Source: an uncultured Commensalibacter sp.
GTDB taxonomy: Bacteria; Pseudomonadota; Alphaproteobacteria; Acetobacterales; Acetobacteraceae
Reading direction: 5' to 3'
Length of the DNA stretch: 64,000 nucleotides
Assembly: GCA_946699565.1 (NCBI GenBank)
Contig: CAMPDW010000007.1
Span: 36,870 to 100,869, forward strand
Shown here one piece after another: positions 1 to 64,000 of this stretch. The position numbers and the translations under genes are program-made. Below the pieces are notes generated by a model. The model saw nothing but the letters and a program-made list of their open reading frames with translations. It was not told the DNA's origin and searched no databases. Position 1 is the first letter of the stretch. Every line of letters starts with the position of its first letter.

Positions 1-192
1 TAGATTATTACTAAAAATTACAATTTTAAAATAATCAGTTTTTACGGTTTTTTTTTGTGTACGTCTATTTTCCCAACTATCATTCACCATTAAAAACAAT
101 ATAGCAAGATTGTCTCCAGATTGTGTTTGTTTAATTTCTGGGTCTTTAGTCAATGTACCAACTAAAATAACCTTATTTACAAAACCATTCAT
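1..192 (-). CDS. Single-stranded DNA-binding protein-like, 3' part outside window
   Basis: The 64 codons visible read from an ATG at 192 and run off the left edge. The N-terminus (MNGFVNKVILVGTLTKDPEI) and the later stretch TDYFKIVIFSNNL match the start and the middle of the SSB OB fold (family pattern: NKVILVGNLGKDPE, then TEWHRVVIF). SSB coats single-stranded DNA during replication and repair. An AAGGAG Shine-Dalgarno lies about 7 nt upstream, supporting the start. The sequence between these motifs is rather divergent, so this could be a prophage or accessory copy rather than the housekeeping ssb; the rest of the gene is needed to tell. Confidence 0.72.
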   Translation of the reverse strand, partial: MNGFVNKVILVGTLTKDPEIKQTQSGDNLAILFLMVNDSWENRRTQKKTVKTDYFKIVIFSNNL

Positions 193-856
193 TTTTTCTC
201 CTTTTTATTTAATCTAAATTTATATATTAAAATTATTCATAAATAAAAATATCATTAATTTATGACTTTATATTTTATAAAATTAATTGTTAAATGCTAC
301 TATTGTTTCTTTATTACAATATAATATTTCATAACCTTAAAAATATCTTAAATAATCAATAATATATAATTGTAAAAAGCTTATTAACTATTAAAAATAA
401 ACTTCTCTTTTTAAAAATGACCAAGTATAATCATAAATATATTATAATAAAGGAAAATTATCCTATCTAAATACTAATATTTACTCTCTTTAATAATATT
501 TTACTCTTACTTCGTTAAGATCAAAAAATTCAAAGTAAGAAAAAGCACAAAGGTTATCATGTTATATAAAATTTTTATTAATACACTTTTTTATAAGGAT
601 GATACATATATGTATTTCTTTTCTATGTTTTCTATCTATATACTAAATCTTAATCAATTTCATTATAATCAAGATAAATATTATTCATTTACTTGTTTCT
701 CGCAAAATATTCAAAAAAAATTAATATTTATTTACAACTTCTTTACCTTTTCCTTCATTAACATTCTTATTTAAAAAAACCAAGCAAAAAATAAAGCAGT
801 GCTATATAAATAATTTTTTTAATATTTAATTACTAAGCCATATCAAAATAAATATT
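193..856. other. Non-coding AT-rich stretch
   Basis: This holds the promoter sides of the divergent ssb-like and XRE genes. One 71-codon open frame (559-774) is composed almost only of AT-rich codons, resembles no family and lacks a good ribosome binding site, so I do not call it. I see no RNA gene or repeat here. Confidence 0.5.
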
Positions 857-1231
857 ATGATAAAAAGAAATTTACCAAATCCCGAATCAATTGCCATTGG
901 AAAACGAATTGCAAGCGCAAGACAAAGAAATAATTTAACGCAAGAAGAACTTGCTCGTCATTTACAAGTAACCCCGGCTTTGATTGGACAATATGAAAAA
1001 GGAAAATCGGGATTGACAGCTAAGAGAATCTACCAATTAATTAAAATTTTGGAGGTAGATATGACTTATCTTTTAACAGGAAACGAACCGAATGAGGAAA
1101 TAAAAGCGCATACAGAAATTGAAAAAAATGTCTTGAAATTAATTAGAAATGTACCTGTTAATAAACAAAAATTATTTCTAGAACATATAAAACAACTTGC
1201 AGAAACCTTTAATAAACTTACTGAAAAATAA
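857..1231 (+). CDS. XRE-family (Cro/C1-type HTH) transcriptional regulator
   Basis: A 124-residue protein with one Cro/C1-type helix-turn-helix at about residues 13-68: an IGKRIASARQRNNLTQEELA start, then VTPALIGQYEKGKSGLT as the recognition-helix part, and ITYLL-like core residues at the end of the domain (DMTYLL). The last 45 residues are charged and probably helical, perhaps a dimerisation segment. Proteins of this layout are phage-type repressors or stand-alone regulators. It is transcribed alone; the left neighbour diverges and the right one lies 390 nt away. No specific target can be inferred. The family call is firm, the function unknown. Confidence 0.85.
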   Translation: MIKRNLPNPESIAIGKRIASARQRNNLTQEELARHLQVTPALIGQYEKGKSGLTAKRIYQLIKILEVDMTYLLTGNEPNEEIKAHTEIEKNVLKLIRNVPVNKQKLFLEHIKQLAETFNKLTEK

Positions 1232-1619
1232 TAATTTATTAATAAATATTAAATCCTGTTTATATAGCAATGCTATTTTTATATTAAAAATAATTAAAAC
1301 TATTATTCAATAAATTTTGAAATAATCTTTAAATATAATTTTTTCACATTCAAAAAATAAACATATAAATTTTATTTATATATAGTTTTAAAAATAATTA
1401 TGTATACCTTTTTAATAGTTTAAAAATCTTTTTTTTATCCAAATATTATATAATTTTTATTAACCAATAGTTTCATTGCATTTGCGGGATTTTTACCAAA
1501 AATTGTTGACGGTCTTTTTTTTCACTATAGAATAACAACTATAACACGAAAATTTATTGTTATATCTTTATAAAATTAAAATTTAATATTTTCATTTATT
1601 ATAAATAAAAGGATAAAAA
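1232..1619. other. Intergenic, no gene seen
   Basis: AT-rich spacer between the XRE and MarR-like genes. No ORF, tRNA or clear hairpin could be supported. It presumably carries the promoter of the MarR-like gene; a GGAT-type weak Shine-Dalgarno precedes its ATG. Confidence 0.4.
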
Positions 1620-1931
1620 ATGAATATTTCTTTCCAGATTATTAAAAATTCTGCTAGTAGTCATTTCGCTTTAACTGTTCGTCAACTTGCTATATTATCA
1701 TTAGTTTATAATGAATCTATAGAAGCTAGTATTGATTATTATTCAAAAACCTTAAATTTATCAAAACCTGCTGTTACAAAAGCAATCAATCGTCTTGAAG
1801 AATTAAAACTTGTGCGACGAAAACCAGATATTCATGATGGTCGTAAGGTAATTGTTTCATCAACGCTTATAGGTCATAATTATATCCAACAAATTCAAAC
1901 AGTTCCTAATACAATATATCACGCTTGCTAA
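1620..1931 (+). CDS. MarR-like winged-helix regulator, short
   Basis: A 103-residue protein. Residues about 15-85 form a MarR-type winged helix: LTVRQLAILSLVYN (helix 1-2), then LNLSKPAVTKAINRLEELKL (recognition helix) and VRRKPDIHDGRKVIVSSTL, which is the wing with the characteristic D-x-R-x-K/R pattern. Full MarR proteins are about 140 residues with helices at both ends for dimerisation; this one ends soon after the wing, so it is short for the family, like the mini-MarR proteins seen in alphaproteobacteria. The ligand and target genes are unknown. It stands alone on the plus strand, convergent with the thi operon. Confidence 0.75.
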   Translation: MNISFQIIKNSASSHFALTVRQLAILSLVYNESIEASIDYYSKTLNLSKPAVTKAINRLEELKLVRRKPDIHDGRKVIVSSTLIGHNYIQQIQTVPNTIYHAC

Positions 1932-2118
1932 TCTTATAATTTATATACGCATCTTCCTTACCTTCTCATTATACCTACTTTAAACAACAAAATTTATATT
2001 TAATATTTTTACCAACGTTAAAATAATGAATGATAATCATAAATATTACGTTTATTTTATATTTTCACGTAAAAAAAATATAATTTATTTTATTAATAAA
2101 ACATCATTCAGTACAATA

Positions 2119-3084
2119 CTAATCTGACAAAATTCCAAGATTTTTATAACCTTTTATTTTCAATTGATATGCAGATTTTATTGCTCTCATTCCTGTTTTA
2201 CATATCAACACAATTCTCCTATCACTGGGGAAATTAACATCCAATATTTTTTCAGATTTTATCCTTATAACATCTGATCTAATCTTATTAGGTTTTTCGA
2301 TAAAATCACGCAACTCAACAAGATAATCATCCTTTTTTAAACTTTTAACGTCCAATAAATCAATTCTATCTTTAAAATCTGGCTCTTCCGCTTTATCAAA
2401 ACTAAATTGACTTGTTTTCCAATTAAAACAATCAATATAAAATAATTGTCCTAATGTTGGTTTCGATAGATTTAAAATAATATTTAATGTCATTTGAGCC
2501 TGTAGTGAACCTAATATTGCTACAACTGGTCCCATAACTCCAACCGTATTACAATTCATATTCGAAAAAACAGGTTTTGGAAAAACAGCACGATAACTGG
2601 GTTTCCCACCGCAAAAAGCACCTACATAACCATGATATTCTAATACAGAAGCACTGATAAAAGGAATTTTTGCTTCATAGCAATAATCTGATAATAAATA
2701 AGTTACTATAAAATTATCAGCTGCATCAATGACAAGATCAATATCCCTCACTGCATTAGAAAGATATGAATATGATAGTTTTTGGACATGTGCCTCGATT
2801 TTACACTCTGGATTTTGTTCTTTTAAAATTTTTTGCATCACCAAAGCTTTTGCCTGACCAAGGTCAGCCATAGAATACATATATTGGCGATGAAGATTGC
2901 TTTCCTCCACATAATCCGGATCATAAATACGTAAAAAACCTACACCTGCTGCAATCAGCAAAGGTAAAACTGAACATCCTAATCCACCGCAACCAATAAC
3001 TAAAACACGTGCTTGACTTAATTTCTTCTGCCCTTCTATACCAAATTCAGGTAAAAACATCTGTTTTTGATAACGATCTTTCAT
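2119..3084 (-). CDS. thiF: ThiF-type ThiS adenylyltransferase with C-terminal rhodanese-like domain
   Basis: E1-like enzyme that adenylates the C-terminal glycine of ThiS so that sulfur can be loaded for thiazole synthesis. From the start chosen here it has 321 residues. The nucleotide loop GCGGLG is at 31-36 and the acceptor Cys of the NCNTVGVMGP motif at about 178; a rhodanese-type CKTGMR loop lies at 295-300. The CxxC zinc pairs usual in E. coli ThiF/MoeB are absent (SYR is found where CYRC is expected, and there is no second pair). An in-frame ATG exists at 3117, but the ATG at 3084 overlaps the thiE stop as TAATG and begins right at the family's conserved RYxRQ-like start, so I prefer it. 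Last gene of thiOSGEF. A MoeB-type role cannot be excluded. Confidence 0.85.
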   Translation of the reverse strand: MKDRYQKQMFLPEFGIEGQKKLSQARVLVIGCGGLGCSVLPLLIAAGVGFLRIYDPDYVEESNLHRQYMYSMADLGQAKALVMQKILKEQNPECKIEAHVQKLSYSYLSNAVRDIDLVIDAADNFIVTYLLSDYCYEAKIPFISASVLEYHGYVGAFCGGKPSYRAVFPKPVFSNMNCNTVGVMGPVVAILGSLQAQMTLNIILNLSKPTLGQLFYIDCFNWKTSQFSFDKAEEPDFKDRIDLLDVKSLKKDDYLVELRDFIEKPNKIRSDVIRIKSEKILDVNFPSDRRIVLICKTGMRAIKSAYQLKIKGYKNLGILSD

Positions 3085-3686
3085 TAATTTTTTACTTTCT
3101 TTATTTGTCGACACCATTCATTGTAACGTCCAATTGGATCATATGAAGTTTGAATATCAGTTACCACAGCCAAGCTATCCGCTCCAGCTTTCAATACATC
3201 TTGTACTCGTTCAGAGGTTATTCCACCAATAGCAACCAAAGGAATATTTTTTACTCGTTGTTTCCATCGCATTAATTTTTTTAATCCCTGTGGATACCAT
3301 CTCATTTTCTTTAACAATGTTTGATAAATAGGTCCTAAAGCAATATAATCTGGTTGTAAATTCAATGCGGTCTCTAATTCAGATCGATCATGCGTGGAAA
3401 TTCCGAATTTAATACCTGCATTCCGCAAAGTTCTAAAATCAGCCTTTTGCAAATCCTCCTGACCTAAATGAATGAAATTAACGCCTAATTCTAATGCCAA
3501 TTTCCAATAATCATTTAAAATCAGTTGCGCTCCATATTGTCGACAATAAATTTGAGCTTCTGTTATATGCTGTCTTAATTGTGTTTCAGGCATATTTTTT
3601 ATGCGCAGCTGCACCAATTTTAATCCAACAGGTAATAACTTCCTAATAAGTTCAACTGAATGAGTAACTAAATAAATTTTTTCCAT
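3084..3686 (-). CDS. thiE: Thiamine-phosphate synthase
   Basis: Joins the thiazole and pyrimidine phosphates into thiamine monophosphate in the cytoplasm. The 200 residues follow the ThiE TIM-barrel layout: KLVQLRIKN near residue 25, LILNDYWKLALE then FIHLGQEDL (80-95), FGISTHDRSEL (about 113), DYIALGPIYQT (about 130) and AIGGITSERVQDVLKAGADS near 165, the phosphate-binding loop. The length is normal for the family. It follows thiG with a 2-nt gap and overlaps thiF by one base. A Lys/Arg-rich stretch after GPIYQT replaces the usual T/K-rich loop and is somewhat divergent. Confidence 0.88.
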   Translation of the reverse strand: MEKIYLVTHSVELIRKLLPVGLKLVQLRIKNMPETQLRQHITEAQIYCRQYGAQLILNDYWKLALELGVNFIHLGQEDLQKADFRTLRNAGIKFGISTHDRSELETALNLQPDYIALGPIYQTLLKKMRWYPQGLKKLMRWKQRVKNIPLVAIGGITSERVQDVLKAGADSLAVVTDIQTSYDPIGRYNEWCRQIKKVKN

Positions 3687-3688
3687 TG

Positions 3689-4450
3689 TTATAATAAATC
3701 TGCCAATCCATATGCTGGAGTAGAAGTATAGGCCATATCCCGTTTTTCCATTAATCCTGCTTCAAATGCAAATTGCCCAGCTAAAATCGCCTTTTTAAAA
3801 GCTTCAGCCATTAAAATAGGATTCTTTGCCTTGGCAATGGCGGTATTTAACAAAATTGCATCAAATCCCATTTCCATAGCCTGTATTGCTTGACTTGGTG
3901 CACCAATCCCCGCATCGATAATAAGAGGAATATTCTTAAAATATCGCCGCATTGTTTTTAACCCTTCGATATTACGTAATCCTTGTCCAGAACCAATTGG
4001 AGCTCCCCAAGGCATTAAGATTTTACAACCAACATTTAATAATTTTTCACCAACAATTAAATCTTCAGTTGTATAAGGAAAAACCTCAAATCCTTCTTTA
4101 CATAAAATTTTAGCGGCTTCAACCGTTGCAAAAGGATCTGGTTGCAAAGTATCCACATGCCCAATAACTTCCAATTTAATCCAATTTGTTGCAAATACTT
4201 CCCGTGCCATTTTGGCAGTCGTCACAACTTCCTTTAATGTATGACACCCCGCTGTATTAGGTAAAAAACGACGTTGAGTTTTTGCAATAAGCTGACGAAA
4301 TTCAGCTCCTGCAACTCCTTCTCTTCTAAGACTTACAGTAATAATCTCTGTTTCAGAAGCTTTAATGGATTGCATAAGTACTTCAGGAGAGGGATAACCC
4401 GCCGTACCTAATAAAAGTCGTGATTTAATTATTTCATTATAAAATTGCAT
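3689..4450 (-). CDS. thiG: Thiazole synthase
   Basis: Forms the thiazole phosphate ring of thiamine from deoxyxylulose 5-phosphate, dehydroglycine and the thiocarboxylate of ThiS. The 253 residues cover the whole ThiG barrel: [12 protein letters not shown] at the start, VSLRREG (about 40), [19 protein letters not shown] (about 110) with the Schiff-base Lys in the KLEVIG motif, [12 protein letters not shown] (about 148) and [14 protein letters not shown] (about 175). It sits between thiS and thiE with 2-nt gaps, so the operon is very compact. Dehydroglycine would come from glycine through ThiO two genes upstream, the oxygen-dependent route. Confidence 0.95.
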
Positions 4451-4452
4451 AA

Positions 4453-4653
4453 TTATCCCCCTTGCATAGGTGATACGATTTCTATTTTCATATTTTCTTT
4501 TAGCACCGTATCCTGATACCGTGAACGTGGCACAAAGTTTCCATTAATTGCACTGGCAACACAAGTTGCATCAATTGATTTTTCTTGTAATAAACCTGCC
4601 AGATTTTTTTCTTGAGTTACAACAAGATCACCATTTAAATAAAGTTTCATCAA
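4453..4653 (-). CDS. thiS: Sulfur carrier protein ThiS
   Basis: A 66-residue ubiquitin-like protein ending in MQGG; the terminal Gly-Gly is the feature adenylated by ThiF and then turned into a thiocarboxylate for ThiG. MKLYLNGD at the start is the first beta strand, and [13 protein letters not shown] in the middle matches the AVNxxxVPRSxW region of the family. The 2-nt spacing to thiO and thiG argues for coupled translation. Length is typical. Confidence 0.92.
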
Positions 4654-4654
4654 T

Positions 4655-5575
4655 TCACCCCAAAAATTTTTCTATAAATTGTATTGCCAAAACAGGAGCC
4701 AGTAAAAAACCATGCCTATACATACCATTTACATAAAATTGATTATCCTTCTCAATTATTTGTGGAACATTATTAGGAAAAGAAGGTCTCAATCCTATTC
4801 CTGTTTCTAATATTTTTGCCTCTGCAAATGCAGGATGAATTGTATAGGCTGAACTTAACATCTCAATTAAAGCCCTTACACTTATTGGACCATCATCACT
4901 ACTTTCAACCATTGTTGCCCCAACCATAAATCGTCCATTTGCACGAGGGACAAGATAACAGGGAAAACGTGGGTGGAGCAAACGTATAGGACGTGAAAAT
5001 TTCACATCATGATTTTCAAAAATAACCATTTCACCACGGACTGACCGTAAATTTTTTAATTTTCTTTTTGCTGCCATTCCTGTGCAATCGATAACCTTGC
5101 CTAATGGAGATCCTGTATGAAAATGAACATTTTGATCTCTTAAATTTTGTTTTAATTCTTGAAGTGCCAATCGTGGATCAATAAAAGCCTCAGTAGGAAA
5201 AAATAAACCTTGAGAAAATCGACTTTCTAAATCTGGTTCAATCAATTCTGGTTCAACCCACTCATGATTAATCGTCATATTCGCAAAACGCTTTAATTCA
5301 GACACATCACGAGCTGGTGCAATCACTAGTGTTCCTGTATGTTTTACATTAACAATATGCTTATCCCACCAATCCACTGATAATTGACCATTTTGAACAA
5401 CGATATCAGGAGCACTCTCCCCTTCACAAAAGGGTGCCAGCATTCCTCCTGCGAAATAGGAAGCAGCTTGAATATGGGGGGCTTCAATAACTTCAACTTT
5501 TTCTCCATGTTCACATAAAGCTGTAGCAATACATAATCCTGTAATACCACTGCCTAGAACAGACCAATTAGCCAT
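4655..5575 (-). CDS. thiO: Glycine oxidase ThiO (FAD-dependent)
   Basis: Oxidises glycine to dehydroglycine (iminoglycine) for ThiG. The 306 residues start with a Rossmann FAD fold (VLGSGITGLCIATALCEHG, residues about 6-24) followed by the GGMLAPFCE loop typical of ThiO/DAO enzymes. The C-terminal part has YLVPRANGRFMVGATM (about 215) and ETGIGLRPSFPNNVP (about 262), with a closing NGMYRHGFLLAP flavin loop. First gene of thiOSGEF. AAGG lies 9 nt ahead of the ATG. I see no TPP riboswitch consensus upstream, and thiC and thiD are not in this window. Confidence 0.9.
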   Translation of the reverse strand: MANWSVLGSGITGLCIATALCEHGEKVEVIEAPHIQAASYFAGGMLAPFCEGESAPDIVVQNGQLSVDWWDKHIVNVKHTGTLVIAPARDVSELKRFANMTINHEWVEPELIEPDLESRFSQGLFFPTEAFIDPRLALQELKQNLRDQNVHFHTGSPLGKVIDCTGMAAKRKLKNLRSVRGEMVIFENHDVKFSRPIRLLHPRFPCYLVPRANGRFMVGATMVESSDDGPISVRALIEMLSSAYTIHPAFAEAKILETGIGLRPSFPNNVPQIIEKDNQFYVNGMYRHGFLLAPVLAIQFIEKFLG

Positions 5576-5964
5576 TCATTTTACCTTATTTTTTAATATC
5601 TAAAATTCACTAAGATTTGTTATCTTATCAGATTTTAAAGGATAAAACATAAAAGAAAAGGTGAAATAAAATAAGTTACTCAAAAAGAATTTAATAATGA
5701 TAATGAATATTTTCACTTATTTATCTTAATTTATAAATATTTAAAATGATAAATGATATAAAAAAACATTAATATTCTTTTTAAGAAATTATTCTTATAA
5801 TATTTAAATAACATATTATTGTCTTTATTATATAAATTCTAAAAATTTAATATAATTTAATGCTATTGATAATATCAATAAAATACACATCTAATTCTTA
5901 ATTAGTTATTCCAATTTAATCTTCTAAATTCACGATTTATAATCGCTATCCATGAGGAATTATT
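5576..5964. other. Divergent promoter region thiO / cynS
   Basis: Very AT-rich. It must carry the promoters of the thi operon (minus) and of cyanase (plus). A GAGGAAT Shine-Dalgarno precedes cynS. The CTGAGA and GAACCTGA blocks of a TPP riboswitch were looked for on the minus strand and are absent. Confidence 0.5.
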
Positions 5965-6408
5965 ATGAACCGTTTAAAAGTTACAGAAAAAATCATACAA
6001 ACAAAAATCAAAAAAAATATTAAATGGTCTTCTGTTGCTGAAACTGTTGGACTTAGTAAAGAATATGTAACTGCCGCTTGTTTGGGTCAAATGACATTAT
6101 TTGAGGAACAAGCCTCGTTAATTGCTGCTATATTCGATTTAACAGAAGAAGAAGCAAAATGGTTAACTATTCCACCAAATAGAGGCAGTCTTCCAACAGC
6201 TATTCCATCCGACCCAACAATTTATCGTTTGTATGAATTAATTAATGTTTATGGAACAACAATAAAAGAACTTATCCACGAAGAATTTGGTGATGGGATT
6301 ATGAGTGCTATTGATTTTTCAATAGATATAACAAAAAAAACTCATCCCAATGGAGATCGCGTCAATATACAACTTAATGGAAAATTTTTACCTTATAAAA
6401 AATACTAA
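5965..6408 (+). CDS. cynS: Cyanate hydratase (cyanase)
   Basis: Converts cyanate and bicarbonate to ammonia and carbon dioxide, forming a homodecamer in the cytoplasm. The protein has 147 residues (E. coli 156). An N-terminal HTH-like bundle (about 10-70) is followed by the catalytic domain. The three catalytic residues are present in context: Arg88 in PTIYRLYE, Glu91, and Ser114 in GDGIMSAIDF; these correspond to R96, E99 and S122 of E. coli with a constant offset of 8. The end NGKFLPYKKY matches the family's DGKYLPxKPF. GAGGAAT lies about 8 nt ahead of the ATG. No carbonic anhydrase or cyanate transporter gene is adjacent. Confidence 0.95.
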   Translation: MNRLKVTEKIIQTKIKKNIKWSSVAETVGLSKEYVTAACLGQMTLFEEQASLIAAIFDLTEEEAKWLTIPPNRGSLPTAIPSDPTIYRLYELINVYGTTIKELIHEEFGDGIMSAIDFSIDITKKTHPNGDRVNIQLNGKFLPYKKY

Positions 6409-6435
6409 ATACATCTTAAATAGTAATAATTTATT

Positions 6436-6473
6436 GGTCCTTGATTTATTTTAATTTATTAAGGATCTTTTTT
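6436..6473 (+). terminator. Rho-independent terminator after cynS
   Basis: The stem GGTCCTT (6436-6442) pairs with AAGGATC (6461-6467, one G-T pair) around an 18-nt AT loop and is followed by TTTTTT. It lies 28 nt after cynS and touches the 3' end of the convergent nrdG. Confidence 0.5.
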
Positions 6474-6985
6474 CATATTATCCAATTAAGCTGTTTTTTT
6501 ATTTTATTCCGATCCAATTGAGTTAATACCCTTTGATTTGAACTGCCACAAAAAGATAATTGTAAATTACGTTGTTCAATTTCAAAAGGACCATCAATCA
6601 ATATATCTGTAAATTCCAATAATTGTATTATTGAAGGATTATATTGTCCTAACTTCAATAATCGTTCATAGGTATAACCTGTATAGGTTACAAGCGTTTT
6701 TCCCATTTGTTTGACAAGTCTAGCAAGTGATACTAAATTTTTCGCTTGTAAAAAAGGCTCTCCCCCCGAAAATGTCATTCCTGACAAAAGCGAATTATCT
6801 CTAAAAACATCAAAAATTTTCTGAATCGGAATTTCATAACCCCCCTTTAAAACATGCGTTTCTGGGTTATGACATCCTATACATTGATGGGGGCAACCTT
6901 GAGTAAAGACAACATATCGTATTCCAGGTCCATCTACTATAGATTCTTCTTCTATACCACTAATACGTAATTTAGCTGCAACCAT
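6473..6985 (-). CDS. nrdG: Anaerobic ribonucleotide reductase activase (radical SAM)
   Basis: Radical-SAM enzyme that creates the glycyl radical on NrdD. From the ATG at 6985 it has 170 residues: KLRISGIEEESIVDGPGIRY at the start, then CPHQCIGCHN with the CxxxCxxC cluster ligands (Cys31, 35, 38), and TFSGGEPFLQ (about 72), the GGE SAM-binding motif. LIDGPFE and the closing region match NrdG. The open frame extends to 7045, but those extra residues overlap the preceding ORF and are not family-like. The chosen ATG overlaps the 3' end of the small glycyl-radical ORF by 14 nt, suggesting coupled translation. Third gene of the nrdD - small ORF - nrdG operon. Confidence 0.92.
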   Translation of the reverse strand: MVAAKLRISGIEEESIVDGPGIRYVVFTQGCPHQCIGCHNPETHVLKGGYEIPIQKIFDVFRDNSLLSGMTFSGGEPFLQAKNLVSLARLVKQMGKTLVTYTGYTYERLLKLGQYNPSIIQLLEFTDILIDGPFEIEQRNLQLSFCGSSNQRVLTQLDRNKIKKQLNWII

Positions 6986-7157
6986 GTTTAACACGATCTT
7001 TTTCTTCTGCACGTTTAGCATTATTAAAACGATCCAATGTTCCAACCAAATAACCGGTTATACGTCGGATTCTAGCAAAACCAACATTAGCCCCAACTTT
7101 TTTCTGATCTATATAAGCTGATTGATTTTGTTCGTTTTTTTCTTTGTTATTTAACAC
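6972..7157 (-). CDS. Stand-alone glycyl-radical segment of class III ribonucleotide reductase (NrdD C-terminus)
   Basis: A 61-residue ORF whose second half, RRITGYLVGTLDRFNNAKRA then EEKDRVKH, aligns residue by residue with the C-terminal glycyl-radical loop of NrdD (E. coli end: RVCGYLGSPDARPFNAGKQ...RVKH). Gly35 in RITGYL is the expected radical glycine. It starts with GTG at 7157, 10 nt after the nrdD stop, with a strong AAGGAAG Shine-Dalgarno just upstream. An ATG at 7187 in the same frame overlaps nrdD and has no such site. The frame differs from nrdD, so simple read-through cannot join them. The protein could work like GrcA/YfiD, docking into the nrdD product in trans; that role is an inference. 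A frameshift origin is possible but the ORF has its own good start. Confidence 0.85.
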   Translation of the reverse strand: MLNNKEKNEQNQSAYIDQKKVGANVGFARIRRITGYLVGTLDRFNNAKRAEEKDRVKHGCS

Positions 7158-7167
7158 TGTATCTTCC

Positions 7168-9216
7168 TTAATTATAAATTGGTACATTTGAATAAATTTC
7201 TCTTAATTCATTTAATTTTTTTATACTAACGGACTCTCCCTCTTTTCTTCCACAACGTGGACATTCATTATCAATGACACCAACATAACCACAGACAGGA
7301 TCCCTATCCAAAGGATGATTAATCGCCCCATATCCTATTCCAGATTCCTTCATATAACGAATAATCGTTTCAAAAGCATCCATATTTTTACAAACATCTC
7401 CATCAAGTTCGATGTACGTAATATGCCCCCCGTTTGTCAAGGAATGATATGGTGCTTCCAATTGAATTTTTTTATAAGCTTTAATCGGATAATAAACAGG
7501 AATATGGAAAGAATTCGTATAGTAATCCCGGTCAGTTACCTCGGCGATAACCCCATATTGTTTACGATCCATTAGAACAAATCGTCCACTTAAACCTTCT
7601 GCTGGTGTAGCAATTAAAGAAAAATTAAGCTTTGTCCTTTTTGCGGCTTCATCTGTTTTTTGACGCATATAACTGATAATTTTTAATCCTAATTCCTGTG
7701 CTGCTTTACTTTCTCCATGATGGACACCTATTAAAGCTTTTAAAGTTTCTGCCAAGCCAATAAAACCAATTGTTAACGTACCGTGTTTTAATATTTTTGC
7801 TATTTCATCGTCTATTGCTAACTTTTCTGAATCTATCCAAATCCCCTGCCCCATCAAAAAAGGATAATTTCTAACTTTTTTACGACATTGAATATGGAAA
7901 CGATGTAAAAGTTGATGAAAAGATAAATATATCATTTTATCAAGCAACTTGAAAAATAACTCTATATCACCGTGAGCTTTTAATGCTAATCTCGGTAAAT
8001 TAATTGTAGTAAAACTTAAATTACCACGGCCACATATCGTTTGTCTTTTAGGATCATAAACATTCTCTAAAACACGTGTACGACACCCCATATATGCAAC
8101 TTCTGTTTGAAAATCTCCTTTTTTATAAAATTTTTTATTAAAAGGGGCATCAATAAAACTGAAATTAGGAAAAAATCTTGAAGCTGATGTTTCCATTGCC
8201 AATTTAAACAGATCATAATTTTTATCTTTGGAATTAAAATTAATCCCTTCTTTGACTTTAAAAATCTGTACAGGAAAAATAGGTGTTTCACCATTTCCCA
8301 ACCCAGCTTTTGTTGCTAATAATAGATTACGAATAACCATGCGCCCTTCTTCAGAAGTATCGGTTCCATAATTAATTGAACTAAAAGGAACCTGTGCCCC
8401 AGCACGTGAATTCATTGTGTTCAGATTATGTACAAATGCTTCCATCGCCTGATAAGTACGTCTTTCTGTTGCTTTAACCGCCTTTTGACTTGCGAAACAA
8501 AATGCATCTCGTAAAATATCTTGAGTAACATTTAAATATAGAAATTCTTCAAATTGTTCTTTATAAACCTGAAACAAATGTAACCTTATAATTACAATTT
8601 TTTGTTCAAATTTTTCTTGTATCGCATCAATTTCTATTTCTTCAAGATATGTTTTTATTTGCATATAAATTCGAAAAAACTTCCAAAATTCTTGTCTGAA
8701 TGTTTTTTTAATTCCATCAGCCATTGCATAATCAAAATTTGGTACACTTTGACCACCATGCATTTCATTTTGATTGGCCTGAATTGCAATGCAAGCAAGT
8801 GCTGAATAACTTTCAATCGAATTAGGTTCTCTTAAATAGCCGTGCCCTGTTGAAAACCCGTTTTTAAATAATTTAATTAAATCAATCTGACAACAAGTTT
8901 CAGTTAACATATAAAAATCTTTATCATGGATATGAATATCCCCATTCTGATGAGCCTGTGCAATATTTTCAGGTAAGACATAATGATCTATAAAGAATTT
9001 TGATCCTTCAGAACCATACTTCAACATTGTTCCCATCGCGGTATCCCCATCTATATTCGCATTTTCACGTTTAATATCTTCATCCTGGGCCGCTGTAAAA
9101 GTTAATTTCTTATATATATCCATCAATTCAGTTTCATTCACATATACTGAATTAGATTTCTGAGTGTTTCGAATAGGTTTCGCTGTCATTTTTACATTTT
9201 CATAACGTGTCAACAT
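7168..9216 (-). CDS. nrdD: Anaerobic (class III) ribonucleoside-triphosphate reductase, large part lacking the glycyl-radical loop
   Basis: Reduces ribonucleotides to deoxyribonucleotides without oxygen. The 682 residues include DKDFYMLTETCCQIDL (about 98-113) with active-site cysteines, EMHGGQSVPNFDYAMADG (about 155), a PFSSINYGTD strand, YMGCRTRV (about 377, second active-site Cys), and a C-terminal metal-site remnant with Cys642, Cys652 and Cys655 (VCGYVG...CPRCG). Only about 30 residues precede the catalytic core, so no ATP-cone is present. The protein stops 27 residues after the last Cys and has no GY glycyl-radical motif; that is encoded by the next ORF. AAGGAG lies about 12 nt ahead of the ATG. 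Operon with the small ORF and nrdG. Confidence 0.93.
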   Translation of the reverse strand: MLTRYENVKMTAKPIRNTQKSNSVYVNETELMDIYKKLTFTAAQDEDIKRENANIDGDTAMGTMLKYGSEGSKFFIDHYVLPENIAQAHQNGDIHIHDKDFYMLTETCCQIDLIKLFKNGFSTGHGYLREPNSIESYSALACIAIQANQNEMHGGQSVPNFDYAMADGIKKTFRQEFWKFFRIYMQIKTYLEEIEIDAIQEKFEQKIVIIRLHLFQVYKEQFEEFLYLNVTQDILRDAFCFASQKAVKATERRTYQAMEAFVHNLNTMNSRAGAQVPFSSINYGTDTSEEGRMVIRNLLLATKAGLGNGETPIFPVQIFKVKEGINFNSKDKNYDLFKLAMETSASRFFPNFSFIDAPFNKKFYKKGDFQTEVAYMGCRTRVLENVYDPKRQTICGRGNLSFTTINLPRLALKAHGDIELFFKLLDKMIYLSFHQLLHRFHIQCRKKVRNYPFLMGQGIWIDSEKLAIDDEIAKILKHGTLTIGFIGLAETLKALIGVHHGESKAAQELGLKIISYMRQKTDEAAKRTKLNFSLIATPAEGLSGRFVLMDRKQYGVIAEVTDRDYYTNSFHIPVYYPIKAYKKIQLEAPYHSLTNGGHITYIELDGDVCKNMDAFETIIRYMKESGIGYGAINHPLDRDPVCGYVGVIDNECPRCGRKEGESVSIKKLNELREIYSNVPIYN

Positions 9217-9662
9217 ATTCCCAACAACTCCTTAAATTTTTAATTAGATTCCTATTTTTTCAAAAAATAATAAGAAATTTGAAATAGTTTTTTACACATA
9301 TTCAAACTATCTAAAACATAAGAAAAATATGTTCAAAAAAATTCAAATTCTTTAATAATTTTATCTCAACTAATCTTTATTTAATACTATATATTGTATA
9401 TTTAAATTTTTAAAGTACTATTTATAGAATTTTTATCGAATTAAATCTAAATTTTACTTGACTATAAAATCTAAGAATATACTACCTACTTAATCCATCA
9501 AATAAAAAGAATAACTTTTAAAAACTTATTTCAAAAATTATTATTTAAACTACAGATAAAATTAACTCAAAAAAATATGTATAATACTGATAGGAAATAT
9601 CTGTACTTTTAATCTTTAATTTTATTGAATCTATTATTCTAAAGTTTTTATACATTTATTAG
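9217..9662. other. Intergenic upstream of nrdD
   Basis: AT-rich spacer that should contain the nrdD promoter. I looked for an FNR-type TTGAT-N4-ATCAA site and a clear NrdR box and did not find either. No ORF or hairpin could be supported. Confidence 0.4.
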
Positions 9663-10257
9663 CACTTAATTTCTGGTTTTCTTACTATTGCAAATTTAAT
9701 TATAGCTGTTGATGCCCAAAATGCTTTTGTTTTACGCTAGGATTTGCAACAAAATTTTATCGGATTAGTCAAATTATTTGCTCTCTATCCGATGTTTTGC
9801 TTATTTTATCTAAAATTGCTGGTATAGATAAACTTGTTCGAATCTATTTCCAATTTCTACAATTTTTTAAAGCTCTGTTTTTAGCTACTTATAGTCTAAT
9901 GACAGCAAAAAGAACGATATCAACTCTTGAGACTATAAAACTTACAACAAAAAAAATATAAACCGATATAGAATTATATTAACCTGTCTAGCATTTACCT
10001 TTTTAAATCCTCATATCTATTTAGATACAAATGATTTTGATTAGTAACATTTCAACGCGTTTTATAAGTATAGAAAAATGACTTTTGGCTTTGGCACCTA
10101 TATGGCGAGCATAACTTGGTTCACTTTCCTTAGATATGGTACCATATTTTTACAACCTTTTTTTAAAAATCCCCGAGCTTAGCAATTTCTTGATGGATTT
10201 ATCACTTTACTTATGTTCTTCTTAAGCGGCATGTTAATTTTCCATTCACCAATATAA
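9663..10257 (+). pseudogene. LysE/ArgO-family amino-acid exporter, dead
   Basis: Translated pieces in two or three frames line up in order with the LysE/ArgO family. The first is SGFLTIANLIIAVDAQNAFV then LR-stop-GLQ (family: GAQNAFVLRQGL; the Gln codon has become TAG), beginning about 9665. Then CLAFTFLNPHIYLDT (about 9985; family FLNPHVYLDT), and last TYMASITWFTFLRYGT and LQPFFKNPRA (about 10095-10180), ending FLDGFITLLMFFLSGM before a stop at 10255. LysE proteins are six-helix inner-membrane exporters of basic amino acids. At least two stops and two frameshifts make this a non-functional copy. No start codon is obvious. Confidence 0.8.
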
Positions 10258-10408
10258 TTTACCTTAATTAAATATAAATTAAGTAAATAATCATTATCAA
10301 TATATAAATTCAAAATAATGATTAAACAAACATTTTAAAAACAAAATATTTATTAATTTTGTAAAATAGCATTATACTATAATTACATCGTAAGAAAGGA
10401 ATTATAGT

Positions 10409-10558
10409 ATGATACGAAAGTTTGAGAAAATCATTCTATTTGGCTTGTTCATTTTACTTGTTTACAGATTAGGTAAAGCAACGATCACTTTGACACAAAA
10501 AGAAAATGGATGGATTTTTAATATTGTTTCTACTAGTCATCCTTTATTTAAACAATAA
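10409..10558 (+). CDS. Small hypothetical protein with one membrane segment
   Basis: A 49-codon ORF with a well placed AAGAAAGGA Shine-Dalgarno 8 nt ahead of the ATG. Residues about 7-20 (IILFGLFILLVYRL) form a hydrophobic segment, followed by a polar tail. I recognise no family. It lies in a region of decayed genes, between the dead LysE gene and prophage remnants, and is followed 38 nt later by a second small ORF with its own ribosome binding site. It could be a small inner-membrane protein or the start of a lost larger gene. Confidence 0.45.
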   Translation: MIRKFEKIILFGLFILLVYRLGKATITLTQKENGWIFNIVSTSHPLFKQ

Positions 10559-10596
10559 ATCATCAAAATCAAAATAGCTTTAAAAAGGTTGTAATC

Positions 10597-10716
10597 ATGT
10601 CTAAAAACAAAACACCTGAAAACCAAAATGTTATTTTTTCTAAAAAACTTGATAAAATGCCAAATAATATTAAAAACAAAAAATTAATTCCTGATGAACC
10701 TCTAATTAACAATTAA
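10597..10716 (+). CDS. Small hypothetical protein, Lys/Asn-rich
   Basis: A 39-codon ORF beginning MSKNKTPENQNV with AAAAAGG about 7 nt ahead of the ATG. It is hydrophilic and rich in Lys and Asn, with no family resemblance. It directly follows the 49-codon membrane ORF on the same strand, so the two may be co-transcribed. In AT-rich DNA a chance ORF of this length is easy, so confidence is low; the ribosome binding site is the main support. Confidence 0.3.
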   Translation: MSKNKTPENQNVIFSKKLDKMPNNIKNKKLIPDEPLINN

Positions 10717-11077
10717 CAAAAAAATAATAAATAATAAATTCAAACAAAGATAAGAGGCAAAAATTATTGTAAAATACAAAAAACTTCATTATCTTTAATT
10801 AATAAGATCAATCGCTTTTCTAGCATAAATTAAAATAATTTAATGATACAATTCAAATGTTTTATTAAATGACAAAGAAAATGTCCAACGAACTTAACAA
10901 GAAAAAAAGCATCCACCATTTTATAGTAAATAAAAAGCAAAAATAAACTTAATGACCCAAATACATAGGTTTTGTTATTTAAATAAGTTCATCGTAAAAC
11001 GGCATAAATCATGTTATCTTGTCAAAAAATAGCAGAAAAAAATGCATTCAATTAATATAAATCGCATAATGTCTGAG
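10717..11077. other. Intergenic, no gene seen
   Basis: AT-rich spacer between the small ORFs and the prophage-type remnants. No supported gene, tRNA or terminator. Confidence 0.4.
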
Positions 11078-11430
11078 CTAGAAAGCAGAAATAACATGTA
11101 ACTCTTTTGTCGCTAACATTGCTAGCAATACTTTAACCATTTTAGGTGAAATACGATCTTCAATTATCAATTCTTTATCTATATTGCGGTTAAGATGCCT
11201 TATATCTTCTGTAATTTCAAAATGAAAAATAGTTTCCTTACTATATTTATTTGTTTTTTTTATTTTTTCAATAACACAATCAATATCTGAATTTATTTCT
11301 TGTACATCATAAATTTTTGTCCCAGAAAACAATACTTTCTTTTTATCTGTCCAAAATCTATGTCCTGAAAATCTAGACGACCCTAATAAACTTTTATTAC
11401 TAACACAGATATAAAATTACTATTTACCAT
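11078..11430 (-). pseudogene. Prophage-type remnant, unidentified protein
   Basis: A reading frame of about 110 codons: it opens with ATG at 11430 (MVNSNFI), shifts frame within the first ten codons, continues through SLLGSSRFSGHRFWTDKKK and then as an open 84-codon stretch beginning LFSGTKIYDV, ending LATKELHVISAF at 11078. Its neighbours on the same strand (11653-11897, 11961-12260) look phage-derived, so this is probably part of the same decayed tail-gene block. No family could be assigned. Only the last 84 codons are uninterrupted. Confidence 0.4.
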
Positions 11431-11652
11431 ACCTAAAACATATCATCCCAATTTAACCTTAGAACTTTTAACCCTTGGAGAAATAAAACTTCTAGAGATC
11501 CTTTAAAATTGGAAGAAGGAATTACTATTTTTCTGACAATTTTTTTGTAAATGGATTTATTTCATCCACAAAAAGATAAACAGAAAATTGATTACTGTCA
11601 TTATTTATTTTTTTGTTTATGTCCATAAACCATTGTAAATTCATCTATCATT

Positions 11653-11897
11653 TTATTTATTGATATCTATTATATTCATAACAATTTCTTTGGCACTTGC
11701 TTTGCAAATACCAAATTCTGGATGGTATTCAAAATGAGCTTTTACAGAACATTTGTCTTCATATTGATTTTCTGCATCAACAAAAATAGATAAAATTTGT
11801 ACTTCATCACTATAAAGTGGAAAAAAATATTACTATATTTTTCAAACTGTTCACTTGCCCAAGCATTATCAAACCTTATTGTAAATGCCTTAACCAT
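11653..11897 (-). pseudogene. Frameshifted short ORF, probable prophage remnant
   Basis: Starts at ATG 11897 as MVKAFTIRFDNAWASEQFEK and shifts frame at a run of seven T after NIFF. It continues as PLYSDEVQILSIFVDAENQY in the other frame, ending INK-stop at 11653. Repairing the T run would give a continuous protein of about 80 residues. Family not recognised. Its position between the neck-terminator-like ORF and other remnants on the same strand suggests a phage structural gene. Confidence 0.4.
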
Positions 11898-11960
11898 TTA
11901 CAAAGCAGGAATATTCTTATTACCAATAAATGACAACTCTATACTTATCTGAAATCTTAC

Positions 11961-12260
11961 CTATAAAATTTTATACTTATCAGTATAATGAGTTTCACTA
12001 GTAGAAAGTTTATTTTCATCTACAAGTTCTAAAACGATATAAGGTGTTTTAGGTGTTGAAATCCTATTTCCCAATCCTTTAACAATTTGTAATTTAGCTC
12101 CTTTAATCAGAATAGCTTTTTGTAAAAACTTTCCAACCAAATTATACATTTCCTTATAAGTTAATATTTTTAATTCAGGAAACTCTCCATCTTCTGGAGC
12201 TTTTGCAATTATCTTTGCTGGTTGATCATCATTTATTTGTATTTGATTATCATCTGTCAT
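11961..12260 (-). CDS. Phage protein resembling the LIC_12616/neck terminator family (tentative)
   Basis: A 99-residue ORF. Its middle contains GLGNRISTPKTPYIVLELVD, then a Thr/Ser-Glu-Thr-His-Tyr-Thr stretch. This resembles phage neck-terminator proteins of the LIC_12616 type, where N-R-v-p-x-P-x-x-P-f-V-v-x-t-P is followed by a TNxxxYT segment. The N-terminal 30 residues are acidic. The match is by eye and short. The C-terminus stops early compared with family members (normally 150 or more residues), so the gene may be truncated. It leads a minus-strand run of other broken ORFs. Confidence 0.4.
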   Translation of the reverse strand: MTDDNQIQINDDQPAKIIAKAPEDGEFPELKILTYKEMYNLVGKFLQKAILIKGAKLQIVKGLGNRISTPKTPYIVLELVDENKLSTSETHYTDKYKIL

Positions 12261-12291
12261 TTTTTATTTTCCTATTGATTTAGACATAAAA

Positions 12292-12313
12292 AAAGACGCA
12301 ATGATTGCGTCTT
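12292..12313 (-). terminator. Rho-independent hairpin, both orientations possible
   Basis: AAAGACGCAA and TTGCGTCTTT form a perfect 10-bp stem with a two-base loop (12292-12313). On the minus strand the stem is followed by a T run (seven A on the plus strand to its left). It sits just upstream of the 11961-12260 ORF, so it would end a minus-strand transcript coming from the coiled-coil remnant to the right. Confidence 0.6.
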
Positions 12314-12358
12314 TAATTTAGATACTCTTTTATTTTCTTTAAAATTTAGTCATAAAGA

Positions 12359-12380
12359 AATGACCTAAAAACGGGTCATT
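12359..12380. other. Short inverted repeat
   Basis: AATGACC (12359-12365) and GGTCATT (12374-12380) form a 7-bp stem with an 8-nt loop, 45 nt from the preceding terminator hairpin. No T run follows. It may be a regulatory hairpin or part of the prophage control region. Confidence 0.3.
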
Positions 12381-12537
12381 ATGTTATAAATTTAAATTAC
12401 GACCTACCTTATGAATATAACAGTTCTATTATAGTATATTTTTTATAATTTGCAATAAATTACATCTTTATTTTATCTCGTATAAGACTAATTCTCACCT
12501 TTTTTTCTTCTATCTCTCCTTTTGCCTTTCAGCCTTC

Positions 12538-12737
12538 TTATATAATTAATTTTAACGCGTTTAAAGACTTTTCGGACAAGCTCTTCAATCGTTGCTTTTC
12601 CTTCTCTAACGTGGTCAATCGCTCATTCACTTGCTAAAAGATTTATAAAACTCTGCTAACTGTTTCACTGGCTTTATCTCTTTCCAAAAATTATTTACTT
12701 GATAGCAAAAATATAAGAAAACCAAACAAAACAACAT
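12538..12737 (-). pseudogene. Membrane segment plus coiled coil remnant (phage lysis-type?), frameshifted
   Basis: ATG at 12737 opens MLFCLVFLYFCYQVNNFW, one hydrophobic helix, then KPVKQLAEFYKSF, and runs into a stop. A second frame continues directly as QVNERLTTLEKEKQRLKSLS, a heptad-like coiled-coil stretch, ending LII-stop at 12538. A membrane anchor followed by a short coiled coil is what phage Rz-like spanins and similar small proteins look like, but no family match was certain. Confidence 0.3.
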
Positions 12738-12859
12738 TAATATTTCCTCGACACAATTTATCAATAGTTTACAGGACTGGAATTTGAGGTATTAAAAACA
12801 CTTAAAACAACAAATTGCTGCCACGTTGAGTTTTACTTCAATCCAGCTGAATCATTATC

Positions 12860-14340
12860 TATGGTATAGCAATTTCAGATTTTGCTGTACAAACGGTACG
12901 ATTATCCTTGTGAATTGCATAATATCAAATGAATACGAAAATGCAGGAGATCTTTGGTGATTCTCCAGCAACCTTGCCTTTAACGGAAAAATCATGTAGT
13001 TTGTGGCAAAGCGTTACAGCTAGATTGAACAAAAATTTACCCCGTCAAGGATATGCAAATACAGACAAAAACCCATTCTGTAGTAAAGATAGACCCAAAA
13101 ACAAAGATTTATGTAGCAGACAATTCACCGTTTCATGGCAGCACCTAGCAAAATAAAAAGCAAAATAGGATATGACTCATCTTTTTTCTTCAAATACTAA
13201 AAAATATAAAATGCTGGATTATAGTGTTGAATTATTTTTCAAAACGGTACAATTTCTTAATGATAATACCACAATATGTGGAGGGGCATTGGTCATTACC
13301 AATTCGATTTGTTAAGACACCTAGATCGAACTGCTCTAGCCATTTATAAAGTTGAAGGTTAGAATTGACTTTACTTAGCCGTCCTTTAAATGAGAAAATA
13401 ATACCACTCATAATGCGAGGTGACCTGTATTATTGTAAGGTTACGACATGCATCATCAATCACGAAAACGTTATATTTTGAAAATCATAGTATAATGATA
13501 TTCCCCACATTTCTCCATATTTATTACCAGTTAATAATAATATTATTGTCCAAAAGCGTAGAAAACCCTTCGGCAATGTAAATTCCATTACTTTAGGAAA
13601 TATAACAATAAATAGAGAAAATTTAATGTTATCTCCACCAGAAAAACAAGAATTATTAAAAAATTATCCTCAAGCAGCTCCTTTGATTAAACGTATCTAT
13701 AGATCACAAAAATTTATTCGTGAAGAGGAACGATATTGTTTATAGCTTCACGATCAAGATTTACCGTTGGCACAATCTATACTACCCATTGAGGAAAGAA
13801 TAGAAGCAGTTCAAAAAAACGGTTACAAAATCTTCATCCTAAAGCCAATCAAATGGCTTAACAGCCTCATCAATTTCGGGAAATGAATGAAATAAAAATT
13901 ATGCATTTTTAATTCCTCGCGTTTCCTCAGAACAACGCCGCTATTTATCCATTGGGTTCATGTCAGCATATATTATTATTAGTGATTCATCATTTGCTGT
14001 TTTTAGGCTCCCCCTGAATATTTGTTTGCGATTTTATCTTTCATTTACATACAGTATGGTTAGTCAATATTGGAAAAAAGTTAGAGAAACGTTATAAATA
14101 TTCCAACACTATTGTCTATAATACTTTTTCATTTCTTCCCTTAACATCCGATCAGGAAAAGCAACTGGCTGAATGTGCGGGGAATATTCTGGCTGCTAGA
14201 AAGGAACATTCAGGCAAGACCATTGCCACACTCTATAATTCCCAAACCATGCGCAATTTACTAACCTTATCGCCCAACCAAATACCAGCGATGATCGTGT
14301 ACAAGAATCCGTCTATAATTTCCTTAAAGCCATCGCCTGT
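12860..14340 (+). pseudogene. MmeI-like class I DNA methyltransferase, heavily decayed
   Basis: Fragments in several frames follow the order of the MmeI-type (type IIL-like) methyltransferase. First ISDFAVQTVRLSL (about 12872; family EDFPVQIARLSLW), then MNTKMQEIFGDSPATLPLTE (12929) and NLPRQGYA followed by a broken NPPF catalytic motif (KNPFC at about 13068). Later come MLSPPEKQELLKNYPQAAPL then IKRIYRSQKFIREEERYC (about 13625-13740) and HDQDLPLAQSILPI. Further on YSNT..YN.. and AELYN-like pieces (13990-14240) mark the C-terminal target-recognition part. Many stops and shifts; not functional. Together with the next two remnants it suggests a lost restriction-modification or defence locus. 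Confidence 0.7.
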
Positions 14341-15120
14341 TCTTTATTAATGGAACAAATCCTAGCTTCTTCCTATAGTTTTAAAAACCGTACAAACAGC
14401 GATACAATCGAAGGATTTATCCAAAATAGTCCAAATAGAGAGTCTCTTTTATCTATTTAAGGGACTTGCCACTTATCCTTCTGTACGTACCAAAGAAATT
14501 TGCAAAAATGATTTGAATGATTTAGTCGCTATTACTTTACAAAATAGCATTGTTTTAAAAGCTGGAATGAATATCAAAGAATATCTCCCAGAAATTTTAA
14601 TGCAAACCGTTTTATCTAGAATTATCAGAAAAAAATATCCAACTGTAATGAAGAAGAAGTAGAAGCAATCAACCAACGCTTGGACACAAAAATAGTGATG
14701 AACTCTCCTTCTATAAAAATGAAGCCCGAATTATCTCCAGAGGAGAGAAAGAAACTTAGAAAAAATACCATCAAGCAATATAAAAGAGATCAGTTCATTC
14801 ACATAATCAACAAGTTAACTCATGTTTCAGAAACCGGATATTAATCTGATTGCCACGATTAATCCTTTTCAGCGTTCTTATGAAATTTTATCAAAAACCT
14901 TGGATATAAAAACATTGAACACACTGCATACTTATATTATATCTTTTAAAAAAGTATGATCGAAAACGAGGCAATTGCATTATGACCAAAAATTAAAATA
15001 TTTTATAACGAGCATCAAAAAGAGCCGAATATCCATAGTAATAACCCAATCGAACGACGCTTAATCGAACTTTAGTCTAGTTAAAAGAGGCACAATGTAA
15101 ACGTTCTATTACTCCAGAAA
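14341..15120 (+). pseudogene. Remnant of a large protein, possibly a helicase C-terminus
   Basis: Open pieces include IEGFIQNSPNRESL, LFKGLATYPSVRTKEICKND then LNDLVAITLQNSIVLKAG (about 14455-14560), LSPEERKKLRKNTIKQYKRD (about 14730), PDINLIATINPFQRSYEILS (about 14830) and NIHSNNPIERRLIEL (about 15030). They stay on the plus strand but jump frames with several stops. The spacing and the IERRLxEL ending are reminiscent of large helicases found next to MmeI-like methyltransferases and T5orf172 proteins. I could not find helicase motifs I-VI, so identity is open. Confidence 0.4.
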
Positions 15121-15136
15121 ATTAAGTATAATATAA

Positions 15137-16307
15137 TGACTAAAGCAACCCTCAATAAAATCTTCACCCGCATGCAAGAAATTTAATTAACCAATCAGAA
15201 AAAAAGAAATTAACGTCTAAGTGAAAATAACAAAATCTTGCATAATTTTGAAGAGATTAATCTTTTTATTGATATTAATGGTGATGCACCAAGTGATATG
15301 CGTAATGGGCATTGATTAAGTTTAAATGAACGTAAACTGGCTGTACAATTAGAACAATATCATAAAAATAATCAACATATTCGTATTTTAAAATTACAAG
15401 ATCGGCATTTTCTACTAAACTACCAAGAGAAAAAATAGAGAATATTCCAAATTCTTTGAATGATATTTCTAATAAAGGATATGCTTTGTTATCAACAGAT
15501 AACTTGTCTGCAACAGATATTTATTTTCTCTTTTTCAAAAACACCTAAAATAAAAAGCTTATCTCCAAAACAGATCGCGTTTCAAAGCGCATGAAATGCC
15601 TTGATTTTAATCAATTTAAACCTTTATTTGATTCTTATCTTAATAATCCCATGAGTGGAAAAAGAAACAATATACGTTGTCGTAAAGAGCAAGCAATTGA
15701 TACTGATGATTTTTTATCTTAAACAGAATTATAGTTTAGTTGCAGAAGTAACAGAGCGTCAAATCAGAAATGGACGAAAAAACACACGTTTAAAATTGAT
15801 TTTTAGTGATGGTATGGAAGATGAAAATTTATTACGCTCTTTGGCTACTGAATTGTATAAAGATCCACAAGGCAGATATATTTCCAAACCTGAAACAGGA
15901 AATCTTTAGCTCAAACCATATAATAACCATTCCAGAAAAAGAAATTTCTGGATATATTTATATCTTTAAAAAAACTTTTCTAAAAATGAAATCATTCAAG
16001 AGTTAGACGGTAGATTATTTAAAATTGGATATACAACGTCAAATGACGTGCAGCAACATATCAAGAACGCACAATATGAGGCTACATATCTATTTGGCAC
16101 CCGTACAACTTATTCAAAAATATAAAGTTAAAAATACTAACTTAGCTTCATTTGAAAATTTATTACATCATTTTATAGCAAGCCCAATTAAAAATAGATT
16201 TTAAAGATCATTTTAGAAAAATAATACAACCAAAAGAATAGTTTTTGCTTTCTTTAAATATTATTGAGCAAGCTATTAAATTATTATCTAATTCCATGAT
16301 TCATTAA
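15137..16307 (+). pseudogene. T5orf172 / GIY-YIG family protein, decayed
   Basis: Starts MTKATLNKIFTRM at 15137 and can be followed to a stop at 16305 across several frames. FEEINLFIDINGDAPSDM lies at about 15250. YSLVAEVTERQIRNGRKNTR and LLRSLATELYKDPQGRYI (15730-15885) are followed by EISGYIYIFK (about 15940), LFKIGYTTSNDVQQHIKNA (about 16015), the GIY-YIG-like core, and FENLLHHF (about 16150). The end reads PKE-stop-FLLSLNIIEQAIKLLSN, where the family has PREW; the Trp codon has become TAG. Such proteins commonly accompany defence and restriction genes. Non-functional here. Confidence 0.75.
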
Positions 16308-16438
16308 TATAGATACGATCACAAAACAAGCTCCATTGTAAGAAAGTAAAATTCAATAAATTCTCTAAGATGAGTTTTATATTAGATTTAGTCTTTAGAG
16401 AAACATATAATAAAAATAAAGTCTTAACTTATATATGG

Positions 16439-16527
16439 CGGAGGGGATGGGATTCGAACCCACGGTACGGCTTACACCGTACAACGGTTTAGCAAACCGT
16501 CGCCTTCAGCCACTCGGCCACCCCTCC
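16439..16527 (-). tRNA. tRNA-Ser (anticodon GCU)
   Basis: An 89-nt minus-strand tRNA. The acceptor stem GGAGGGG (16527-16521) pairs with CCCCTCC, with G as discriminator base at 16439. The anticodon arm reads ACGGTTTGCTAAACCGT with GCT in the loop, giving the seryl tRNA for AGC/AGU codons. A long variable arm (GTACGGTGTAAGCCGTAC) marks it as a class II tRNA, and the T arm contains GGTTCGAATCC. CCA is not encoded. Confidence 0.97.
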
Positions 16528-16613
16528 GCAAGAAGAGCCTGCCTATAACACGACGTTTGCTTTTACCGTTTCTAAACATTTATTAAGTAACTGTCAATTT
16601 CCTTTTTTAATTT

Positions 16614-18068
16614 TTATACAGATAAATGCTTTTTTAAAAGTTCATTGACTATTACGGGGTTAGCTTTGCCCTTCATTTCCTTCATAACCTGTCCGATAAA
16701 GAAACCAAAAAGCTTATCTTTTCCTGATTTATACTGTTCAACTTTATCCGCATTAGCAAATAAAATATCTACAATAACCTTATCAATTACACCAGTATCC
16801 GTGACTTGTCGTAAACCTTTACGTTTCACAATATCCGCAGGCATATCACCTGTTTCAACCATATCCTCAAAAACTTCCTTTGCAATTTTACCATTGATGG
16901 TTTTATCACCAATTAAATCCAGCAAGGCACCAATAGCTTCAGCCTTTACAGGACTGTCATGAATTGACAGACCCTTTTTATTCAATACAGCAAAGAGTTC
17001 ACCTGTAACCCAGTTTGAGGCCAAACGTCCATCCCGTCCTTTTGCAACATTTTCAAAAAAATCGGCGATGTCTTTTTCAGCAACCAGAACATTAGCATCA
17101 TAACGGGACAATCCGTATTCATTTTGAAAACGATTACGTTTTGCATCCGGTAATTCAATCAACGTTGCATTAAGATGATCCACATGAGATTGTTCAACAA
17201 TTAAAGGTAACAAATCTGGATCTGGAAAATAGCGGTAGTCATGAGCATCTTCTTTGCTACGCATCGTACGAGTTTCCCCTTTAACAACATCGAATAAACG
17301 AGTTTCCTGATCTATCTCTCCTCCATTTTCATATATTTCCACATGTCTCTTAGCTTCAATTTCAATTGCCTGCATAACATATCGAATAGAGTTAATATTT
17401 TTCAATTCACAACGCGTACGATATTTCTCACCTGGCTTACGTACGGATACGTTCACATCTGCACGCATTGACCCTTCTTCCATATTACCATCACAAGTTC
17501 CCAAATAACGTACAATCGCACGAATTTTGCGTAAATAAGCACCTGCTTCTTCAGGCGAACGCATATCGGGTTCACTGACAATCTCCATCAAGGCTACACC
17601 GGAACGATTTAAATCAATACAGGTCTCTTTCGGAGCAAGATCATGTATGGATTTTCCTGCATCCTGTTCCAGGTGTAAACGAGTAATCCCAATTTTTTTT
17701 ACCGTACCATCATCTAATTCAATTTCGATTTCACCCTTACCAACAATAGGATGCGTAAATTGAGAAATCTGATATCCCTGTGGCAAATCAGCATAAAAAT
17801 AATTCTTGCGATCAAAGCGGCTTACCAAATTAATCTGGGCATTTAATCCAAATCCCGTACGAATAGCCTGATCAACACATTCACGATTAATTACTGGCAA
17901 CATTCCAGGAAAAGCAGCATCAACAAGACTAACCTGCGTATTGGGCTCACTACCAAAATGCGCAGAGGCACCTGAAAATAATTTGGCTTTACTGATAACC
18001 TGTGCATGAACTTCCAGACCAATAACAACTTCCCAGGATCCTGTTGATCCTACAATCACATAGTTCAT
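16614..18068 (-). CDS. gatB: Asp-tRNA(Asn)/Glu-tRNA(Gln) amidotransferase subunit B
   Basis: Subunit of GatCAB, which converts misacylated Glu-tRNA(Gln) and/or Asp-tRNA(Asn) to the correct aminoacyl-tRNA; GatB binds the tRNA and carries the kinase site. 484 residues, full length. [13 protein letters not shown] (about 12), [19 protein letters not shown] (about 97), [20 protein letters not shown] (about 155) and [20 protein letters not shown] (about 190) are hallmark segments. The C-terminal YqeY-like domain ends with [20 protein letters not shown]. The ATG overlaps the gatA stop by 4 nt. Its presence implies that the organism lacks GlnRS and/or AsnRS, as most alphaproteobacteria do. Confidence 0.97.
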
Positions 18069-19546
18069 AAAGAAACTCCAGAATGAATGGCAGGTTTATA
18101 TGTAAAATTAGCAGCTTTTTCCATTGCTGACCCAACCGCAATCAAGGTTTCTTCATCAAACGGACGCCCCAATAGCTGTAACCCTAAAGGTAAACCTTGT
18201 TTATTTAATCCAGCAGGTAAAGCTAAACCTGGTACCCCAGCCATACTGGCGGGAACAGTGAATATATCATTTAAATACATTTGGACAGGATCATCCTGAT
18301 GTTCATCTTTTGCAAAAGCCGCCGATGGTGCTGTTGGGGTTAACAGAACGTCTACCTTTTCATAGGCATTCATAAAATCCTGATAAATAAGTTTGCGTAC
18401 CTTTTGTGCTCGCAGATAATAAGCATCGTAATAGCCCGAAGATAACACATAAGTACCCATCAGAATACGGCGTTTAACCTCAACACCAAAACCTTCTCCA
18501 CGTGTATTTGCATAAAGTTCATCAAGACTGTTACCACTGACACGATGACCATAGCGAACCCCGTCATAACGAGCCAGATTAGATGAGGCCTCAGCAGGGG
18601 CAATAATGTAATAGGTGGCCAAACCATATTTCGTATGAGGCAAAGAAATATCTACAATCTCACAACCTGCCTCTTTCAACCAGTCAATTCCTTGCTGCCA
18701 AATTGCCTCGATTTCAGATGACATACCAGAAGCACAATATTCTTTTGGAATACCAACACGTAGCCCTTTTAATGAACGGTTACAAGCTGCACGATACTCT
18801 GGAACCTCTCTATCCACACTTGTGCTATCTTTCGGGTCAAAACCGGCCATTGACTGCAACAGGATTGCACAATCTTCAACAGTTTTTGCCATAGGTCCAG
18901 CCTGATCAAGCGAACTAGCAAACGCAATAATCCCCCAACGACTACAACGTCCATAGGTTGGTTTAATCCCTGTAATACCACAATAAGCTGCTGGCTGACG
19001 AATAGAACCCCCTGTATCTGTTCCAGTAGCACCCAAAGCTATCCGTGCCGCCACAGCAGCCGCAGAACCACCAGATGAGCCACCAGGAACTAAAAATGCA
19101 TCATCACCTTTACGTTTCCAAGGGTTTTCAACAGCACCAAATACTGAATTAAGATTGCCAGATCCCATCGCAAATTCATCAAGATTGGTCTTACCTAAAA
19201 AAACAGCACCATCCTTTAATAAATTTGCAGTAACCGTACTTTCATAAGGCGGAATAAAATTTTCCAAAATACGACTGGCAGCAGTGGTTGGAATATCCTT
19301 TGTACAAAAAAGATCCTTAATTGCCAAAGGCACACCCGTCAGCATCGGAGCATCTCCAGAAGCCAACTTTTCATCTGCCGCCTTAGCCTGTCCAAGGGCG
19401 ACTTTTTCCGTTACAGTAATATAAGCATTTAACCGATTATTTAACAAATTAATCGCTTTTAAATGATCACGTGTTAATTCATCCGCACTAAATTCCTTTT
19501 GACGCAATCCCTCAATCGCGTTCGCAATCGTCATTTCTGTCAACAT
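18065..19546 (-). CDS. gatA: Asp-tRNA(Asn)/Glu-tRNA(Gln) amidotransferase subunit A (glutaminase)
   Basis: Amidase-signature subunit that releases ammonia from glutamine for transamidation. 493 residues. The Ser-cisSer-Lys triad is visible: Lys77 in [10 protein letters not shown], the cis-Ser in [15 protein letters not shown] (about 150-165), and the nucleophile in [17 protein letters not shown] (about 173-189). [20 protein letters not shown] follows, as expected. The start overlaps the gatC stop as TAATG and the end overlaps gatB by 4 nt, so all three genes are coupled. Confidence 0.98.
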
Positions 19547-19854
19547 TATTCAACCACTTTCGGAACTGCATAAAAATCAGCAATACGTTCTGGAGCATTG
19601 GATAAAACGGCTTCACGGCAATTACCATCAGTGACTTTATCTTCTCGCATTCTTAATTTCGCATTTTCAGCCCCAACCATTGGTTCAACAGTTGAAACAT
19701 CTAATTCATTCAACTGTTCAACCCAATGGATTATTCCACCAAGATCCTGAGCATAGATTGCCAGTTCATTTTCCTTGACAGCAAGGGCGGATAATTTAGC
19801 AACACGCTGAACAATCTTTATGTCCAAGGCATCATCCTTTTGCTTATCAGTCAA
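19546..19854 (-). CDS. gatC: Asp-tRNA(Asn)/Glu-tRNA(Gln) amidotransferase subunit C
   Basis: Small subunit that wraps around the GatA-GatB interface. From a TTG start at 19854 it has 102 residues. It begins [11 protein letters not shown], then [17 protein letters not shown] (family VxxxAxLARL) and [19 protein letters not shown], and ends near YAVPKVVE as the family does (FxVPKVVE). I chose TTG 19854 because a strong GGGAGG Shine-Dalgarno lies about 7 nt ahead; the open frame also allows a TTG at 19875 but without a ribosome binding site. First gene of gatCAB. A rare initiation codon here may keep translation low. Confidence 0.9.
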
Positions 19855-20776
19855 TTCTTCCCTCCCAAATAACAATAATTTTAAAAATAAAAGTTAATTT
19901 TAATCTATATAACCTAAAAGATCAAAAAAAACCTATACATTAAAACCCTTTTCCTATTTAATTAAATTATGTTCAACAAATCACAATATGAAAAAAGCGC
20001 TTTAATAACTAAATTTTTATAAAACTAAATATAAATAACCTTAATTTTATTAATTTCAAAAACAGCATTTTACTATTATTAAATATTTATACATCTATAT
20101 ATAAAAATTTTTCATATTTTCAAGTTACATATGTAATACCTTAATTACCATAGTTTATTAATGTTACTTTTAAATAATAAATATATTAAATATTGTAGGA
20201 TTCTATTATTGTTTAATATAGAAATCATAGTAAATTACTAATAAAATTTAATTTATAGTAAAAAATAATTTGCAAAAGACAATTTTATATTTATAGTAAG
20301 ACAAGCATCTGGTGAATAGAATCTGGGTGCGGCTAAATAAGATGCGGCAACATCCTATTCAACCTAATCATCACAGAACTATGTTTGAAAGAACATTCTG
20401 CAATGACTGACGTAAATTTATATCATATACTTAGCATTAATGCTATTATGAAAAATCAAATTTATTCAGATACCATCTCTAAATATGGCAGTTTTCTGCG
20501 TATTTGTTGGACAGAATTGTTTATTCGCTAGATGCAATTAATTCACTTCTAAATTATTTTAAAGAAGAAGAAATTATTGTATTACAGTCATTTATTTTTA
20601 TAATTATTACATAAACTAGTAAATCTTAGTTCTATCACAATTAAGCTTCAAATTACAATTACATCATTTATAGTTATCATTAATAAATAATTAACTAAAG
20701 TGAAAATATAGTGATATATATATGCTTTTATTAGTTGTAATTTTATAAAAATATTAATAAAATGTTATTTTATTTT
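19855..20776. other. Long intergenic stretch with a GC-richer island
   Basis: Mostly AT-rich spacer upstream of gatC. Around 20300-20430 base composition becomes visibly richer in G+C and contains nested inverted repeats: GGTGAATAG (20311-20319) with CTATTCAACC (20355-20364), and inside GATG (20341-20344) with CATC (20351-20354). This may be a structured RNA or the last trace of a dead gene; neither reading could be confirmed. Confidence 0.35.
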
Positions 20777-20829
20777 CCCAGGCATTTTTTTAATTAATCT
20801 ATATAGACATTTTGGCCTGGGTTCTTTTT
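20777..20829 (+). terminator. Stem-loop with T run, orphan
   Basis: CCCAGGC (20777-20783) pairs with GCCTGGG (20815-20821) around a 31-nt AT loop and is followed by TTCTTTTT. It resembles a terminator for a plus-strand transcript, although no plus-strand gene lies upstream within 4 kb except decayed ones, so it may end a small RNA. Confidence 0.45.
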
Positions 20830-20937
20830 CATCTAAAAAATCTATTTTAGTTTATCAAAACTTACAAGTAACAATTTTCTTATAAAAAATTCATTTTAAT
20901 TTATTATACTTATTTCATTTAAACATTAATTTTAACC

Positions 20938-21250
20938 CCTTGATACATATCAAATAACTTTCATACCAATTAAACAAATGATTATTCCAAGAATATCCCA
21001 ACAATCTAGTTGCGTACCTTTAACAAGCCATAACCATAATAAAGAAGATAAAATATGAATTCTACCATAGTAGCATTAGGCATGACCCGCTAAATCAGCA
21101 TCTATTTTCGTTAAAATCCATGCAAAAAAAATCAAACTAAATATTTCCAAATTACTCAATATGAAGATTTACCCAGTTTTATCCATGACCAAAAAAAGCA
21201 TCTTGCGATTTCTACCAATGTTGTAAAAAATAAAAAAGTAAAGAAAACAT
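20938..21250 (-). pseudogene. YnfA/UPF0060-family small membrane protein, dead
   Basis: On the minus strand, FFTTLVEIARCFFWSWIKLG (about 21215-21155; family ALAEIxGCFLPWLWLK) is followed after frameshifts by AWILTKIDADLAGHA, the AAYGG-region counterpart CYYGRIHI, and LLWLWLVKGTQLDCWDILGI then IICLIGMKVI (about 21030-20945; family LLWLWLVDGxxPTRWDxxGAxxxLxGMxII). This is the complete four-helix YnfA layout in order but with at least three stops or shifts. The function of intact YnfA is poorly defined (small multidrug-resistance-like fold). Confidence 0.75.
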
Positions 21251-21264
21251 TAATATTTTTATCC

Positions 21265-21771
21265 CTAATTCTTAAAGATATTTTTTTCCATATAGACAGC
21301 ATCTTTACCGTAGGTCCATAATTTAAGTTTCAAATAATCCGAAGGCTTAATAGACCTAAATCCTTGCTTTTTCCAAAAATCAACCGAATTTTGAATAGAA
21401 ACCAAAGATATAGCATTATAAAATTTTTCATGAACAATATTCATAAATTGATCAAGTAATAATTTCGCTATTCCTTTACCTCTTGCATCAGGATGAATGG
21501 CCAGATCATGTAAATATAAACAATTTGCGGTTTTATCTAAAGACTGTGTTTGATCATTCAATGTTGGTGGCTCACCCAGTAAAGCAGGAATAGCAAGCAA
21601 ATATCCAAGGATTTCTCTATTATTATTCGCTACAAAACAGGTATCTGGACTTGTCATAATTTTTGAAGCCATAGAAACTTCGTTTTCAGGTTCAATAGCA
21701 TAATAACATAATGCTTGAATAGTAAGAATACTCTCCATATCATTTAATAAAGCCCTACGTATTTTTACCAT
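21265..21771 (-). CDS. GNAT-family N-acetyltransferase
   Basis: A 168-residue acetyltransferase of the GNAT fold. VKIRRALLNDMESILTIQAL is the first strand-helix. YLHDLAIHPDARGKGIAKLL (about 88-107) holds the acetyl-CoA pyrophosphate loop R-G-x-G-I/A, followed by LLDQFMNIVHEKF and SLVSIQNSVDFWKKQGFR, the typical last strand-helix pair. The substrate is unknown; the HDLAIHPDARGKG form is common among enzymes acting on small molecules or protein N-termini. It is transcribed alone, between dead ynfA and the flavoprotein gene on the same strand, with a 158-nt upstream gap. Confidence 0.88.
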   Translation of the reverse strand: MVKIRRALLNDMESILTIQALCYYAIEPENEVSMASKIMTSPDTCFVANNNREILGYLLAIPALLGEPPTLNDQTQSLDKTANCLYLHDLAIHPDARGKGIAKLLLDQFMNIVHEKFYNAISLVSIQNSVDFWKKQGFRSIKPSDYLKLKLWTYGKDAVYMEKNIFKN

Positions 21772-21929
21772 TTTTTCACCTTATCTTATACCAAAATATT
21801 CTACTATTTCTTATCCATTATGAAGAATAATTAATATAAAAAATTTCCAAATGTTCGATAATAATTCAACTATAATTTTATCTATTTTATTATCTTTTTT
21901 GAACATGGACTTAAATTCAATATTCATTA

Positions 21930-23555
21930 TTATCGTTGACTGATTTTTATTTGCCGTGCAACTTTTTCAGCTATTTTAATACCGTCAATAGCGGCTGACA
22001 TGATTCCCCCAGCGTATCCAGCACCCTCACCAGCAGGATATAATCCAGATGTATTTACACTTTGCCCATTATCCAATCTTGGAATTCTAATTGGAGAAGA
22101 AGTACGTGTTTCAACCCCTATCATCACTGCATCTGCAAAATTAAATCCTGTTAATTTACGATTGAATGCAGGTATAGCTTCCTGAATCCCTTTTACAACA
22201 AATGAAGGTAATATCTCGATAAGGTTACTAGATTTAACCCCAGGTTTATAGGATGGGATAACTGATCCCATTACTTGAGTTGTTTTTCCAAGGATAAAAT
22301 CCTCTACCCGTTGAACAGGTGCTTTATAATTTCCACCCCCCAATTGAAAAGCTTTCCGCTCAAGTTCCCTCTGAAAAGCAATACCAGCCAAAGGATGACC
22401 TGCATAATCTCGTTCTGGCTGAACACCAACTACAATTGCAGCATTTGCATTTCGTTCAGCCCGAGAATATTGGCTCATTCCATTTGTTACGACCCCTCCT
22501 TCTTCCGAAGCTGCAGCAATCACAATGCCGCCTGGACACATACAAAAAGAATATACTCCACGTTTATCATAATCATGATGAATTAATTTATAATCGGCCG
22601 CTCCCAGCGATGGATGTCCTGCTTGTGAACCAAAACGTGCCTTATCAATCAAAAATTGAGGATGTTCAATTCTAACTCCTATGGAAAAAGGTTTAGCATG
22701 AATTTTCACCCCATCTTCATAAAGGATTTGCATCATATCTCTTGCACTATGCCCCGTTGCAAGAATAATATGATTTGCTGCTATTTCTTGTCCATTTGTT
22801 AATCTCACCCCGACAACATGACGATTTTTATCCATCAAAATCTTTTGTACCTGGGCATTAAATTGATATTGACCACCATAAGATTCAATTTCACCTCTAA
22901 TTTTTTCAACCATACTGACTAATCGAAACGTGCCAATATGAGGTTTTGAAAGATAAAGAATTTCATCTGGAGCCCCAGCCTTTACAAATTCAGTTAAAAC
23001 TTTATACCTATAATGATGCGGATCACTGATTTGGGTATGAAGTTTACCATCAGAAAAAGTTCCTGCACCACCTTCACCATATTGAACATTACTTTGTGCA
23101 TTAAATTTTGATTGACGCCAAAATGCAAATGTATCAACTGTTCGTTCCTTTACAGGTTTACCACGTTCTAAAATTAAAGGACGCAATCCCATTTGCGATA
23201 ATAATAATCCTGCCATAAAACCACAGGGACCAGCACCAATAATAATAGGCGAAATATAACCTTCTTGATTAGCAATTTTCTCACCTTCTTGATAAGATAC
23301 AACAAATTGATACTGAACTTCTGGGGCTTTTTGTACGGTTCGATCCAATTGATGATCTTTTAAAAAAACAGTTTCATCTTTAACCACGCAATCTATAGTA
23401 TAGACAAACTGAATATATCCACGACGACGTGCATCATAACCTCGTCTTACAATATGATATTCTATTGGTGCTTGTTGAAGACGATTTTGTAAAATATGTT
23501 TTAAATCTGTTTCATCATGATCTAAAGGCAATTTTACTTCTGTGATTCTGATCAT
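21930..23555 (-). CDS. NAD(P)/FAD-dependent oxidoreductase (COG2509-type)
   Basis: A 541-residue flavoprotein. Residues 1-90 form a small N-terminal alpha/beta domain. ISPIIIGAGPCGFMAGLLLS (about 102) is the FAD GxGxxG fold, followed by LGLRPLILERG-like GLRPLILERGKPVKERTVDT. GEGGAGTFSDGKLHTQISDP (about 160) and the late block SGLYPAGEGAGYAGGIMSAA (about 507) are signatures of this uncharacterised dehydrogenase family found across alphaproteobacteria. It probably acts on an unknown small substrate. The ATG is followed immediately by IRITEVKLPL; no extension is plausible. Single gene. Confidence 0.88.
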   Translation of the reverse strand: MIRITEVKLPLDHDETDLKHILQNRLQQAPIEYHIVRRGYDARRRGYIQFVYTIDCVVKDETVFLKDHQLDRTVQKAPEVQYQFVVSYQEGEKIANQEGYISPIIIGAGPCGFMAGLLLSQMGLRPLILERGKPVKERTVDTFAFWRQSKFNAQSNVQYGEGGAGTFSDGKLHTQISDPHHYRYKVLTEFVKAGAPDEILYLSKPHIGTFRLVSMVEKIRGEIESYGGQYQFNAQVQKILMDKNRHVVGVRLTNGQEIAANHIILATGHSARDMMQILYEDGVKIHAKPFSIGVRIEHPQFLIDKARFGSQAGHPSLGAADYKLIHHDYDKRGVYSFCMCPGGIVIAAASEEGGVVTNGMSQYSRAERNANAAIVVGVQPERDYAGHPLAGIAFQRELERKAFQLGGGNYKAPVQRVEDFILGKTTQVMGSVIPSYKPGVKSSNLIEILPSFVVKGIQEAIPAFNRKLTGFNFADAVMIGVETRTSSPIRIPRLDNGQSVNTSGLYPAGEGAGYAGGIMSAAIDGIKIAEKVARQIKISQR

Positions 23556-24154
23556 TTTTATAACTTAATCTCTCGAACCTAATTTGTATATAATATGAAC
23601 AATAACGCTTTTAAAATTTAAGATTACGATTTTTAATGACATATATATTTTTTAAACGAAAATAAAAGACTTTAATTTTTTATAATTAAAAATAACAATA
23701 GTTTGTAAAAAAAGAGAGAAAGTTATTCACTAAATTATAAAAATAATAAAAAACTAATTCATTTCACGAAAAAATTAAAATCTAAATTGTAATAATTATT
23801 TATTCCTTAACATATAAATTAAAAAAAGACTGGAAATAAAAATTTCCAGTCTCAATAAATTGATCTTTTAAAAAAAATTATTATAATATTCCACTAAAAA
23901 TTATAATTTTTAAAAAAGATATCAAGAGATTTAATCAATAAAAATAAATTAAGATGAATTTTAATAAAAACAAGTAACATTTTCTTTAATATATATATTG
24001 CTGTATAATTTTAAAACCTTATAAATTAAACTTTAAATATTTATTTATGCAGAAAAATTGAAAAAATTAAATTAAATAATTTATTTAAATAACTTAAAAT
24101 AAAATTCTCTGATATAATTCTTCATTCATTTAAACAATTAGTAAGGAATCTATT
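23556..24154. other. Divergent intergenic region with an orphan terminator
   Basis: A 599-nt AT-rich spacer between the flavoprotein gene (minus) and the first CDF gene (plus). Apart from the strong minus-strand terminator at 23827-23852 I see no ORF. A terminator here implies a transcript starting somewhere in 23853-24150 on the minus strand. Confidence 0.5.
23821..23852 (-). terminator. Strong rho-independent terminator, no gene upstream
   Basis: A perfect 11-bp stem (AGACTGGAAAT at 23827-23837 with ATTTCCAGTCT at 23842-23852) and a 4-nt loop. Read on the minus strand it is followed by seven T (23827-23821). The nearest gene that could use it on that strand would have to lie in 23853-24150, where no ORF exists. 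Confidence 0.7.
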
Positions 24155-25135
24155 TTGCACATATCGGATCATTCAACACATAACCCGAGTGTATGCAATC
24201 ATGATCATAACCATGATCATTCTCATCATCATGATCATAATCACCACCACCATGTTCCCCAATCTTTTGGCAAGGCTTTTGCTATTGGAATAAGCCTTAA
24301 TATTATTTATATCATTGCTGAAACTATTTGGGGTATTCTTGCAAATTCTCTGGCATTAATCGCAGACGCTGGACATAATCTTTCCGATGTTTTTGCACTC
24401 GCAAGCACATGGGGGGCGTCTTATCTTAGTCAAAAAAAACCTTCTTTAAATTTTACTTATGGTTATCGTCGCACTTCTATTCTGGCCTCTCTAGGAAATG
24501 CGATTTTATTGTTAATCGTCATCGGAGGGATCATTTGGGAATCTATAGAACGTTTTTATCGTCCCGCCCCTGTCGCTGGCAAAACCGTTATTTTTGTAGC
24601 CTTACTAGGTGTTATTATTAATGGTATTACGGCATTAATGTTCCAATCGGGTCAAAAAGAAGACCTTAATATTAAAGGTGCTTTTTTACATATGGCCTAT
24701 GATGCCTTATTATCGTTAAGTGTTGCAACAACAGGTATCATTATTCTTTTCACACATTGGAATATTCTCGACCCAATCATCAGTCTCATTGTTGCCATCA
24801 TTATAGTTTGGGGAACATGGTCCTTATTAAAAGATTCAATTACATTAGCAATTGACGGAGTACCAAGTAATATCAATGCAAAAGCAGTTGAAACCTACTT
24901 GCGTTCTCTTCCCAATATTATCGATTTACATGACTTACATATATGGGCAATGAGTACAACTGAAACAGCTTTAACAGTTCATTTGGTTAGTAATGGTATC
25001 CAACATTCAGATCAATTCCTTAACACCATTGCACAACAGTTAAAACAACGGTTCCATATTGGTCATTCTACATTCCAAATAGAACAAAAAAATACAGCAG
25101 ATTTTTGCAATCTAGCTAATAATGAATCTGTTTAA
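24155..25135 (+). CDS. Cation diffusion facilitator, ZitB/CzcD-type zinc exporter
   Basis: Inner-membrane zinc/proton antiporter. 326 residues with a His-rich cytoplasmic N-terminus (residues 16-33 are almost all His, Asp and Asn), then six membrane helices and a C-terminal CDF domain. The zinc-site motifs are HxxxD in helix 2 (ADAGHNLSDVF, His74/Asp78) and HxxxD in helix 5 (HMAYDALLS, about 178-182). The start is TTG with TAAGGA 7 nt upstream; no ATG precedes it in a better position. A second CDF gene follows 155 nt later. Likely zinc efflux together with the CobW/WD40 genes nearby, though regulation is not visible. Confidence 0.93.
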   Translation: MHISDHSTHNPSVCNHDHNHDHSHHHDHNHHHHVPQSFGKAFAIGISLNIIYIIAETIWGILANSLALIADAGHNLSDVFALASTWGASYLSQKKPSLNFTYGYRRTSILASLGNAILLLIVIGGIIWESIERFYRPAPVAGKTVIFVALLGVIINGITALMFQSGQKEDLNIKGAFLHMAYDALLSLSVATTGIIILFTHWNILDPIISLIVAIIIVWGTWSLLKDSITLAIDGVPSNINAKAVETYLRSLPNIIDLHDLHIWAMSTTETALTVHLVSNGIQHSDQFLNTIAQQLKQRFHIGHSTFQIEQKNTADFCNLANNESV

Positions 25136-25290
25136 ACTCATTCTATAGGTTAATAAAATACATGAAGTATTATAAAATCATAAAACATTTCAAGATAATA
25201 ATTTTCTTTTGCTAAGCTTTATGTAATAATTAAACAAATAAACCTTTACTTAAAATCAACGATCCAAGTTTCCGTTACATACCTTAATTT

Positions 25291-26163
25291 ATGATTTTAA
25301 AAATAATTCAAAATAAAAAAATCCTCTTTAGCCTTGGCAGTTTTTTTATTAGTATTTTTGTCTTTTACCTAAAATATCTAGCATGGAAAACGACCTTAAG
25401 TATTGCTTTCTATTCTGATATGTTAGAAACAACAATTAATATTTTTGCAGCACTTTTTGAATTAATTGTCTTAGTTATTGCTTCTCAACCCCCTGATAAA
25501 AACCATACCTACGGCCATTACAAAGCAGAATATATATCTGCAGCAGCAGAAGGGTTATTAGTATTAATTACATCTACACTCATTTTATATGAAGCATGGC
25601 AAGGATGGAAAAATCCACATTTTCCAATAGCCCCTTTAACTGGAATAATTTTAAATGGAATAGCTGGATTAGTGAATCTTTTTTGGGCCATTATTCTTAT
25701 AAATATTGGTAAAAAATATTGCTCTCCCGTCCTTATCGCAGGCGGTCAACATGTTTTATCCGATGTTTGGACAACCCTTGCTCTAATATTCGGATTTATA
25801 TTAATCCCGACACTACATTGGGTTACACTTGATGTAATTATGAGCTTCTTAATTGCCTTAAATATTTTACGGATAGGGTTTCAAATTATAAAAAATTCAA
25901 TTAATGGCTTAATGGATAGAGCCCCTGATGCCAAAACGATTTCCTATATCTATGAAATTATTCAACAAAATGCACCTGAGGCAAAAGAATTTCATATGGT
26001 TCGCTTTCGTCAGGTTGGTAATTTAATCTTCATCGATTTTCATTTAGTCGTTTCAGGAGATATGAAAGTCTATGACGCTCATAAAATATGTGATCGTATT
26101 GAACATGCTTTACATAAAGTTCTTGGAAATGTATCCATCAATATTCATGTTGAACCTGAATAA
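25291..26163 (+). CDS. Cation diffusion facilitator family transporter (second copy)
   Basis: 290 residues, six predicted membrane helices. The helix-2 metal site reads SDMLETTINIF (the SDxLE..N form of one CDF subgroup rather than HxxxD), followed by HTYGHYKAEYISAAAEGLL with the family's GHxKAE motif; helix 5 has HVLSDVWTT (HxxxD). No His-rich terminus. The C-terminal domain ends NVSINIHVEPE. These features suggest a different metal preference (iron, manganese or zinc) from the upstream ZitB-type protein. No convincing Shine-Dalgarno lies before the ATG. Convergent with the WD40 gene. Confidence 0.88.
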   Translation: MILKIIQNKKILFSLGSFFISIFVFYLKYLAWKTTLSIAFYSDMLETTINIFAALFELIVLVIASQPPDKNHTYGHYKAEYISAAAEGLLVLITSTLILYEAWQGWKNPHFPIAPLTGIILNGIAGLVNLFWAIILINIGKKYCSPVLIAGGQHVLSDVWTTLALIFGFILIPTLHWVTLDVIMSFLIALNILRIGFQIIKNSINGLMDRAPDAKTISYIYEIIQQNAPEAKEFHMVRFRQVGNLIFIDFHLVVSGDMKVYDAHKICDRIEHALHKVLGNVSINIHVEPE

Positions 26164-26184
26164 TTACAAAGTCTTTAATCATAT

Positions 26185-27249
26185 TTATTTTTTTTCTGCT
26201 AGATCAATCAAAATAATATAACCCGTTTCAGTTCCAATAATTAATAAACTACCCACTTTATTAAATTGTAAAGCTGTAATTTCGCCGATGGATTTTTTGC
26301 TTCCTAAATTAATAGGAATAACTTTTTCATCGGTAATTCCGATCAATAAAATACTACCATCTAAAAAACCTGCTGCAACCATATCATATGAAGGATGACA
26401 ATCAACAATCATACAACAGCTTCCAGGAATACCAGGTAATTCTATCGGAGGTTTTCCTATAGGACCTCCATCAAAAAATTTCCATAAAACAACAGGCTCT
26501 GCACCACTTGTTGACAACCACTTTCCATCCGCTGAAAAACTTAAGGATTTTACTTTGGTTGGATACCCACTCATTCTCATATTATGTCCATCGGATATGC
26601 GCCAACCATGTAAATCATGATCTTGCATTGACGTCACCAATGCTTCTTCTCTGGGGTGTAATACAACCCCGATATGACTACCTTTCCAAACAAAATCCTT
26701 AATTTTATGATTTTCTTTATGATCCGTAGACCATAAAGTCGCACCATTATAATAAGAGCTCGCTATTTTTGTTCCATCCAAACTAAAAGTAAGATCACTG
26801 ACACTTGAAGAATGTTCAAAAATAGCAAAAACCTCTGTAAAGTCATCTTTATATAAATAAATTTCTTTTCCAGTAATAAAAGCTATTTTTTTTTGTTTCC
26901 CTTCTTTATCAGACCATGAAACAATTTTCTCAATCCATCGTTTAGACTGCAAAATTTTTTGTGGCTCTTGTCCTGGCACAATCCTTACTAACGTGTTATC
27001 ATCTCCAGAAGTAATAAATCCTGAACAATTCATATCCTGTGATAAAGATAAAATTCCACCTTCATGAGGTTGAATCCTATACCATTGATCTGGATCATGA
27101 AGATAATTTAAAGGAACAATCCATAAATCTCCATCTGCCGTTGCAAAAGCACTATATTGATCATCCCACGACGTCGCACAAGCAATAATAGTTCCCTCAA
27201 CTTTTCTAAGGCTTCCTCGGCTTTCCATTAATTGTAACGGCTGGTTCAC
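26185..27249 (-). CDS. WD40 repeat protein
   Basis: 354 residues made of six or seven degenerate WD-type repeats. Examples are SSVSDLTFSLDGTKIASSYY then NGATLWSTD (about 150-175), TKVKSLSFSADGKWLSTSG then AEPVVLWKF (about 228-260), and ITALQFNKVGSLLIIGTETG near the end. Such beta-propellers act as protein scaffolds. The gene starts 26 nt after the CobW-type GTPase gene and must be co-transcribed with it; this pairing recurs in alphaproteobacteria and hints at a role in zinc handling, which is an inference. No signal peptide, so cytoplasmic. Confidence 0.85.
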   Translation of the reverse strand: MNQPLQLMESRGSLRKVEGTIIACATSWDDQYSAFATADGDLWIVPLNYLHDPDQWYRIQPHEGGILSLSQDMNCSGFITSGDDNTLVRIVPGQEPQKILQSKRWIEKIVSWSDKEGKQKKIAFITGKEIYLYKDDFTEVFAIFEHSSSVSDLTFSLDGTKIASSYYNGATLWSTDHKENHKIKDFVWKGSHIGVVLHPREEALVTSMQDHDLHGWRISDGHNMRMSGYPTKVKSLSFSADGKWLSTSGAEPVVLWKFFDGGPIGKPPIELPGIPGSCCMIVDCHPSYDMVAAGFLDGSILLIGITDEKVIPINLGSKKSIGEITALQFNKVGSLLIIGTETGYIILIDLAEKK

Positions 27250-27275
27250 TATATCTTTTTCCTATAATCGATTTA

Positions 27276-28301
27276 TTATGCAACACATCTCAAAAACCCT
27301 TCGCGCAAAGATTTTTCATCTAAATTTCTACCGATAAAGACCAATTTGGAAGAACGTTTTTCATTAATCTTCCAAGGTCTAATATAATCTCCTTCCGCCA
27401 TCATATGAACAGCCTGAAAAGCAAAACATTGATCCTCGTGACTAAAATTCAAAATTCCTTTGGTTCTTAATAAATCTTTTCCAAATTTCTGAAGAACCGT
27501 AGACATCCACATATTGAATCGTCTTCCATCCAATGCTTTAATCTCCATCAAAGAAATGCTCATTACTCCATCACCATGGTAATGATGTACTTGATGGTCA
27601 TGGTCATCATGGTCATCATGGTCATCATGGTCATGAATTGATAAAAAATCAGGTTCTAGGGTCAAAGCTTTTTTTAAATCAAAGCCACCTAGTTCCAAAA
27701 TTTTATCTAATGGAATATTACTTCTTTCCATTTCATATAAAGCCACCATTCGATTAATTGCACGTATTCTTTTTTTAATCGCCTTCAGATCTTTTTGACC
27801 AACCAAATCAATTTTATTTAATAAAATTACATCTGCAAAAGCAATTTGATTAACGGCCTCCTTGCTTTCATCTAAAGTTTTCATGACATGATGAGCATCA
27901 ACTACTGCTAAAACAGCATCAAGACGTGTATTTTTTCGAATATCTTCATCAACAAAAAAAGTTTGCGCAATAGGTGCTGGATCAGCCAAGCCTGTTGTTT
28001 CTATAATAATTCCATCAAAACGATTGCGACGTTTAATTAATTTATTCAAAATACGAACAAGATCACCTCGAATAGTACAGCAAACACACCCATTACTCAT
28101 TTCAAAAATTTCTTCATCGACATCAATAATTAAATCATTATCAATACCAAGCTCACCATATTCATTTACAATAACAGCATATTTTTTATCATGTTGCTGC
28201 GTTAAAATTCGATTCAATAGTGTAGTTTTACCTGCCCCTAAATAACCTGTTAAAACAGTTACAGGTATTTTTTCTTTTTCTATTTGATCCAATTCAACCA
28301 T
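27276..28301 (-). CDS. CobW/ZNG-type GTP-binding zinc chaperone
   Basis: 341-residue G3E-family GTPase. The P-loop TGYLGAGKTTLLN is at residues 18-30, NGCVCCTIRGDL at 70-81 (the CxCC metal site with Cys72, 74, 75), ETTGLADP (about 101) and LLNKIDL (about 160). A His/Asp-rich stretch lies at 223-242 and the CobW C-terminal domain follows (INFSHEDQCFAFQAVHMM). Proteins of this type load zinc onto client enzymes in scarcity. The His-rich part is encoded by a tandem 9-bp repeat. The gene lies 12 nt after the O-antigen ligase-like gene and before the WD40 gene. Confidence 0.93.
   Translation of the reverse strand: MVELDQIEKEKIPVTVLTGYLGAGKTTLLNRILTQQHDKKYAVIVNEYGELGIDNDLIIDVDEEIFEMSNGCVCCTIRGDLVRILNKLIKRRNRFDGIIIETTGLADPAPIAQTFFVDEDIRKNTRLDAVLAVVDAHHVMKTLDESKEAVNQIAFADVILLNKIDLVGQKDLKAIKKRIRAINRMVALYEMERSNIPLDKILELGGFDLKKALTLEPDFLSIHDHDDHDDHDDHDHQVHHYHGDGVMSISLMEIKALDGRRFNMWMSTVLQKFGKDLLRTKGILNFSHEDQCFAFQAVHMMAEGDYIRPWKINEKRSSKLVFIGRNLDEKSLREGFLRCVA
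27595..27635. repeat. Tandem 9-bp repeat within the CobW gene
   Basis: TGGTCATCA is repeated three times (27601-27627) and flanked by partial copies. In the minus-strand reading frame it encodes repeated His-Asp-Asp. Being a multiple of 3 it can change the length of the His-rich metal segment without a frameshift. Confidence 0.8.
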
Positions 28302-28313
28302 AATAAACCTTTT

Positions 28314-29612
28314 TTAACGCTTTATTTGCTTACTATAATCCCAACTATAAGCTAAACCAAATCCTAAGAGAAGGAAAAACCAACCGGCCAATGGCAAATT
28401 TCCAAAGCTACTTCCTGCTGAAACAGGCCATTCATGAATAAGAACAGCAGAAAATAAACCAACCCGCCAAGCATTTTGAACAGCTTCCTGTAACGTTGAT
28501 ATTTTAGATTTTAAACCTTGAATTAGATTTTTCCACCATAAGAATACCATATTTACAAAGAGAATTAATCCCGGTATTCCAGCATTTACAAACATTTCAA
28601 TATAGTGATTATGCGGATGGGGCAAACAAATTTCAGCTCCCTTACCATCACCATGCCCTATTGTTATCCCCCAAAAAGATAAACCATGAAAATAAATTGG
28701 ATTGGCACAAAAATGACGATAAGCATCATATCCTAAGCCTGTCCAAGGATTAGATAATCCCATAACCATTGCCCGAGTATAAATTAAACCATAGTTATCT
28801 GATGAGAAATGCGACATTTGATAAAGAAATAAAGTTACCAAGTGATGATAGCTTGCTGGTGATAACAAGGATGTTATTCCAAATATAATTGGAATAAAAA
28901 CTAACATAGATAAAACAAGCAAACGCAAAGATCGCAACCAATATAAAGAAACGACAATACCAAAAACAAAAAGGATAAAAGGCATCCTTTGACCAGCAAA
29001 AGCCATCATTAACGTAGAGAATACAATTAGAAATAAAGAACAAAGTTTCCCACGCCATCCTTGATAATAATAAATACTATAGATGCTAAAACTTAATGTT
29101 ATTGGTAATAATAACCTTGCCAAGGGTCCTGCAGCTCTTGGATGATGATAGGGACCTGTTAAAGTGCCATCAAAATACCTTGACGCCCCTACGATATTAT
29201 ATCCTATAATAAGTTGACTAAGCATATTTAAAATAATATAAGCAGCACAAACCATTAAAATATAAGCAAGCCATTGACGATATTTTTCATTCCTTAAAAC
29301 CCAAACTTGTAAGGCAATAACAAAAAAAATAAAACGGATTAAAACAACCGCTTGAATCATCATAATATTATGTTGAAACAACCCAAATGGAATTGTACAT
29401 AATAAAATCCACCCCCACCATAAAAAAGCAATAATAACCCAATTTTGCTTTACCCAATCCCATTGTTTATTGATTAATGAATAAATAACAAAACATATTG
29501 CTATATAGCTTATTAAACCATCTGCTATTCCTCTAAGATGGGTTAAGAATATAGGTAAAATTAAAACAGCAATAACAGTCGATTTATTCAAAAATTTACA
29601 GACAAATTCCAT
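28314..29612 (-). CDS. O-antigen ligase / polymerase-like membrane protein (Wzy/WaaL family)
   Basis: 432 residues, about eleven hydrophobic segments. The largest loop contains IYFHGLSFWGITIGHGDGKG followed by HPHNHYIEMFVNAGIPGL (about 345), the HPHNxxxxxxxxxGxxG signature of the Wzy_C/WaaL superfamily. Such enzymes join polysaccharide to lipid A or polymerise O-units at the periplasmic face. It is the first gene of a minus-strand run with the CobW and WD40 genes, which seems to be proximity rather than function. Other envelope polysaccharide genes lie at 38.8-45 kb. Ligase versus polymerase cannot be decided by sight. Confidence 0.85.
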   Translation of the reverse strand: MEFVCKFLNKSTVIAVLILPIFLTHLRGIADGLISYIAICFVIYSLINKQWDWVKQNWVIIAFLWWGWILLCTIPFGLFQHNIMMIQAVVLIRFIFFVIALQVWVLRNEKYRQWLAYILMVCAAYIILNMLSQLIIGYNIVGASRYFDGTLTGPYHHPRAAGPLARLLLPITLSFSIYSIYYYQGWRGKLCSLFLIVFSTLMMAFAGQRMPFILFVFGIVVSLYWLRSLRLLVLSMLVFIPIIFGITSLLSPASYHHLVTLFLYQMSHFSSDNYGLIYTRAMVMGLSNPWTGLGYDAYRHFCANPIYFHGLSFWGITIGHGDGKGAEICLPHPHNHYIEMFVNAGIPGLILFVNMVFLWWKNLIQGLKSKISTLQEAVQNAWRVGLFSAVLIHEWPVSAGSSFGNLPLAGWFFLLLGFGLAYSWDYSKQIKR

Positions 29613-29894
29613 ATTTTAATAAAACCTCTAATTCTTAGGTAGGAATAAAAGTAAAACAAAATTCATGAAATTAGAAATGATTTATTACACTATCAATACT
29701 AGATTTTTCATATCAAAACTAAATATCAATCAAAATGAAAAAACTAACATCTTATAATTTTATATAATAAAATTATGATCTAACTCTATAGGATTTTTCC
29801 TTAAAAAGAAATCTATTACCCAAATTATATTTTAAAAATAAAATAAATAATGCCAATTATTACCTGACAAACCCAATTATTATTTTATTAAATA

Positions 29895-30914
29895 TCAATC
29901 ACACTTGGCATCTTTTACAAAGCTGTCATATACATAAATTAAATAATCAGGTAACATGTTCGGAATAATCCTTTGAATTTTCATAAATAAGGCAATTTCT
30001 TCCAACTCTTTATGCAAAAAACGTGACATTACTAGAACTTGCTGCGTTTTATCCAAATATTTTTGCTGTTTCAATGTTTCTTTCACTTGTTCAGGAGATT
30101 GATTCAAAAGCTTGGATAATTGGACTATTTGTTCAGAATGAGAAATTAATTGAGGTTGATCTCGTTTAAAATAATTAATATTTTCTAAAACTTTTTCAAC
30201 AAAACTTTGCATCCAAAAAGGTTGATCAGAAATTGTATTATCCATAACAACCCATACCTGATAGGTTGGATATCCCCATTTCGCTAATTGAGCAGAATTA
30301 ACCAAAATATTTCCGTCTTTTACAAAAGGTTGCTCAACTATATCTTCTGAATAAGTTCCATCAATTTTATTTTGCTGCCATGCTTTTTTTATTTCTCCTA
30401 ACTGCATATTAACAATATGAATTTTTTCAGGTGCTATATTATAATGCTCCAAATAACGTAACAAACTATAATAACTGCTTGTCATATAAGGCACAGCAAT
30501 AATTTTACCCGTTAAATCCTGTGGATTACTAATATGACTTTGATTTTTAACAACCAAAGCACTTTCTTCACCATATTGCCGATCAATAGCAATAATTCTC
30601 CCTTGCAAACCCACTGTTACAACAGATAAAAATTTAATCATATCTACAGGTACAATATCAACCTGATTAGTAGCTAAATCATGTAATGCTTTAAAATCAT
30701 CATTATAATTTTGCCAAACAATAGATTCACGAGAAATTTTTTGATGTTTCTTATCAAATTGAGCAAAATTAGCAATATCAACTTGATTTTTCCATCCGAT
30801 TCGAAATTCAGCATGGGCATTTTGTACAAGAATACTAAAACTTAATATACAAATTAAAAAAGTCCATCCTTGTAAAAATAATCTTTTTAAATTTTTAAAA
30901 ACTATATTTATCAA
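29895..30914 (-). CDS. ABC transporter substrate-binding protein, TauA/SsuA-like, orphan
   Basis: 339 residues. A signal peptide is evident: positively charged start, hydrophobic stretch about 15-33, then QNAHAEF with probable cleavage after AHA. The mature part is a type II periplasmic fold resembling NMT1/TauA proteins: DIVPVDMIKFLSV (about 87), LTGKIIAVPYMTSSYYSLLR (about 138), YSEDIVEQPF (about 190), and LAKWGYPTYQVWVVMD, a form seen in taurine/sulfonate binders. The permease and ATPase genes that normally accompany it are not in this window, so it is an orphan or serves a transporter elsewhere. The mnmA gene lies downstream on the same strand. Confidence 0.75.
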   Translation of the reverse strand: MINIVFKNLKRLFLQGWTFLICILSFSILVQNAHAEFRIGWKNQVDIANFAQFDKKHQKISRESIVWQNYNDDFKALHDLATNQVDIVPVDMIKFLSVVTVGLQGRIIAIDRQYGEESALVVKNQSHISNPQDLTGKIIAVPYMTSSYYSLLRYLEHYNIAPEKIHIVNMQLGEIKKAWQQNKIDGTYSEDIVEQPFVKDGNILVNSAQLAKWGYPTYQVWVVMDNTISDQPFWMQSFVEKVLENINYFKRDQPQLISHSEQIVQLSKLLNQSPEQVKETLKQQKYLDKTQQVLVMSRFLHKELEEIALFMKIQRIIPNMLPDYLIYVYDSFVKDAKCD

Positions 30915-31046
30915 TGATAAAAATCCTGATTACAACACTTCAATTTTATTAAAAAAATAAAATTATTTAATTTTTTTAATAACAAAAATAAACTTTAAAA
31001 GTAAAGTGCCTCTTTAAATAAATCTTTCTCATTATATATATATTAT

Positions 31047-32108
31047 TTAAAGAATAAATCCACCGCCCAATACGCGTGTTCCTTGATAAAAAACACAAGC
31101 CTGTCCTGGTGCGGGGTTGGCTGCTGCTTCTAATTTAACTCTTGCTCTATCACTATTTTCTATATAAATAGTTGCACGTCGCTCTTGATCATGAGCTCTA
31201 ATTTGTACATTACATTGTAATAAATTTGTTGATACAGGAATAAGCAAGTTAAGATCACGCAAATAAAATATTTGTCGAATTTTATTATTTTTTGGTCCAA
31301 TAACAATTCGTCTTTTTTCAGTCTCAATACGCAATACCATTTGACGTTGACCCTTTATTGTTGCCAAATTACCTAAACGTTTGGTTTGCCCTACAGTATA
31401 TTTGGCTATACCTTCATGCTGACCTATAATGATGCCTTGTTCATCAACAATATCGCCTGGCTTCAACCCTTCTGGGGCTATTTTTTCAATAAATTGTATA
31501 TAAGAATTATCTGTTACAAAACAAATATCTTGACTATCTGACTTTTGTGCAACAGCCAATCCAAATCGTTCAGCTTCTTTTCTAACTTCATCTTTGTTTA
31601 TCATCTCCCCTAAAGGAAACCGCAAAAATTCCAGCTGTTCAGACGTTGTAGCAAATAAAAACCATGATTGATCCCGACTTAAATCAATAGGACGATGCAA
31701 TTCAGGCCCATCTTTCCCTTCGATTCGCCGAACATAATGACCAGTTGCCATAGCATCAGCCCCTAGATCTCGTGCCATGATTAATAAATCTGTAAATTTT
31801 ACACCCTGATTACAAGCAATGCATGGTACAGGAGTCTCACCTTTTTGATAAGATTGTACAAAACGTTCAATAACAGTTTTTTGAAAACGGCTTTCTGCAT
31901 CAATAACATAATGTGGTATACCTAATTTTTCAGAAACTCTTCGTGCATCTCTTATATCTTGACCAGCACAACAAGCGCCTTTTTTAACAATACCACGTGT
32001 ATCGTAAAGTTGTAACGTGGCTCCAAAAACTTCATGCCCCTGTTCTTTTAAAAGAGCTGCCGTAACAGAACTATCAACACCGCCCGACATTGCAACCATA
32101 ATACGCAT
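31047..32108 (-). CDS. mnmA: tRNA-specific 2-thiouridylase MnmA
   Basis: Adds sulfur to uridine 34 in the wobble position of Lys, Glu and Gln tRNAs. 353 residues: VAMSGGVDSSVTAALLKEQG (residues about 4-23) is the PP-loop ATP site. TPVPCIACNQGVKF (about 97) has the first catalytic Cys and SQDICFVTDN (about 192) the second. GDIVDEQGIIIGQHEGIAKY (about 218) and the closing beta-barrel segment PAPGQACVFYQGTRVLGGG are family-typical. Sulfur would come from the cysteine desulfurase(s) encoded two and three genes upstream; the ferredoxin gene lies 4 nt before it. Confidence 0.96.
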   Translation of the reverse strand: MRIMVAMSGGVDSSVTAALLKEQGHEVFGATLQLYDTRGIVKKGACCAGQDIRDARRVSEKLGIPHYVIDAESRFQKTVIERFVQSYQKGETPVPCIACNQGVKFTDLLIMARDLGADAMATGHYVRRIEGKDGPELHRPIDLSRDQSWFLFATTSEQLEFLRFPLGEMINKDEVRKEAERFGLAVAQKSDSQDICFVTDNSYIQFIEKIAPEGLKPGDIVDEQGIIIGQHEGIAKYTVGQTKRLGNLATIKGQRQMVLRIETEKRRIVIGPKNNKIRQIFYLRDLNLLIPVSTNLLQCNVQIRAHDQERRATIYIENSDRARVKLEAAANPAPGQACVFYQGTRVLGGGFIL

Positions 32109-32112
32109 TAAT

Positions 32113-32427
32113 TTAAGATAATTTTGGTAAACGAACTACTAAACCATCCAAATCATTAGTCATAATAATTTGACAACCTAAACGGGAAGTTTTTTGTAAA
32201 CCAAATGCCATATCCAACATTTCTTCCTCTTCTTCAGCTGCAGGCTTTAATTTATTCCACCATGATTCATCTACAATAACATGACACGTTGCACACGCCA
32301 ATGAACCTTCACAAGCTCCCTCTAAATCAATTCCGTGCTTATGAGCTATCTCTAAAACAGATAAACCAACAGGAGCATCCACTTCACGACGCGTACCATC
32401 TTGTTCGATAAAAACTATATGTGCCAT
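32113..32427 (-). CDS. [2Fe-2S] ferredoxin (adrenodoxin/Isc type)
   Basis: 104 residues. The cluster motif is [20 protein letters not shown] (about 36-55), with Cys39, Cys45 and Cys48, and the fourth Cys in [10 protein letters not shown] (about 85). This C-x5-C-x2-C pattern is that of the vertebrate-type ferredoxins such as Fdx of the Isc system, which deliver electrons for Fe-S assembly. The position between cysteine desulfurase genes and mnmA supports a role in sulfur mobilisation. No iscU, iscA or hscAB genes follow, unlike the E. coli operon. Confidence 0.92.
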
Positions 32428-32481
32428 TTAAAGTTCCTCATTCAAAATTTACAATCAATCACTTTATAAACAATTTCATAG

Positions 32482-33672
32482 TTAAACATTTCTTACCGTG
32501 ATATTATACCACGCATCATATAAATCATGAATTGTTTCCTTAACTTCCCGTTCTATTGTCATCCGACCAAAAGAAAGACGAATACTAGATAAAATTTCTT
32601 GTTCTGACAATCCCATTGATTGTAAAACATATGAAAGTGAAGAAGCATGATTACAGGCAGAACTGGTAGATAAACATAAATGAGGAATTTTTGCTAAAAG
32701 ATCAAGTGCCTTAACATGAGGAAATTGTATATTTATACCATTTGATACTGATTGATTTAAAGTTCCATTAATTTTAAAACCGGGTATTTTCTCTGTTAAT
32801 TCTTTCACTAACAATAATTTATATGCCTGCAGACGATCATTATCTTGTTTAGCCTCTTCTTCCATCAATGTAATTGCTTTATCCAATCCAACAATCAACG
32901 GAACCGGTAAGGTTCCTGATCGAATTCCTCGCTCTTGATAACCCCCGTAAAATAAAGGTGTAATTCTGACTCTTGGTCTATGACAGACATATAAAACACC
33001 AATTCCTTTTGGCCCATAAATTTTATGGCCAGAAATTGAGGCAAGATCAATTCCCCAATCTTTTATTTTCACATTACTAGGCATTTTACCTAAAGCTTGA
33101 GAGAGATCACAATGAAATAAAGCGCCAAATTCATGGGATAAAGAGGATAAAAGTGGAATATCCTGAATTACACCTGTTTCATTGTTAGCCGCCATGACAC
33201 TTACCAAAAGTGTAGGTGTTTGAAGTGCCAATTTCAAACAATCAGGATCAATTAATCCATTTGATTGCACTGGTAAAATATAAGGTTCTGCCCCCATTGC
33301 CTGTAAATTCTGAACAGTTTCCAAAACCGATTTATGTTCAGTTGAAACCGTTATTACACGTTTAGCTCTTGAAGATAGATTGAGAAAGTATCGAACACTT
33401 CCTTGAAGCGCAATATTATTTGATTCTGTTGCTCCTGAAGTAAAAATAATTTCCTGTGCCTTTACACCAAGTATTTTTGCAATTTGAGATCTAGCATCAT
33501 CAACCGCTTGGGTGGAAACCTTTCCTAAAACATGATCTGAACTAGCATTCGCAAAACTATGCGCAAAATAGGGCAACATCGCCTTTACAACGCGTTCATC
33601 ACAAGGTGTGGTTGATTGATAATCTAGATAAATGATCTTTTTTCCATTAATCTTTTTTTCTAGACTGGACAT
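32482..33672 (-). CDS. Cysteine desulfurase (IscS/NifS class), copy near ferredoxin
   Basis: PLP enzyme that takes sulfur from cysteine as a persulfide. 396 residues. IIYLDYQSTTPCDERVVKAM at the start is the IscS-like N-terminus (YxDxQATTPxDPRV). IIFTSGATESNNIALQG (about 73) and the PLP-lysine in LASISGHKIYGPKGIGVLY (about 205) are clear, and the catalytic Cys lies in LSTSSACNHASSL (about 330). It is likely the main iscS, since it lies next to fdx (55 nt). A second, distinct desulfurase precedes it by 43 nt. Confidence 0.93.
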   Translation of the reverse strand: MSSLEKKINGKKIIYLDYQSTTPCDERVVKAMLPYFAHSFANASSDHVLGKVSTQAVDDARSQIAKILGVKAQEIIFTSGATESNNIALQGSVRYFLNLSSRAKRVITVSTEHKSVLETVQNLQAMGAEPYILPVQSNGLIDPDCLKLALQTPTLLVSVMAANNETGVIQDIPLLSSLSHEFGALFHCDLSQALGKMPSNVKIKDWGIDLASISGHKIYGPKGIGVLYVCHRPRVRITPLFYGGYQERGIRSGTLPVPLIVGLDKAITLMEEEAKQDNDRLQAYKLLLVKELTEKIPGFKINGTLNQSVSNGINIQFPHVKALDLLAKIPHLCLSTSSACNHASSLSYVLQSMGLSEQEILSSIRLSFGRMTIEREVKETIHDLYDAWYNITVRNV

Positions 33673-33715
33673 TATTGCACCTCAATCATTAAATGTTTCT
33701 AATTTTTAATAATTA

Positions 33716-34840
33716 TTATAATCGTTGAAGCAATTGACAATAAGTATCAACAAAAGATTCAACATCTTGTTGTTTCACATTCCATGGTAATGAGACACGG
33801 ATTGTACAATCAGCCAATGAATCCAAACCCATGGCAACTAAAACAGGTGAACGTACCAATTTTCCTGAAGAACAGGCTGAACCTGTCGAGACACAAAAAC
33901 CAGCCATATCCAAGGCCATAAATTGTTTTTGAGCAGATATACCTCTATAAGCTAAAGATGAAGTATTATCTATCCGTTCGGCTTGCTCTCCACAAATGGA
34001 AGCACCAGCATGTTTAACTTCTTTCTCAAGAAAATTACGCATTGATAAAATATGGGAACGATCCTCATAATACGCATCCTTAATTGCCGCTGCCATACCT
34101 ATGTGAGTTGCTACCGAAGGCGTACCTCCTCTTCTTCCCTGTTCTTGTCCCCCACCAATTAAAAGCGGATTGATTTTTTTAGCATTTCTTCCCTGCGGAG
34201 CCAGCAATAATGCTCCTGAACCTTTGGGTCCTCCCATTTTATGCGCTGATATCGCAAGACTATCCACTTTTAATTCCATCAGTTTAACAGGTATCCTTCC
34301 TGCTGCCTGCACGGCATCAACGTGAAGAAGTGCTCCATAAGTATTACAAAGCTCTGAAACTTTTTGAATAGGATGAATAACACCTGTTTCATTATTTGCC
34401 AACATTAAGCATATCAATGGTGGGATCAAACTATTTTTTAAAACATCTTCAAGAAAATTAAGGTCTATAATACCTGCCGAATCAACAGGTAAAATCCCTT
34501 TTGCACAATCAATTTGCATAATTGCCGGATGTTCCGTTGCTCCTATCCATAAAGGACGTAATTGATCCTTTAAATGAATCTGACCATATACTGCCAATAT
34601 ATCCGCCTCTGTTCCTCCAGAGGTAAAGATACAATCCTGTACAGATCCTCCAAAATAGTCAGCGACAACTTCACGGGCATCTTCTAGCTGATTATAAATT
34701 TTCCTTCCCATTTGATGAACTGATGAGGGATTACCTGTTTGATTCATAATTTCCATCATTGTTGATAAAACAACAGGACGTATCGGCTCACTGGCATTAG
34801 CATCAAGATAGACAGATTCTTTGGTCATTCGAAAATTCAT
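33716..34840 (-). CDS. Cysteine desulfurase (NifS/IscS class), second copy
   Basis: 374 residues, same fold as its downstream neighbour but clearly diverged. VYLDANASEPIRPVVLSTM at the start, SVQDCIFTSGGTEADILAVY (about 65), LAISAHKMGGPKGSGALLLA (about 192, PLP Lys) and CVSTGSACSSGKLVRSP (about 316, catalytic Cys) are intact, so both copies should be active. The NxSE rather than QATTP start is typical of the second NifS-like gene found before the Isc/Suf clusters of alphaproteobacteria. First gene of the minus-strand run desulfurase-desulfurase-ferredoxin-mnmA. Confidence 0.92.
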   Translation of the reverse strand: MNFRMTKESVYLDANASEPIRPVVLSTMMEIMNQTGNPSSVHQMGRKIYNQLEDAREVVADYFGGSVQDCIFTSGGTEADILAVYGQIHLKDQLRPLWIGATEHPAIMQIDCAKGILPVDSAGIIDLNFLEDVLKNSLIPPLICLMLANNETGVIHPIQKVSELCNTYGALLHVDAVQAAGRIPVKLMELKVDSLAISAHKMGGPKGSGALLLAPQGRNAKKINPLLIGGGQEQGRRGGTPSVATHIGMAAAIKDAYYEDRSHILSMRNFLEKEVKHAGASICGEQAERIDNTSSLAYRGISAQKQFMALDMAGFCVSTGSACSSGKLVRSPVLVAMGLDSLADCTIRVSLPWNVKQQDVESFVDTYCQLLQRL

Positions 34841-35177
34841 TATTTAATTTTAAAATATATCCCTGTTCATTTTTGAATAATTTATATTTTTTATATAAAT
34901 AAAATTTTTACTTTACTAAAATAGTATTTTACAATTATATTTCATTTTTAAATTTTATATTCAATGATAAATAACTTTCCGATTATTTCTATCTATTCAC
35001 GCGTCCAAACTATTCCGTTAGGAATTAATTTTATTTAATAAATTAAACAAAAATACTTTAATTTTAAATGAAATATTATTATAGAAATAAACTGTTTTTA
35101 TTGTTTTCCTATATTCATTTATATTATTGTTAAATCTTACACAGTGTACAAGTGTTAATAAACAAACGGATAATTCT
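34841..35177. other. Divergent promoter region
   Basis: An AT-rich spacer of about 340 nt between the second desulfurase gene (minus) and the hydrolase gene (plus). I see no IscR-like or other recognisable operator, and no ORF. Confidence 0.4.
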
Positions 35178-35840
35178 ATGCCAGAGGTAATGTTTGCAGG
35201 TCCTACAGGTCGTCTTGAAGGACGTTATCATCATTCTAATCAACCAAATGCTCCCCTTGCATTAATTCTTCATCCCCATCCTTTGCAAGGGGGAACAATG
35301 AATAATCGAATTACCTATACGATGTATTGCGCATTCCAGAAAATGAATTTTTCTGTTTTACGATATAATTCCAGAGGTGTTGGACGCTCTCAGGGACAAT
35401 ATGACGGTGGTATTGGAGAAATATCGGATGCAGCAGCAGCTTTGGATTGGTTACAAATGGCGAATACCAATTCTAGAGAATTATGGATTGCAGGATATTC
35501 TTTTGGTGCTTTTATCGGAATGCAACTTTTAATGCGTCGACCTGAAATCCAGGGTTGGATCAGCATTGCTCCACTCGCTAATCATTACGACTTCAATTTC
35601 CTTGCACCTTGTCCTTGCAGTGGTTTGATGATTGCAGGTGAATCCGATACTATTGTGCCTCAACAAGAAATCAATAAATTAGTCGAAAAATTAAATGCTC
35701 AAAAAGGTATCCAAGTTGATTATAAAACAATACCCAATGCAGATCATATTTTTATTAATCAAACTGAACAAATAGATCAAACAATTAACAACTATGTTGA
35801 AAATATTCTTAAAAACCGCTTAGAACAATCCTTTGAATAA
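35178..35840 (+). CDS. Alpha/beta hydrolase (dienelactone-hydrolase-like, COG2945)
   Basis: 220 residues from the ATG at 35178 (a TTG 51 nt earlier is open too, but the conserved start is MPEVMFAGPTGRLEGRY). PLALILHPHPLQGGTMNNRI is the oxyanion-hole region, SVLRYNSRGVGRSQG (about 76) the next strand, and WIAGYSFGAFIGMQLL (about 118) the G-x-S-x-G nucleophile elbow with Ser. Asp lies in GESDTIVPQ and His in NADHIF, completing the triad. Family members are small esterases of unknown substrate, common in proteobacteria. It is a single gene in front of an unrelated permease. Confidence 0.88.
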   Translation: MPEVMFAGPTGRLEGRYHHSNQPNAPLALILHPHPLQGGTMNNRITYTMYCAFQKMNFSVLRYNSRGVGRSQGQYDGGIGEISDAAAALDWLQMANTNSRELWIAGYSFGAFIGMQLLMRRPEIQGWISIAPLANHYDFNFLAPCPCSGLMIAGESDTIVPQQEINKLVEKLNAQKGIQVDYKTIPNADHIFINQTEQIDQTINNYVENILKNRLEQSFE

Positions 35841-35964
35841 TTTTTCAATCTTTATATAAACAATCAAAGCTCTAAACATTTTATGTTTAAATATATTGAA
35901 CTTATTTTTACCATAAAATGGTGCTTTATATCCTGATTTTTATCAACCCCTTACCAATAACAAT

Positions 35965-37485
35965 ATGGTTTTTTTTTCAAAACGTAAATCGCTGAAACAA
36001 ATTAATCTTGGTATACAAAATAATGGGTTAAAACAATGTTTGGGGCCATGGCGTTTGACCATGATTGGTGTTGGATCCACGATTGGAGCCGGTATTTTCG
36101 TAATGATAGGAACAGCTGCGGCTAATTATGCTGGCCCTGCTATCCTTTTATCTTTTATTATTGCATCAATTGCATGTCTGTTTACGGCACTTTCCTATAG
36201 TGAACTTGCCTCGACTACGCCAACCGCTGGCTCGGCCTATAGTTATGCCTATACATCATTAGGAGAAAAATTTGCATGGATTGTCGGTTGGTTGCTTTTA
36301 CTAGAATACGGTATCTCAGTTGTTTCAGTTGCTTCTGGATTCTCAAGCTATAGTGTATCGCTTCTAAAAGATTTTCATATCTATATTGCTCCATGGCTTC
36401 ATAATCCTATGATTCAAGAAACAAATAGCGGATATGGAAAAGGCATCGTTTTCATTCAATCTCTGGATTTGATTGGTGCTGTATCAGTTCTTATCACTGC
36501 TATTTTCTTGCTATATGGTGTTTCTGAATCTGCAACAATTAATGCGATTATTGTCAGTTTAAAAATCGCTGTTTTAATTCTCTTTATCTTTCTCGGTTTT
36601 CATTTTATTAAACTAGACAATTTAATGCCTTTTATACCTCCTTCTGCTGGGCCCATGAATTTTGGAATTAAAGGAATATTCCGAGCTGCATCAACAATCT
36701 TCTTTGCCTATATTGGCTTTGAGGCTGTATCTACAGCCGCTTCCGAGGCTAAAAATCCAAAAAAAGACGTGCCTTTTGGAATTATTGCCTCTCTTTTAAT
36801 TTCTACACTTATTTATATTGGCGTTGCTTTAATTTTAATCGGAATAGTTCCTTATAAAAAACTGAATATTTCTGATCCTCTTGCCTTAGCTGTTGATTAT
36901 ATGCACATGCCAAACCTTGCATGGATTTTAAAAACAAGTGCTGTTGTTGGACTATGTTCTGTCATGCTGGTTATGTTATATGGTCAAAGTCGTATCTTTT
37001 ATATCATGGCCAAGGATGGATTACTTCCGCCCATTTTTTGTAAACTTCATCCCAAATATCGTACGCCTTGGGCTGGAACAATTATTTTAAGCATTAGTAT
37101 TGCTATCACTACTGCTTTTTTACCTATTGATATCATTAGTGATTTAATCAGTTTAGGAACTTCTCTTGCTTTTGGCATCGTATGTTTTACTGTCATTTGG
37201 CAAAGAAACGCCCACCCTTCACTTCATCGTCCTTTCCAAGTTCCATTTGATGGATTTAAAATAAAAAATATCTGGATAGGTTATATACCTGTATGTGGCA
37301 TTATTTGCTGTCTCACTATGATCGTTCCTTTACTTATTGATATGATTTACTCTCTTGTTAACCATAATCCAATTCCTATAATTTTACTGAGTGTATATAT
37401 ATTAATTGGATTTTTAGGGTATTTTTATTACGGAAAAAAACATTCTATTTTATCGAATACCCAAATAAATAAAGAAATAAAATAA
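35965..37485 (+). CDS. APC-family amino acid permease (cationic amino acid transporter type)
   Basis: 506 residues with about twelve to fourteen membrane helices. The first helix carries MIGVGSTIGAGIFVMIGTAA (about 31-50), the substrate-binding G-S/A-x-I-G-A-G-I-F motif of the superfamily. ALSYSELASTTPTAGSAYSY (about 76) and FFAYIGFEAVSTAASEAKNP (about 252-272) are hallmarks of the CAT (YfnA-like) branch. The extended C-terminal helices also fit this branch. The substrate is probably an amino acid; specificity cannot be read from the sequence. No regulator or partner is adjacent. Confidence 0.92.
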   Translation: MVFFSKRKSLKQINLGIQNNGLKQCLGPWRLTMIGVGSTIGAGIFVMIGTAAANYAGPAILLSFIIASIACLFTALSYSELASTTPTAGSAYSYAYTSLGEKFAWIVGWLLLLEYGISVVSVASGFSSYSVSLLKDFHIYIAPWLHNPMIQETNSGYGKGIVFIQSLDLIGAVSVLITAIFLLYGVSESATINAIIVSLKIAVLILFIFLGFHFIKLDNLMPFIPPSAGPMNFGIKGIFRAASTIFFAYIGFEAVSTAASEAKNPKKDVPFGIIASLLISTLIYIGVALILIGIVPYKKLNISDPLALAVDYMHMPNLAWILKTSAVVGLCSVMLVMLYGQSRIFYIMAKDGLLPPIFCKLHPKYRTPWAGTIILSISIAITTAFLPIDIISDLISLGTSLAFGIVCFTVIWQRNAHPSLHRPFQVPFDGFKIKNIWIGYIPVCGIICCLTMIVPLLIDMIYSLVNHNPIPIILLSVYILIGFLGYFYYGKKHSILSNTQINKEIK

Positions 37486-37636
37486 ACATTCTATTATATC
37501 GATACATATATATATCCGTAGCCACTAATAAATTATTTATTCAAAAAAAATTCGATAAAAACTTATTAATATTCATCTTTAACTCATAACTTTATATATT
37601 GTTCACGATATAATATTAAAATGACTGATTTCATCA

Positions 37637-38401
37637 ATGAATTTCCATTTTCTTGATCTTTTCCTTTTTATTGTCGGTTTAACAGCAGGAACCCTAGATA
37701 CATTAGCTGGTGGAGGAGGTTTGATTACGGTTCCAGCATTAATTTATACGGGACTCAACATTATTCCTGCATTAGGAACAAATAAACTTCAATCAGCAAT
37801 CGGAGAATTATCCGCCACCTTTCGATTTTGGCAAAGCGGTCAATTAACCTTTAGAAGTTTAGGGCGCACATTATGTTATACAGTTATCGGATCTACACTA
37901 GGAACAATCTTATTACAATATAGCTCTATTCAAATATTAAATAAAATTGTTCCTTGGATGTTACTCATCGTTTTGGCCTATTATTATTTATCACCTAAAA
38001 TACATACTGATATGGAAACCAGTCATTTACCACAAAATCCTAAAATACTCTCTTGGATGGGTTTAACAATTGGTTTTTATAATGGTTTTTTTGGGCCAGG
38101 AACGGGTGCGATCTGGACAATTTTACTTATACAGATTTATAAATTACGCATCAATACCGCTACTATGATTACAAAGCCTTTAAATATTGCAGGTAACGTT
38201 ACAGCTCTGAGTATTTTTATATCGAGCGGGAATATTAATTATTTCAGTGCCCTTATTATGGGACTTGGTTCATTCATAGGTGGACAAATTGGAGCTTCTT
38301 TTGTTATTTATAAAAGTACACGTTTTTTACGTATTATTTTCTTAACTATAATAACATTATGTGTCACTTATAGTTTTATTAAATTTTATGGATTAACTTA
38401 A
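37637..38401 (+). CDS. TauE/SafE-family membrane transporter
   Basis: 254 residues with seven or eight membrane helices in two repeats. The first has LTAGTLDTLAGGGGLITVPA (about 15-34) and GTNKLQSAIGELSATFRFW; the second GFYNGFFGPGTGAIWTI (about 138) and ITKPLNIAGNVTALSIFISS. These paired G-x-G-x-G-G and TK-x-x-N motifs define TauE/SafE/YfcA exporters, thought to move sulfonates or other organic anions. The binding-protein gene at 29.9-30.9 kb looks sulfonate-type, but the two are not adjacent. Confidence 0.88.
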   Translation: MNFHFLDLFLFIVGLTAGTLDTLAGGGGLITVPALIYTGLNIIPALGTNKLQSAIGELSATFRFWQSGQLTFRSLGRTLCYTVIGSTLGTILLQYSSIQILNKIVPWMLLIVLAYYYLSPKIHTDMETSHLPQNPKILSWMGLTIGFYNGFFGPGTGAIWTILLIQIYKLRINTATMITKPLNIAGNVTALSIFISSGNINYFSALIMGLGSFIGGQIGASFVIYKSTRFLRIIFLTIITLCVTYSFIKFYGLT

Positions 38402-38473
38402 AATTTAAGTATTTATTTTAATCTTTAAATCATATATTATATAAAATATATTCTATACATTTAAATATTTTCA

Positions 38474-38848
38474 ATGTCCTTTATATCATTTGATATCATA
38501 CTTGACAGGCTTCAGCAGTCAAGATTCCGTTCCCAGTTTAAACTCCATAATAAAGAGCGAAATTATTTAGCTAATAAAGGTATTGATAAAATCATGGAAC
38601 ATGCAGCTGATTTTATTCATCAACGCCTAGCTCCTACTTTTCCCAAAAATGATGGAAAACAAACACCATGGAAAGGACATCCTATATTTATTGCCCAACA
38701 TGCTACAGCTACGTGTTGTCGTAGTTGCTTGGAAAAATGGCACCATATTCATAAAGGGCACGCTTTAACACAAATGGAAGAGGCTTTTATTCTTAATTTG
38801 ATTCAGGCTTGGATAAAAAAGAATTATCAAAACCTTCAATCTGATTAA
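38474..38848 (+). CDS. DUF4186 family protein
   Basis: 124 residues of unknown function. RFRSQFKLHNKERNYLANKG (about 17-36), GKQTPWKGHPIFIAQHATAT (about 62-81) and CCRSCLEKWHHIHKGHALT (about 82-100) are strongly conserved in this family. The two Cys pairs plus several His look like a metal site, which is an inference. The 3' end overlaps the convergent glycosyltransferase gene by 56 nt (38793-38848). Confidence 0.85.
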   Translation: MSFISFDIILDRLQQSRFRSQFKLHNKERNYLANKGIDKIMEHAADFIHQRLAPTFPKNDGKQTPWKGHPIFIAQHATATCCRSCLEKWHHIHKGHALTQMEEAFILNLIQAWIKKNYQNLQSD

Positions 38849-39971
38849 AAACCTTCATTATTCTATCAAAACAGACTGTTTCGTTATACATTAATAACGC
38901 TCTTTCCCTGCTATTTTTACCCATATTTTTTCTTTGTTCAGGATGAAAGGCAAGCCAGGCCATTGCTTTTGCTAAGAATGAAATAGAACCTACTGGTAAT
39001 AATAGACCTGTTTTTAAATGTTGAATTTGTTCTCGAGGACCACGAATAGAGGTGCTTATAATAGGCAATCCACTTAACATGGCTTCAACAATAGACATTG
39101 GTAAGCCTTCAAAATGGCTAGGTAAAACGAAAATATCAGCTGCTTTCATAAGCTGGTCTATATCTTGACGATAACCCCAAAATCGTATTTGATTACCTAA
39201 TTTATTTTGTGCACCAGCAAAAAGTTCATCTAAAGAAAATCCATAATCTGATGGTAAACGTTCTCCAACAATCCATAGTTCTATTTCTGGAATTTTATCA
39301 GCAATTGCAGAGAATGCTGTGATTAATTCAAAGTAACCTTTATGTTGGACCAATCGTGAAACAATCAAAAAAACAATTTGTTTAGATTGAATATGATGAC
39401 TTACTCTAAAATGTTGTTTTGCCTTTTCATCAGGGCAAAATTGCTCTGAATCTCTACCATTCCCAATAAATACAGGACGGGAGTGAATACCTAATCTCTT
39501 GGCGTCTTGGGCTTCTTCTTGAGAAACAGTCATGTAATAATCCGTGATTTTCCCGCAGCCCCATTCAAGGACAAAGGATAACAAACGTCTTACCCATGAT
39601 TTTATACCGCGTCCAGGTTGATTAAAAAGATATCCATGACATGTATAGATTATAACTGGGGTTCCGCATAAAAAAGCCGCTACACGTGCCAATACCCCAC
39701 TAATCGACATATGGGCATGAACAATATCAGGTTTTTCTTGTTTAATCAACCAATATAATGCCCAAAAAGCTTTTAATTGACCTATAACAGAAAAAGAACG
39801 GACAAAAGGAATCGTTTCAACCCGAAATCCTTCTGATTTTACCTTTTCTAATAATGATCCTTCTGCGCAAACCCCTATAACCTGATGGTGACACGATCTT
39901 AATCGGCGCATTAATGGTAACAAAAATTGATAAAGAGCAAAATCTACATGGGCAACTTCAAAAATTTTCAT
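38793..39971 (-). CDS. Glycosyltransferase family 4
   Basis: 392 residues, GT-B fold. The N-terminal donor-side domain has KIFEVAHVDFALYQFLLPLM and PDIVHAHMSISGVLARVAAF (about 80). The nucleotide-sugar domain has FLIVSRLVQHKGYFELITAF (about 200) and the diagnostic SHFEGLPMSIVEAMLSGLPI (about 300) with the E-x7-E motif, then ISTSIRGPREQI. Such enzymes build cell-surface glycans, probably with the heparinase-family protein that precedes it by 8 nt on the same strand. The product cannot be defined. The 3' end overlaps the DUF4186 gene. Confidence 0.92.
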   Translation of the reverse strand: MKIFEVAHVDFALYQFLLPLMRRLRSCHHQVIGVCAEGSLLEKVKSEGFRVETIPFVRSFSVIGQLKAFWALYWLIKQEKPDIVHAHMSISGVLARVAAFLCGTPVIIYTCHGYLFNQPGRGIKSWVRRLLSFVLEWGCGKITDYYMTVSQEEAQDAKRLGIHSRPVFIGNGRDSEQFCPDEKAKQHFRVSHHIQSKQIVFLIVSRLVQHKGYFELITAFSAIADKIPEIELWIVGERLPSDYGFSLDELFAGAQNKLGNQIRFWGYRQDIDQLMKAADIFVLPSHFEGLPMSIVEAMLSGLPIISTSIRGPREQIQHLKTGLLLPVGSISFLAKAMAWLAFHPEQRKNMGKNSRERALLMYNETVCFDRIMKVFNQIEGFDNSFLSKPESN

Positions 39972-39979
39972 TGATTCAT

Positions 39980-41911
39980 TTATAGCTTACGACGTAATGC
40001 CCATTGAATAATTATCGACTGATCTTTTCGATTCATTGAATGATCTTGATCATGATCTCTTATCTTTTTTTGTTCTTGATAACGATCAAAGCTTTCAGAA
40101 ACTTTATTTACTTCTGATTGTTTTGAAATTTCCTGATTTGTTTCCGACAAACTTTCAGAAACTCTAGGATGATCATGATCCGAAGTGTCTTTTTTCCGTA
40201 TTTCTGCATTATCGTTTTGATTATGGAAAATAGCCACATAATCAGATTCCTCTTCACTTTGTTTAATTGCTATTGATTGCTGGTCTTGTATTATATTTAA
40301 AGGCTTTCCGCTTTTTTTATCAGCTTTAACAGATAAAGCTTGATTATATAAAACTATTTGTTTAGTCGCAAGTCGAACTTTTTGACCAAAATATACGCTG
40401 TCCTCAATTCTTCCATCTGCACCTGAAAAGCGAAACCACCATATTTGATTACCTTCCTGAGGATGATTAAAAGATAAGATAAAAATCTTTTCTTTTTTAT
40501 CTTTTTCTATATCAACTATTTTTTCTTCAACTTTAATTGTAGGATGCAAATGGAAACGAATTTCAAAGGGAAGAATCTGATCAGTTTCTATCAATTCCTC
40601 TCCCCTCAGATCATATCCATCCGAATTTAAATAAAATTTACGATTATAAATTGCGTTATATACTTGTTTCCAACCATTATGACTAAGCTCAACCCAATGT
40701 GCACTATCTTTCATCTCATGATTTGATTCAATCCTAAAATTTGAATCTAAAATTTGATTATCCTGTAATAAAACACAATCAGAATTACATAGTTTTAAAA
40801 CTGAAAAAGCTGCTGTTCCCGCCAATGCAGAACGCCAAGCTGATGACCCTCCTGACCCGCAATTTACAATTATTCGTTGTTTTCCAATTGAAAATTCAAA
40901 AGACAAAGATCCAAGATATTTAATTGGTGCATTTTTTAGAGGGATACCACTATCAATTAATAAAGTAGAACGGTTGGAAAAACAACGAATATATCCACCT
41001 GATTTCATATCCGTCATTGCAACACGCTTCTGTGTCGAATTACTTAAAACACGATCTATATAGTTAGCATCAGATTCACCTGATCCATTAAACAAAGCTA
41101 ATTTACCATCACCATGTCTTAAAGCTCGTAAAGCTCGGCTAATAATATCTAGTGCCAAATTTAAATCTGAGGGAAAGCGTGAATTAACAAGTTGATACAT
41201 TAATCGAATTTCAACTAAATCGCGTAAAATATAAAGCTGTAATTCAGGATTTCTGGAAATATGAATACCATCGTCTAAAATCTGAGCGGATAATTCATTT
41301 TGTAATAATTTGGTTATTTTTGAAATTAAATCAAATTGTTCTGGCATACAAAGAGAAAGGGCCATTGCCGCTTTTAACAATGTAAATGCTTCATGCCTAG
41401 GCTTAATTGCCGGCAACATCGCAACAACATAACGTCCCTCTTGTAAAATTCGTTGCATAAATTGTTGATGGAAATATTTTTCAGCTGATTCCGCAAAAAA
41501 ATCGTAATGACTCAACCAATTCGCCATACGATTTGCAAGCGTTAAAGGCTGGTAAACGATCGAATTATAATAAGATGGTGGACTACTGATCCAGTCCGCT
41601 ACCAGATTCCGTGCAACCAAACGTGCATTTTCCGTTCCAACTTCTCGCAAATCTCGCAACCAAGAAAATCCATGCAGTTTTACTTGAATCTCCCACGATA
41701 AATTTCTTCCTCCCCATTGACCTGGATACAAAGGAATAATACAATCTTGATAAATTAATTCCCCCCTTATAAGATGCATACCATAAACAGAATTCCCAAT
41801 CCATAAATCACGCAAAATAGAAACTGGAACTTCAGGAATTTGTCCATAACCAATAGCAGGTAATTTTACCAGAGAAAGTCGGATTTTTTCCATTATATCA
41901 CGCAAAACCAC
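39980..41911 (-). CDS. Heparinase II/III family protein with a hydrophilic insertion
   Basis: 643 residues. The N-terminal half is an alpha/alpha toroid (LRDLREVGTENARLVARNLV, about 93-112; QPLTLANRMANWLSHYDFF). The heparinase II/III beta domain begins around 300: YIRCFSNRSTLLIDSGIPL, RIIVNCGSGGSSAWRSALAG (about 352). The family's closing strand (IIIQWALRRKL) is present at the C-terminus but is separated from the core by about 105 polar residues (525-631) rich in Gln, Asp, Ser and Lys. Proteins of this type lie beside rsmB and rpe in many alphaproteobacteria; their substrate is unknown. Followed 8 nt later by a GT4 gene. Confidence 0.85.
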   Translation of the reverse strand: MVLRDIMEKIRLSLVKLPAIGYGQIPEVPVSILRDLWIGNSVYGMHLIRGELIYQDCIIPLYPGQWGGRNLSWEIQVKLHGFSWLRDLREVGTENARLVARNLVADWISSPPSYYNSIVYQPLTLANRMANWLSHYDFFAESAEKYFHQQFMQRILQEGRYVVAMLPAIKPRHEAFTLLKAAMALSLCMPEQFDLISKITKLLQNELSAQILDDGIHISRNPELQLYILRDLVEIRLMYQLVNSRFPSDLNLALDIISRALRALRHGDGKLALFNGSGESDANYIDRVLSNSTQKRVAMTDMKSGGYIRCFSNRSTLLIDSGIPLKNAPIKYLGSLSFEFSIGKQRIIVNCGSGGSSAWRSALAGTAAFSVLKLCNSDCVLLQDNQILDSNFRIESNHEMKDSAHWVELSHNGWKQVYNAIYNRKFYLNSDGYDLRGEELIETDQILPFEIRFHLHPTIKVEEKIVDIEKDKKEKIFILSFNHPQEGNQIWWFRFSGADGRIEDSVYFGQKVRLATKQIVLYNQALSVKADKKSGKPLNIIQDQQSIAIKQSEEESDYVAIFHNQNDNAEIRKKDTSDHDHPRVSESLSETNQEISKQSEVNKVSESFDRYQEQKKIRDHDQDHSMNRKDQSIIIQWALRRKL

Positions 41912-41970
41912 CCTAATCTCCCTATTCCTCTGAAATTTATACCTTGACTTGCTTATTCCCCATTTACCAT

Positions 41971-42630
41971 TTATTTTTGAACACCACGCAAAGCATTCAT
42001 TGCTTGACCATAATTTGGTTGATTATAAATTGATGTTCCCGCAATAAGTACATTTGCCCCTGCCTCAACAACCAAAGAAGCCGTCTGTGCATTAATACCA
42101 CCATCAACGCTAATTGAAATTAACCGACCAGTTTCTTTAACCATTTCATAAATCTTGCGAATTTTAGCCAATTGACTTGTTAAAAATTTCTGTCCCCCAA
42201 AACCAGGATTAACTGTCATAACTAAAATATTATCTACCAAATCCAAAACTTCAGAAATTGCGATTGCAGGTGTTGCTGGACATATAACAATTCCAGCCTT
42301 AATTCCAAAAGATTTTATATGTTGCAAAGAACGGTGAGCATGAGGACCTACTTCAATGTGAAATGATATCTGATCCGCACCAGCCCGAACAAATGGTTCG
42401 ATAAAAGGATCAATAGGTTCAATCATAAAATGTACATCGAATGGTAGCTTGCTGTATGAACGTAAAGATTCAAGCACAACAGGTCCAAAGGTTATATTCG
42501 GAACAAAATGCCCATCCATTACATCTAAATGAATCCAATCTGCTCCCTGTTTATCTACAGCTTTTATTTCATCTCCTAAACATGCAAAATTTGCTGAAAG
42601 TATACTTGGAGCAATTAAAGGAACTCTCAT
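41971..42630 (-). CDS. rpe: Ribulose-phosphate 3-epimerase
   Basis: Interconverts ribulose 5-phosphate and xylulose 5-phosphate in the pentose phosphate pathway. From the ATG at 42630 it has 220 residues: PLIAPSILSANFACLGDEI at the start, WIHLDVMDGHFVPNITFGP (about 34-52) with the metal-binding His/Asp, PFDVHFMIEPIDPFI (about 66), NILVMTVNPGFGGQKFL (about 139) and ISVDGGINAQTASLVVEAGA (about 176), all catalytic-barrel motifs. The open frame extends 34 codons upstream, but the extra residues are not family-like. Confidence 0.97.
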   Translation of the reverse strand: MRVPLIAPSILSANFACLGDEIKAVDKQGADWIHLDVMDGHFVPNITFGPVVLESLRSYSKLPFDVHFMIEPIDPFIEPFVRAGADQISFHIEVGPHAHRSLQHIKSFGIKAGIVICPATPAIAISEVLDLVDNILVMTVNPGFGGQKFLTSQLAKIRKIYEMVKETGRLISISVDGGINAQTASLVVEAGANVLIAGTSIYNQPNYGQAMNALRGVQK

Positions 42631-42781
42631 GTTCAAGACAAACCTTTCTACAATTTTTTTAAATTTATTTCTTAGTAGTTTAAGACAAAATGAAAAAAAT
42701 GAACAGAAAAAAGGATAATATCTTATTGCCAATTATCAAATATATATAAATTTATATATATTTGATAATTAATTTAAGCTT

Positions 42782-44143
42782 TTAATTTTCTTTCACGAAC
42801 CGAGCAATGAAAAAACCATCCATTCCACCCTTATCATACCACATAAATGGCAATGTTCTTATCCACCCTTCTCGAGTTAATGCCTGAGGTAAAAAAGCAA
42901 TCTCCTCTTGAGTAAAAAAAAGAGGTCTAACACCTGATAATGTTTGAATATAACTCATTTGTTCTTCTGCTTCGGCTGGATGCAATGAACAAACACTATA
43001 AATAAATCTTCCACCTTTTTTCAGATAAGTTATCGTAGCTTTAATTAATTTTTGCTGAAGTACAATCAAATTTTGAACATCACTTTCTCTTTTTAAACGA
43101 AGCACATCTGGATGCCGCCGATAAATACCCGTTGCGGAACAAGGGGCATCCAACAATATAGCATCAAATTCATCTTTATAGGGTAAATTCCCAGCATCAC
43201 CTAAAACCAATTCTGCCTGCATATTCAGCCGATCCAAATTTCCTTTTAACCTTTTCAATCTTGATTCTTTTTTTTCAACTGCAACAACTTTCGCACCAGT
43301 TTCAATCAATTGAGCTGTTTTACCACCTGGTGCAGCACATAAATCAGCTACTTTTTCATTCTTTTGTACATTTAATAATAAAGCTGGTAATGAAGCAGCA
43401 ATATCTTGCACCCAAAAACAACCTTTCTGGTAACCTTCAATTTGATCGACTTTAACATGGCACGGAAAACGCCAATGATTATCTATTAATTTTTTCCCGT
43501 CTTGATGAACAGTAAAGTCTTTTTTAAAATGAATATCTAAAGGTGGCTCTTTATTTAACATTTCTGCTAAGCGACATGGATCAAATCCAGCTTTACTCCA
43601 TACTTTCCATAACCATACTGGAATATCCAAACGATTTTGATCAAGTTTATCCAACATAATTTGTCCTTGATCAGATATACGTCTTAAAACGGCATTAACC
43701 AAACCCGTAAATTTTACAAAACCATTATGTCTAGCCAATTCAACAGATGTATTAATAGCAGCATGCAAAGAAGTATTTAAAAAAAGTATTTGTGCCGCAC
43801 CTAATCCTATAATCCATAGTATTTTTTGTGGAGGAGAACGTTTTAAAAAAGATTCCACAAGTGCTTCTAATGTTCCTTTTTTTCTTAAAAAACAAACAAT
43901 CAACCGATAGGCTGCAGCTTTATCACGTTGTTCAACGTTAGAGGGTAAAACTTGTTGAATAGCAGCTTCCAAAGAAAATTGTTTCCACTCAAAAAGCTGA
44001 CAAATAGCATCAAAAGCAATTTGTCTTGTATAATCTTTATATGTTGTTTTTTGTACAAGATTTTTTTTAAAGGGAGGTTGATTATTCAATTTGATCTTTT
44101 CAAAATTATAATTTCTCTTTATTAATAATGATAATAATTTCAA
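42782..44143 (-). CDS. rsmB: 16S rRNA m5C967 methyltransferase (RsmB/Sun)
   Basis: 453 residues: a NusB-like RNA-binding domain (about 35-165: RQIAFDAICQLFEWKQFSLE, RDKAAAYRLIVCFLRKKGTL, ALVESFLKR) followed by the SAM-dependent methyltransferase domain. KVADLCAAPGGKTAQLIE (about 264) is motif I, DAILLDAPCSATGIYRRHPD (about 330) holds one catalytic Cys, and FIYSVCSLHPAEAEEQ (about 382) the second. The first 30 residues are variable, so a slightly later start is possible. Placed 52 nt upstream of the rpe ORF region on the same strand, as in related genomes. Confidence 0.92.
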   Translation of the reverse strand: MKLLSLLIKRNYNFEKIKLNNQPPFKKNLVQKTTYKDYTRQIAFDAICQLFEWKQFSLEAAIQQVLPSNVEQRDKAAAYRLIVCFLRKKGTLEALVESFLKRSPPQKILWIIGLGAAQILFLNTSLHAAINTSVELARHNGFVKFTGLVNAVLRRISDQGQIMLDKLDQNRLDIPVWLWKVWSKAGFDPCRLAEMLNKEPPLDIHFKKDFTVHQDGKKLIDNHWRFPCHVKVDQIEGYQKGCFWVQDIAASLPALLLNVQKNEKVADLCAAPGGKTAQLIETGAKVVAVEKKESRLKRLKGNLDRLNMQAELVLGDAGNLPYKDEFDAILLDAPCSATGIYRRHPDVLRLKRESDVQNLIVLQQKLIKATITYLKKGGRFIYSVCSLHPAEAEEQMSYIQTLSGVRPLFFTQEEIAFLPQALTREGWIRTLPFMWYDKGGMDGFFIARFVKEN

Positions 44144-44341
44144 TTAATTTGAATATATTATTATTTTAGTACAAAAAATTCATCATATTTGCAAATAAAA
44201 TTTAATCAACAATTTTTACTAAATTTTATTCGTGATCCACCTTTTTTGATGCTATATTATCCTAAATAATAAAAAAACTTAAAACCTATTCAATTTGATA
44301 TATTAATTTATTTATAACTTTAAGTTGAAAAATATCTTTCA

Positions 44342-45121
44342 ATGAAAAAATGGACTATTCTTTTACCTTATTACAATGAAGCAAATTTCTTATGTGGAAC
44401 CTTAGAAAGTATTGTCTCACAAAGCTATAAAGATTTTAAGCTTATTCTTATCAACAACAAATCAACTGATAATTCTGAAATTATTGCAAAAAAATTTATA
44501 CAATTTTATCCTGAAATAGAAGTTCAATATATTCATGAAAATCGTCCAGGTAAAACAAATGCCTTACAAACCGGTTTAAAATTAGTCACTACACCTTACG
44601 TTGCGACAATGGATGCTGACACTTATTATCCCCCACATTATTTAAAATTCTGCAATCATATTTTTAGCCTTCATCATGAATATGGTGCTGTAATGGCTTG
44701 TGATATTTATCAACCGTTTTTAAATTTCAAAAGTCAAAAAAGATGTTATAAAATTTTCATTAAATCTAAGTTAATACCCAAACAATGTTACGCAGGAGGA
44801 TATGCCCAAACTTTTCGTACTGATCTTTTAAGACAAATTGGCGGTTTTAATCAAAATTTATGGCCTTATGTATTTGAAGATCATGAAATTATCCATAGAC
44901 TCTTAAAAATCAGCAAGGTTTATTATTCTCCTAAGCATTGGTGCATGCCTTCTGAAAGACGAACAGATCATACAAATATTCGTTGGAGCCGTTTAGAAAA
45001 ATTTCTGTATGAATATACGCCGTTTTTCTTAAAAGATTGGTATTTTTATAGTTTTCTTAAAAAAAGATATGATCAAAAAAACGCTTCTATTGTACAACTT
45101 CGATCACACGAATGGAAATAA
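44342..45121 (+). CDS. Glycosyltransferase family 2
   Basis: 259 residues, GT-A fold. WTILLPYYNEANFLCGTLES is the nucleotide-binding start, FKLILINNKSTDNSEIIAKK the next strand, and RPGKTNALQTGLKLVTTPYV then ATMDADTYYPPHYL (about 75-105) contains the metal-binding DAD motif. GGFNQNLWPYVFEDHEIIHR (about 170) is the acceptor-site region with the catalytic acidic residues (ED). It may act on a surface glycan; no neighbour defines the pathway. It is a single gene, divergent from rsmB. Confidence 0.92.
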   Translation: MKKWTILLPYYNEANFLCGTLESIVSQSYKDFKLILINNKSTDNSEIIAKKFIQFYPEIEVQYIHENRPGKTNALQTGLKLVTTPYVATMDADTYYPPHYLKFCNHIFSLHHEYGAVMACDIYQPFLNFKSQKRCYKIFIKSKLIPKQCYAGGYAQTFRTDLLRQIGGFNQNLWPYVFEDHEIIHRLLKISKVYYSPKHWCMPSERRTDHTNIRWSRLEKFLYEYTPFFLKDWYFYSFLKKRYDQKNASIVQLRSHEWK

Positions 45122-45248
45122 ATAATTAGTAATAAATAGTATTAATAAAACTTTAACCCATCCATATTTAATGTAAAAATAAAGCTATTTGCTTTACCTC
45201 TACAATAATGTATGATAGTTAATCATTATAATAAAACAACAATTTTCA

Positions 45249-45965
45249 ATGCATGATTTATCTAATCAAGTAATAGGCCAAAAATTAGCTACTATTCGCA
45301 GAAATATCTATAATGCTGCTATTAAAGCAGGTCGAGATCCAAAAGATATTCGTCTTGTAGCTGTGTCTAAATTTCATTCTGCAGATGCTATTTTCTCAGC
45401 TATTCAACATAATCAAATGATTTTTGGAGAAAATCGTATCCAAGAAGCAAAACAAAAATTTACATCTCTTCTATTGGAAAATCCCTCAATCCATCTACAT
45501 ATCATAGGCCCCATTCAAAGCAATAAAATTATTGATGCAGTTAAAATTGCTTCGGTCATAGAAACAATTGATCGCCCTTCTATGCTTGTTCCTCTTGATA
45601 AAGCAATACAAAAAATTGGACGGGCACCTAAACTTTTTATACAGATCAATACAGGAAAAGAACCTCAAAAAGCAGGCATATTTCCAGAGGAAGCTGATTA
45701 TTTTATCTCTTTATGCTATAAACAATTTGGTTCCTTAATACAAGGGGTAATGGGTATCCCTCCTGTTCATGATGATCCCACCTCTCATTTTAAACAACTT
45801 GTATCTATTGCAAAAAAATATTATTTACCTGAAATATCCATAGGCATGTCACACGATTATGAAATTGCGATTGCTTGTGGAGCTACATTTGTAAGAGTAG
45901 GTACGGCAATCTTTGGTAACCGTCCACTATATTCTATTCAAAATAACACAGATAAAAATGCTTAA
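45249..45965 (+). CDS. PLP homeostasis protein YggS/PROSC family
   Basis: Pyridoxal-phosphate carrier without known enzyme activity that keeps PLP levels balanced. 238 residues: IRLVAVSKFHSADAIFSAIQ (about 35-54) has the PLP Lys in VSKFH, FGENRIQEAKQKF (about 60) the conserved GENRVQE, LHIIGPIQSNKI (about 83) the HxIGxLQxNK motif. The phosphate loop SIGMSHDYEIAIACGATFVR then VGTAIFG (about 195-220) is intact. It lies 52 nt before kup on the same strand. Confidence 0.93.
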   Translation: MHDLSNQVIGQKLATIRRNIYNAAIKAGRDPKDIRLVAVSKFHSADAIFSAIQHNQMIFGENRIQEAKQKFTSLLLENPSIHLHIIGPIQSNKIIDAVKIASVIETIDRPSMLVPLDKAIQKIGRAPKLFIQINTGKEPQKAGIFPEEADYFISLCYKQFGSLIQGVMGIPPVHDDPTSHFKQLVSIAKKYYLPEISIGMSHDYEIAIACGATFVRVGTAIFGNRPLYSIQNNTDKNA

Positions 45966-46017
45966 ATAAGACTTTATTCTTTGATCATGATTATCTTTAA
46001 ACTTGGAGTAATCAATC

Positions 46018-48126
46018 ATGCTTTCTTCTGATGAGGAAAACATTCATCCAAATAACGAATCTAATCAAACAGATGATGATAGTGTCAATACAGATGATAT
46101 TAATATCATAGAAGGGGAAGACCCTACTACCGTTAATGATGGTAATGAAACGCCATCAGAAGCTATTTATAATCATGATACAATCACAGTTTTACCAGCT
46201 TTAGATCAGGAAAATCAGGTTACAGAATTCGGAACTGACCAACCTGAACATAAAATCAGGCCACTAAGTGTAGCAATATTATTAACCGTACTTGGTGTCG
46301 TTTATGGAGATATCGGAACGAGTCCGATTTATGCATTACGATCAACGATTTTAGTTGTATCCAACCATCATAATATTATTAAAGTCTGGGAGATTTTCGG
46401 GGTAGTAAGCCTTATATTTTGGGCTTTGATCCTTATTGTTACAATAAAATATGTAACATTGGTTATGCGGGCTGATCACAATGGTGAAGGTGGTATTCTT
46501 GCCTTGATGTCTTTGGCCCAACGCGTGAGCAAAACAGTCAAAAGCAAAATTATTCTCGGTATTGTAGGTATTGCAGGTACCTGCCTATTCTTTGGTGATG
46601 GAATGATTACACCCGCAATTTCAGTTTTATCCGCGATTGAAGGATTAGAAGTATCTTTGCCAGAAACAAAGAATTTTATCATACCCCTTGCCCTTATTAT
46701 TTTAATCTCACTCTTTAGTGTTCAAAGTAAAGGAACTGAACATATAGGTAAAATTTTTGGACCTATTATGTTGATATGGTTTACAACAATTGGTTTTTTA
46801 GGGGCTTGTGAGGTTGTAAAACATCCATATATTTTATGGGCACTTTCACCTCATCACGCTATTTTATTCATATACCATCATGGTTGGATGGCTTTTATTG
46901 CTCTTGGATCCGTCGTCCTAGCCGTAACAGGTGCAGAAGCTTTATATGCTGATATGGGACATTTCGGTAGAAATCCCATACGTTATAGCTGGATATGTTT
47001 CGTATTACCTTGCCTAACTTTAAATTATCTTGGTCAAGGAGCATTACTCCTTTCCAATTCAAAGGCTTTAGCCAATCCCTTTTTCTATCTTGCTCCCCAC
47101 TGGTTTAATATTCCCTTGGTAATTCTTTCTACCTTTGCAACAGTGATAGCAAGTCAGGCAGGTATTTCAGGCGGTTTCTCTCTTGCAAGGCAATTAACTC
47201 AACTTGGATATTTTCCAAGATTACGTATTCGCCATACAAATGCACAGGAAGAGGGTCAAATCTATATTCCTGAAGTTAATCATGCCTTAATGATTGGCTC
47301 TTTATTATTAATCCTAAGTTTTCAATCTTCTGATGCCTTAGCCGCTGCCTATGGAATTGCCGTGACAGGAACTTTTACATGTACCTCAATCTTATCCTCT
47401 GTCGTGTTTAACCGTTTATATAAATGGTCAGTTTATCATGTTGCTGGAACCTTTGGATTATTCTTTATTATTGATGTCATATTTTTTTCAGCCAATGCTT
47501 TAAAAATTCCTCAAGGTGGATGGGTTCCATTACTTTTAGGTATCTGTCTGACTATTCTTATGACTACCTGGAATAAAGGAAGAACCTTAGTTAATAAAAA
47601 ACGTGCACAAGGTGCATTACCTATTGCATCCTTTTTAAACCGTTTACCCCAATCTCATCTAACAAGAGTTCCAGGTATCGCAATTTTTATGACACCTGAC
47701 CCTTTATCTGTACCAAGTTCTCTTTTACATAATATTCGTCATAACAAAGTTTTACATAAATATGTCTTCTTTGTAACAATCGAAAACCTTAAACAGCCAG
47801 AAGCAGAACGAGGGCACCGTATTGCAATGCGGCAACTCGCACCCAATATTTATCAAGTGATTGTCCGTTATGGATTTATGGAAATGCCCAATTTACCCCG
47901 TGCTTTGGAATTATTAAAATCTCAATCAAGTCTAAAATTTTTTGATACTTTACAAGCATCCTATTTCACAACACGAGAACAAATTGTCAGGGCACCCATT
48001 TCCAAAATGAGCCAATGGAGAATGAATATTCTTATGTTTATGTTAAGAAATGCAAGCCCTATAACTGATTTCTTACGTATTCCCGTCGATCGTGTTGTTG
48101 AACTTTCTGTCCGTATTTCCGTTTAA
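46018..48126 (+). CDS. kup: Potassium uptake protein Kup
   Basis: Proton-coupled potassium importer in the inner membrane. 702 residues. Residues 1-82 are an acidic Asn/Asp-rich tail (e.g. NESNQTDDDSVNTDDINIIE), longer than in E. coli Kup (622 residues). The core follows: LGVVYGDIGTSPIYALRSTI (about 91-110; the YGDIGTSPLY signature), RADHNGEGGILALMSLAQ (about 150), ILGIVGIAGTCLFFGDGMIT (about 181), AVTGAEALYADMGHFGRNPI (about 302) and about twelve helices. The C-terminal cytoplasmic domain ends with ISV-stop. The stop overlaps the hemW start (TAATG). Confidence 0.96.
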   Translation: MLSSDEENIHPNNESNQTDDDSVNTDDINIIEGEDPTTVNDGNETPSEAIYNHDTITVLPALDQENQVTEFGTDQPEHKIRPLSVAILLTVLGVVYGDIGTSPIYALRSTILVVSNHHNIIKVWEIFGVVSLIFWALILIVTIKYVTLVMRADHNGEGGILALMSLAQRVSKTVKSKIILGIVGIAGTCLFFGDGMITPAISVLSAIEGLEVSLPETKNFIIPLALIILISLFSVQSKGTEHIGKIFGPIMLIWFTTIGFLGACEVVKHPYILWALSPHHAILFIYHHGWMAFIALGSVVLAVTGAEALYADMGHFGRNPIRYSWICFVLPCLTLNYLGQGALLLSNSKALANPFFYLAPHWFNIPLVILSTFATVIASQAGISGGFSLARQLTQLGYFPRLRIRHTNAQEEGQIYIPEVNHALMIGSLLLILSFQSSDALAAAYGIAVTGTFTCTSILSSVVFNRLYKWSVYHVAGTFGLFFIIDVIFFSANALKIPQGGWVPLLLGICLTILMTTWNKGRTLVNKKRAQGALPIASFLNRLPQSHLTRVPGIAIFMTPDPLSVPSSLLHNIRHNKVLHKYVFFVTIENLKQPEAERGHRIAMRQLAPNIYQVIVRYGFMEMPNLPRALELLKSQSSLKFFDTLQASYFTTREQIVRAPISKMSQWRMNILMFMLRNASPITDFLRIPVDRVVELSVRISV

Positions 48127-49325
48127 TGCTTACAATAGAATCTTCATATTCTTTTAAAAAGCCAGACAAAAAAACATTAAATCCTCTGGCACTTTATATT
48201 CACTGGCCCTTTTGTTTATCAAAATGTCCATATTGCGACTTTAATAGCCATGTTACCCACATTATTCCACAAGAAGCTTACGCTGTGGCTATACTTAATG
48301 AATTAAAACATGCTTTATCGACTGTACAAAGCAGTGTTCTTACCTCTATTTTTTTTGGCGGAGGAACACCTTCTTTAATGACACCTCAAACGGTGGAAAA
48401 TTTAATTAATTATGCAACACATTATTTGCCTGTTACTAATAATCTGGAAATTACGTTAGAAGCCAACCCCACCAGTGTTGAAAACCAAAAATTACAAGAT
48501 TTTAGACAAGCTGGTGTAAATCGTATTTCCCTTGGCATTCAAAGCCTTAATCCTCAAGCCCTTAAAATATTAGGTCGTCAACATACTGTAAAACAGGCTA
48601 TCGATGCCTTAGCATTAGCTAAAAAATTATTTCCCAAAATATCTTTTGACCTGATTTATGCTCGTGAAGATCAAACACTTTCAGATTGGCAAAGAGAACT
48701 TAAAATTGCTTTGGATTTAGCAAATGATCATTTGTCTCTTTATCAATTAACAATTGAACCAGAAACAGTTTTTGCAAAATATAGCCAACAAGGAAAATTA
48801 AAATTACCAAATGAACAATTAAGTGCAGATTTATTAATCATTACAGAGGAAATGGCCCAAAAATATAGCATGCAAAACTATGAAATTTCAAATTACGCTA
48901 AAATAGGGTCTGAAAGTAAACATAACCTAGCCTATTGGCGTTATCACGATTATATCGGTATTGGACCAGGAGCACATGGTCGAATAACTGAAGATTCTAT
49001 TTTATACGCTACAGAACGTTATAAAAATCCTAAAATCTGGTTAAAAACAGTGCAAAAACAAGGTCATGCATTAAGCCATAAGGAAGCATTAACATCATTA
49101 GATAAAGCACGAGAAATGATTCTAATGGGACTACGGTTAAAAGAGGGCATCGATACAAAATCTTTTAAACTACGCTGTGGAATAGAATTAATTGAAGCAA
49201 TAGACCTTGAAGTCTTAAACGCTTTAATAGACGAAAATTATATATGCTGGGATCACCGAAGATTAAAAACAACCTTAACAGGAAAAATTCGTTTAAATGC
49301 TATTTTAGAAGCAATTTTAAAATAA
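48126..49325 (+). CDS. hemW: Radical SAM heme chaperone HemW
   Basis: Coproporphyrinogen-III-oxidase-like protein; the E. coli and Lactococcus proteins insert heme into respiratory enzymes. 399 residues: LALYIHWPFCLSKCPYCDFN (about 21-40) has the CxxxCxxC cluster ligands, SIFFGGGTPSLMTPQTVENL (about 77), EANPTSVENQKLQDF (about 113), GVNRISLGIQSLNPQALKIL (about 130), and SYAKIGSESKHNLAYWRYHD-type region (YAKIG..SKHNLAYW, about 257) typical of HemW. It overlaps the kup stop by one base, so translation is coupled. The gene normally found before it (rdgB) is not here; kup occupies that place. Confidence 0.93.
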   Translation: MLTIESSYSFKKPDKKTLNPLALYIHWPFCLSKCPYCDFNSHVTHIIPQEAYAVAILNELKHALSTVQSSVLTSIFFGGGTPSLMTPQTVENLINYATHYLPVTNNLEITLEANPTSVENQKLQDFRQAGVNRISLGIQSLNPQALKILGRQHTVKQAIDALALAKKLFPKISFDLIYAREDQTLSDWQRELKIALDLANDHLSLYQLTIEPETVFAKYSQQGKLKLPNEQLSADLLIITEEMAQKYSMQNYEISNYAKIGSESKHNLAYWRYHDYIGIGPGAHGRITEDSILYATERYKNPKIWLKTVQKQGHALSHKEALTSLDKAREMILMGLRLKEGIDTKSFKLRCGIELIEAIDLEVLNALIDENYICWDHRRLKTTLTGKIRLNAILEAILK

Positions 49326-49337
49326 AAGGAAATTTTA

Positions 49338-49756
49338 ATGTTACATATAATGAAAGTTGCCATTGGTATTCACGATATTACATATCTTAAAAACATTAAA
49401 AACAACAAATATCATGATTATGTCTTAACTCGCTTTATACCAAAACAGGCTGATGAAATTTTAAAAAATGAATCTCTTTACCGTATTATCAATGGTAACT
49501 TATGCTGCCGCCAAAAAATTATTGATTTTGTCTCCAACACTCGGAAAATGGTAATCCCTGTATACAAATTTTACTTGAAACTGAAATTATCACTACTTTT
49601 TCTATTGCAATGCGACCTTTTCAAGAATGATGTTATTTAAAATCAACTAATGCTCCAAAGAATCTATCCTTCAATCATACTCAAATTTCTTCTAATCTGC
49701 CTGTCAATATACGTAAAGAATTAGAAATTCTTAAGCTTATTAATCCCATTTACTAA
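49338..49756 (+). pseudogene. DUF1489 family protein, frameshifted with a stop at a Trp codon
   Basis: MLHIMKVAIGIHDITYLKNI and SLYRIINGNLCCRQKIIDFV match the start and middle of DUF1489 proteins (GSIYWVIKGxxxxRQxI). After about codon 70 the frame is lost at an A-rich run. In another frame the family continues as QILLETEIITTFSIAMRPFQ, then E-TGA-CYL where the family has RPFQGWRYL, followed by NAPKNLSFNH and ends INPIY at 49756. So one frameshift plus a TGG to TGA change inactivate it. It lies 12 nt after hemW. Apparent ORF up to 49640 should not be read as a complete protein. Confidence 0.8.
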
Positions 49757-49782
49757 TAAAATTTTTTATTTTAAAAAACATC

Positions 49783-50004
49783 TTATTTTTCTGAGACTGT
49801 ATTATCGTATAATACTCGATCTGCTTTACGATCAACTTCTTCTTCCTGTTCTTTTGTTAAATTTTTTTTATGATATTCTTCAGAGGCTCTTGCTTTTGCA
49901 TTCCTTGCTCTATTCTTTGTATCTAAAGGATATTTTCGTTCTTCAGGCAAGGCAAATTCACTTTCAGATAAAGATTTGCGTTGTTTGATTGTTAATTTTG
50001 TCAT
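49783..50004 (-). CDS. Small conserved hypothetical protein (DUF6582-like)
   Basis: 73 residues, highly charged. LSESEFALPEERKYPLDTKN then RARNAKARASEE (about 13-44) matches a small family in which the F-A-x-P-x-x-R-K-Y-P-(I/L)-x-D-x-x-H-A-x-N-A pattern is conserved, found in many bacteria and phages. The C-terminal DRKADRVL fits too. Function unknown. The ATG is 12 nt after a TGGGAAAT weak ribosome site. It lies between the broken DUF1489 gene and metE. Confidence 0.72.
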   Translation of the reverse strand: MTKLTIKQRKSLSESEFALPEERKYPLDTKNRARNAKARASEEYHKKNLTKEQEEEVDRKADRVLYDNTVSEK

Positions 50005-50191
50005 TATTATTTCCCATTTTAAAATAAATATATTATTATAATAATATTAACAAAGAAATTACAAAACTATTTTTGTTTTGTATAAGTAATACTTATAATT
50101 ATTATTTTAACCAACAGCTTACTTTACCCTTTATATTAACAAAAAGGTTAACTTTTTATCGTTAATCTTTTTGTAACTTTATATACTTAAA

Positions 50192-52480
50192 CTAATAACT
50201 TTCATATTTTTTTCGTAAAATCTGTGCTGCTTGCACCATATTTTTTAATGAAGGAACGACTTCCGACCAATGACGTGTTTTTAATCCACAATCAGGGTTA
50301 ATCCATAATCTTTGAATAGGAATATAATTAGCAGCTTGTTGTACTAAATCAACAATAGAATTAACCGTTGGTATATTCGGAGAGTGAATATCATAAACAC
50401 CTGGACCAATACTATTGGGATATTCAAATGCTTCAAACGCTTTAAGTAATTCCATATGGGAACGCGATGTTTCGATCGTAATAACATCAGCATCCATTTG
50501 AGCAATAGCATCTATAATATCATTAAATTCCGAATAACACATATGTGTATGAATTTGGGTTTTATCCTGAACTCCATTTGCAGTGATTCTAAAAGATTGA
50601 ATTGCCCAATCAAGATATTCCTGCCATTCTGAACGACGTAATGGTAATCCTTCCCGTAAAGCAGCCTCATCAATCTGAATAATGCGAATACCAGCTTGTT
50701 CAAGATCCAAAACCTCTTGCCGCATTGCCAGAGCTAATTGGTAACATGTTTCAGAACGAGGTTGATCATCTCTTACAAAAGACCAATTTAAAATCGTAAC
50801 AGGACCTGTTAGCATACCTTTCATAGGCTGCTTTGTTAAGGATTGTGCATAAGTAATCCATTCAACCGTCATCGGTTCTGGACGGCTAATATCTCCATAA
50901 ATAATTGGTGGTTTAACACATCTAGATCCATAAGATTGTACCCAACCTTGTTGGCTGAAAACATAACCTTGCAATAATTCACCAAAATATTCAACCATAT
51001 CATTACGTTCTGGTTCACCATGAACCAATACATCTAGTCCAAATGATTCTTGTTGTTCAACGCAATAAGCAATAATATCTTTAATTTCTTCTATATATTG
51101 GCTTTGTGTAATTTCCCCTTTTTTCAATTTACTTCTAATCTGACGAATATTCTTTGTTTGTGGAAAAGAACCAATTGTAGTTGTTGGAAATAAGGGTAAA
51201 TTCAAAATAGATTGCTGTTGTTTAATCCGTTCTGAATAAACACTTTGTCGTTTTCCAAGCTGGTCATGGATAAAATGGCAGGCTTTTTTAATTTGCTCAT
51301 TATGAACTTTTTTAGACTGTTTTCTTTTTTCCAAACAAGCACGATTTTCAGACAAAACTTCTTGAACAGCTTCACGACCTTCTTTTAATGCTTTAGCCAG
51401 AATATTAATTTCTTCAAGTTTCTGCAAAGCAAATGCTAACCAAGAAAGGATTTCAGGATCCATTTTACTTTCATGCTCTAAATCAACAGGAACATGCAGC
51501 AAAGAACATGAAGGTGCCAACCATAACCGTTTCTTCAGGGTTGCATAAATAGGCTCAAGCCAATCCAAGGTTGTATTTAAATCCGTTTTCCAAATATTAC
51601 GCCCATTAACTACACCTAGAGAAAGAATCTGTTTGTCTTTAAGATAAGGAATAATTTTTTGTATTTCATCACGTGCATGAATTGCATCAACATGAAAACC
51701 TTGCACACCCAGTTCGGGTAATAATTCGATATTTTCTTTTAATTTACCAAAATATGTTGCTAATAAAATATATATTGGTGCTTGTTTTAAACTTTCATAC
51801 GATGAAATAAGTGCTTGTTTCCATGTTTCAGTAAGTTCAGTAACTAGGATAGGCTCATCCAATTGAACCCAACTTTCACCTTGTTCAGCCAATTCCTGTA
51901 ATAAAGCTTGATATTGCTTCAAAAGAGAAGGTAACAAATTAAGTTTTTGACTATCATCCTGTGCTTTCCCTAACCATAAATAGGTTACAGGGCCAACAAG
52001 AACAACCTTAGTTTTTGCCCCTTGTTTTTTAGCTTCTGTTAAATGAGCAAGTAAAGTTTTACTATTTAAATTAAATTGAGTATTTTTGGTAAATTCAGGA
52101 ACGATATAATGATAATTTGTATCAAACCATTTTGTCATCTCACCCGCAGCAATATAGCAATCACAAGATTTTTCACTACCTGAACGACCCCGTGCGACTT
52201 GAAAATAATGATCTAGTCGTGTTCCTTCCTGCTGTTGAATCCGTTCGGGAATATTTCCAAAAAGAAAGCTAGTATCCAAAACATGATCATAAAAGGAAAA
52301 ATCCCCTACAGGTATTAAATCAAACTGTTTTTGATCCTGCCAATGTTGTTTACGTAAAAGTTGGGCTGTTTGCTGTAATTCCTCTAAGGAAATTTTTCGC
52401 TGCCAATATGATTCAAGAGCAAATTTCAATTCCCGCTTTACACCAATCCGCGGAAATCCTAAATTATGAGTTGTTACCAT
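50192..52480 (-). CDS. metE: Cobalamin-independent methionine synthase
   Basis: Transfers the methyl group of 5-methyltetrahydropteroyltri-L-glutamate to homocysteine in the final step of methionine synthesis, with a zinc-bound thiolate. From the ATG at 52480 (AAAGGA Shine-Dalgarno 8 nt upstream) it has 762 residues: [20 protein letters not shown] at the start, [20 protein letters not shown] (about 438), [20 protein letters not shown] (about 490), and the zinc site [14 protein letters not shown] (about 646; His and Cys) and NPDCGLKTR (about 730; second Cys). The open frame extends 15 codons upstream without support. Divergent from metR. Confidence 0.97.
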
Positions 52481-52553
52481 TTTTCTATCCTTTACACGTT
52501 TTTCTATAACAGGTTTTAGAAACAACCTATTGAGATTACGGCATAAAAGGAAA

Positions 52554-52566
52554 TGATATTATTTCA
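52554..52566. promoter_or_regulatory. Candidate MetR operator
   Basis: TGATATTATTTCA matches the E. coli MetR consensus TGAA-N5-TTCA with one mismatch. It lies between the divergent metE and metR genes, 42 nt ahead of metR. Its function here is inferred. Confidence 0.4.
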
Positions 52567-52607
52567 TCCAACCATTAATTTTATTCATAAGATAAAACAC
52601 ATCATCC

Positions 52608-53507
52608 ATGATTGAAATCATTCATTTAAAAATCATACGAGAAATTGAAAAGCAAAAATCTATGACAGCTGCAGCTGAAACATTATGCTTAACCCAACCG
52701 GCTCTTAGTCATGCTATTAGAAAACTTGAACAAAATCTACAAATAAGTCTTTGGCGCCGTGAGGGAAAATATATGCAGCTCACCCAAGCTGGTCAGGAAT
52801 TGCTTAATCTAGCCCATCGAATTTTACCTCAAATTGAATATAATGAAGCAAAATTGAAACAATATGCCCAAGGCAATATTGGTAGTTTAAAAATAGGAAT
52901 GGAATGTCACCCTTGCTATCAATGGCTTCTTAAAATTACTGCTCCATATATAAAAAAATGGTCTCACGTTGAAATTGACGTCAAACAAAAATTTAAATTT
53001 GGTGGTTTAGGAGCCTTATTCAATTACGAAATTGATATATTAATTACACCTGACCCTATATTGAAATCTGACCTACATTTTGAATCTGTTTTTAATTACG
53101 AACAAATCTTAGTTGTTGGTCCTGCACATCCTTTTCGATCTTTATCTTATATTACACCTGAACAAATGGCATCAGAAACACTTTTAACGTATCCTGTCGA
53201 ACCAAGTCGATTAGATATTTACAGTCTTTTCATGACCCAAAAAGGAATTATCCCACGTCATCATAAAATAATCGAAACAACAGATATTATTTTACAAATG
53301 GTTGAAAATAATCGTGGCGTGACAGCCCTTCCCCATTGGCTGGTTCAAGAAAACCAAGATCGTTTCGATATTTATCCCGTTCGACTTGGAAAAGATGGAA
53401 TTCCAAAACAACTTTTTATTGGTTCGCGTAAATCTGATCAAACCATTAATTATCTAAATGCCTTTATTCAGTTAGCAAAGCAAATTTCATTTCCTATGTC
53501 TACATAA
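52608..53507 (+). CDS. metR: LysR-family regulator, MetR-like
   Basis: 299 residues. The N-terminal winged HTH is LKIIREIEKQKSMTAAAETL then CLTQPALSHAIRKLEQNLQI (about 7-46), ending WRREGKYMQLTQAG. The C-terminal ligand domain includes LKIGMECHPCYQWLLKI (about 94), a form found in MetR, where homocysteine is the co-inducer. Divergent transcription from metE makes MetR-type control of metE likely. The family call is solid; the MetR name rests on context and the ECHPCY segment. Confidence 0.85.
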   Translation: MIEIIHLKIIREIEKQKSMTAAAETLCLTQPALSHAIRKLEQNLQISLWRREGKYMQLTQAGQELLNLAHRILPQIEYNEAKLKQYAQGNIGSLKIGMECHPCYQWLLKITAPYIKKWSHVEIDVKQKFKFGGLGALFNYEIDILITPDPILKSDLHFESVFNYEQILVVGPAHPFRSLSYITPEQMASETLLTYPVEPSRLDIYSLFMTQKGIIPRHHKIIETTDIILQMVENNRGVTALPHWLVQENQDRFDIYPVRLGKDGIPKQLFIGSRKSDQTINYLNAFIQLAKQISFPMST

Positions 53508-53637
53508 AATATTTAAAATAAAATATAGAAATCAAAAAGCTTACTTTATTAAGAATAATTTTAACAAAATAGGTTAAATCTGTTACTATTCGAAATCTTA
53601 ATTTATTTTACCATTTTAAAAAGAAATTAAAAAACTA

Positions 53638-54846
53638 ATGCAGGCAACAATCAGCAAAAATCTTTTGACTTTATTACAGTTTTTGCTTTTGTTTATATTT
53701 CTTTTTCTTACTGCCTGTGGTGGTGGTCATCGTTATCAAAAAGGCGATGCAGTATCTTCTAGATATAGTAATTATATGCCTAATTATCCTAAAAAATGGA
53801 ATCCACCAGGTCCGCCCCTTGATCCATGGGGACCCTATATCAATCAGTCTTCCCAACGCTTTAATGTCCCTGATCAATGGATACGCGCAATTATTTTACA
53901 AGAAACCAGAGGATATCAATATTTTAATAAACGTCCTGTTACCTCTCCGCATGGGGCAAAAGGCTTAATGCAAATTAAGTCAGCAACCTATAAAGATTTG
54001 GCAAAACGTTATAATCTTGGCAGCGATGTCTATGACCCTCATGATAATATTATGGCTGGGACAGGCTATATTCACACACTTTATAATAAATATGGTGCTC
54101 CTGGTTTTGTTGCGGCTTATCATGGCGGCCCCGGAACTCTTGATGCATACTTAAAAAGAAAGACTCCTCTACCCAAAACCACAAAAAATTATCTGATTTC
54201 CGTTACACCCAACCTAGGAAATTCCGTTCCTATGAGTGGCCCATTTGCAAGTTATGGTGGTATTTATGCACGTAAAAATACGCGAACTCCATTACCTTTA
54301 GAAGCTTATTACACGCCAAAATCATACAGTCCTGTTCAAATGGTTACCACTGCACAAGTTATACCCTCAGAAAGTAAAAAGGAATTAAAACGTTTTCTTG
54401 TAAAAAATCATGAACAAGTTATAGCTTCCAATAATAGTAATGAGCCTCCAATTATGATCGTTCCTTCGAATTATCATCCTTCTTATAGATCAACCTATAA
54501 TAATAACTCCACCTCTAATTCAAGCCAGCCTTACGCTTCAAAACCAACCCCACCTACAATGATCCAAACTTCATCAACCAGTAACAATTATTATATTTCA
54601 ACAAGAGGTGACTGGAACATTCAAGTCGGCGCTTTTTCATCCGCATCCCTTGCCAATTATGCAATCGCTACTGCTAAACAAAAAGCTGCAAGTTTATTAG
54701 TATTGGCACACCCTAATCTTGAAACAGTCACAAAAAATGGAAAAATACTTTATCGAGCAAAGCTGGAGGGGCTAAGTTACGCAACAGCTTTACAAGCATG
54801 CAATTTATTAAAGGTTAAAAAAATGAATTGTGTCCCTGTTCAATAA
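53638..54846 (+). CDS. Lipoprotein lytic transglycosylase with C-terminal SPOR domain
   Basis: 402 residues. A lipoprotein signal runs from about 5 to 30 (FLLLFIFLFLTACGGG) with Cys at LTAC as lipidation site. The SLT domain (about 75-200) has IRAIILQETRGYQYF with the catalytic Glu, PHGAKGLMQIKSATY (the GLMQ motif), DPHDNIMAGTGYI and FVAAYHGGPGTLDAY. A Ser/Thr/Pro-rich linker follows, then SPOR (about 322-402: WNIQVGAFSSASLANYAIAT, ending CVPVQ). The enzyme would cleave peptidoglycan in the periplasm, with SPOR guiding it to denuded septal glycan. Single gene. Confidence 0.92.
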   Translation: MQATISKNLLTLLQFLLLFIFLFLTACGGGHRYQKGDAVSSRYSNYMPNYPKKWNPPGPPLDPWGPYINQSSQRFNVPDQWIRAIILQETRGYQYFNKRPVTSPHGAKGLMQIKSATYKDLAKRYNLGSDVYDPHDNIMAGTGYIHTLYNKYGAPGFVAAYHGGPGTLDAYLKRKTPLPKTTKNYLISVTPNLGNSVPMSGPFASYGGIYARKNTRTPLPLEAYYTPKSYSPVQMVTTAQVIPSESKKELKRFLVKNHEQVIASNNSNEPPIMIVPSNYHPSYRSTYNNNSTSNSSQPYASKPTPPTMIQTSSTSNNYYISTRGDWNIQVGAFSSASLANYAIATAKQKAASLLVLAHPNLETVTKNGKILYRAKLEGLSYATALQACNLLKVKKMNCVPVQ

Positions 54847-54884
54847 AAATCCTGTATTAAAAAATATATTTTTCCTAATATAAA

Positions 54885-55080
54885 TATTCTTTTAAAAATC
54901 TGTATAAAAAAGCAGGGAATAGACAAAAAAAGAATCAATATCTTGTCCGGTTAATTCCCTAAAAAAGTCAATAATTTCTTCTTTCCTATGAAAAGTATTA
55001 TTAATTTTTATGATAATATTTTTTGCTTCATATGCACATTGCTGAAGAAATTACATCAATTCTTTTCTAAAAAATTATAT
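54885..55080 (-). pseudogene. Remnant of a sugar O-acetyltransferase (maltose/galactoside acetyltransferase N-terminus)
   Basis: On the minus strand one frame reads FLQQCAYEAKNIIIKINNTF then HRKEEIIDFFRELTGQDIDS and FFVYSLLFYTDF. This matches the N-terminal part of Maa/LacA-type acetyltransferases (AYEANKLxYxFNNTF..., ELTGK..., PFYTDCGKNI). The left-handed beta-helix that should follow is missing, and a stop interrupts the YTDFGK motif. Only about 60 of the usual 185 residues remain. Confidence 0.6.
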
Positions 55081-55190
55081 GACGTCTATTCCTATTAATA
55101 AATTTACTTATAAAAAATTTATTTAAAAAAAACTTATTAAACCATATTTATTCATTCTAAATTTACTTTAAAATTATTCCAATACAATTA

Positions 55191-56042
55191 TCATGCTAAA
55201 AAATCCAATCCTATATCAAGAATAGGAGCACTATGCGTAATCCATCCTACCGAAATAAGGTCAACACCACTTTCTGCTACTGTACGTGCTGTATCTAGAG
55301 TTATACGACCTGAAGCTTCGGTAATAGCTTGATGATCAATCATTGCAACAGCTTCTTTTAACATTGCAGTTGTCATATTATCTAACAAAACAGCATCTAC
55401 ACCTATAGATAAGACCTCTTTTAATTGTTCCAAAGTATCAATTTCGATTTCAATCTTAACCATATGCCCGACTTTTCTCTTAGCTTTTTCTAATGCCTTA
55501 CGAACACCGCCAACAATTGCAATATGATTATCTTTAATTAAAACCGCATCATACAAGGCAAAACGATGATTCATTCCTCCTCCACAACGCACAGCATATT
55601 TTTCCATTAAGCGCAATCCAGGGGTTGTTTTTCTTGTACAAACTACATGGGCCTTTGTTCCAGCAATTGCCTTAACTATTTTATGGGTTACGGAAGCAAT
55701 ACCAGATAAATGACTCATAAAATTTAAAGCCGTTCTTTCACCTGTTAAAATAGCATGTGAAGAACCTTCAATAATTGCAATCTTGTCCCCTGGAGATAAA
55801 GAATCGCCATCATTTTTTAAAAATTTTATTTTTATCGTGGGATCAATTAAAATAAAAGATAAAGCTGCAATTTCTGCTCCTGATAGAATACCATTTTCTC
55901 TTGAAATCATTGCTACTTTTGAATGTTGATTTTCATCAACAACCGAATTCGTTGTAATGTCACCTGCTAGACCTAAATCTTCAAGCAAAGCATTACGAAT
56001 AATCGGCTCAATTAATATACGTGGCAAAGTGGAAATTGTCAT
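55191..56042 (-). CDS. nadC: Quinolinate phosphoribosyltransferase
   Basis: Converts quinolinate and PRPP to nicotinate mononucleotide. 283 residues: LLEDLGLAGDITTNSVV (about 19), SGIASVTHKIVKAIAGTKAH (about 113), VCTRKTTPGLRLMEKYAVRC (about 134-153) and GGGMNHRFALYDAVLIKDNH (about 154-173) are signature segments, with ELDTLEQ-type EIEIDTLEQL (about 198) and DAVLLDNM (about 217). The C-terminal ASGRITLDTARTVAESGVDL is the phosphate loop. Last gene of nadABC, 55 nt after nadB. Confidence 0.97.
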   Translation of the reverse strand: MTISTLPRILIEPIIRNALLEDLGLAGDITTNSVVDENQHSKVAMISRENGILSGAEIAALSFILIDPTIKIKFLKNDGDSLSPGDKIAIIEGSSHAILTGERTALNFMSHLSGIASVTHKIVKAIAGTKAHVVCTRKTTPGLRLMEKYAVRCGGGMNHRFALYDAVLIKDNHIAIVGGVRKALEKAKRKVGHMVKIEIEIDTLEQLKEVLSIGVDAVLLDNMTTAMLKEAVAMIDHQAITEASGRITLDTARTVAESGVDLISVGWITHSAPILDIGLDFLA

Positions 56043-56097
56043 AATACGCTCTCATTTATTAAATTAATCTTAAAAATCCGAATGCTTCATCCTCTTA

Positions 56098-57621
56098 TCA
56101 TAATATTTTTTTAGCATATTGATAAGCTTGATCAAAATGGAGGAAAGATCGATTGGTTTCAGGTAATGTTTGCGGAAAATCCTGACGATAATGTGCCCCA
56201 CGGGATTCCTTACGTAATAAAGCACTTACTGCAATCATTAAAGCGATATGTTCAGAATGAAGAACTGAATAGTTTTGATCAGCCTTTTTAATTAAATATA
56301 CTAATTGCCTTATTGCAGATTTTAGTGATTTTTCATCACGAATAATGTTGAGATGATGTTGCATAATATCCTTAACATCCAATAATGTATCCGTAATAAC
56401 AAAATGAGGGATTGGCACGTCCTCCAAACAGATTTGATCAGACTTTTTTTGTAAAATAGCTTTGGCTGCTCGCATCGCCATAACTGTAGCCTCTAATAGA
56501 GAATTACTGGCTAAACGATTGGCACCGTGCAAACCTGTGGATGCAACCTCTCCAACCGCCCATAACCCAGAGACAGACGTCTCACCATCAATATTTGTTC
56601 GAATTCCTCCCATATGAAAATGTTCAACAGGTTTAACAGGAATTAAATCAATTGCAGGATTGATACCCACATTTTTACATAATTGATTGATCGTTGGAAA
56701 ACGTGAAGCAAAACCTTCTCCCAAAGAAGACCTTGCATCAAGATAAACTTTTTTCTCTTGAAAAAGTTGGTTATAAATAGCCCGAGCAACCACATCACGA
56801 GGAGCCAATTCCTGTCCTTTTGTATCTGCCAAAAAACGTTGATTGTCACTATTAACTAGGATCGCACCTTCCCCTCGAACAGCTTCACTAATCAAGATTC
56901 GTGGAAAAACAGGGATATCTAATGTCGTCGGATGGAATTGAATAAATTCTAAATCTGCTAATTCAGCTCCTATCTCAGCCGCCAAAATCAGACCTTGACC
57001 AAAATTTTTAAGTGGATTTGTGCTTTCTTCAAACAATCCACCAATGCCACCTGTTGCTAATACAATATTTAAAGCAGCAATTAATTTGAATTGTCCATCA
57101 ATTTGAGCAATTAATCCCTGAACTTTATTCTTTTTTTTAAGTAAACGAACAGCAATAGCGTTTTCTATTATAGTAATTGAAGGTGTTTTCAAAACAACAT
57201 GCGTCAAAGCTTCAATCATGCCACGACCTGTTGCATCACCATGAATATGAAATATTCTACGATGACTATGAGCACCTTCCAACCCTAGTTTAGGTTTACC
57301 GTTAAAATCATGATCAAATTCAACGTTATATTTTTCCAAAGTTGTTATGGCTTGCCGACCTTCATTTAAAATTGTTATTACTGCCTGTTGATCACATAAT
57401 CCTGCGCCAGCAATTAATGTATCTTTTATATGATCCGAACTATCTTTTTCTTCATAACTTGCTGCTGCAATACCTCCTTGTGCATAATAGGTAGATGTTT
57501 CTCCACCCAATTTCTCTTGCGTTAATAATAAAACTGGTAATGGTGCCAATTGCAAAGCCGTCACTAATCCAGCCAACCCACTACCAATAACAACAACAGG
57601 TGACTGAATGATCGTGTTCAT
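56098..57621 (-). CDS. nadB: L-aspartate oxidase
   Basis: FAD enzyme that oxidises L-aspartate to iminoaspartate for quinolinate synthesis. 507 residues: [20 protein letters not shown] (about 9-28) is the FAD fold, [11 protein letters not shown] (about 44), [20 protein letters not shown] (about 114) and [11 protein letters not shown] (about 220) the catalytic region, HFMGGI-type [20 protein letters not shown] (about 341) and [19 protein letters not shown] (about 362) the closing motifs. The start overlaps the nadA stop by 4 nt. Confidence 0.97.
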
Positions 57622-58586
57622 ACTTCTAACATCCGTTTAATTGAGAGTCGTGCCTTATTAACAATAGAAGGATCAATTATGACTTCGTATTTATTTTCTT
57701 CCAACGACATAAGAATATTATCCAAGGTTATACGCTGCATATGTGGACATAAATTACAAACACGGATAAATTTAACTTCCGGATGTAAAACTGCCAGGTT
57801 GTCACTCATTGAACATTCAGTAAGTAAAATAACTTCATCTGCCCTGCCCTGTTTAATAAAATCAGACATTTCAGCCGTAGAACCCGAAAAATCTGCAGCA
57901 TTGATTACAGCTGGCGGAGATTCTGGATGAACCAAAATAGAAGCTTCTGGATAATCTTTCTTTAATTGTTCAACTTCTTGAGGTGTAAAACGCTCATGAA
58001 CTTCACAATGTCCTTTCCAGGTAAGTATTTCAACATTCGTTTGTTTGGCAATATTTTGCGCTAAATACTCATCTGGAATCATGATTACCTTTGGCACCCC
58101 AAGAGCCTCAACAACTTTTTTAGCATTTCCTGAAGTGCAGCAAATATCAGATGCAGCTTTTACAACCGCAGAAGTATTAACATAAGTAATAATCGGTATT
58201 CCAGGATATTTCTTACGCAATTCTATAACATCTTTAACTGTAATAGATTCCGCCAATGAACATCCTGCTTTCAGGTCTGGAATTAAAACTGTTTTATCAG
58301 GATTAAGCAACTTGGTCGTTTCAGCCATAAAATGCACACCAGCCACCACAATGACATCCGCGTCAATTTTTTCTGCTTCACGAGCCAAAGCCAAACTATC
58401 GCCAACAATATCAGCAACTGTATGAAATATTTTGGGTATTTGATAATTATGTGCCAAAATAACAGCATTACGCTCTTTTTTAAGCTGATTAATCCTTTGA
58501 ATTTTCTTTGTTAGGCTTATTCGTTCTGGGGCAGCAGCTATTCTGCCCAATTTTTTCTTTATTTGATCAGGGAAAACCTGCTGCAT
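57618..58586 (-). CDS. nadA: Quinolinate synthase A
   Basis: [4Fe-4S] enzyme that condenses iminoaspartate with dihydroxyacetone phosphate to quinolinate. 322 residues in three similar domains. [20 protein letters not shown] (about 38), [11 protein letters not shown] (about 108, cluster Cys), [20 protein letters not shown] (about 141), [20 protein letters not shown] (about 219) and LPHMQRIT-type [12 protein letters not shown] (about 286, cluster Cys) are clear. TAAAAGGAG lies 7 nt ahead of the ATG and abuts a 19-bp palindrome. Confidence 0.97.
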
Positions 58587-58599
58587 AATATTCTCCTTT

Positions 58600-58618
58600 T
58601 ATACTCAATTTGAGTATA
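58600..58618. promoter_or_regulatory. 19-bp palindromic operator candidate upstream of nadA
   Basis: TATACTCAA-T-TTGAGTATA is a perfect inverted repeat (9-bp arms, single central T), lying in the 67-nt gap between the nadQ-type regulator gene and nadA, just next to the nadA ribosome binding site. A dimeric regulator bound here could block nadABC transcription or translation initiation. The binding protein is most likely the adjacent nadQ product (inference). Confidence 0.65.
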
Positions 58619-58653
58619 TATATAATAATTTTATCCTTAAATTGAAAGCGTTG

Positions 58654-59565
58654 TCAATTACGAACTAAAGGCAGTTTCGAACCTTCCATTTCCCTCGCAT
58701 CAAGAATAGATTTCTGATAACGAAAAAGCTTGGCAGGCCGACCTCGATATTGGTCAGTAATATGACCTGTTTCTTCTATTAAATTCTGTTGTTCGATCAT
58801 TCTTCGAAAATTCGATTTATGTAGAGAACGACCAATAATTCGTTCAATTGTTTTTTGTAATTGTAATAAAGTAAATTCCATAGGCATTAATTCAAAAACC
58901 AATGCTTTATATTTAATTTGAGCCCGTAAACGACCAATTGCCGTTGCCAAAATACGACGATGATCAGCATACATTTTTAATCCTACATCAATTCCTTCTT
59001 GCCCTATATAAGCGCAAGATTCAGGAATTAAACCAGCCTCATAGAGCAATTCATAACGTTGAAGAATAAGATCTTCGTTCCATGAATAATCATTTGAACC
59101 AAATAAAAAATCAATACGTCGTTTTATAGTTTCAGCATCTTCTATTTTTTGTCGTTGCCATTGATATAAGGCCCCAACCAATTTCCGCTTTATATTTTTG
59201 ATATTGACATTTTGTTCATCTTCCCATGGGAAATATTCATACCAACTGTGCCATTCTGTTTCATGAAGTTTGAAATTTTGTTGCCTTACCAATCCAAGAT
59301 AACTGATTGAAATCGTATGAATTTTCGAGTGATTGAAAATACGATTTTGATCTGCAAACGTATAAAGCTGTTCTAAAAACCCAACTGGATAACGAGTTTG
59401 TTCATGAATCCATGCCCTTAACCCTAATTGTAAACTTTGATGCCTCAATTCAAATGGGCCAGAAGGAAGTGTTGACCCTTTATTAATTGTCATTACATAA
59501 GGTGTATAATTAATAATTGACACTAACACAGCGATTAATTCAGTTTGAGTTAAGGCTGCCAGCAT
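58654..59565 (-). CDS. nadQ: NadQ-type (COG4111) regulator of NAD synthesis
   Basis: 303 residues. The N-terminal part is Nudix-like without a catalytic Nudix box (FELRHQSLQLGLRAWIHEQT, about 38-57; GFLEQLYTFADQNRIF, about 62). The middle is helical (WQRQKIEDAETIKRRIDFLF, about 134). The C-terminal winged HTH spans about 225-290: FTLLQLQKTIERIIGRSLHK then SNFRRMIEQQNLIEETG and YRGRPAKLFRYQ, a typical wing. This combination belongs to the COG4111 proteins described as repressors of nad genes in alphaproteobacteria. It directly precedes nadA. The family call is firm, the NadQ name relies on context. Confidence 0.85.
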   Translation of the reverse strand: MLAALTQTELIAVLVSIINYTPYVMTINKGSTLPSGPFELRHQSLQLGLRAWIHEQTRYPVGFLEQLYTFADQNRIFNHSKIHTISISYLGLVRQQNFKLHETEWHSWYEYFPWEDEQNVNIKNIKRKLVGALYQWQRQKIEDAETIKRRIDFLFGSNDYSWNEDLILQRYELLYEAGLIPESCAYIGQEGIDVGLKMYADHRRILATAIGRLRAQIKYKALVFELMPMEFTLLQLQKTIERIIGRSLHKSNFRRMIEQQNLIEETGHITDQYRGRPAKLFRYQKSILDAREMEGSKLPLVRN

Positions 59566-59644
59566 AAATATCCTTTAATCTAAAATGTTGATTAAATCTA
59601 ATATAAAATTAATTTATAAGATTTTTAAACCAAATTAAATAATT

Positions 59645-61414
59645 TTAAAGATTAACCCCTATCTCAAAACATGCAATCCAGCCTTCGGATGTAAGAATGG
59701 AAGAAGCAAAAGCATGCGTTACAGAAGCATTCCATAATACAGGACCATCTTTTTTTCGCAAACCAATACCACCACTTCCAATGTTCCCAACTTTAGGTTT
59801 ATCAAGATTATAGGATGTTTGATATACTGCACGGGTTATTCCTGCATCAAAAGCTCCATATAATTCTGCTTTTTCCAAAAATGTTTTACAGAAAAATTGA
59901 TAACCACCACAATGCATATGATCTGTTGGTAATGTCCAAGAAAGATCATTACGAATATATATCCCAGCATTGCCAGCCAAATTCTGACGAATAAATCCCC
60001 TTACCGTATAAGGTCCTCCTATCTGCATCTGTTCATTATTATACTGGTTTTTATTGCTATACTCACCATGTATGAAAGTATGCCATGCTATTTTTTTTGT
60101 TATGGGTTGATCACCTTGAATATCAAAAATAAATTTTATAAAACGTGTACGAGGAGCATATTTTTCCGTATTATCAATCCAGGTTTTAGTCATAATACCA
60201 TTTAACCCCATCTTAGCTCCTATATTAATGTACCAAACACGATCCCATAATTTAGTATATTCATTTAATGTCACATTTAACATGGATAAACGTGCACTTT
60301 TATATTTCTCTAAATTATGATTTTTATAATTCATAAAAGATTTTGTCTGATAAGAAATAATTAATGACGTTACGCCTATTAAATCCCTTGTTAAAACACG
60401 AGAAATACCTACATGAAAATCTTTTTGTGTTACATCTTCACGATAAAGAGCCATTTTAGGACCATCATGATACATATCATCAGACCGCCACCATCCGCAC
60501 CATATAAGCCAAGGGCCCATAGGAATTGAACCCTCTGCTGAAAAAAAAGTATTATGTCCAAATTTTTGCCGAGTGTTTAAAGAATGATCATATTCAAATG
60601 ACCACATATCCAATACACCAAATAAATCTGCAAGAACAAGATTAGAACGTGCTATGGTTCGGGCAGAAACACTTTGCCCGTTATTATCAGTCGTAATCTT
60701 GCCATGAACAATACCTGGTTTAGGTGTTTTAACTTCAACAATAGATGTATTATTTTGACTACCCTTATTAATTTTTAATGACGTTTTCCAATTAGGTAAT
60801 CGATTCATGTTATCTAATCCCTGTTTCAAATCATTTAAATCCAAAACATTTCCAGCAACCCAAGGAAAAGCCGTTATTTCATGTAAACGTTTATTATTAC
60901 CTGTAAATTCAAATCCTTCTATTCTGCCTTCAATAATCACAATACGCAAATGACCAGAAGATAAATCCTGTTGTGGAAGATAAGCACGCGTTGTTAAAAA
61001 ATTAGTTTTTAAATACGCTTCGTTCAACGTATTTAAAATCGTATTAATATTTGAAACCGTTAAACAACGATGATTCCATTTTTCAACAAGTCCCTCAATT
61101 TTTTCTTTTGATAACCCATAAAAATTTTCAATATCAATTTTTTCAACTTGAACACACCCTTTTATTTGAGGTGTAAATTTATCACTCTGATTTACTGAAA
61201 TATCATTGGACAAAGGTAATTCCATGTCCATTAATTCTTGGCGTTGTCTATAGCTCTGATATTGTAATGAATTATAATATTGGTTATTTCCATATCCATA
61301 TGTTTTAACATTGAACAAAAAAACGTTAAAAAAACTGATCAATAAAATCTTGAAGAATAATGATCGTCTATCTGTTAAAATTTTAATCCAATAATTATAC
61401 ATGGTACGATTCAT
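59645..61414 (-). CDS. TpsB-type outer-membrane transporter (FhaC/ShlB family)
   Basis: 589 residues. A hydrophobic stretch at about 18-40 is a signal peptide. A POTRA domain (about 85-165: CVQVEKIDIENFYGLSKEKI, TILNTLNEAYLKTNFLTTRA then YLPQQDLSSGHLRIVIIEGR) is followed by a second POTRA-like part and a 16-stranded barrel. In the barrel IGGPYTVRGFIRQNLAGNAG (about 461) is the conserved VRG-F motif of loop L6. The C-terminus ends in GVNL-type strand residues. Such proteins secrete a filamentous adhesin or hemolysin (TpsA). No TpsA gene lies on either side, and the nadQ gene follows 79 nt later. Confidence 0.9.
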   Translation of the reverse strand: MNRTMYNYWIKILTDRRSLFFKILLISFFNVFLFNVKTYGYGNNQYYNSLQYQSYRQRQELMDMELPLSNDISVNQSDKFTPQIKGCVQVEKIDIENFYGLSKEKIEGLVEKWNHRCLTVSNINTILNTLNEAYLKTNFLTTRAYLPQQDLSSGHLRIVIIEGRIEGFEFTGNNKRLHEITAFPWVAGNVLDLNDLKQGLDNMNRLPNWKTSLKINKGSQNNTSIVEVKTPKPGIVHGKITTDNNGQSVSARTIARSNLVLADLFGVLDMWSFEYDHSLNTRQKFGHNTFFSAEGSIPMGPWLIWCGWWRSDDMYHDGPKMALYREDVTQKDFHVGISRVLTRDLIGVTSLIISYQTKSFMNYKNHNLEKYKSARLSMLNVTLNEYTKLWDRVWYINIGAKMGLNGIMTKTWIDNTEKYAPRTRFIKFIFDIQGDQPITKKIAWHTFIHGEYSNKNQYNNEQMQIGGPYTVRGFIRQNLAGNAGIYIRNDLSWTLPTDHMHCGGYQFFCKTFLEKAELYGAFDAGITRAVYQTSYNLDKPKVGNIGSGGIGLRKKDGPVLWNASVTHAFASSILTSEGWIACFEIGVNL

Positions 61415-61985
61415 TATTAAATGATAATAAATTCTATCGTTAGAATAGAATAATTATTAGATTAAAGTACTAAATAGCACAAACATTCAATAAAATTATA
61501 ATTATAAATAAAAAAATGATAAATTAAATTATTATTTAAACTTAATTAATAAAATATAACTTTCATTAACCAATAGTCAATGTATAGTATATTTGTTTTT
61601 TAGAGCAATTTAAAGTAAACATTACTTCATAAATTGCCTGATTATTGCAAAAGATATATTTGTAAAATGAATATATAAAAGCAAATCCCTAACTATTAAT
61701 TCAATCCACATTTTTTAAATTGTTGAGATCTACATCAGTATAAGAAATAATAGCCAATCAATTGATTTTTTAAAATGAATTAAAATCTATATATACTTTT
61801 TTTAAAAAAATAATTTTTCAATCATTCTATATCCTTTTATAATTGTAATTTAAAAATTTTATTATGATCAAGAAACAATCATTTTGATAACTAAGTTTAA
61901 TAGTTAATTTTTAAATTAATACAAATAAAATTGTTTTTTACAATTATAAAAAATTTTTAGAAAAAATAAATAAATTGAGTTTATA
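61415..61985. other. Intergenic, no gene seen
   Basis: AT-rich spacer upstream of the TpsB gene. No ORF, hairpin or RNA gene could be supported, and there is no TpsA fragment. Confidence 0.4.
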
Positions 61986-62706
61986 GTGAATAAAAATAAA
62001 AAACGATACAAAAATATAATTAGCAAACATATTGAATGATATCGTTTAAAAAATAAGTATACCCAAGAAAATTTAGCCAACATTATTGGCTGTAAACAAT
62101 AAACAGTATTAAAAAAGAAAGAATCAAACGTAGTAAATATCTTCCTTATATTGCTAAAACTTAAGTATTAATATTGAAGACTTAGATCCAAACTTAAAAA
62201 ATAAAGTCCCATACCTAAGACCTTAAACCAAAGAATAATGAAAAAGAGCTCAAAATCATAGAACAAAATCTTAATATAAATAATATTCATGATATTACAA
62301 ATTCACAAAAAACACTGCAAAATCATATTAAAAAATTAGATGGTGACATTCCAATTTTCGCTACAATTAAAGAGATAAATTATTACTTTTAAATAACTAG
62401 CACACTTGTTGAATTCATTCCAAAATTCTATTCCTGTTTATTTGAAAAATGATGCTTTCGGTATGATGATTGATAATCAAACTATGGAACCTTTATCTCG
62501 TATTGGCGATTTTATTATCAACAACCCAAGAAAAACAATAAAAGACAATAATGTTACATCTTATCACAAGATATGAAAATGGAATAACAATTTATACAAT
62601 TGATGTATTAGTTCACGAAAACCCATTATCATAAACAATCAAACAATATAAACTTTTTTCTAATGTTCCGTTTGCTAACAACCATTTAAAAAAAATGGTG
62701 TCTTAA
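61986..62706 (+). pseudogene. Phage-type repressor (HTH + S24 peptidase-like), decayed
   Basis: A GTG-start frame (VNKNKKRY) soon stops, but adjacent frames give RLKNKYTQENLANIIGC (about 62045, HTH helix 2-3), a helical linker, and further on VYLKNDAFGMMIDNQTMEPL then SRIGDFIINNPRKTIKD (about 62435-62530), the S24/LexA-like peptidase segment (family: DxSMEPxxxxGD). Here Thr stands in place of the catalytic Ser. Stops and frame jumps are frequent. The end is at about 62706. A prophage repressor that has lost function. Confidence 0.7.
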
Positions 62707-62736
62707 TAAATCTATAATTTAAAAAGGGTTATAATC

Positions 62737-63116
62737 ATGAATGATTTTATCCCATTTGGAATTGCTATTAGGCAATTACGGATAAAATTAAGAATAAGAA
62801 TGTATAATATGGCTAAAAAATTTAAGCTGCTTACCTAGTATTTTTATCTTCTGTTGAAAATCTCCATCGTCCAATTCCCGATAAGTATATTAATAAAATT
62901 TTTCAAATACACAGTTTACTAAATAATGAGGCTAACAAGCTTAATCAAGAAGCTTATACTATATCCATGTAACGCATTCCTATAAACCATTTAAACTTAA
63001 ATAAAAAAGAATTAATGGCCACTTTTGCGTGCGTTATTCCTTTCATGTCTGATAAAGACTTAAATGCAATTGATAAATATCTCGATAAAACATCTAATAA
63101 TAAAGGTAAAAAATGA
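62737..63116 (+). pseudogene. XRE-family HTH protein, broken
   Basis: MNDFIPFGIAIRQLRIKLRI (ATG 62737, AAAAAGGG Shine-Dalgarno) runs into a TAG after about 33 codons. Another frame resumes as FLSSVENLHRPIPDKYINKI (about 62842), the recognition-helix part of a Cro/C1 HTH. After a second stop it continues as LNLNKKELMATFACVIPFMS then DKDLNAIDKYLDK (about 62990), ending in TGA at 63114. Overlaps the next small frame. It may have been an antitoxin or phage regulator. Confidence 0.65.
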
Positions 63117-63373
63117 TATATAAATTCACGGTTATTAACTCTGAATGGCAGGCTAATACAGCAAGCAGGAATATTATTAATTCCCCTCCCCCCGATAAAG
63201 CAGAAAAATTTTGGGATCATGAAATATGCTCTCAGAAATGTAGAATCTTCTTAACCACCATTAAAATAACAATAATGTTAAATCATATTTTAAATTTATC
63301 GTTTTTTTTTAAAACTCTCCTCCAAATGCTTATCTGCACAATCATAATAAAGATTAAATCGCTTTTCTGTTGA
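63113..63373 (+). pseudogene. Short ORF, possible ImmA/IrrE-type fragment (uncertain)
   Basis: The 86-codon ORF starts MIYKFTVINSEWQANTASRN, where EWQANT is reminiscent of the ERQANxFA segment of ImmA/IrrE metallopeptidases, often encoded right after an XRE regulator. The remainder (KAEKFWDHEIC) and the Ile/Leu-rich end do not continue the match, so the gene is probably truncated or shifted. The start overlaps the stop of the preceding HTH frame (ATGA). Little more can be said. Confidence 0.25.
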
Positions 63374-63408
63374 AAGCTTTATATTTTCACAAAAAATTTG
63401 GATTAATG

Positions 63409-63754
63409 TTTAACTTAACATCAACTGGAAACAAAATTTTTATTTTTCTTTCATGGTCAATTCAAACACATTCAGTTGGTAAAAATTTAGTTCCTTTAAC
63501 AACTTATGAATTAAAAATTTTTCTTAAAGACAATCCAAAATATCAAATAAATATTCCAACTATAAGAAGAGGTCTTGATAAAATGGGTAAAAGAAAAAAA
63601 GAGCTTAACGACTATATGAATGTTAGCGTGCCTACTGTATCAAAATGGGGAAACAGGCGTTAATGATGTTACTTAGACAAGATTAAAGAATATTGCCGAA
63701 TATTTTAAAATTACAGTCCCAGAGTTGCTCTCTGATCCCGAAGATATTAAATGA
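63409..63754 (+). pseudogene. XRE-like HTH protein, frameshifted at the C-terminus
   Basis: An open frame from 63370 (ATG at 63409) gives LKIFLKDNPKYQINIPTIRR then GLDKMGKRKKELNDYMNVSV and PTVSKWGN, a Cro/C1-type HTH. It then leaves frame: the family-like continuation GVNDVT-stop-DKIK..IAEYFKITVPELL then SDPEDIK is in another frame and ends at 63754. So this too is broken near its end, although the HTH itself is intact. Confidence 0.5.
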
Positions 63755-63916
63755 TTCTTTAAAGCTAGAAGAATAAGTAAAAATATGAATAAAGATACTT
63801 ATAACACCTGGATTGAAGTTGGAAATATTATACAAAATAAAAATAATTTACTTTAAAAAATAAATTAAACTCATAAAGGAAACCAAACCTTTGATCAACT
63901 ACAGTACAAACAAAAA

Positions 63917-63942
63917 AAAGACCGAGCAGCAACTCGATCTTT
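63917..63942. terminator. Terminator-like hairpin
   Basis: AAAGACCGAG (63917-63926) and CTCGATCTTT (63933-63942) form a 10-bp stem with one mismatch and a 6-nt loop. A-rich on its left and TTTCCC on its right. It would separate the XRE remnant from the ORF starting at 63975. Confidence 0.4.
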
Positions 63943-63974
63943 CCCTTAAACTCATAATCAGGAGTAGATTTTAA

Positions 63975-64000
63975 ATGTCCATCACTTATACATTAAAAAA
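63975..64000 (+). CDS. Possible start of a gene leaving the window
   Basis: ATG at 63975 opens MSITYTLK with CAGGAG about 10 nt upstream, just after a terminator-like hairpin. Only nine codons are visible, so identity is unknown. Confidence 0.3.

Follow-up and report, generated by a model that had tools for sequence, protein, structure and literature searches.

The nrdD locus of the window

The window, by which we mean the whole 64,000-nucleotide stretch of Commensalibacter DNA analysed, carries on its minus strand an nrdD body of 682 codons (7168..9216; stop codon TAA at 7170-7168), identified as an ORF with its translation. The last cysteine of the NrdD Cys cluster is residue 655, and it is followed by a C-terminal tail of 27 residues (7171..7251). 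As an earlier note on this DNA had proposed, the frame ends there without reaching an RxxGYL glycyl-radical loop: the ORF agrees in this with the coverage of the Pfam NRDD model (PF13597), which is matched over positions 1-531 of 562 (E 2.4e-187, 624.5 bits). The loop, RRITGYL, is encoded by a separate ORF of 61 codons (6972..7157; GTG at 7157-7155, stop at 6974-6972) that begins 10 nt after the nrdD stop codon in another frame and is preceded by the Shine-Dalgarno-like motif AAGGAAG (7163..7169), itself overlapping that stop codon. This glycyl-radical domain (GRD) ORF matches positions 533-562 of the same NRDD model (E 1.8e-7, 30.6 bits, cut-off 26.2), and its radical glycine is residue 35 (codon 7055-7053). 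Its 3′ end overlaps by 14 nt the start of nrdG (6473..6985, ATG at 6985), which encodes the radical-SAM activase and was identified with Pfam and NCBIfam (TIGR02491, 135.9 bits, above the cut-off of 126.1). The earlier note's reading of the loop ORF, i.e. its spacing, frame, ribosome-binding motif, GTG start, overlap into nrdG and the position of Gly35, was thus confirmed. While an alternative in-frame ATG at 7187 would yield a 71-residue GRD overlapping nrdD, we favour the 61-residue form because the AAGGAAG motif precedes the GTG. A repeat search in this segment of the window found nothing useful.

The body also matches NCBIfam PRK07111 (975 bits, positions 82-713 of 746), lacking the N-terminal part of that model (the first 81 positions), for which most relatives have room; its relatives in the PDB are the P. 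copri (8p23) and T4 (1h78) enzymes. When mapped by hand through an alignment with 8p23, with an inferred offset of 4 to the published numbering, the body retains HIHD, the NAN flap, Cys108, Cys378, Asn399 and Glu540, and the catalytic residues are invariant or nearly so in alignment A2; the roles of the HxHD and NxN flap motifs, the finger-loop Cys and the formate-type Asn are those given in the consulted part of PMC11226230. By the same hand mapping the GRD retains the Gly, the Tyr and the Arg at Gly+8, and RRITGYLVGT is invariant among the 31 GRD cores aligned (A1). In body sequence, catalytic residues, nrdG partner and loop sequence, the window proteins resemble the class III NrdD of P. copri, T4 and T. 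maritima. They differ in that, in the class III NrdD structures described in the sources consulted, the loop closes the same polypeptide at its C-terminus, whereas here a gene of its own encodes it, and the body bears an extra conserved tail.

Comparison of the GRD core with that of C. melissae gave a dN of 0.08 and a dS of 1.0 (37 codons, 12 synonymous and 5 non-synonymous differences); the values for C. papalotli were 0.09 and 1.05. The N-terminal part of the GRD showed little constraint. Judged by these substitution rates, the GRD is under purifying selection.

Conservation and origin of the split

From the genome collection we kept the closest 80 NrdD homologues, 79 of which lack the loop. 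Downstream of these 79, on the same strand, there is an intact GRD ORF in 73 cases and a broken one in a single case (L018); for two the contig ends after nrdD (L061 and L073), and the remaining three have no GRD nearby (L034, L042 and L056). The single fused close homologue is L082. The split was found in Lachnospiraceae, Oscillospiraceae, Desulfovibrionaceae and Commensalibacter; in the class to which Desulfovibrio belongs, 52 of 199 genomes contain GRD matches, none in a frame longer than 348 residues. Among the eight other genomes of the genus Commensalibacter, three match with a short free-standing frame and five have no match whatever.

Since the two pieces in the window are a mere 10 nt apart and in different frames, a sequencing error or a private frameshift in a truly continuous nrdD could have produced this layout. 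The earlier note had named as fatal to its proposal the case in which all close relatives have a fused enzyme; the relatives turned out otherwise, the genome search finding the same architecture in the three Commensalibacter genomes and a loop-less NrdD in 79 of the 80 homologues. Furthermore, the tails of loop-less bodies, with a consensus in the relatives of roughly R(K/R)xGExVSxExLxELRxxYxxxP, are absent from the fused enzymes: the pattern searched for (L[RQAEK], 2-3 residues, [YFH], 2 residues, [MVT][PT]) occurs in 83 of 92 GRD-less bodies, many of them near kin, and in none of 19 fused NrdD tested. Because the split is conserved in relatives we exclude chance and error, and give the continuous gene next to no credence.

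A second possibility is that programmed frameshifting or stop codon readthrough yields a fused NrdD from both ORFs. Consistent with this, the GRD of C. melissae, D. piger and others lies in the reading frame of the body, one stop codon further on. Across the 73 pairs, however, the GRD starts fall in all three frames relative to the nrdD stop in near-even numbers (30, 25 and 18), the gaps range from -44 to +261 nt (median 55), and 71 GRDs are preceded by a Shine-Dalgarno-like motif of their own, counted with a permissive definition and no control. In two genomes (G061 and G062) the GRD is not linked to nrdD at all. Production of a fused protein is thus very improbable.

In the tree, 42 split rows and one fused row form a single clade (SH-aLRT 97), inside which the fused L082 occupies a weakly supported place, and the three bodies with no GRD nearby form one clade (support 100). 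Commensalibacter falls within a 17-row clade with Desulfovibrio-type rows (support 99). Commensalibacter has a relative of the Desulfovibrio form, probably through horizontal transfer in one direction or the other. In the reading we favour, a fused ancestor was cut at a point after the Cys cluster and before the loop; the break is old and has come close to fixation in a single clade, which comprises Clostridia and Desulfovibrionaceae. The idea that all splits go back to one event was abandoned: the tree, built by a quick method and carrying a long-branch warning, needs at least six changes, three of them forced by starred branches. A second copy in the window's genome (C27) was likewise set aside as evidence of duplication, since its identity over 6.9 kb is 98.0% with C. 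melissae AMU001, against 75% with the window locus, which makes contamination likely. In the literature collection searched, no paper was found on Commensalibacter together with ribonucleotide reductase.

Unlinked GRD genes and a probable two-chain enzyme

In the three loci without a GRD nearby, nrdG follows nrdD, no GRD intervening, and a GRD is found elsewhere in the genome. The unlinked GRDs of the two Desulfovibrio-type genomes (loci L097 and L098) have neighbours in common, among them an ORF of 89% identity. In eight genomes (G350, G254, G368, G580, G060, G061, G062 and G387) a loop-less body and a separate GRD are the only ribonucleotide reductase (RNR) detected, with no class I/II RNR (PF02867) and no other NrdD found; in G060 the only GRD lies on a phage-like contig. 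As these are drafts of unstated completeness, three of them MAGs by record title (L034, L042 and L056), an RNR gene may have been missed. Most genomes tested for PF02867 do contain it (8 of 13 in one set, 26 of 40 in another), the window's own included, and in these the split enzyme is not the sole RNR.

Four further carriers were rejected as reliant on the split enzyme alone, since Coprococcus catus, Catenibacillus scindens, Anaerostipes sp. 992a and Eubacterium sp. An11 each have a second, fused NrdD. PF02867 is absent from all four, and their fused NrdD escaped the GRD queries; in the one case examined, C. catus (L212), the GRD of the fused enzyme is of another type.

The occurrence of GRD genes away from nrdD and in phages could also mean that loop-less NrdD is no longer a reductase, or takes its radical from elsewhere, and that the GRD serves another glycyl-radical enzyme. 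We consider this just as improbable as readthrough. The bodies retain the finger-loop Cys and the substrate residues, MGCR is present in 111 of 111 NrdD rows, and nrdG lies within the same stretch as nrdD in 73 of 80 cases. The GRD ORF has no Pfam match to a PFL-type glycyl-radical domain at E 0.001, only to the NRDD model, and its NCBIfam matches that count are the C-termini of NrdD models. The eight genomes in which body and GRD are the only RNR detected argue in the same direction.

Taken together, the recurrence of the split, the use of all three frames, the unlinked genes and the sole-RNR genomes favour the trans-acting glycyl-radical subunit put forward in the earlier note, and on this genomic evidence the locus very probably encodes a working two-chain class III RNR. 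The barrel and the finger-loop cysteine would belong to the NrdD body, along with the substrate sites and the Cys cluster. NrdG would generate the glycyl radical on the 61-residue chain, whose RRITGYL loop is predicted to dock in trans inside the barrel beside Cys378 of the body; the radical would then pass between chains, with an order of activation to match. A possible gain is that oxygen cleavage would cost only a cheap 7-kDa chain.

Candidate spare parts and other divided reductases

Oxygen cuts glycyl-radical enzymes irreversibly at the radical glycine. GrcA/YfiD and the phage T4 protein Y06I are small autonomous glycyl-radical-loop proteins that act in trans, as is predicted for the GRD. 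Both serve as spare parts for pyruvate formate-lyase (PFL), according to the part of PMC8683613 consulted. By that account PFL has a loop of its own and the part acts after oxygen damage, whereas here the partner is NrdD, the sequence is NrdD-type and, because the body has no own loop, the small chain is an obligatory subunit in the split clade. Five Clostridia genomes do contain a fused NrdD and an additional GRD gene, which in two cases is flanked by nrdD and nrdG, as expected if the GRD were mainly a repair part for oxygen-cleaved NrdD. For the window this is unlikely: its body and those of its clade would need the GRD from the start. The likeness to GrcA/YfiD drawn in the earlier note is accordingly closer for phage GRDs and for the extra GRDs in genomes with a fused NrdD, which match that family in arrangement only, than for the split enzymes, although exchange of the GRD after damage may occur in addition to its subunit role.

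Among the virus loci, 68 of 80 have a GRD with neither NrdD nor nrdG nearby. Short Clostridia frames from G207 and G165 were rejected as stand-alone GRDs, being cut frames of fused enzymes (contig end; broken frames; L200 and L201). Stand-alone GRDs were compared with the family libraries, five proteins for each. The sole Pfam matches to exceed a cut-off were to the last part of the full-length NRDD model; NCBIfam gave nothing but matches to the ends of full-length NrdD models, which scored far below cut-off; and the best PHROGs matches were to the ends of full-length NrdD families. Finding no family of their own, such proteins are likely hidden by annotation. The extra Clostridia GRDs and the phage GRDs are, by analogy with GrcA/YfiD, candidate spare parts. 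We lean slightly towards a broader reading in which the NrdD GRD forms an autonomous gene family with exchangeable products: obligatory subunits where the enzyme is split, spare parts in other Clostridia with an intact fused NrdD, whose own loop was sometimes lost later, and, as stand-alone genes in phages, a means of sustaining the anaerobic RNR of the host during infection.

Divided reductases have precedents. In the split class II NrdJa/NrdJb of P. aeruginosa, two successive ORFs likewise take the place of one RNR chain, and the C-terminal part stands apart; it differs in class, in having no glycyl radical and in the IscU-like and zinc-finger domain of NrdJb (PMC9669993, PMC4009431, as far as these sources were available). 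Phage RNR genes also occur in pieces, nrdD most commonly, with six cases among 128 RNR-bearing phage genomes, but those breaks stem from introns, inteins and endonuclease genes, with one cause unknown, and the portion of that survey consulted describes no free-standing GRD gene (PMC3653736). In the literature searched, we found no description of a two-chain NrdD with a free-standing GRD.

The split is present in many gut bacteria, and its carriers include, by the titles of their records, D. piger ATCC 29098, Coprococcus catus, Anaerostipes sp. 992a and Commensalibacter melissae AMU001. The available part of PMC8683613 speculates that spare parts may exist for further glycyl-radical enzymes, and the extra and phage-borne NrdD loops are concrete candidates for them. 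If our reading is true, a natural RNR with a separate radical chain would open the handling of the radical between chains, activation and the exchange of parts to direct tests in these strains.

Architecture and conservation of the split nrdD locus

The window's nrdD gene (9216-7168, minus strand; ORF and Pfam NRDD) encodes 682 aa and is followed, after 10 nt with an AAGGAAG motif ahead of the start, by a GTG-initiated 61-aa ORF (7157-6972, minus strand; ORF and Pfam NRDD), which in turn overlaps the radical-SAM activase gene nrdG (6985-6473, minus strand; ORF) by 14 nt. Since Pfam NRDD covers the nrdD product up to position 531 of 562 and resumes on the 61-mer from 533 to 562, the split point falls after the Cys cluster and before the glycyl-radical loop, which forms a separate glycyl-radical domain (GRD). 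These ORF calls bear out the coordinates that the earlier note had given for a split NrdD. The 1.9-Mb genome also encodes a class I/II ribonucleotide reductase (RNR) large subunit.

Among the best 80 of 552 NrdD relatives found, which come from Commensalibacter, Lachnospiraceae, Oscillospiraceae, other Clostridia and Desulfovibrionaceae, the nearest named homologues are those of Commensalibacter melissae, at 82% identity, and of C. papalotli, at 73%. The NrdD frame ends without a loop in 79 of these 80, the sole fused enzyme being that of Acetanaerobacterium elongatum (L082). An intact downstream GRD ORF accompanies 73 of the 79; at L018 the GRD is present in broken frames, at L061 and L073 the contig ends, and at L034, L042 and L056 no GRD was found within the fetched stretch. 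With heuristic start choice, the 73 ORFs are 46-67 aa long (median 54), the gap from the nrdD stop is -44 to 261 nt, and start phases relative to that stop divide 30/25/18. A Shine-Dalgarno-like motif is seen at 71 of the 73 in a permissive search run without a control, and nrdG was found in 73 of the 80 stretches. A further split with tail, GRD and nrdG occurs in a Subdoligranulum plasmid record (L192). At L074, two tandem GRD ORFs (3042-3155 and 3279-3392) lie behind a single loop-less nrdD.

We searched 60 genomes (the window's own, 8 of the genus, 27 of the family and 24 of the class) with a 71-aa form of the GRD: 3 of the 8 same-genus genomes match and 5 do not, and none of the 51 same-family and same-class genomes does. 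Within the window's assembly, one 6.9-kb contig (G000:C27) is 98% identical to C. melissae and is likely contamination.

Selection, catalytic residues and the C-terminal tail

Compared with C. melissae, the window's GRD core shows a dN of 0.08 and a dS of 1.0 (37 codons, nrdG overlap excluded), and its NrdD body 0.10 and 1.03. The 23 N-terminal GRD codons are 22% identical, with a dN of 0.89 and saturated dS. Using the catalytic residues of class III RNR as named in PMC11226230, we hand-mapped HIHD 95-98, NAN 52-54, Cys108, Cys378, Asn399 and Glu540 to the body, and the Gly, Tyr and Arg(+8) to the GRD.

Loop-less bodies end in a tail of approximate consensus R(K/R)xGExVSxExLxELRxxYxxxP; a pattern search found it in 83 of 92 loop-less bodies versus 0 of 19 fused NrdDs. 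By eye, four of the nine misses carry the same tail, L110 and L139 are partly alike, and L208, L209 and L210 differ. Cys pairs (CC or CxC) close several split-NrdD tails (L012, L016, L035, L074, L075, L084 and others) but not the window's; the pairs resemble C-terminal redox or metal sites. At the other terminus, the window (7168-9216) and C. melissae (L006) proteins lack an N-terminal extension; in C. papalotli and many relatives the reading frame stays open far enough to encode it. The missing part is probably an ATP-cone, and dATP control may have been lost.

Distribution and history of the split

The GRD core profile (A1) matches 91 of 291 sampled genomes from the class of Coprococcus catus. 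By our own reading of the matches, 15 of the 91 hold a free-standing GRD frame: in eight it adjoins a loop-less NrdD (G329, G350, G066, G254, G073, G404, G241, G368), in five it is an extra beside a fused NrdD (G351, G217, G412, G201, G265), and in two it is unlinked from a loop-less NrdD (G372, G387). Short frames in G207 and G165 were rejected as cut pieces of fused enzymes. In this class the fused enzyme is the commoner state, and its count is too low, as A1 also misses GRDs of the L212 type. Of 199 genomes in the class of Desulfovibrio, 52 have a match, most counted by GRD match alone, and no matching frame exceeds 348 aa; the locus of the longest match (L211) is split on inspection, and so are those of G523 (L213) and G440 (L217).

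The class I/II large-subunit family PF02867 was present in 26 and absent from 14 of 40 genomes tested, with the control positive in 11 of 14 known genomes. Of the 14 lacking it, four carry a second NrdD (G329, G241, G064, G065), G444 is ambiguous, and a search of G540 found no NrdD body. In the other eight (G350, G254, G368, G580, G060, G061, G062, G387), drafts whose completeness limits the count, loop-less NrdD plus a separate GRD is the only RNR detected.

In a tree of 68 NrdDs (quick method, SH-aLRT support), 42 split sequences and fused L082 form one clade (97). The Commensalibacter sequences (99) sit in a 17-member clade (99) with those labelled Desulfovibrio, Desulfovibrionaceae or Deltaproteobacteria; this grouping suggests transfer, in a direction that the tree does not set. 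Some splits fall elsewhere in the tree than the main clade (L207, L208, L209, L210, phage L110/L139 and L144); several of them are weakly placed, but they point to repeated origin. The bodies at L034, L042 and L056, where nrdG follows nrdD with no GRD in between, form one clade (support 100). Each of these genomes has one intact GRD ORF elsewhere, and G062 has fragmentary weak matches too. The unlinked GRDs of the L042 and L056 genomes (L097, L098) are 73% identical and share a neighbourhood with ORFs 89, 55 and 47% identical; that of the L034 genome (L096) is accompanied on its contig by a terminase gene.

Candidate spare and phage-borne GRDs

Extra GRD ORFs at L193-L199 measure 89-141 aa from the first start and share an N-terminal domain. 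Run against 223 GRD-bearing frames, an HMM of this domain also matches those of viral L141 and L189. The ORFs at L193 (1936-2235, minus strand) and L194 (1752-2045, minus strand), each about 98 aa with the small N-terminal domain, lie between a fused nrdD and nrdG; the others lie apart. Like GrcA, these two are extras beside an enzyme that keeps its own loop, which makes them candidate spare parts for NrdD. In G372 (L209) and G387 (L210), NrdD ends where the loop would start, no GRD remnant was found in either stretch, and the only GRD detected genome-wide is unlinked and carries the extra N-terminal domain; plausibly, the enzyme's own loop was lost once a spare part existed.

Among the best 80 of 397 viral relatives (L110-L189; stretches of up to 6 kb each side, with several near-copies and scan patterns that select RRITGYLV-like loops), 68 have a GRD but neither an NrdD body nor nrdG within the stretch, six have body plus GRD and six a fused NrdD. 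Query P0002 was run on 49 of the 68 GRD-alone records, which may be fragments, and detected NrdD in none of them; the fiftieth viral record tested, L169, has one. We verified phage proteins (terminase, head-tail adaptor, tail, transposase and anti-restriction families) at four of the 68 loci (L114, L140, L167, L178), the viral status of the rest being taken from IMG/VR. Phage proteins (terminase, baseplate, tail fibre) also occur in the cellular stretches L096, L102, L203 and L214; in D. piger (L102), G404 (L203) and G523 (L214), such prophage-like regions carry a GRD in addition to the genome's own split nrdD. Query P0001 matched 14 of 50,697 annotated phage records, including 11 unannotated faecal phages and two C. 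difficile phages with annotated nrdD, and gave 28 plasmid matches, of which the 20 listed are mostly full nrdD genes.

Two loci showed interrupted genes. In Eggerthella phage EL753P1 (L190:2703-6134), an intein-like insert follows MGC in nrdD, whose end is loop-less, and the downstream GRD ORF stops at RRI, the remainder of the match lying in a second piece. At L101 (D. piger, C59), a cluster phage-like by eye holds dUTPase-like and kinase-like ORFs, nrdD, GRD and nrdG; this nrdD is broken near residue 374-377.

Among the matches listed in the open-licence PMC literature we found no description of an NrdD split into body and separate GRD, nor of a phage-borne GRD; such a description may exist in subscription papers or in database entries. 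Neither appears in passages of PMC4390871, PMC9669993, PMC9531940, PMC3653736, PMC11528403, PMC8683613, PMC3019208, PMC12288474, PMC4493059, PMC2795772, PMC4009431 and PMC11226230. The spare-part and phage readings of free GRDs are bolder and less certain than the split. The split architecture and its conservation are firm, a trans-acting mechanism for NrdD and its GRD is strongly implied by the sequences, and the split NrdD represents a new form of class III RNR.
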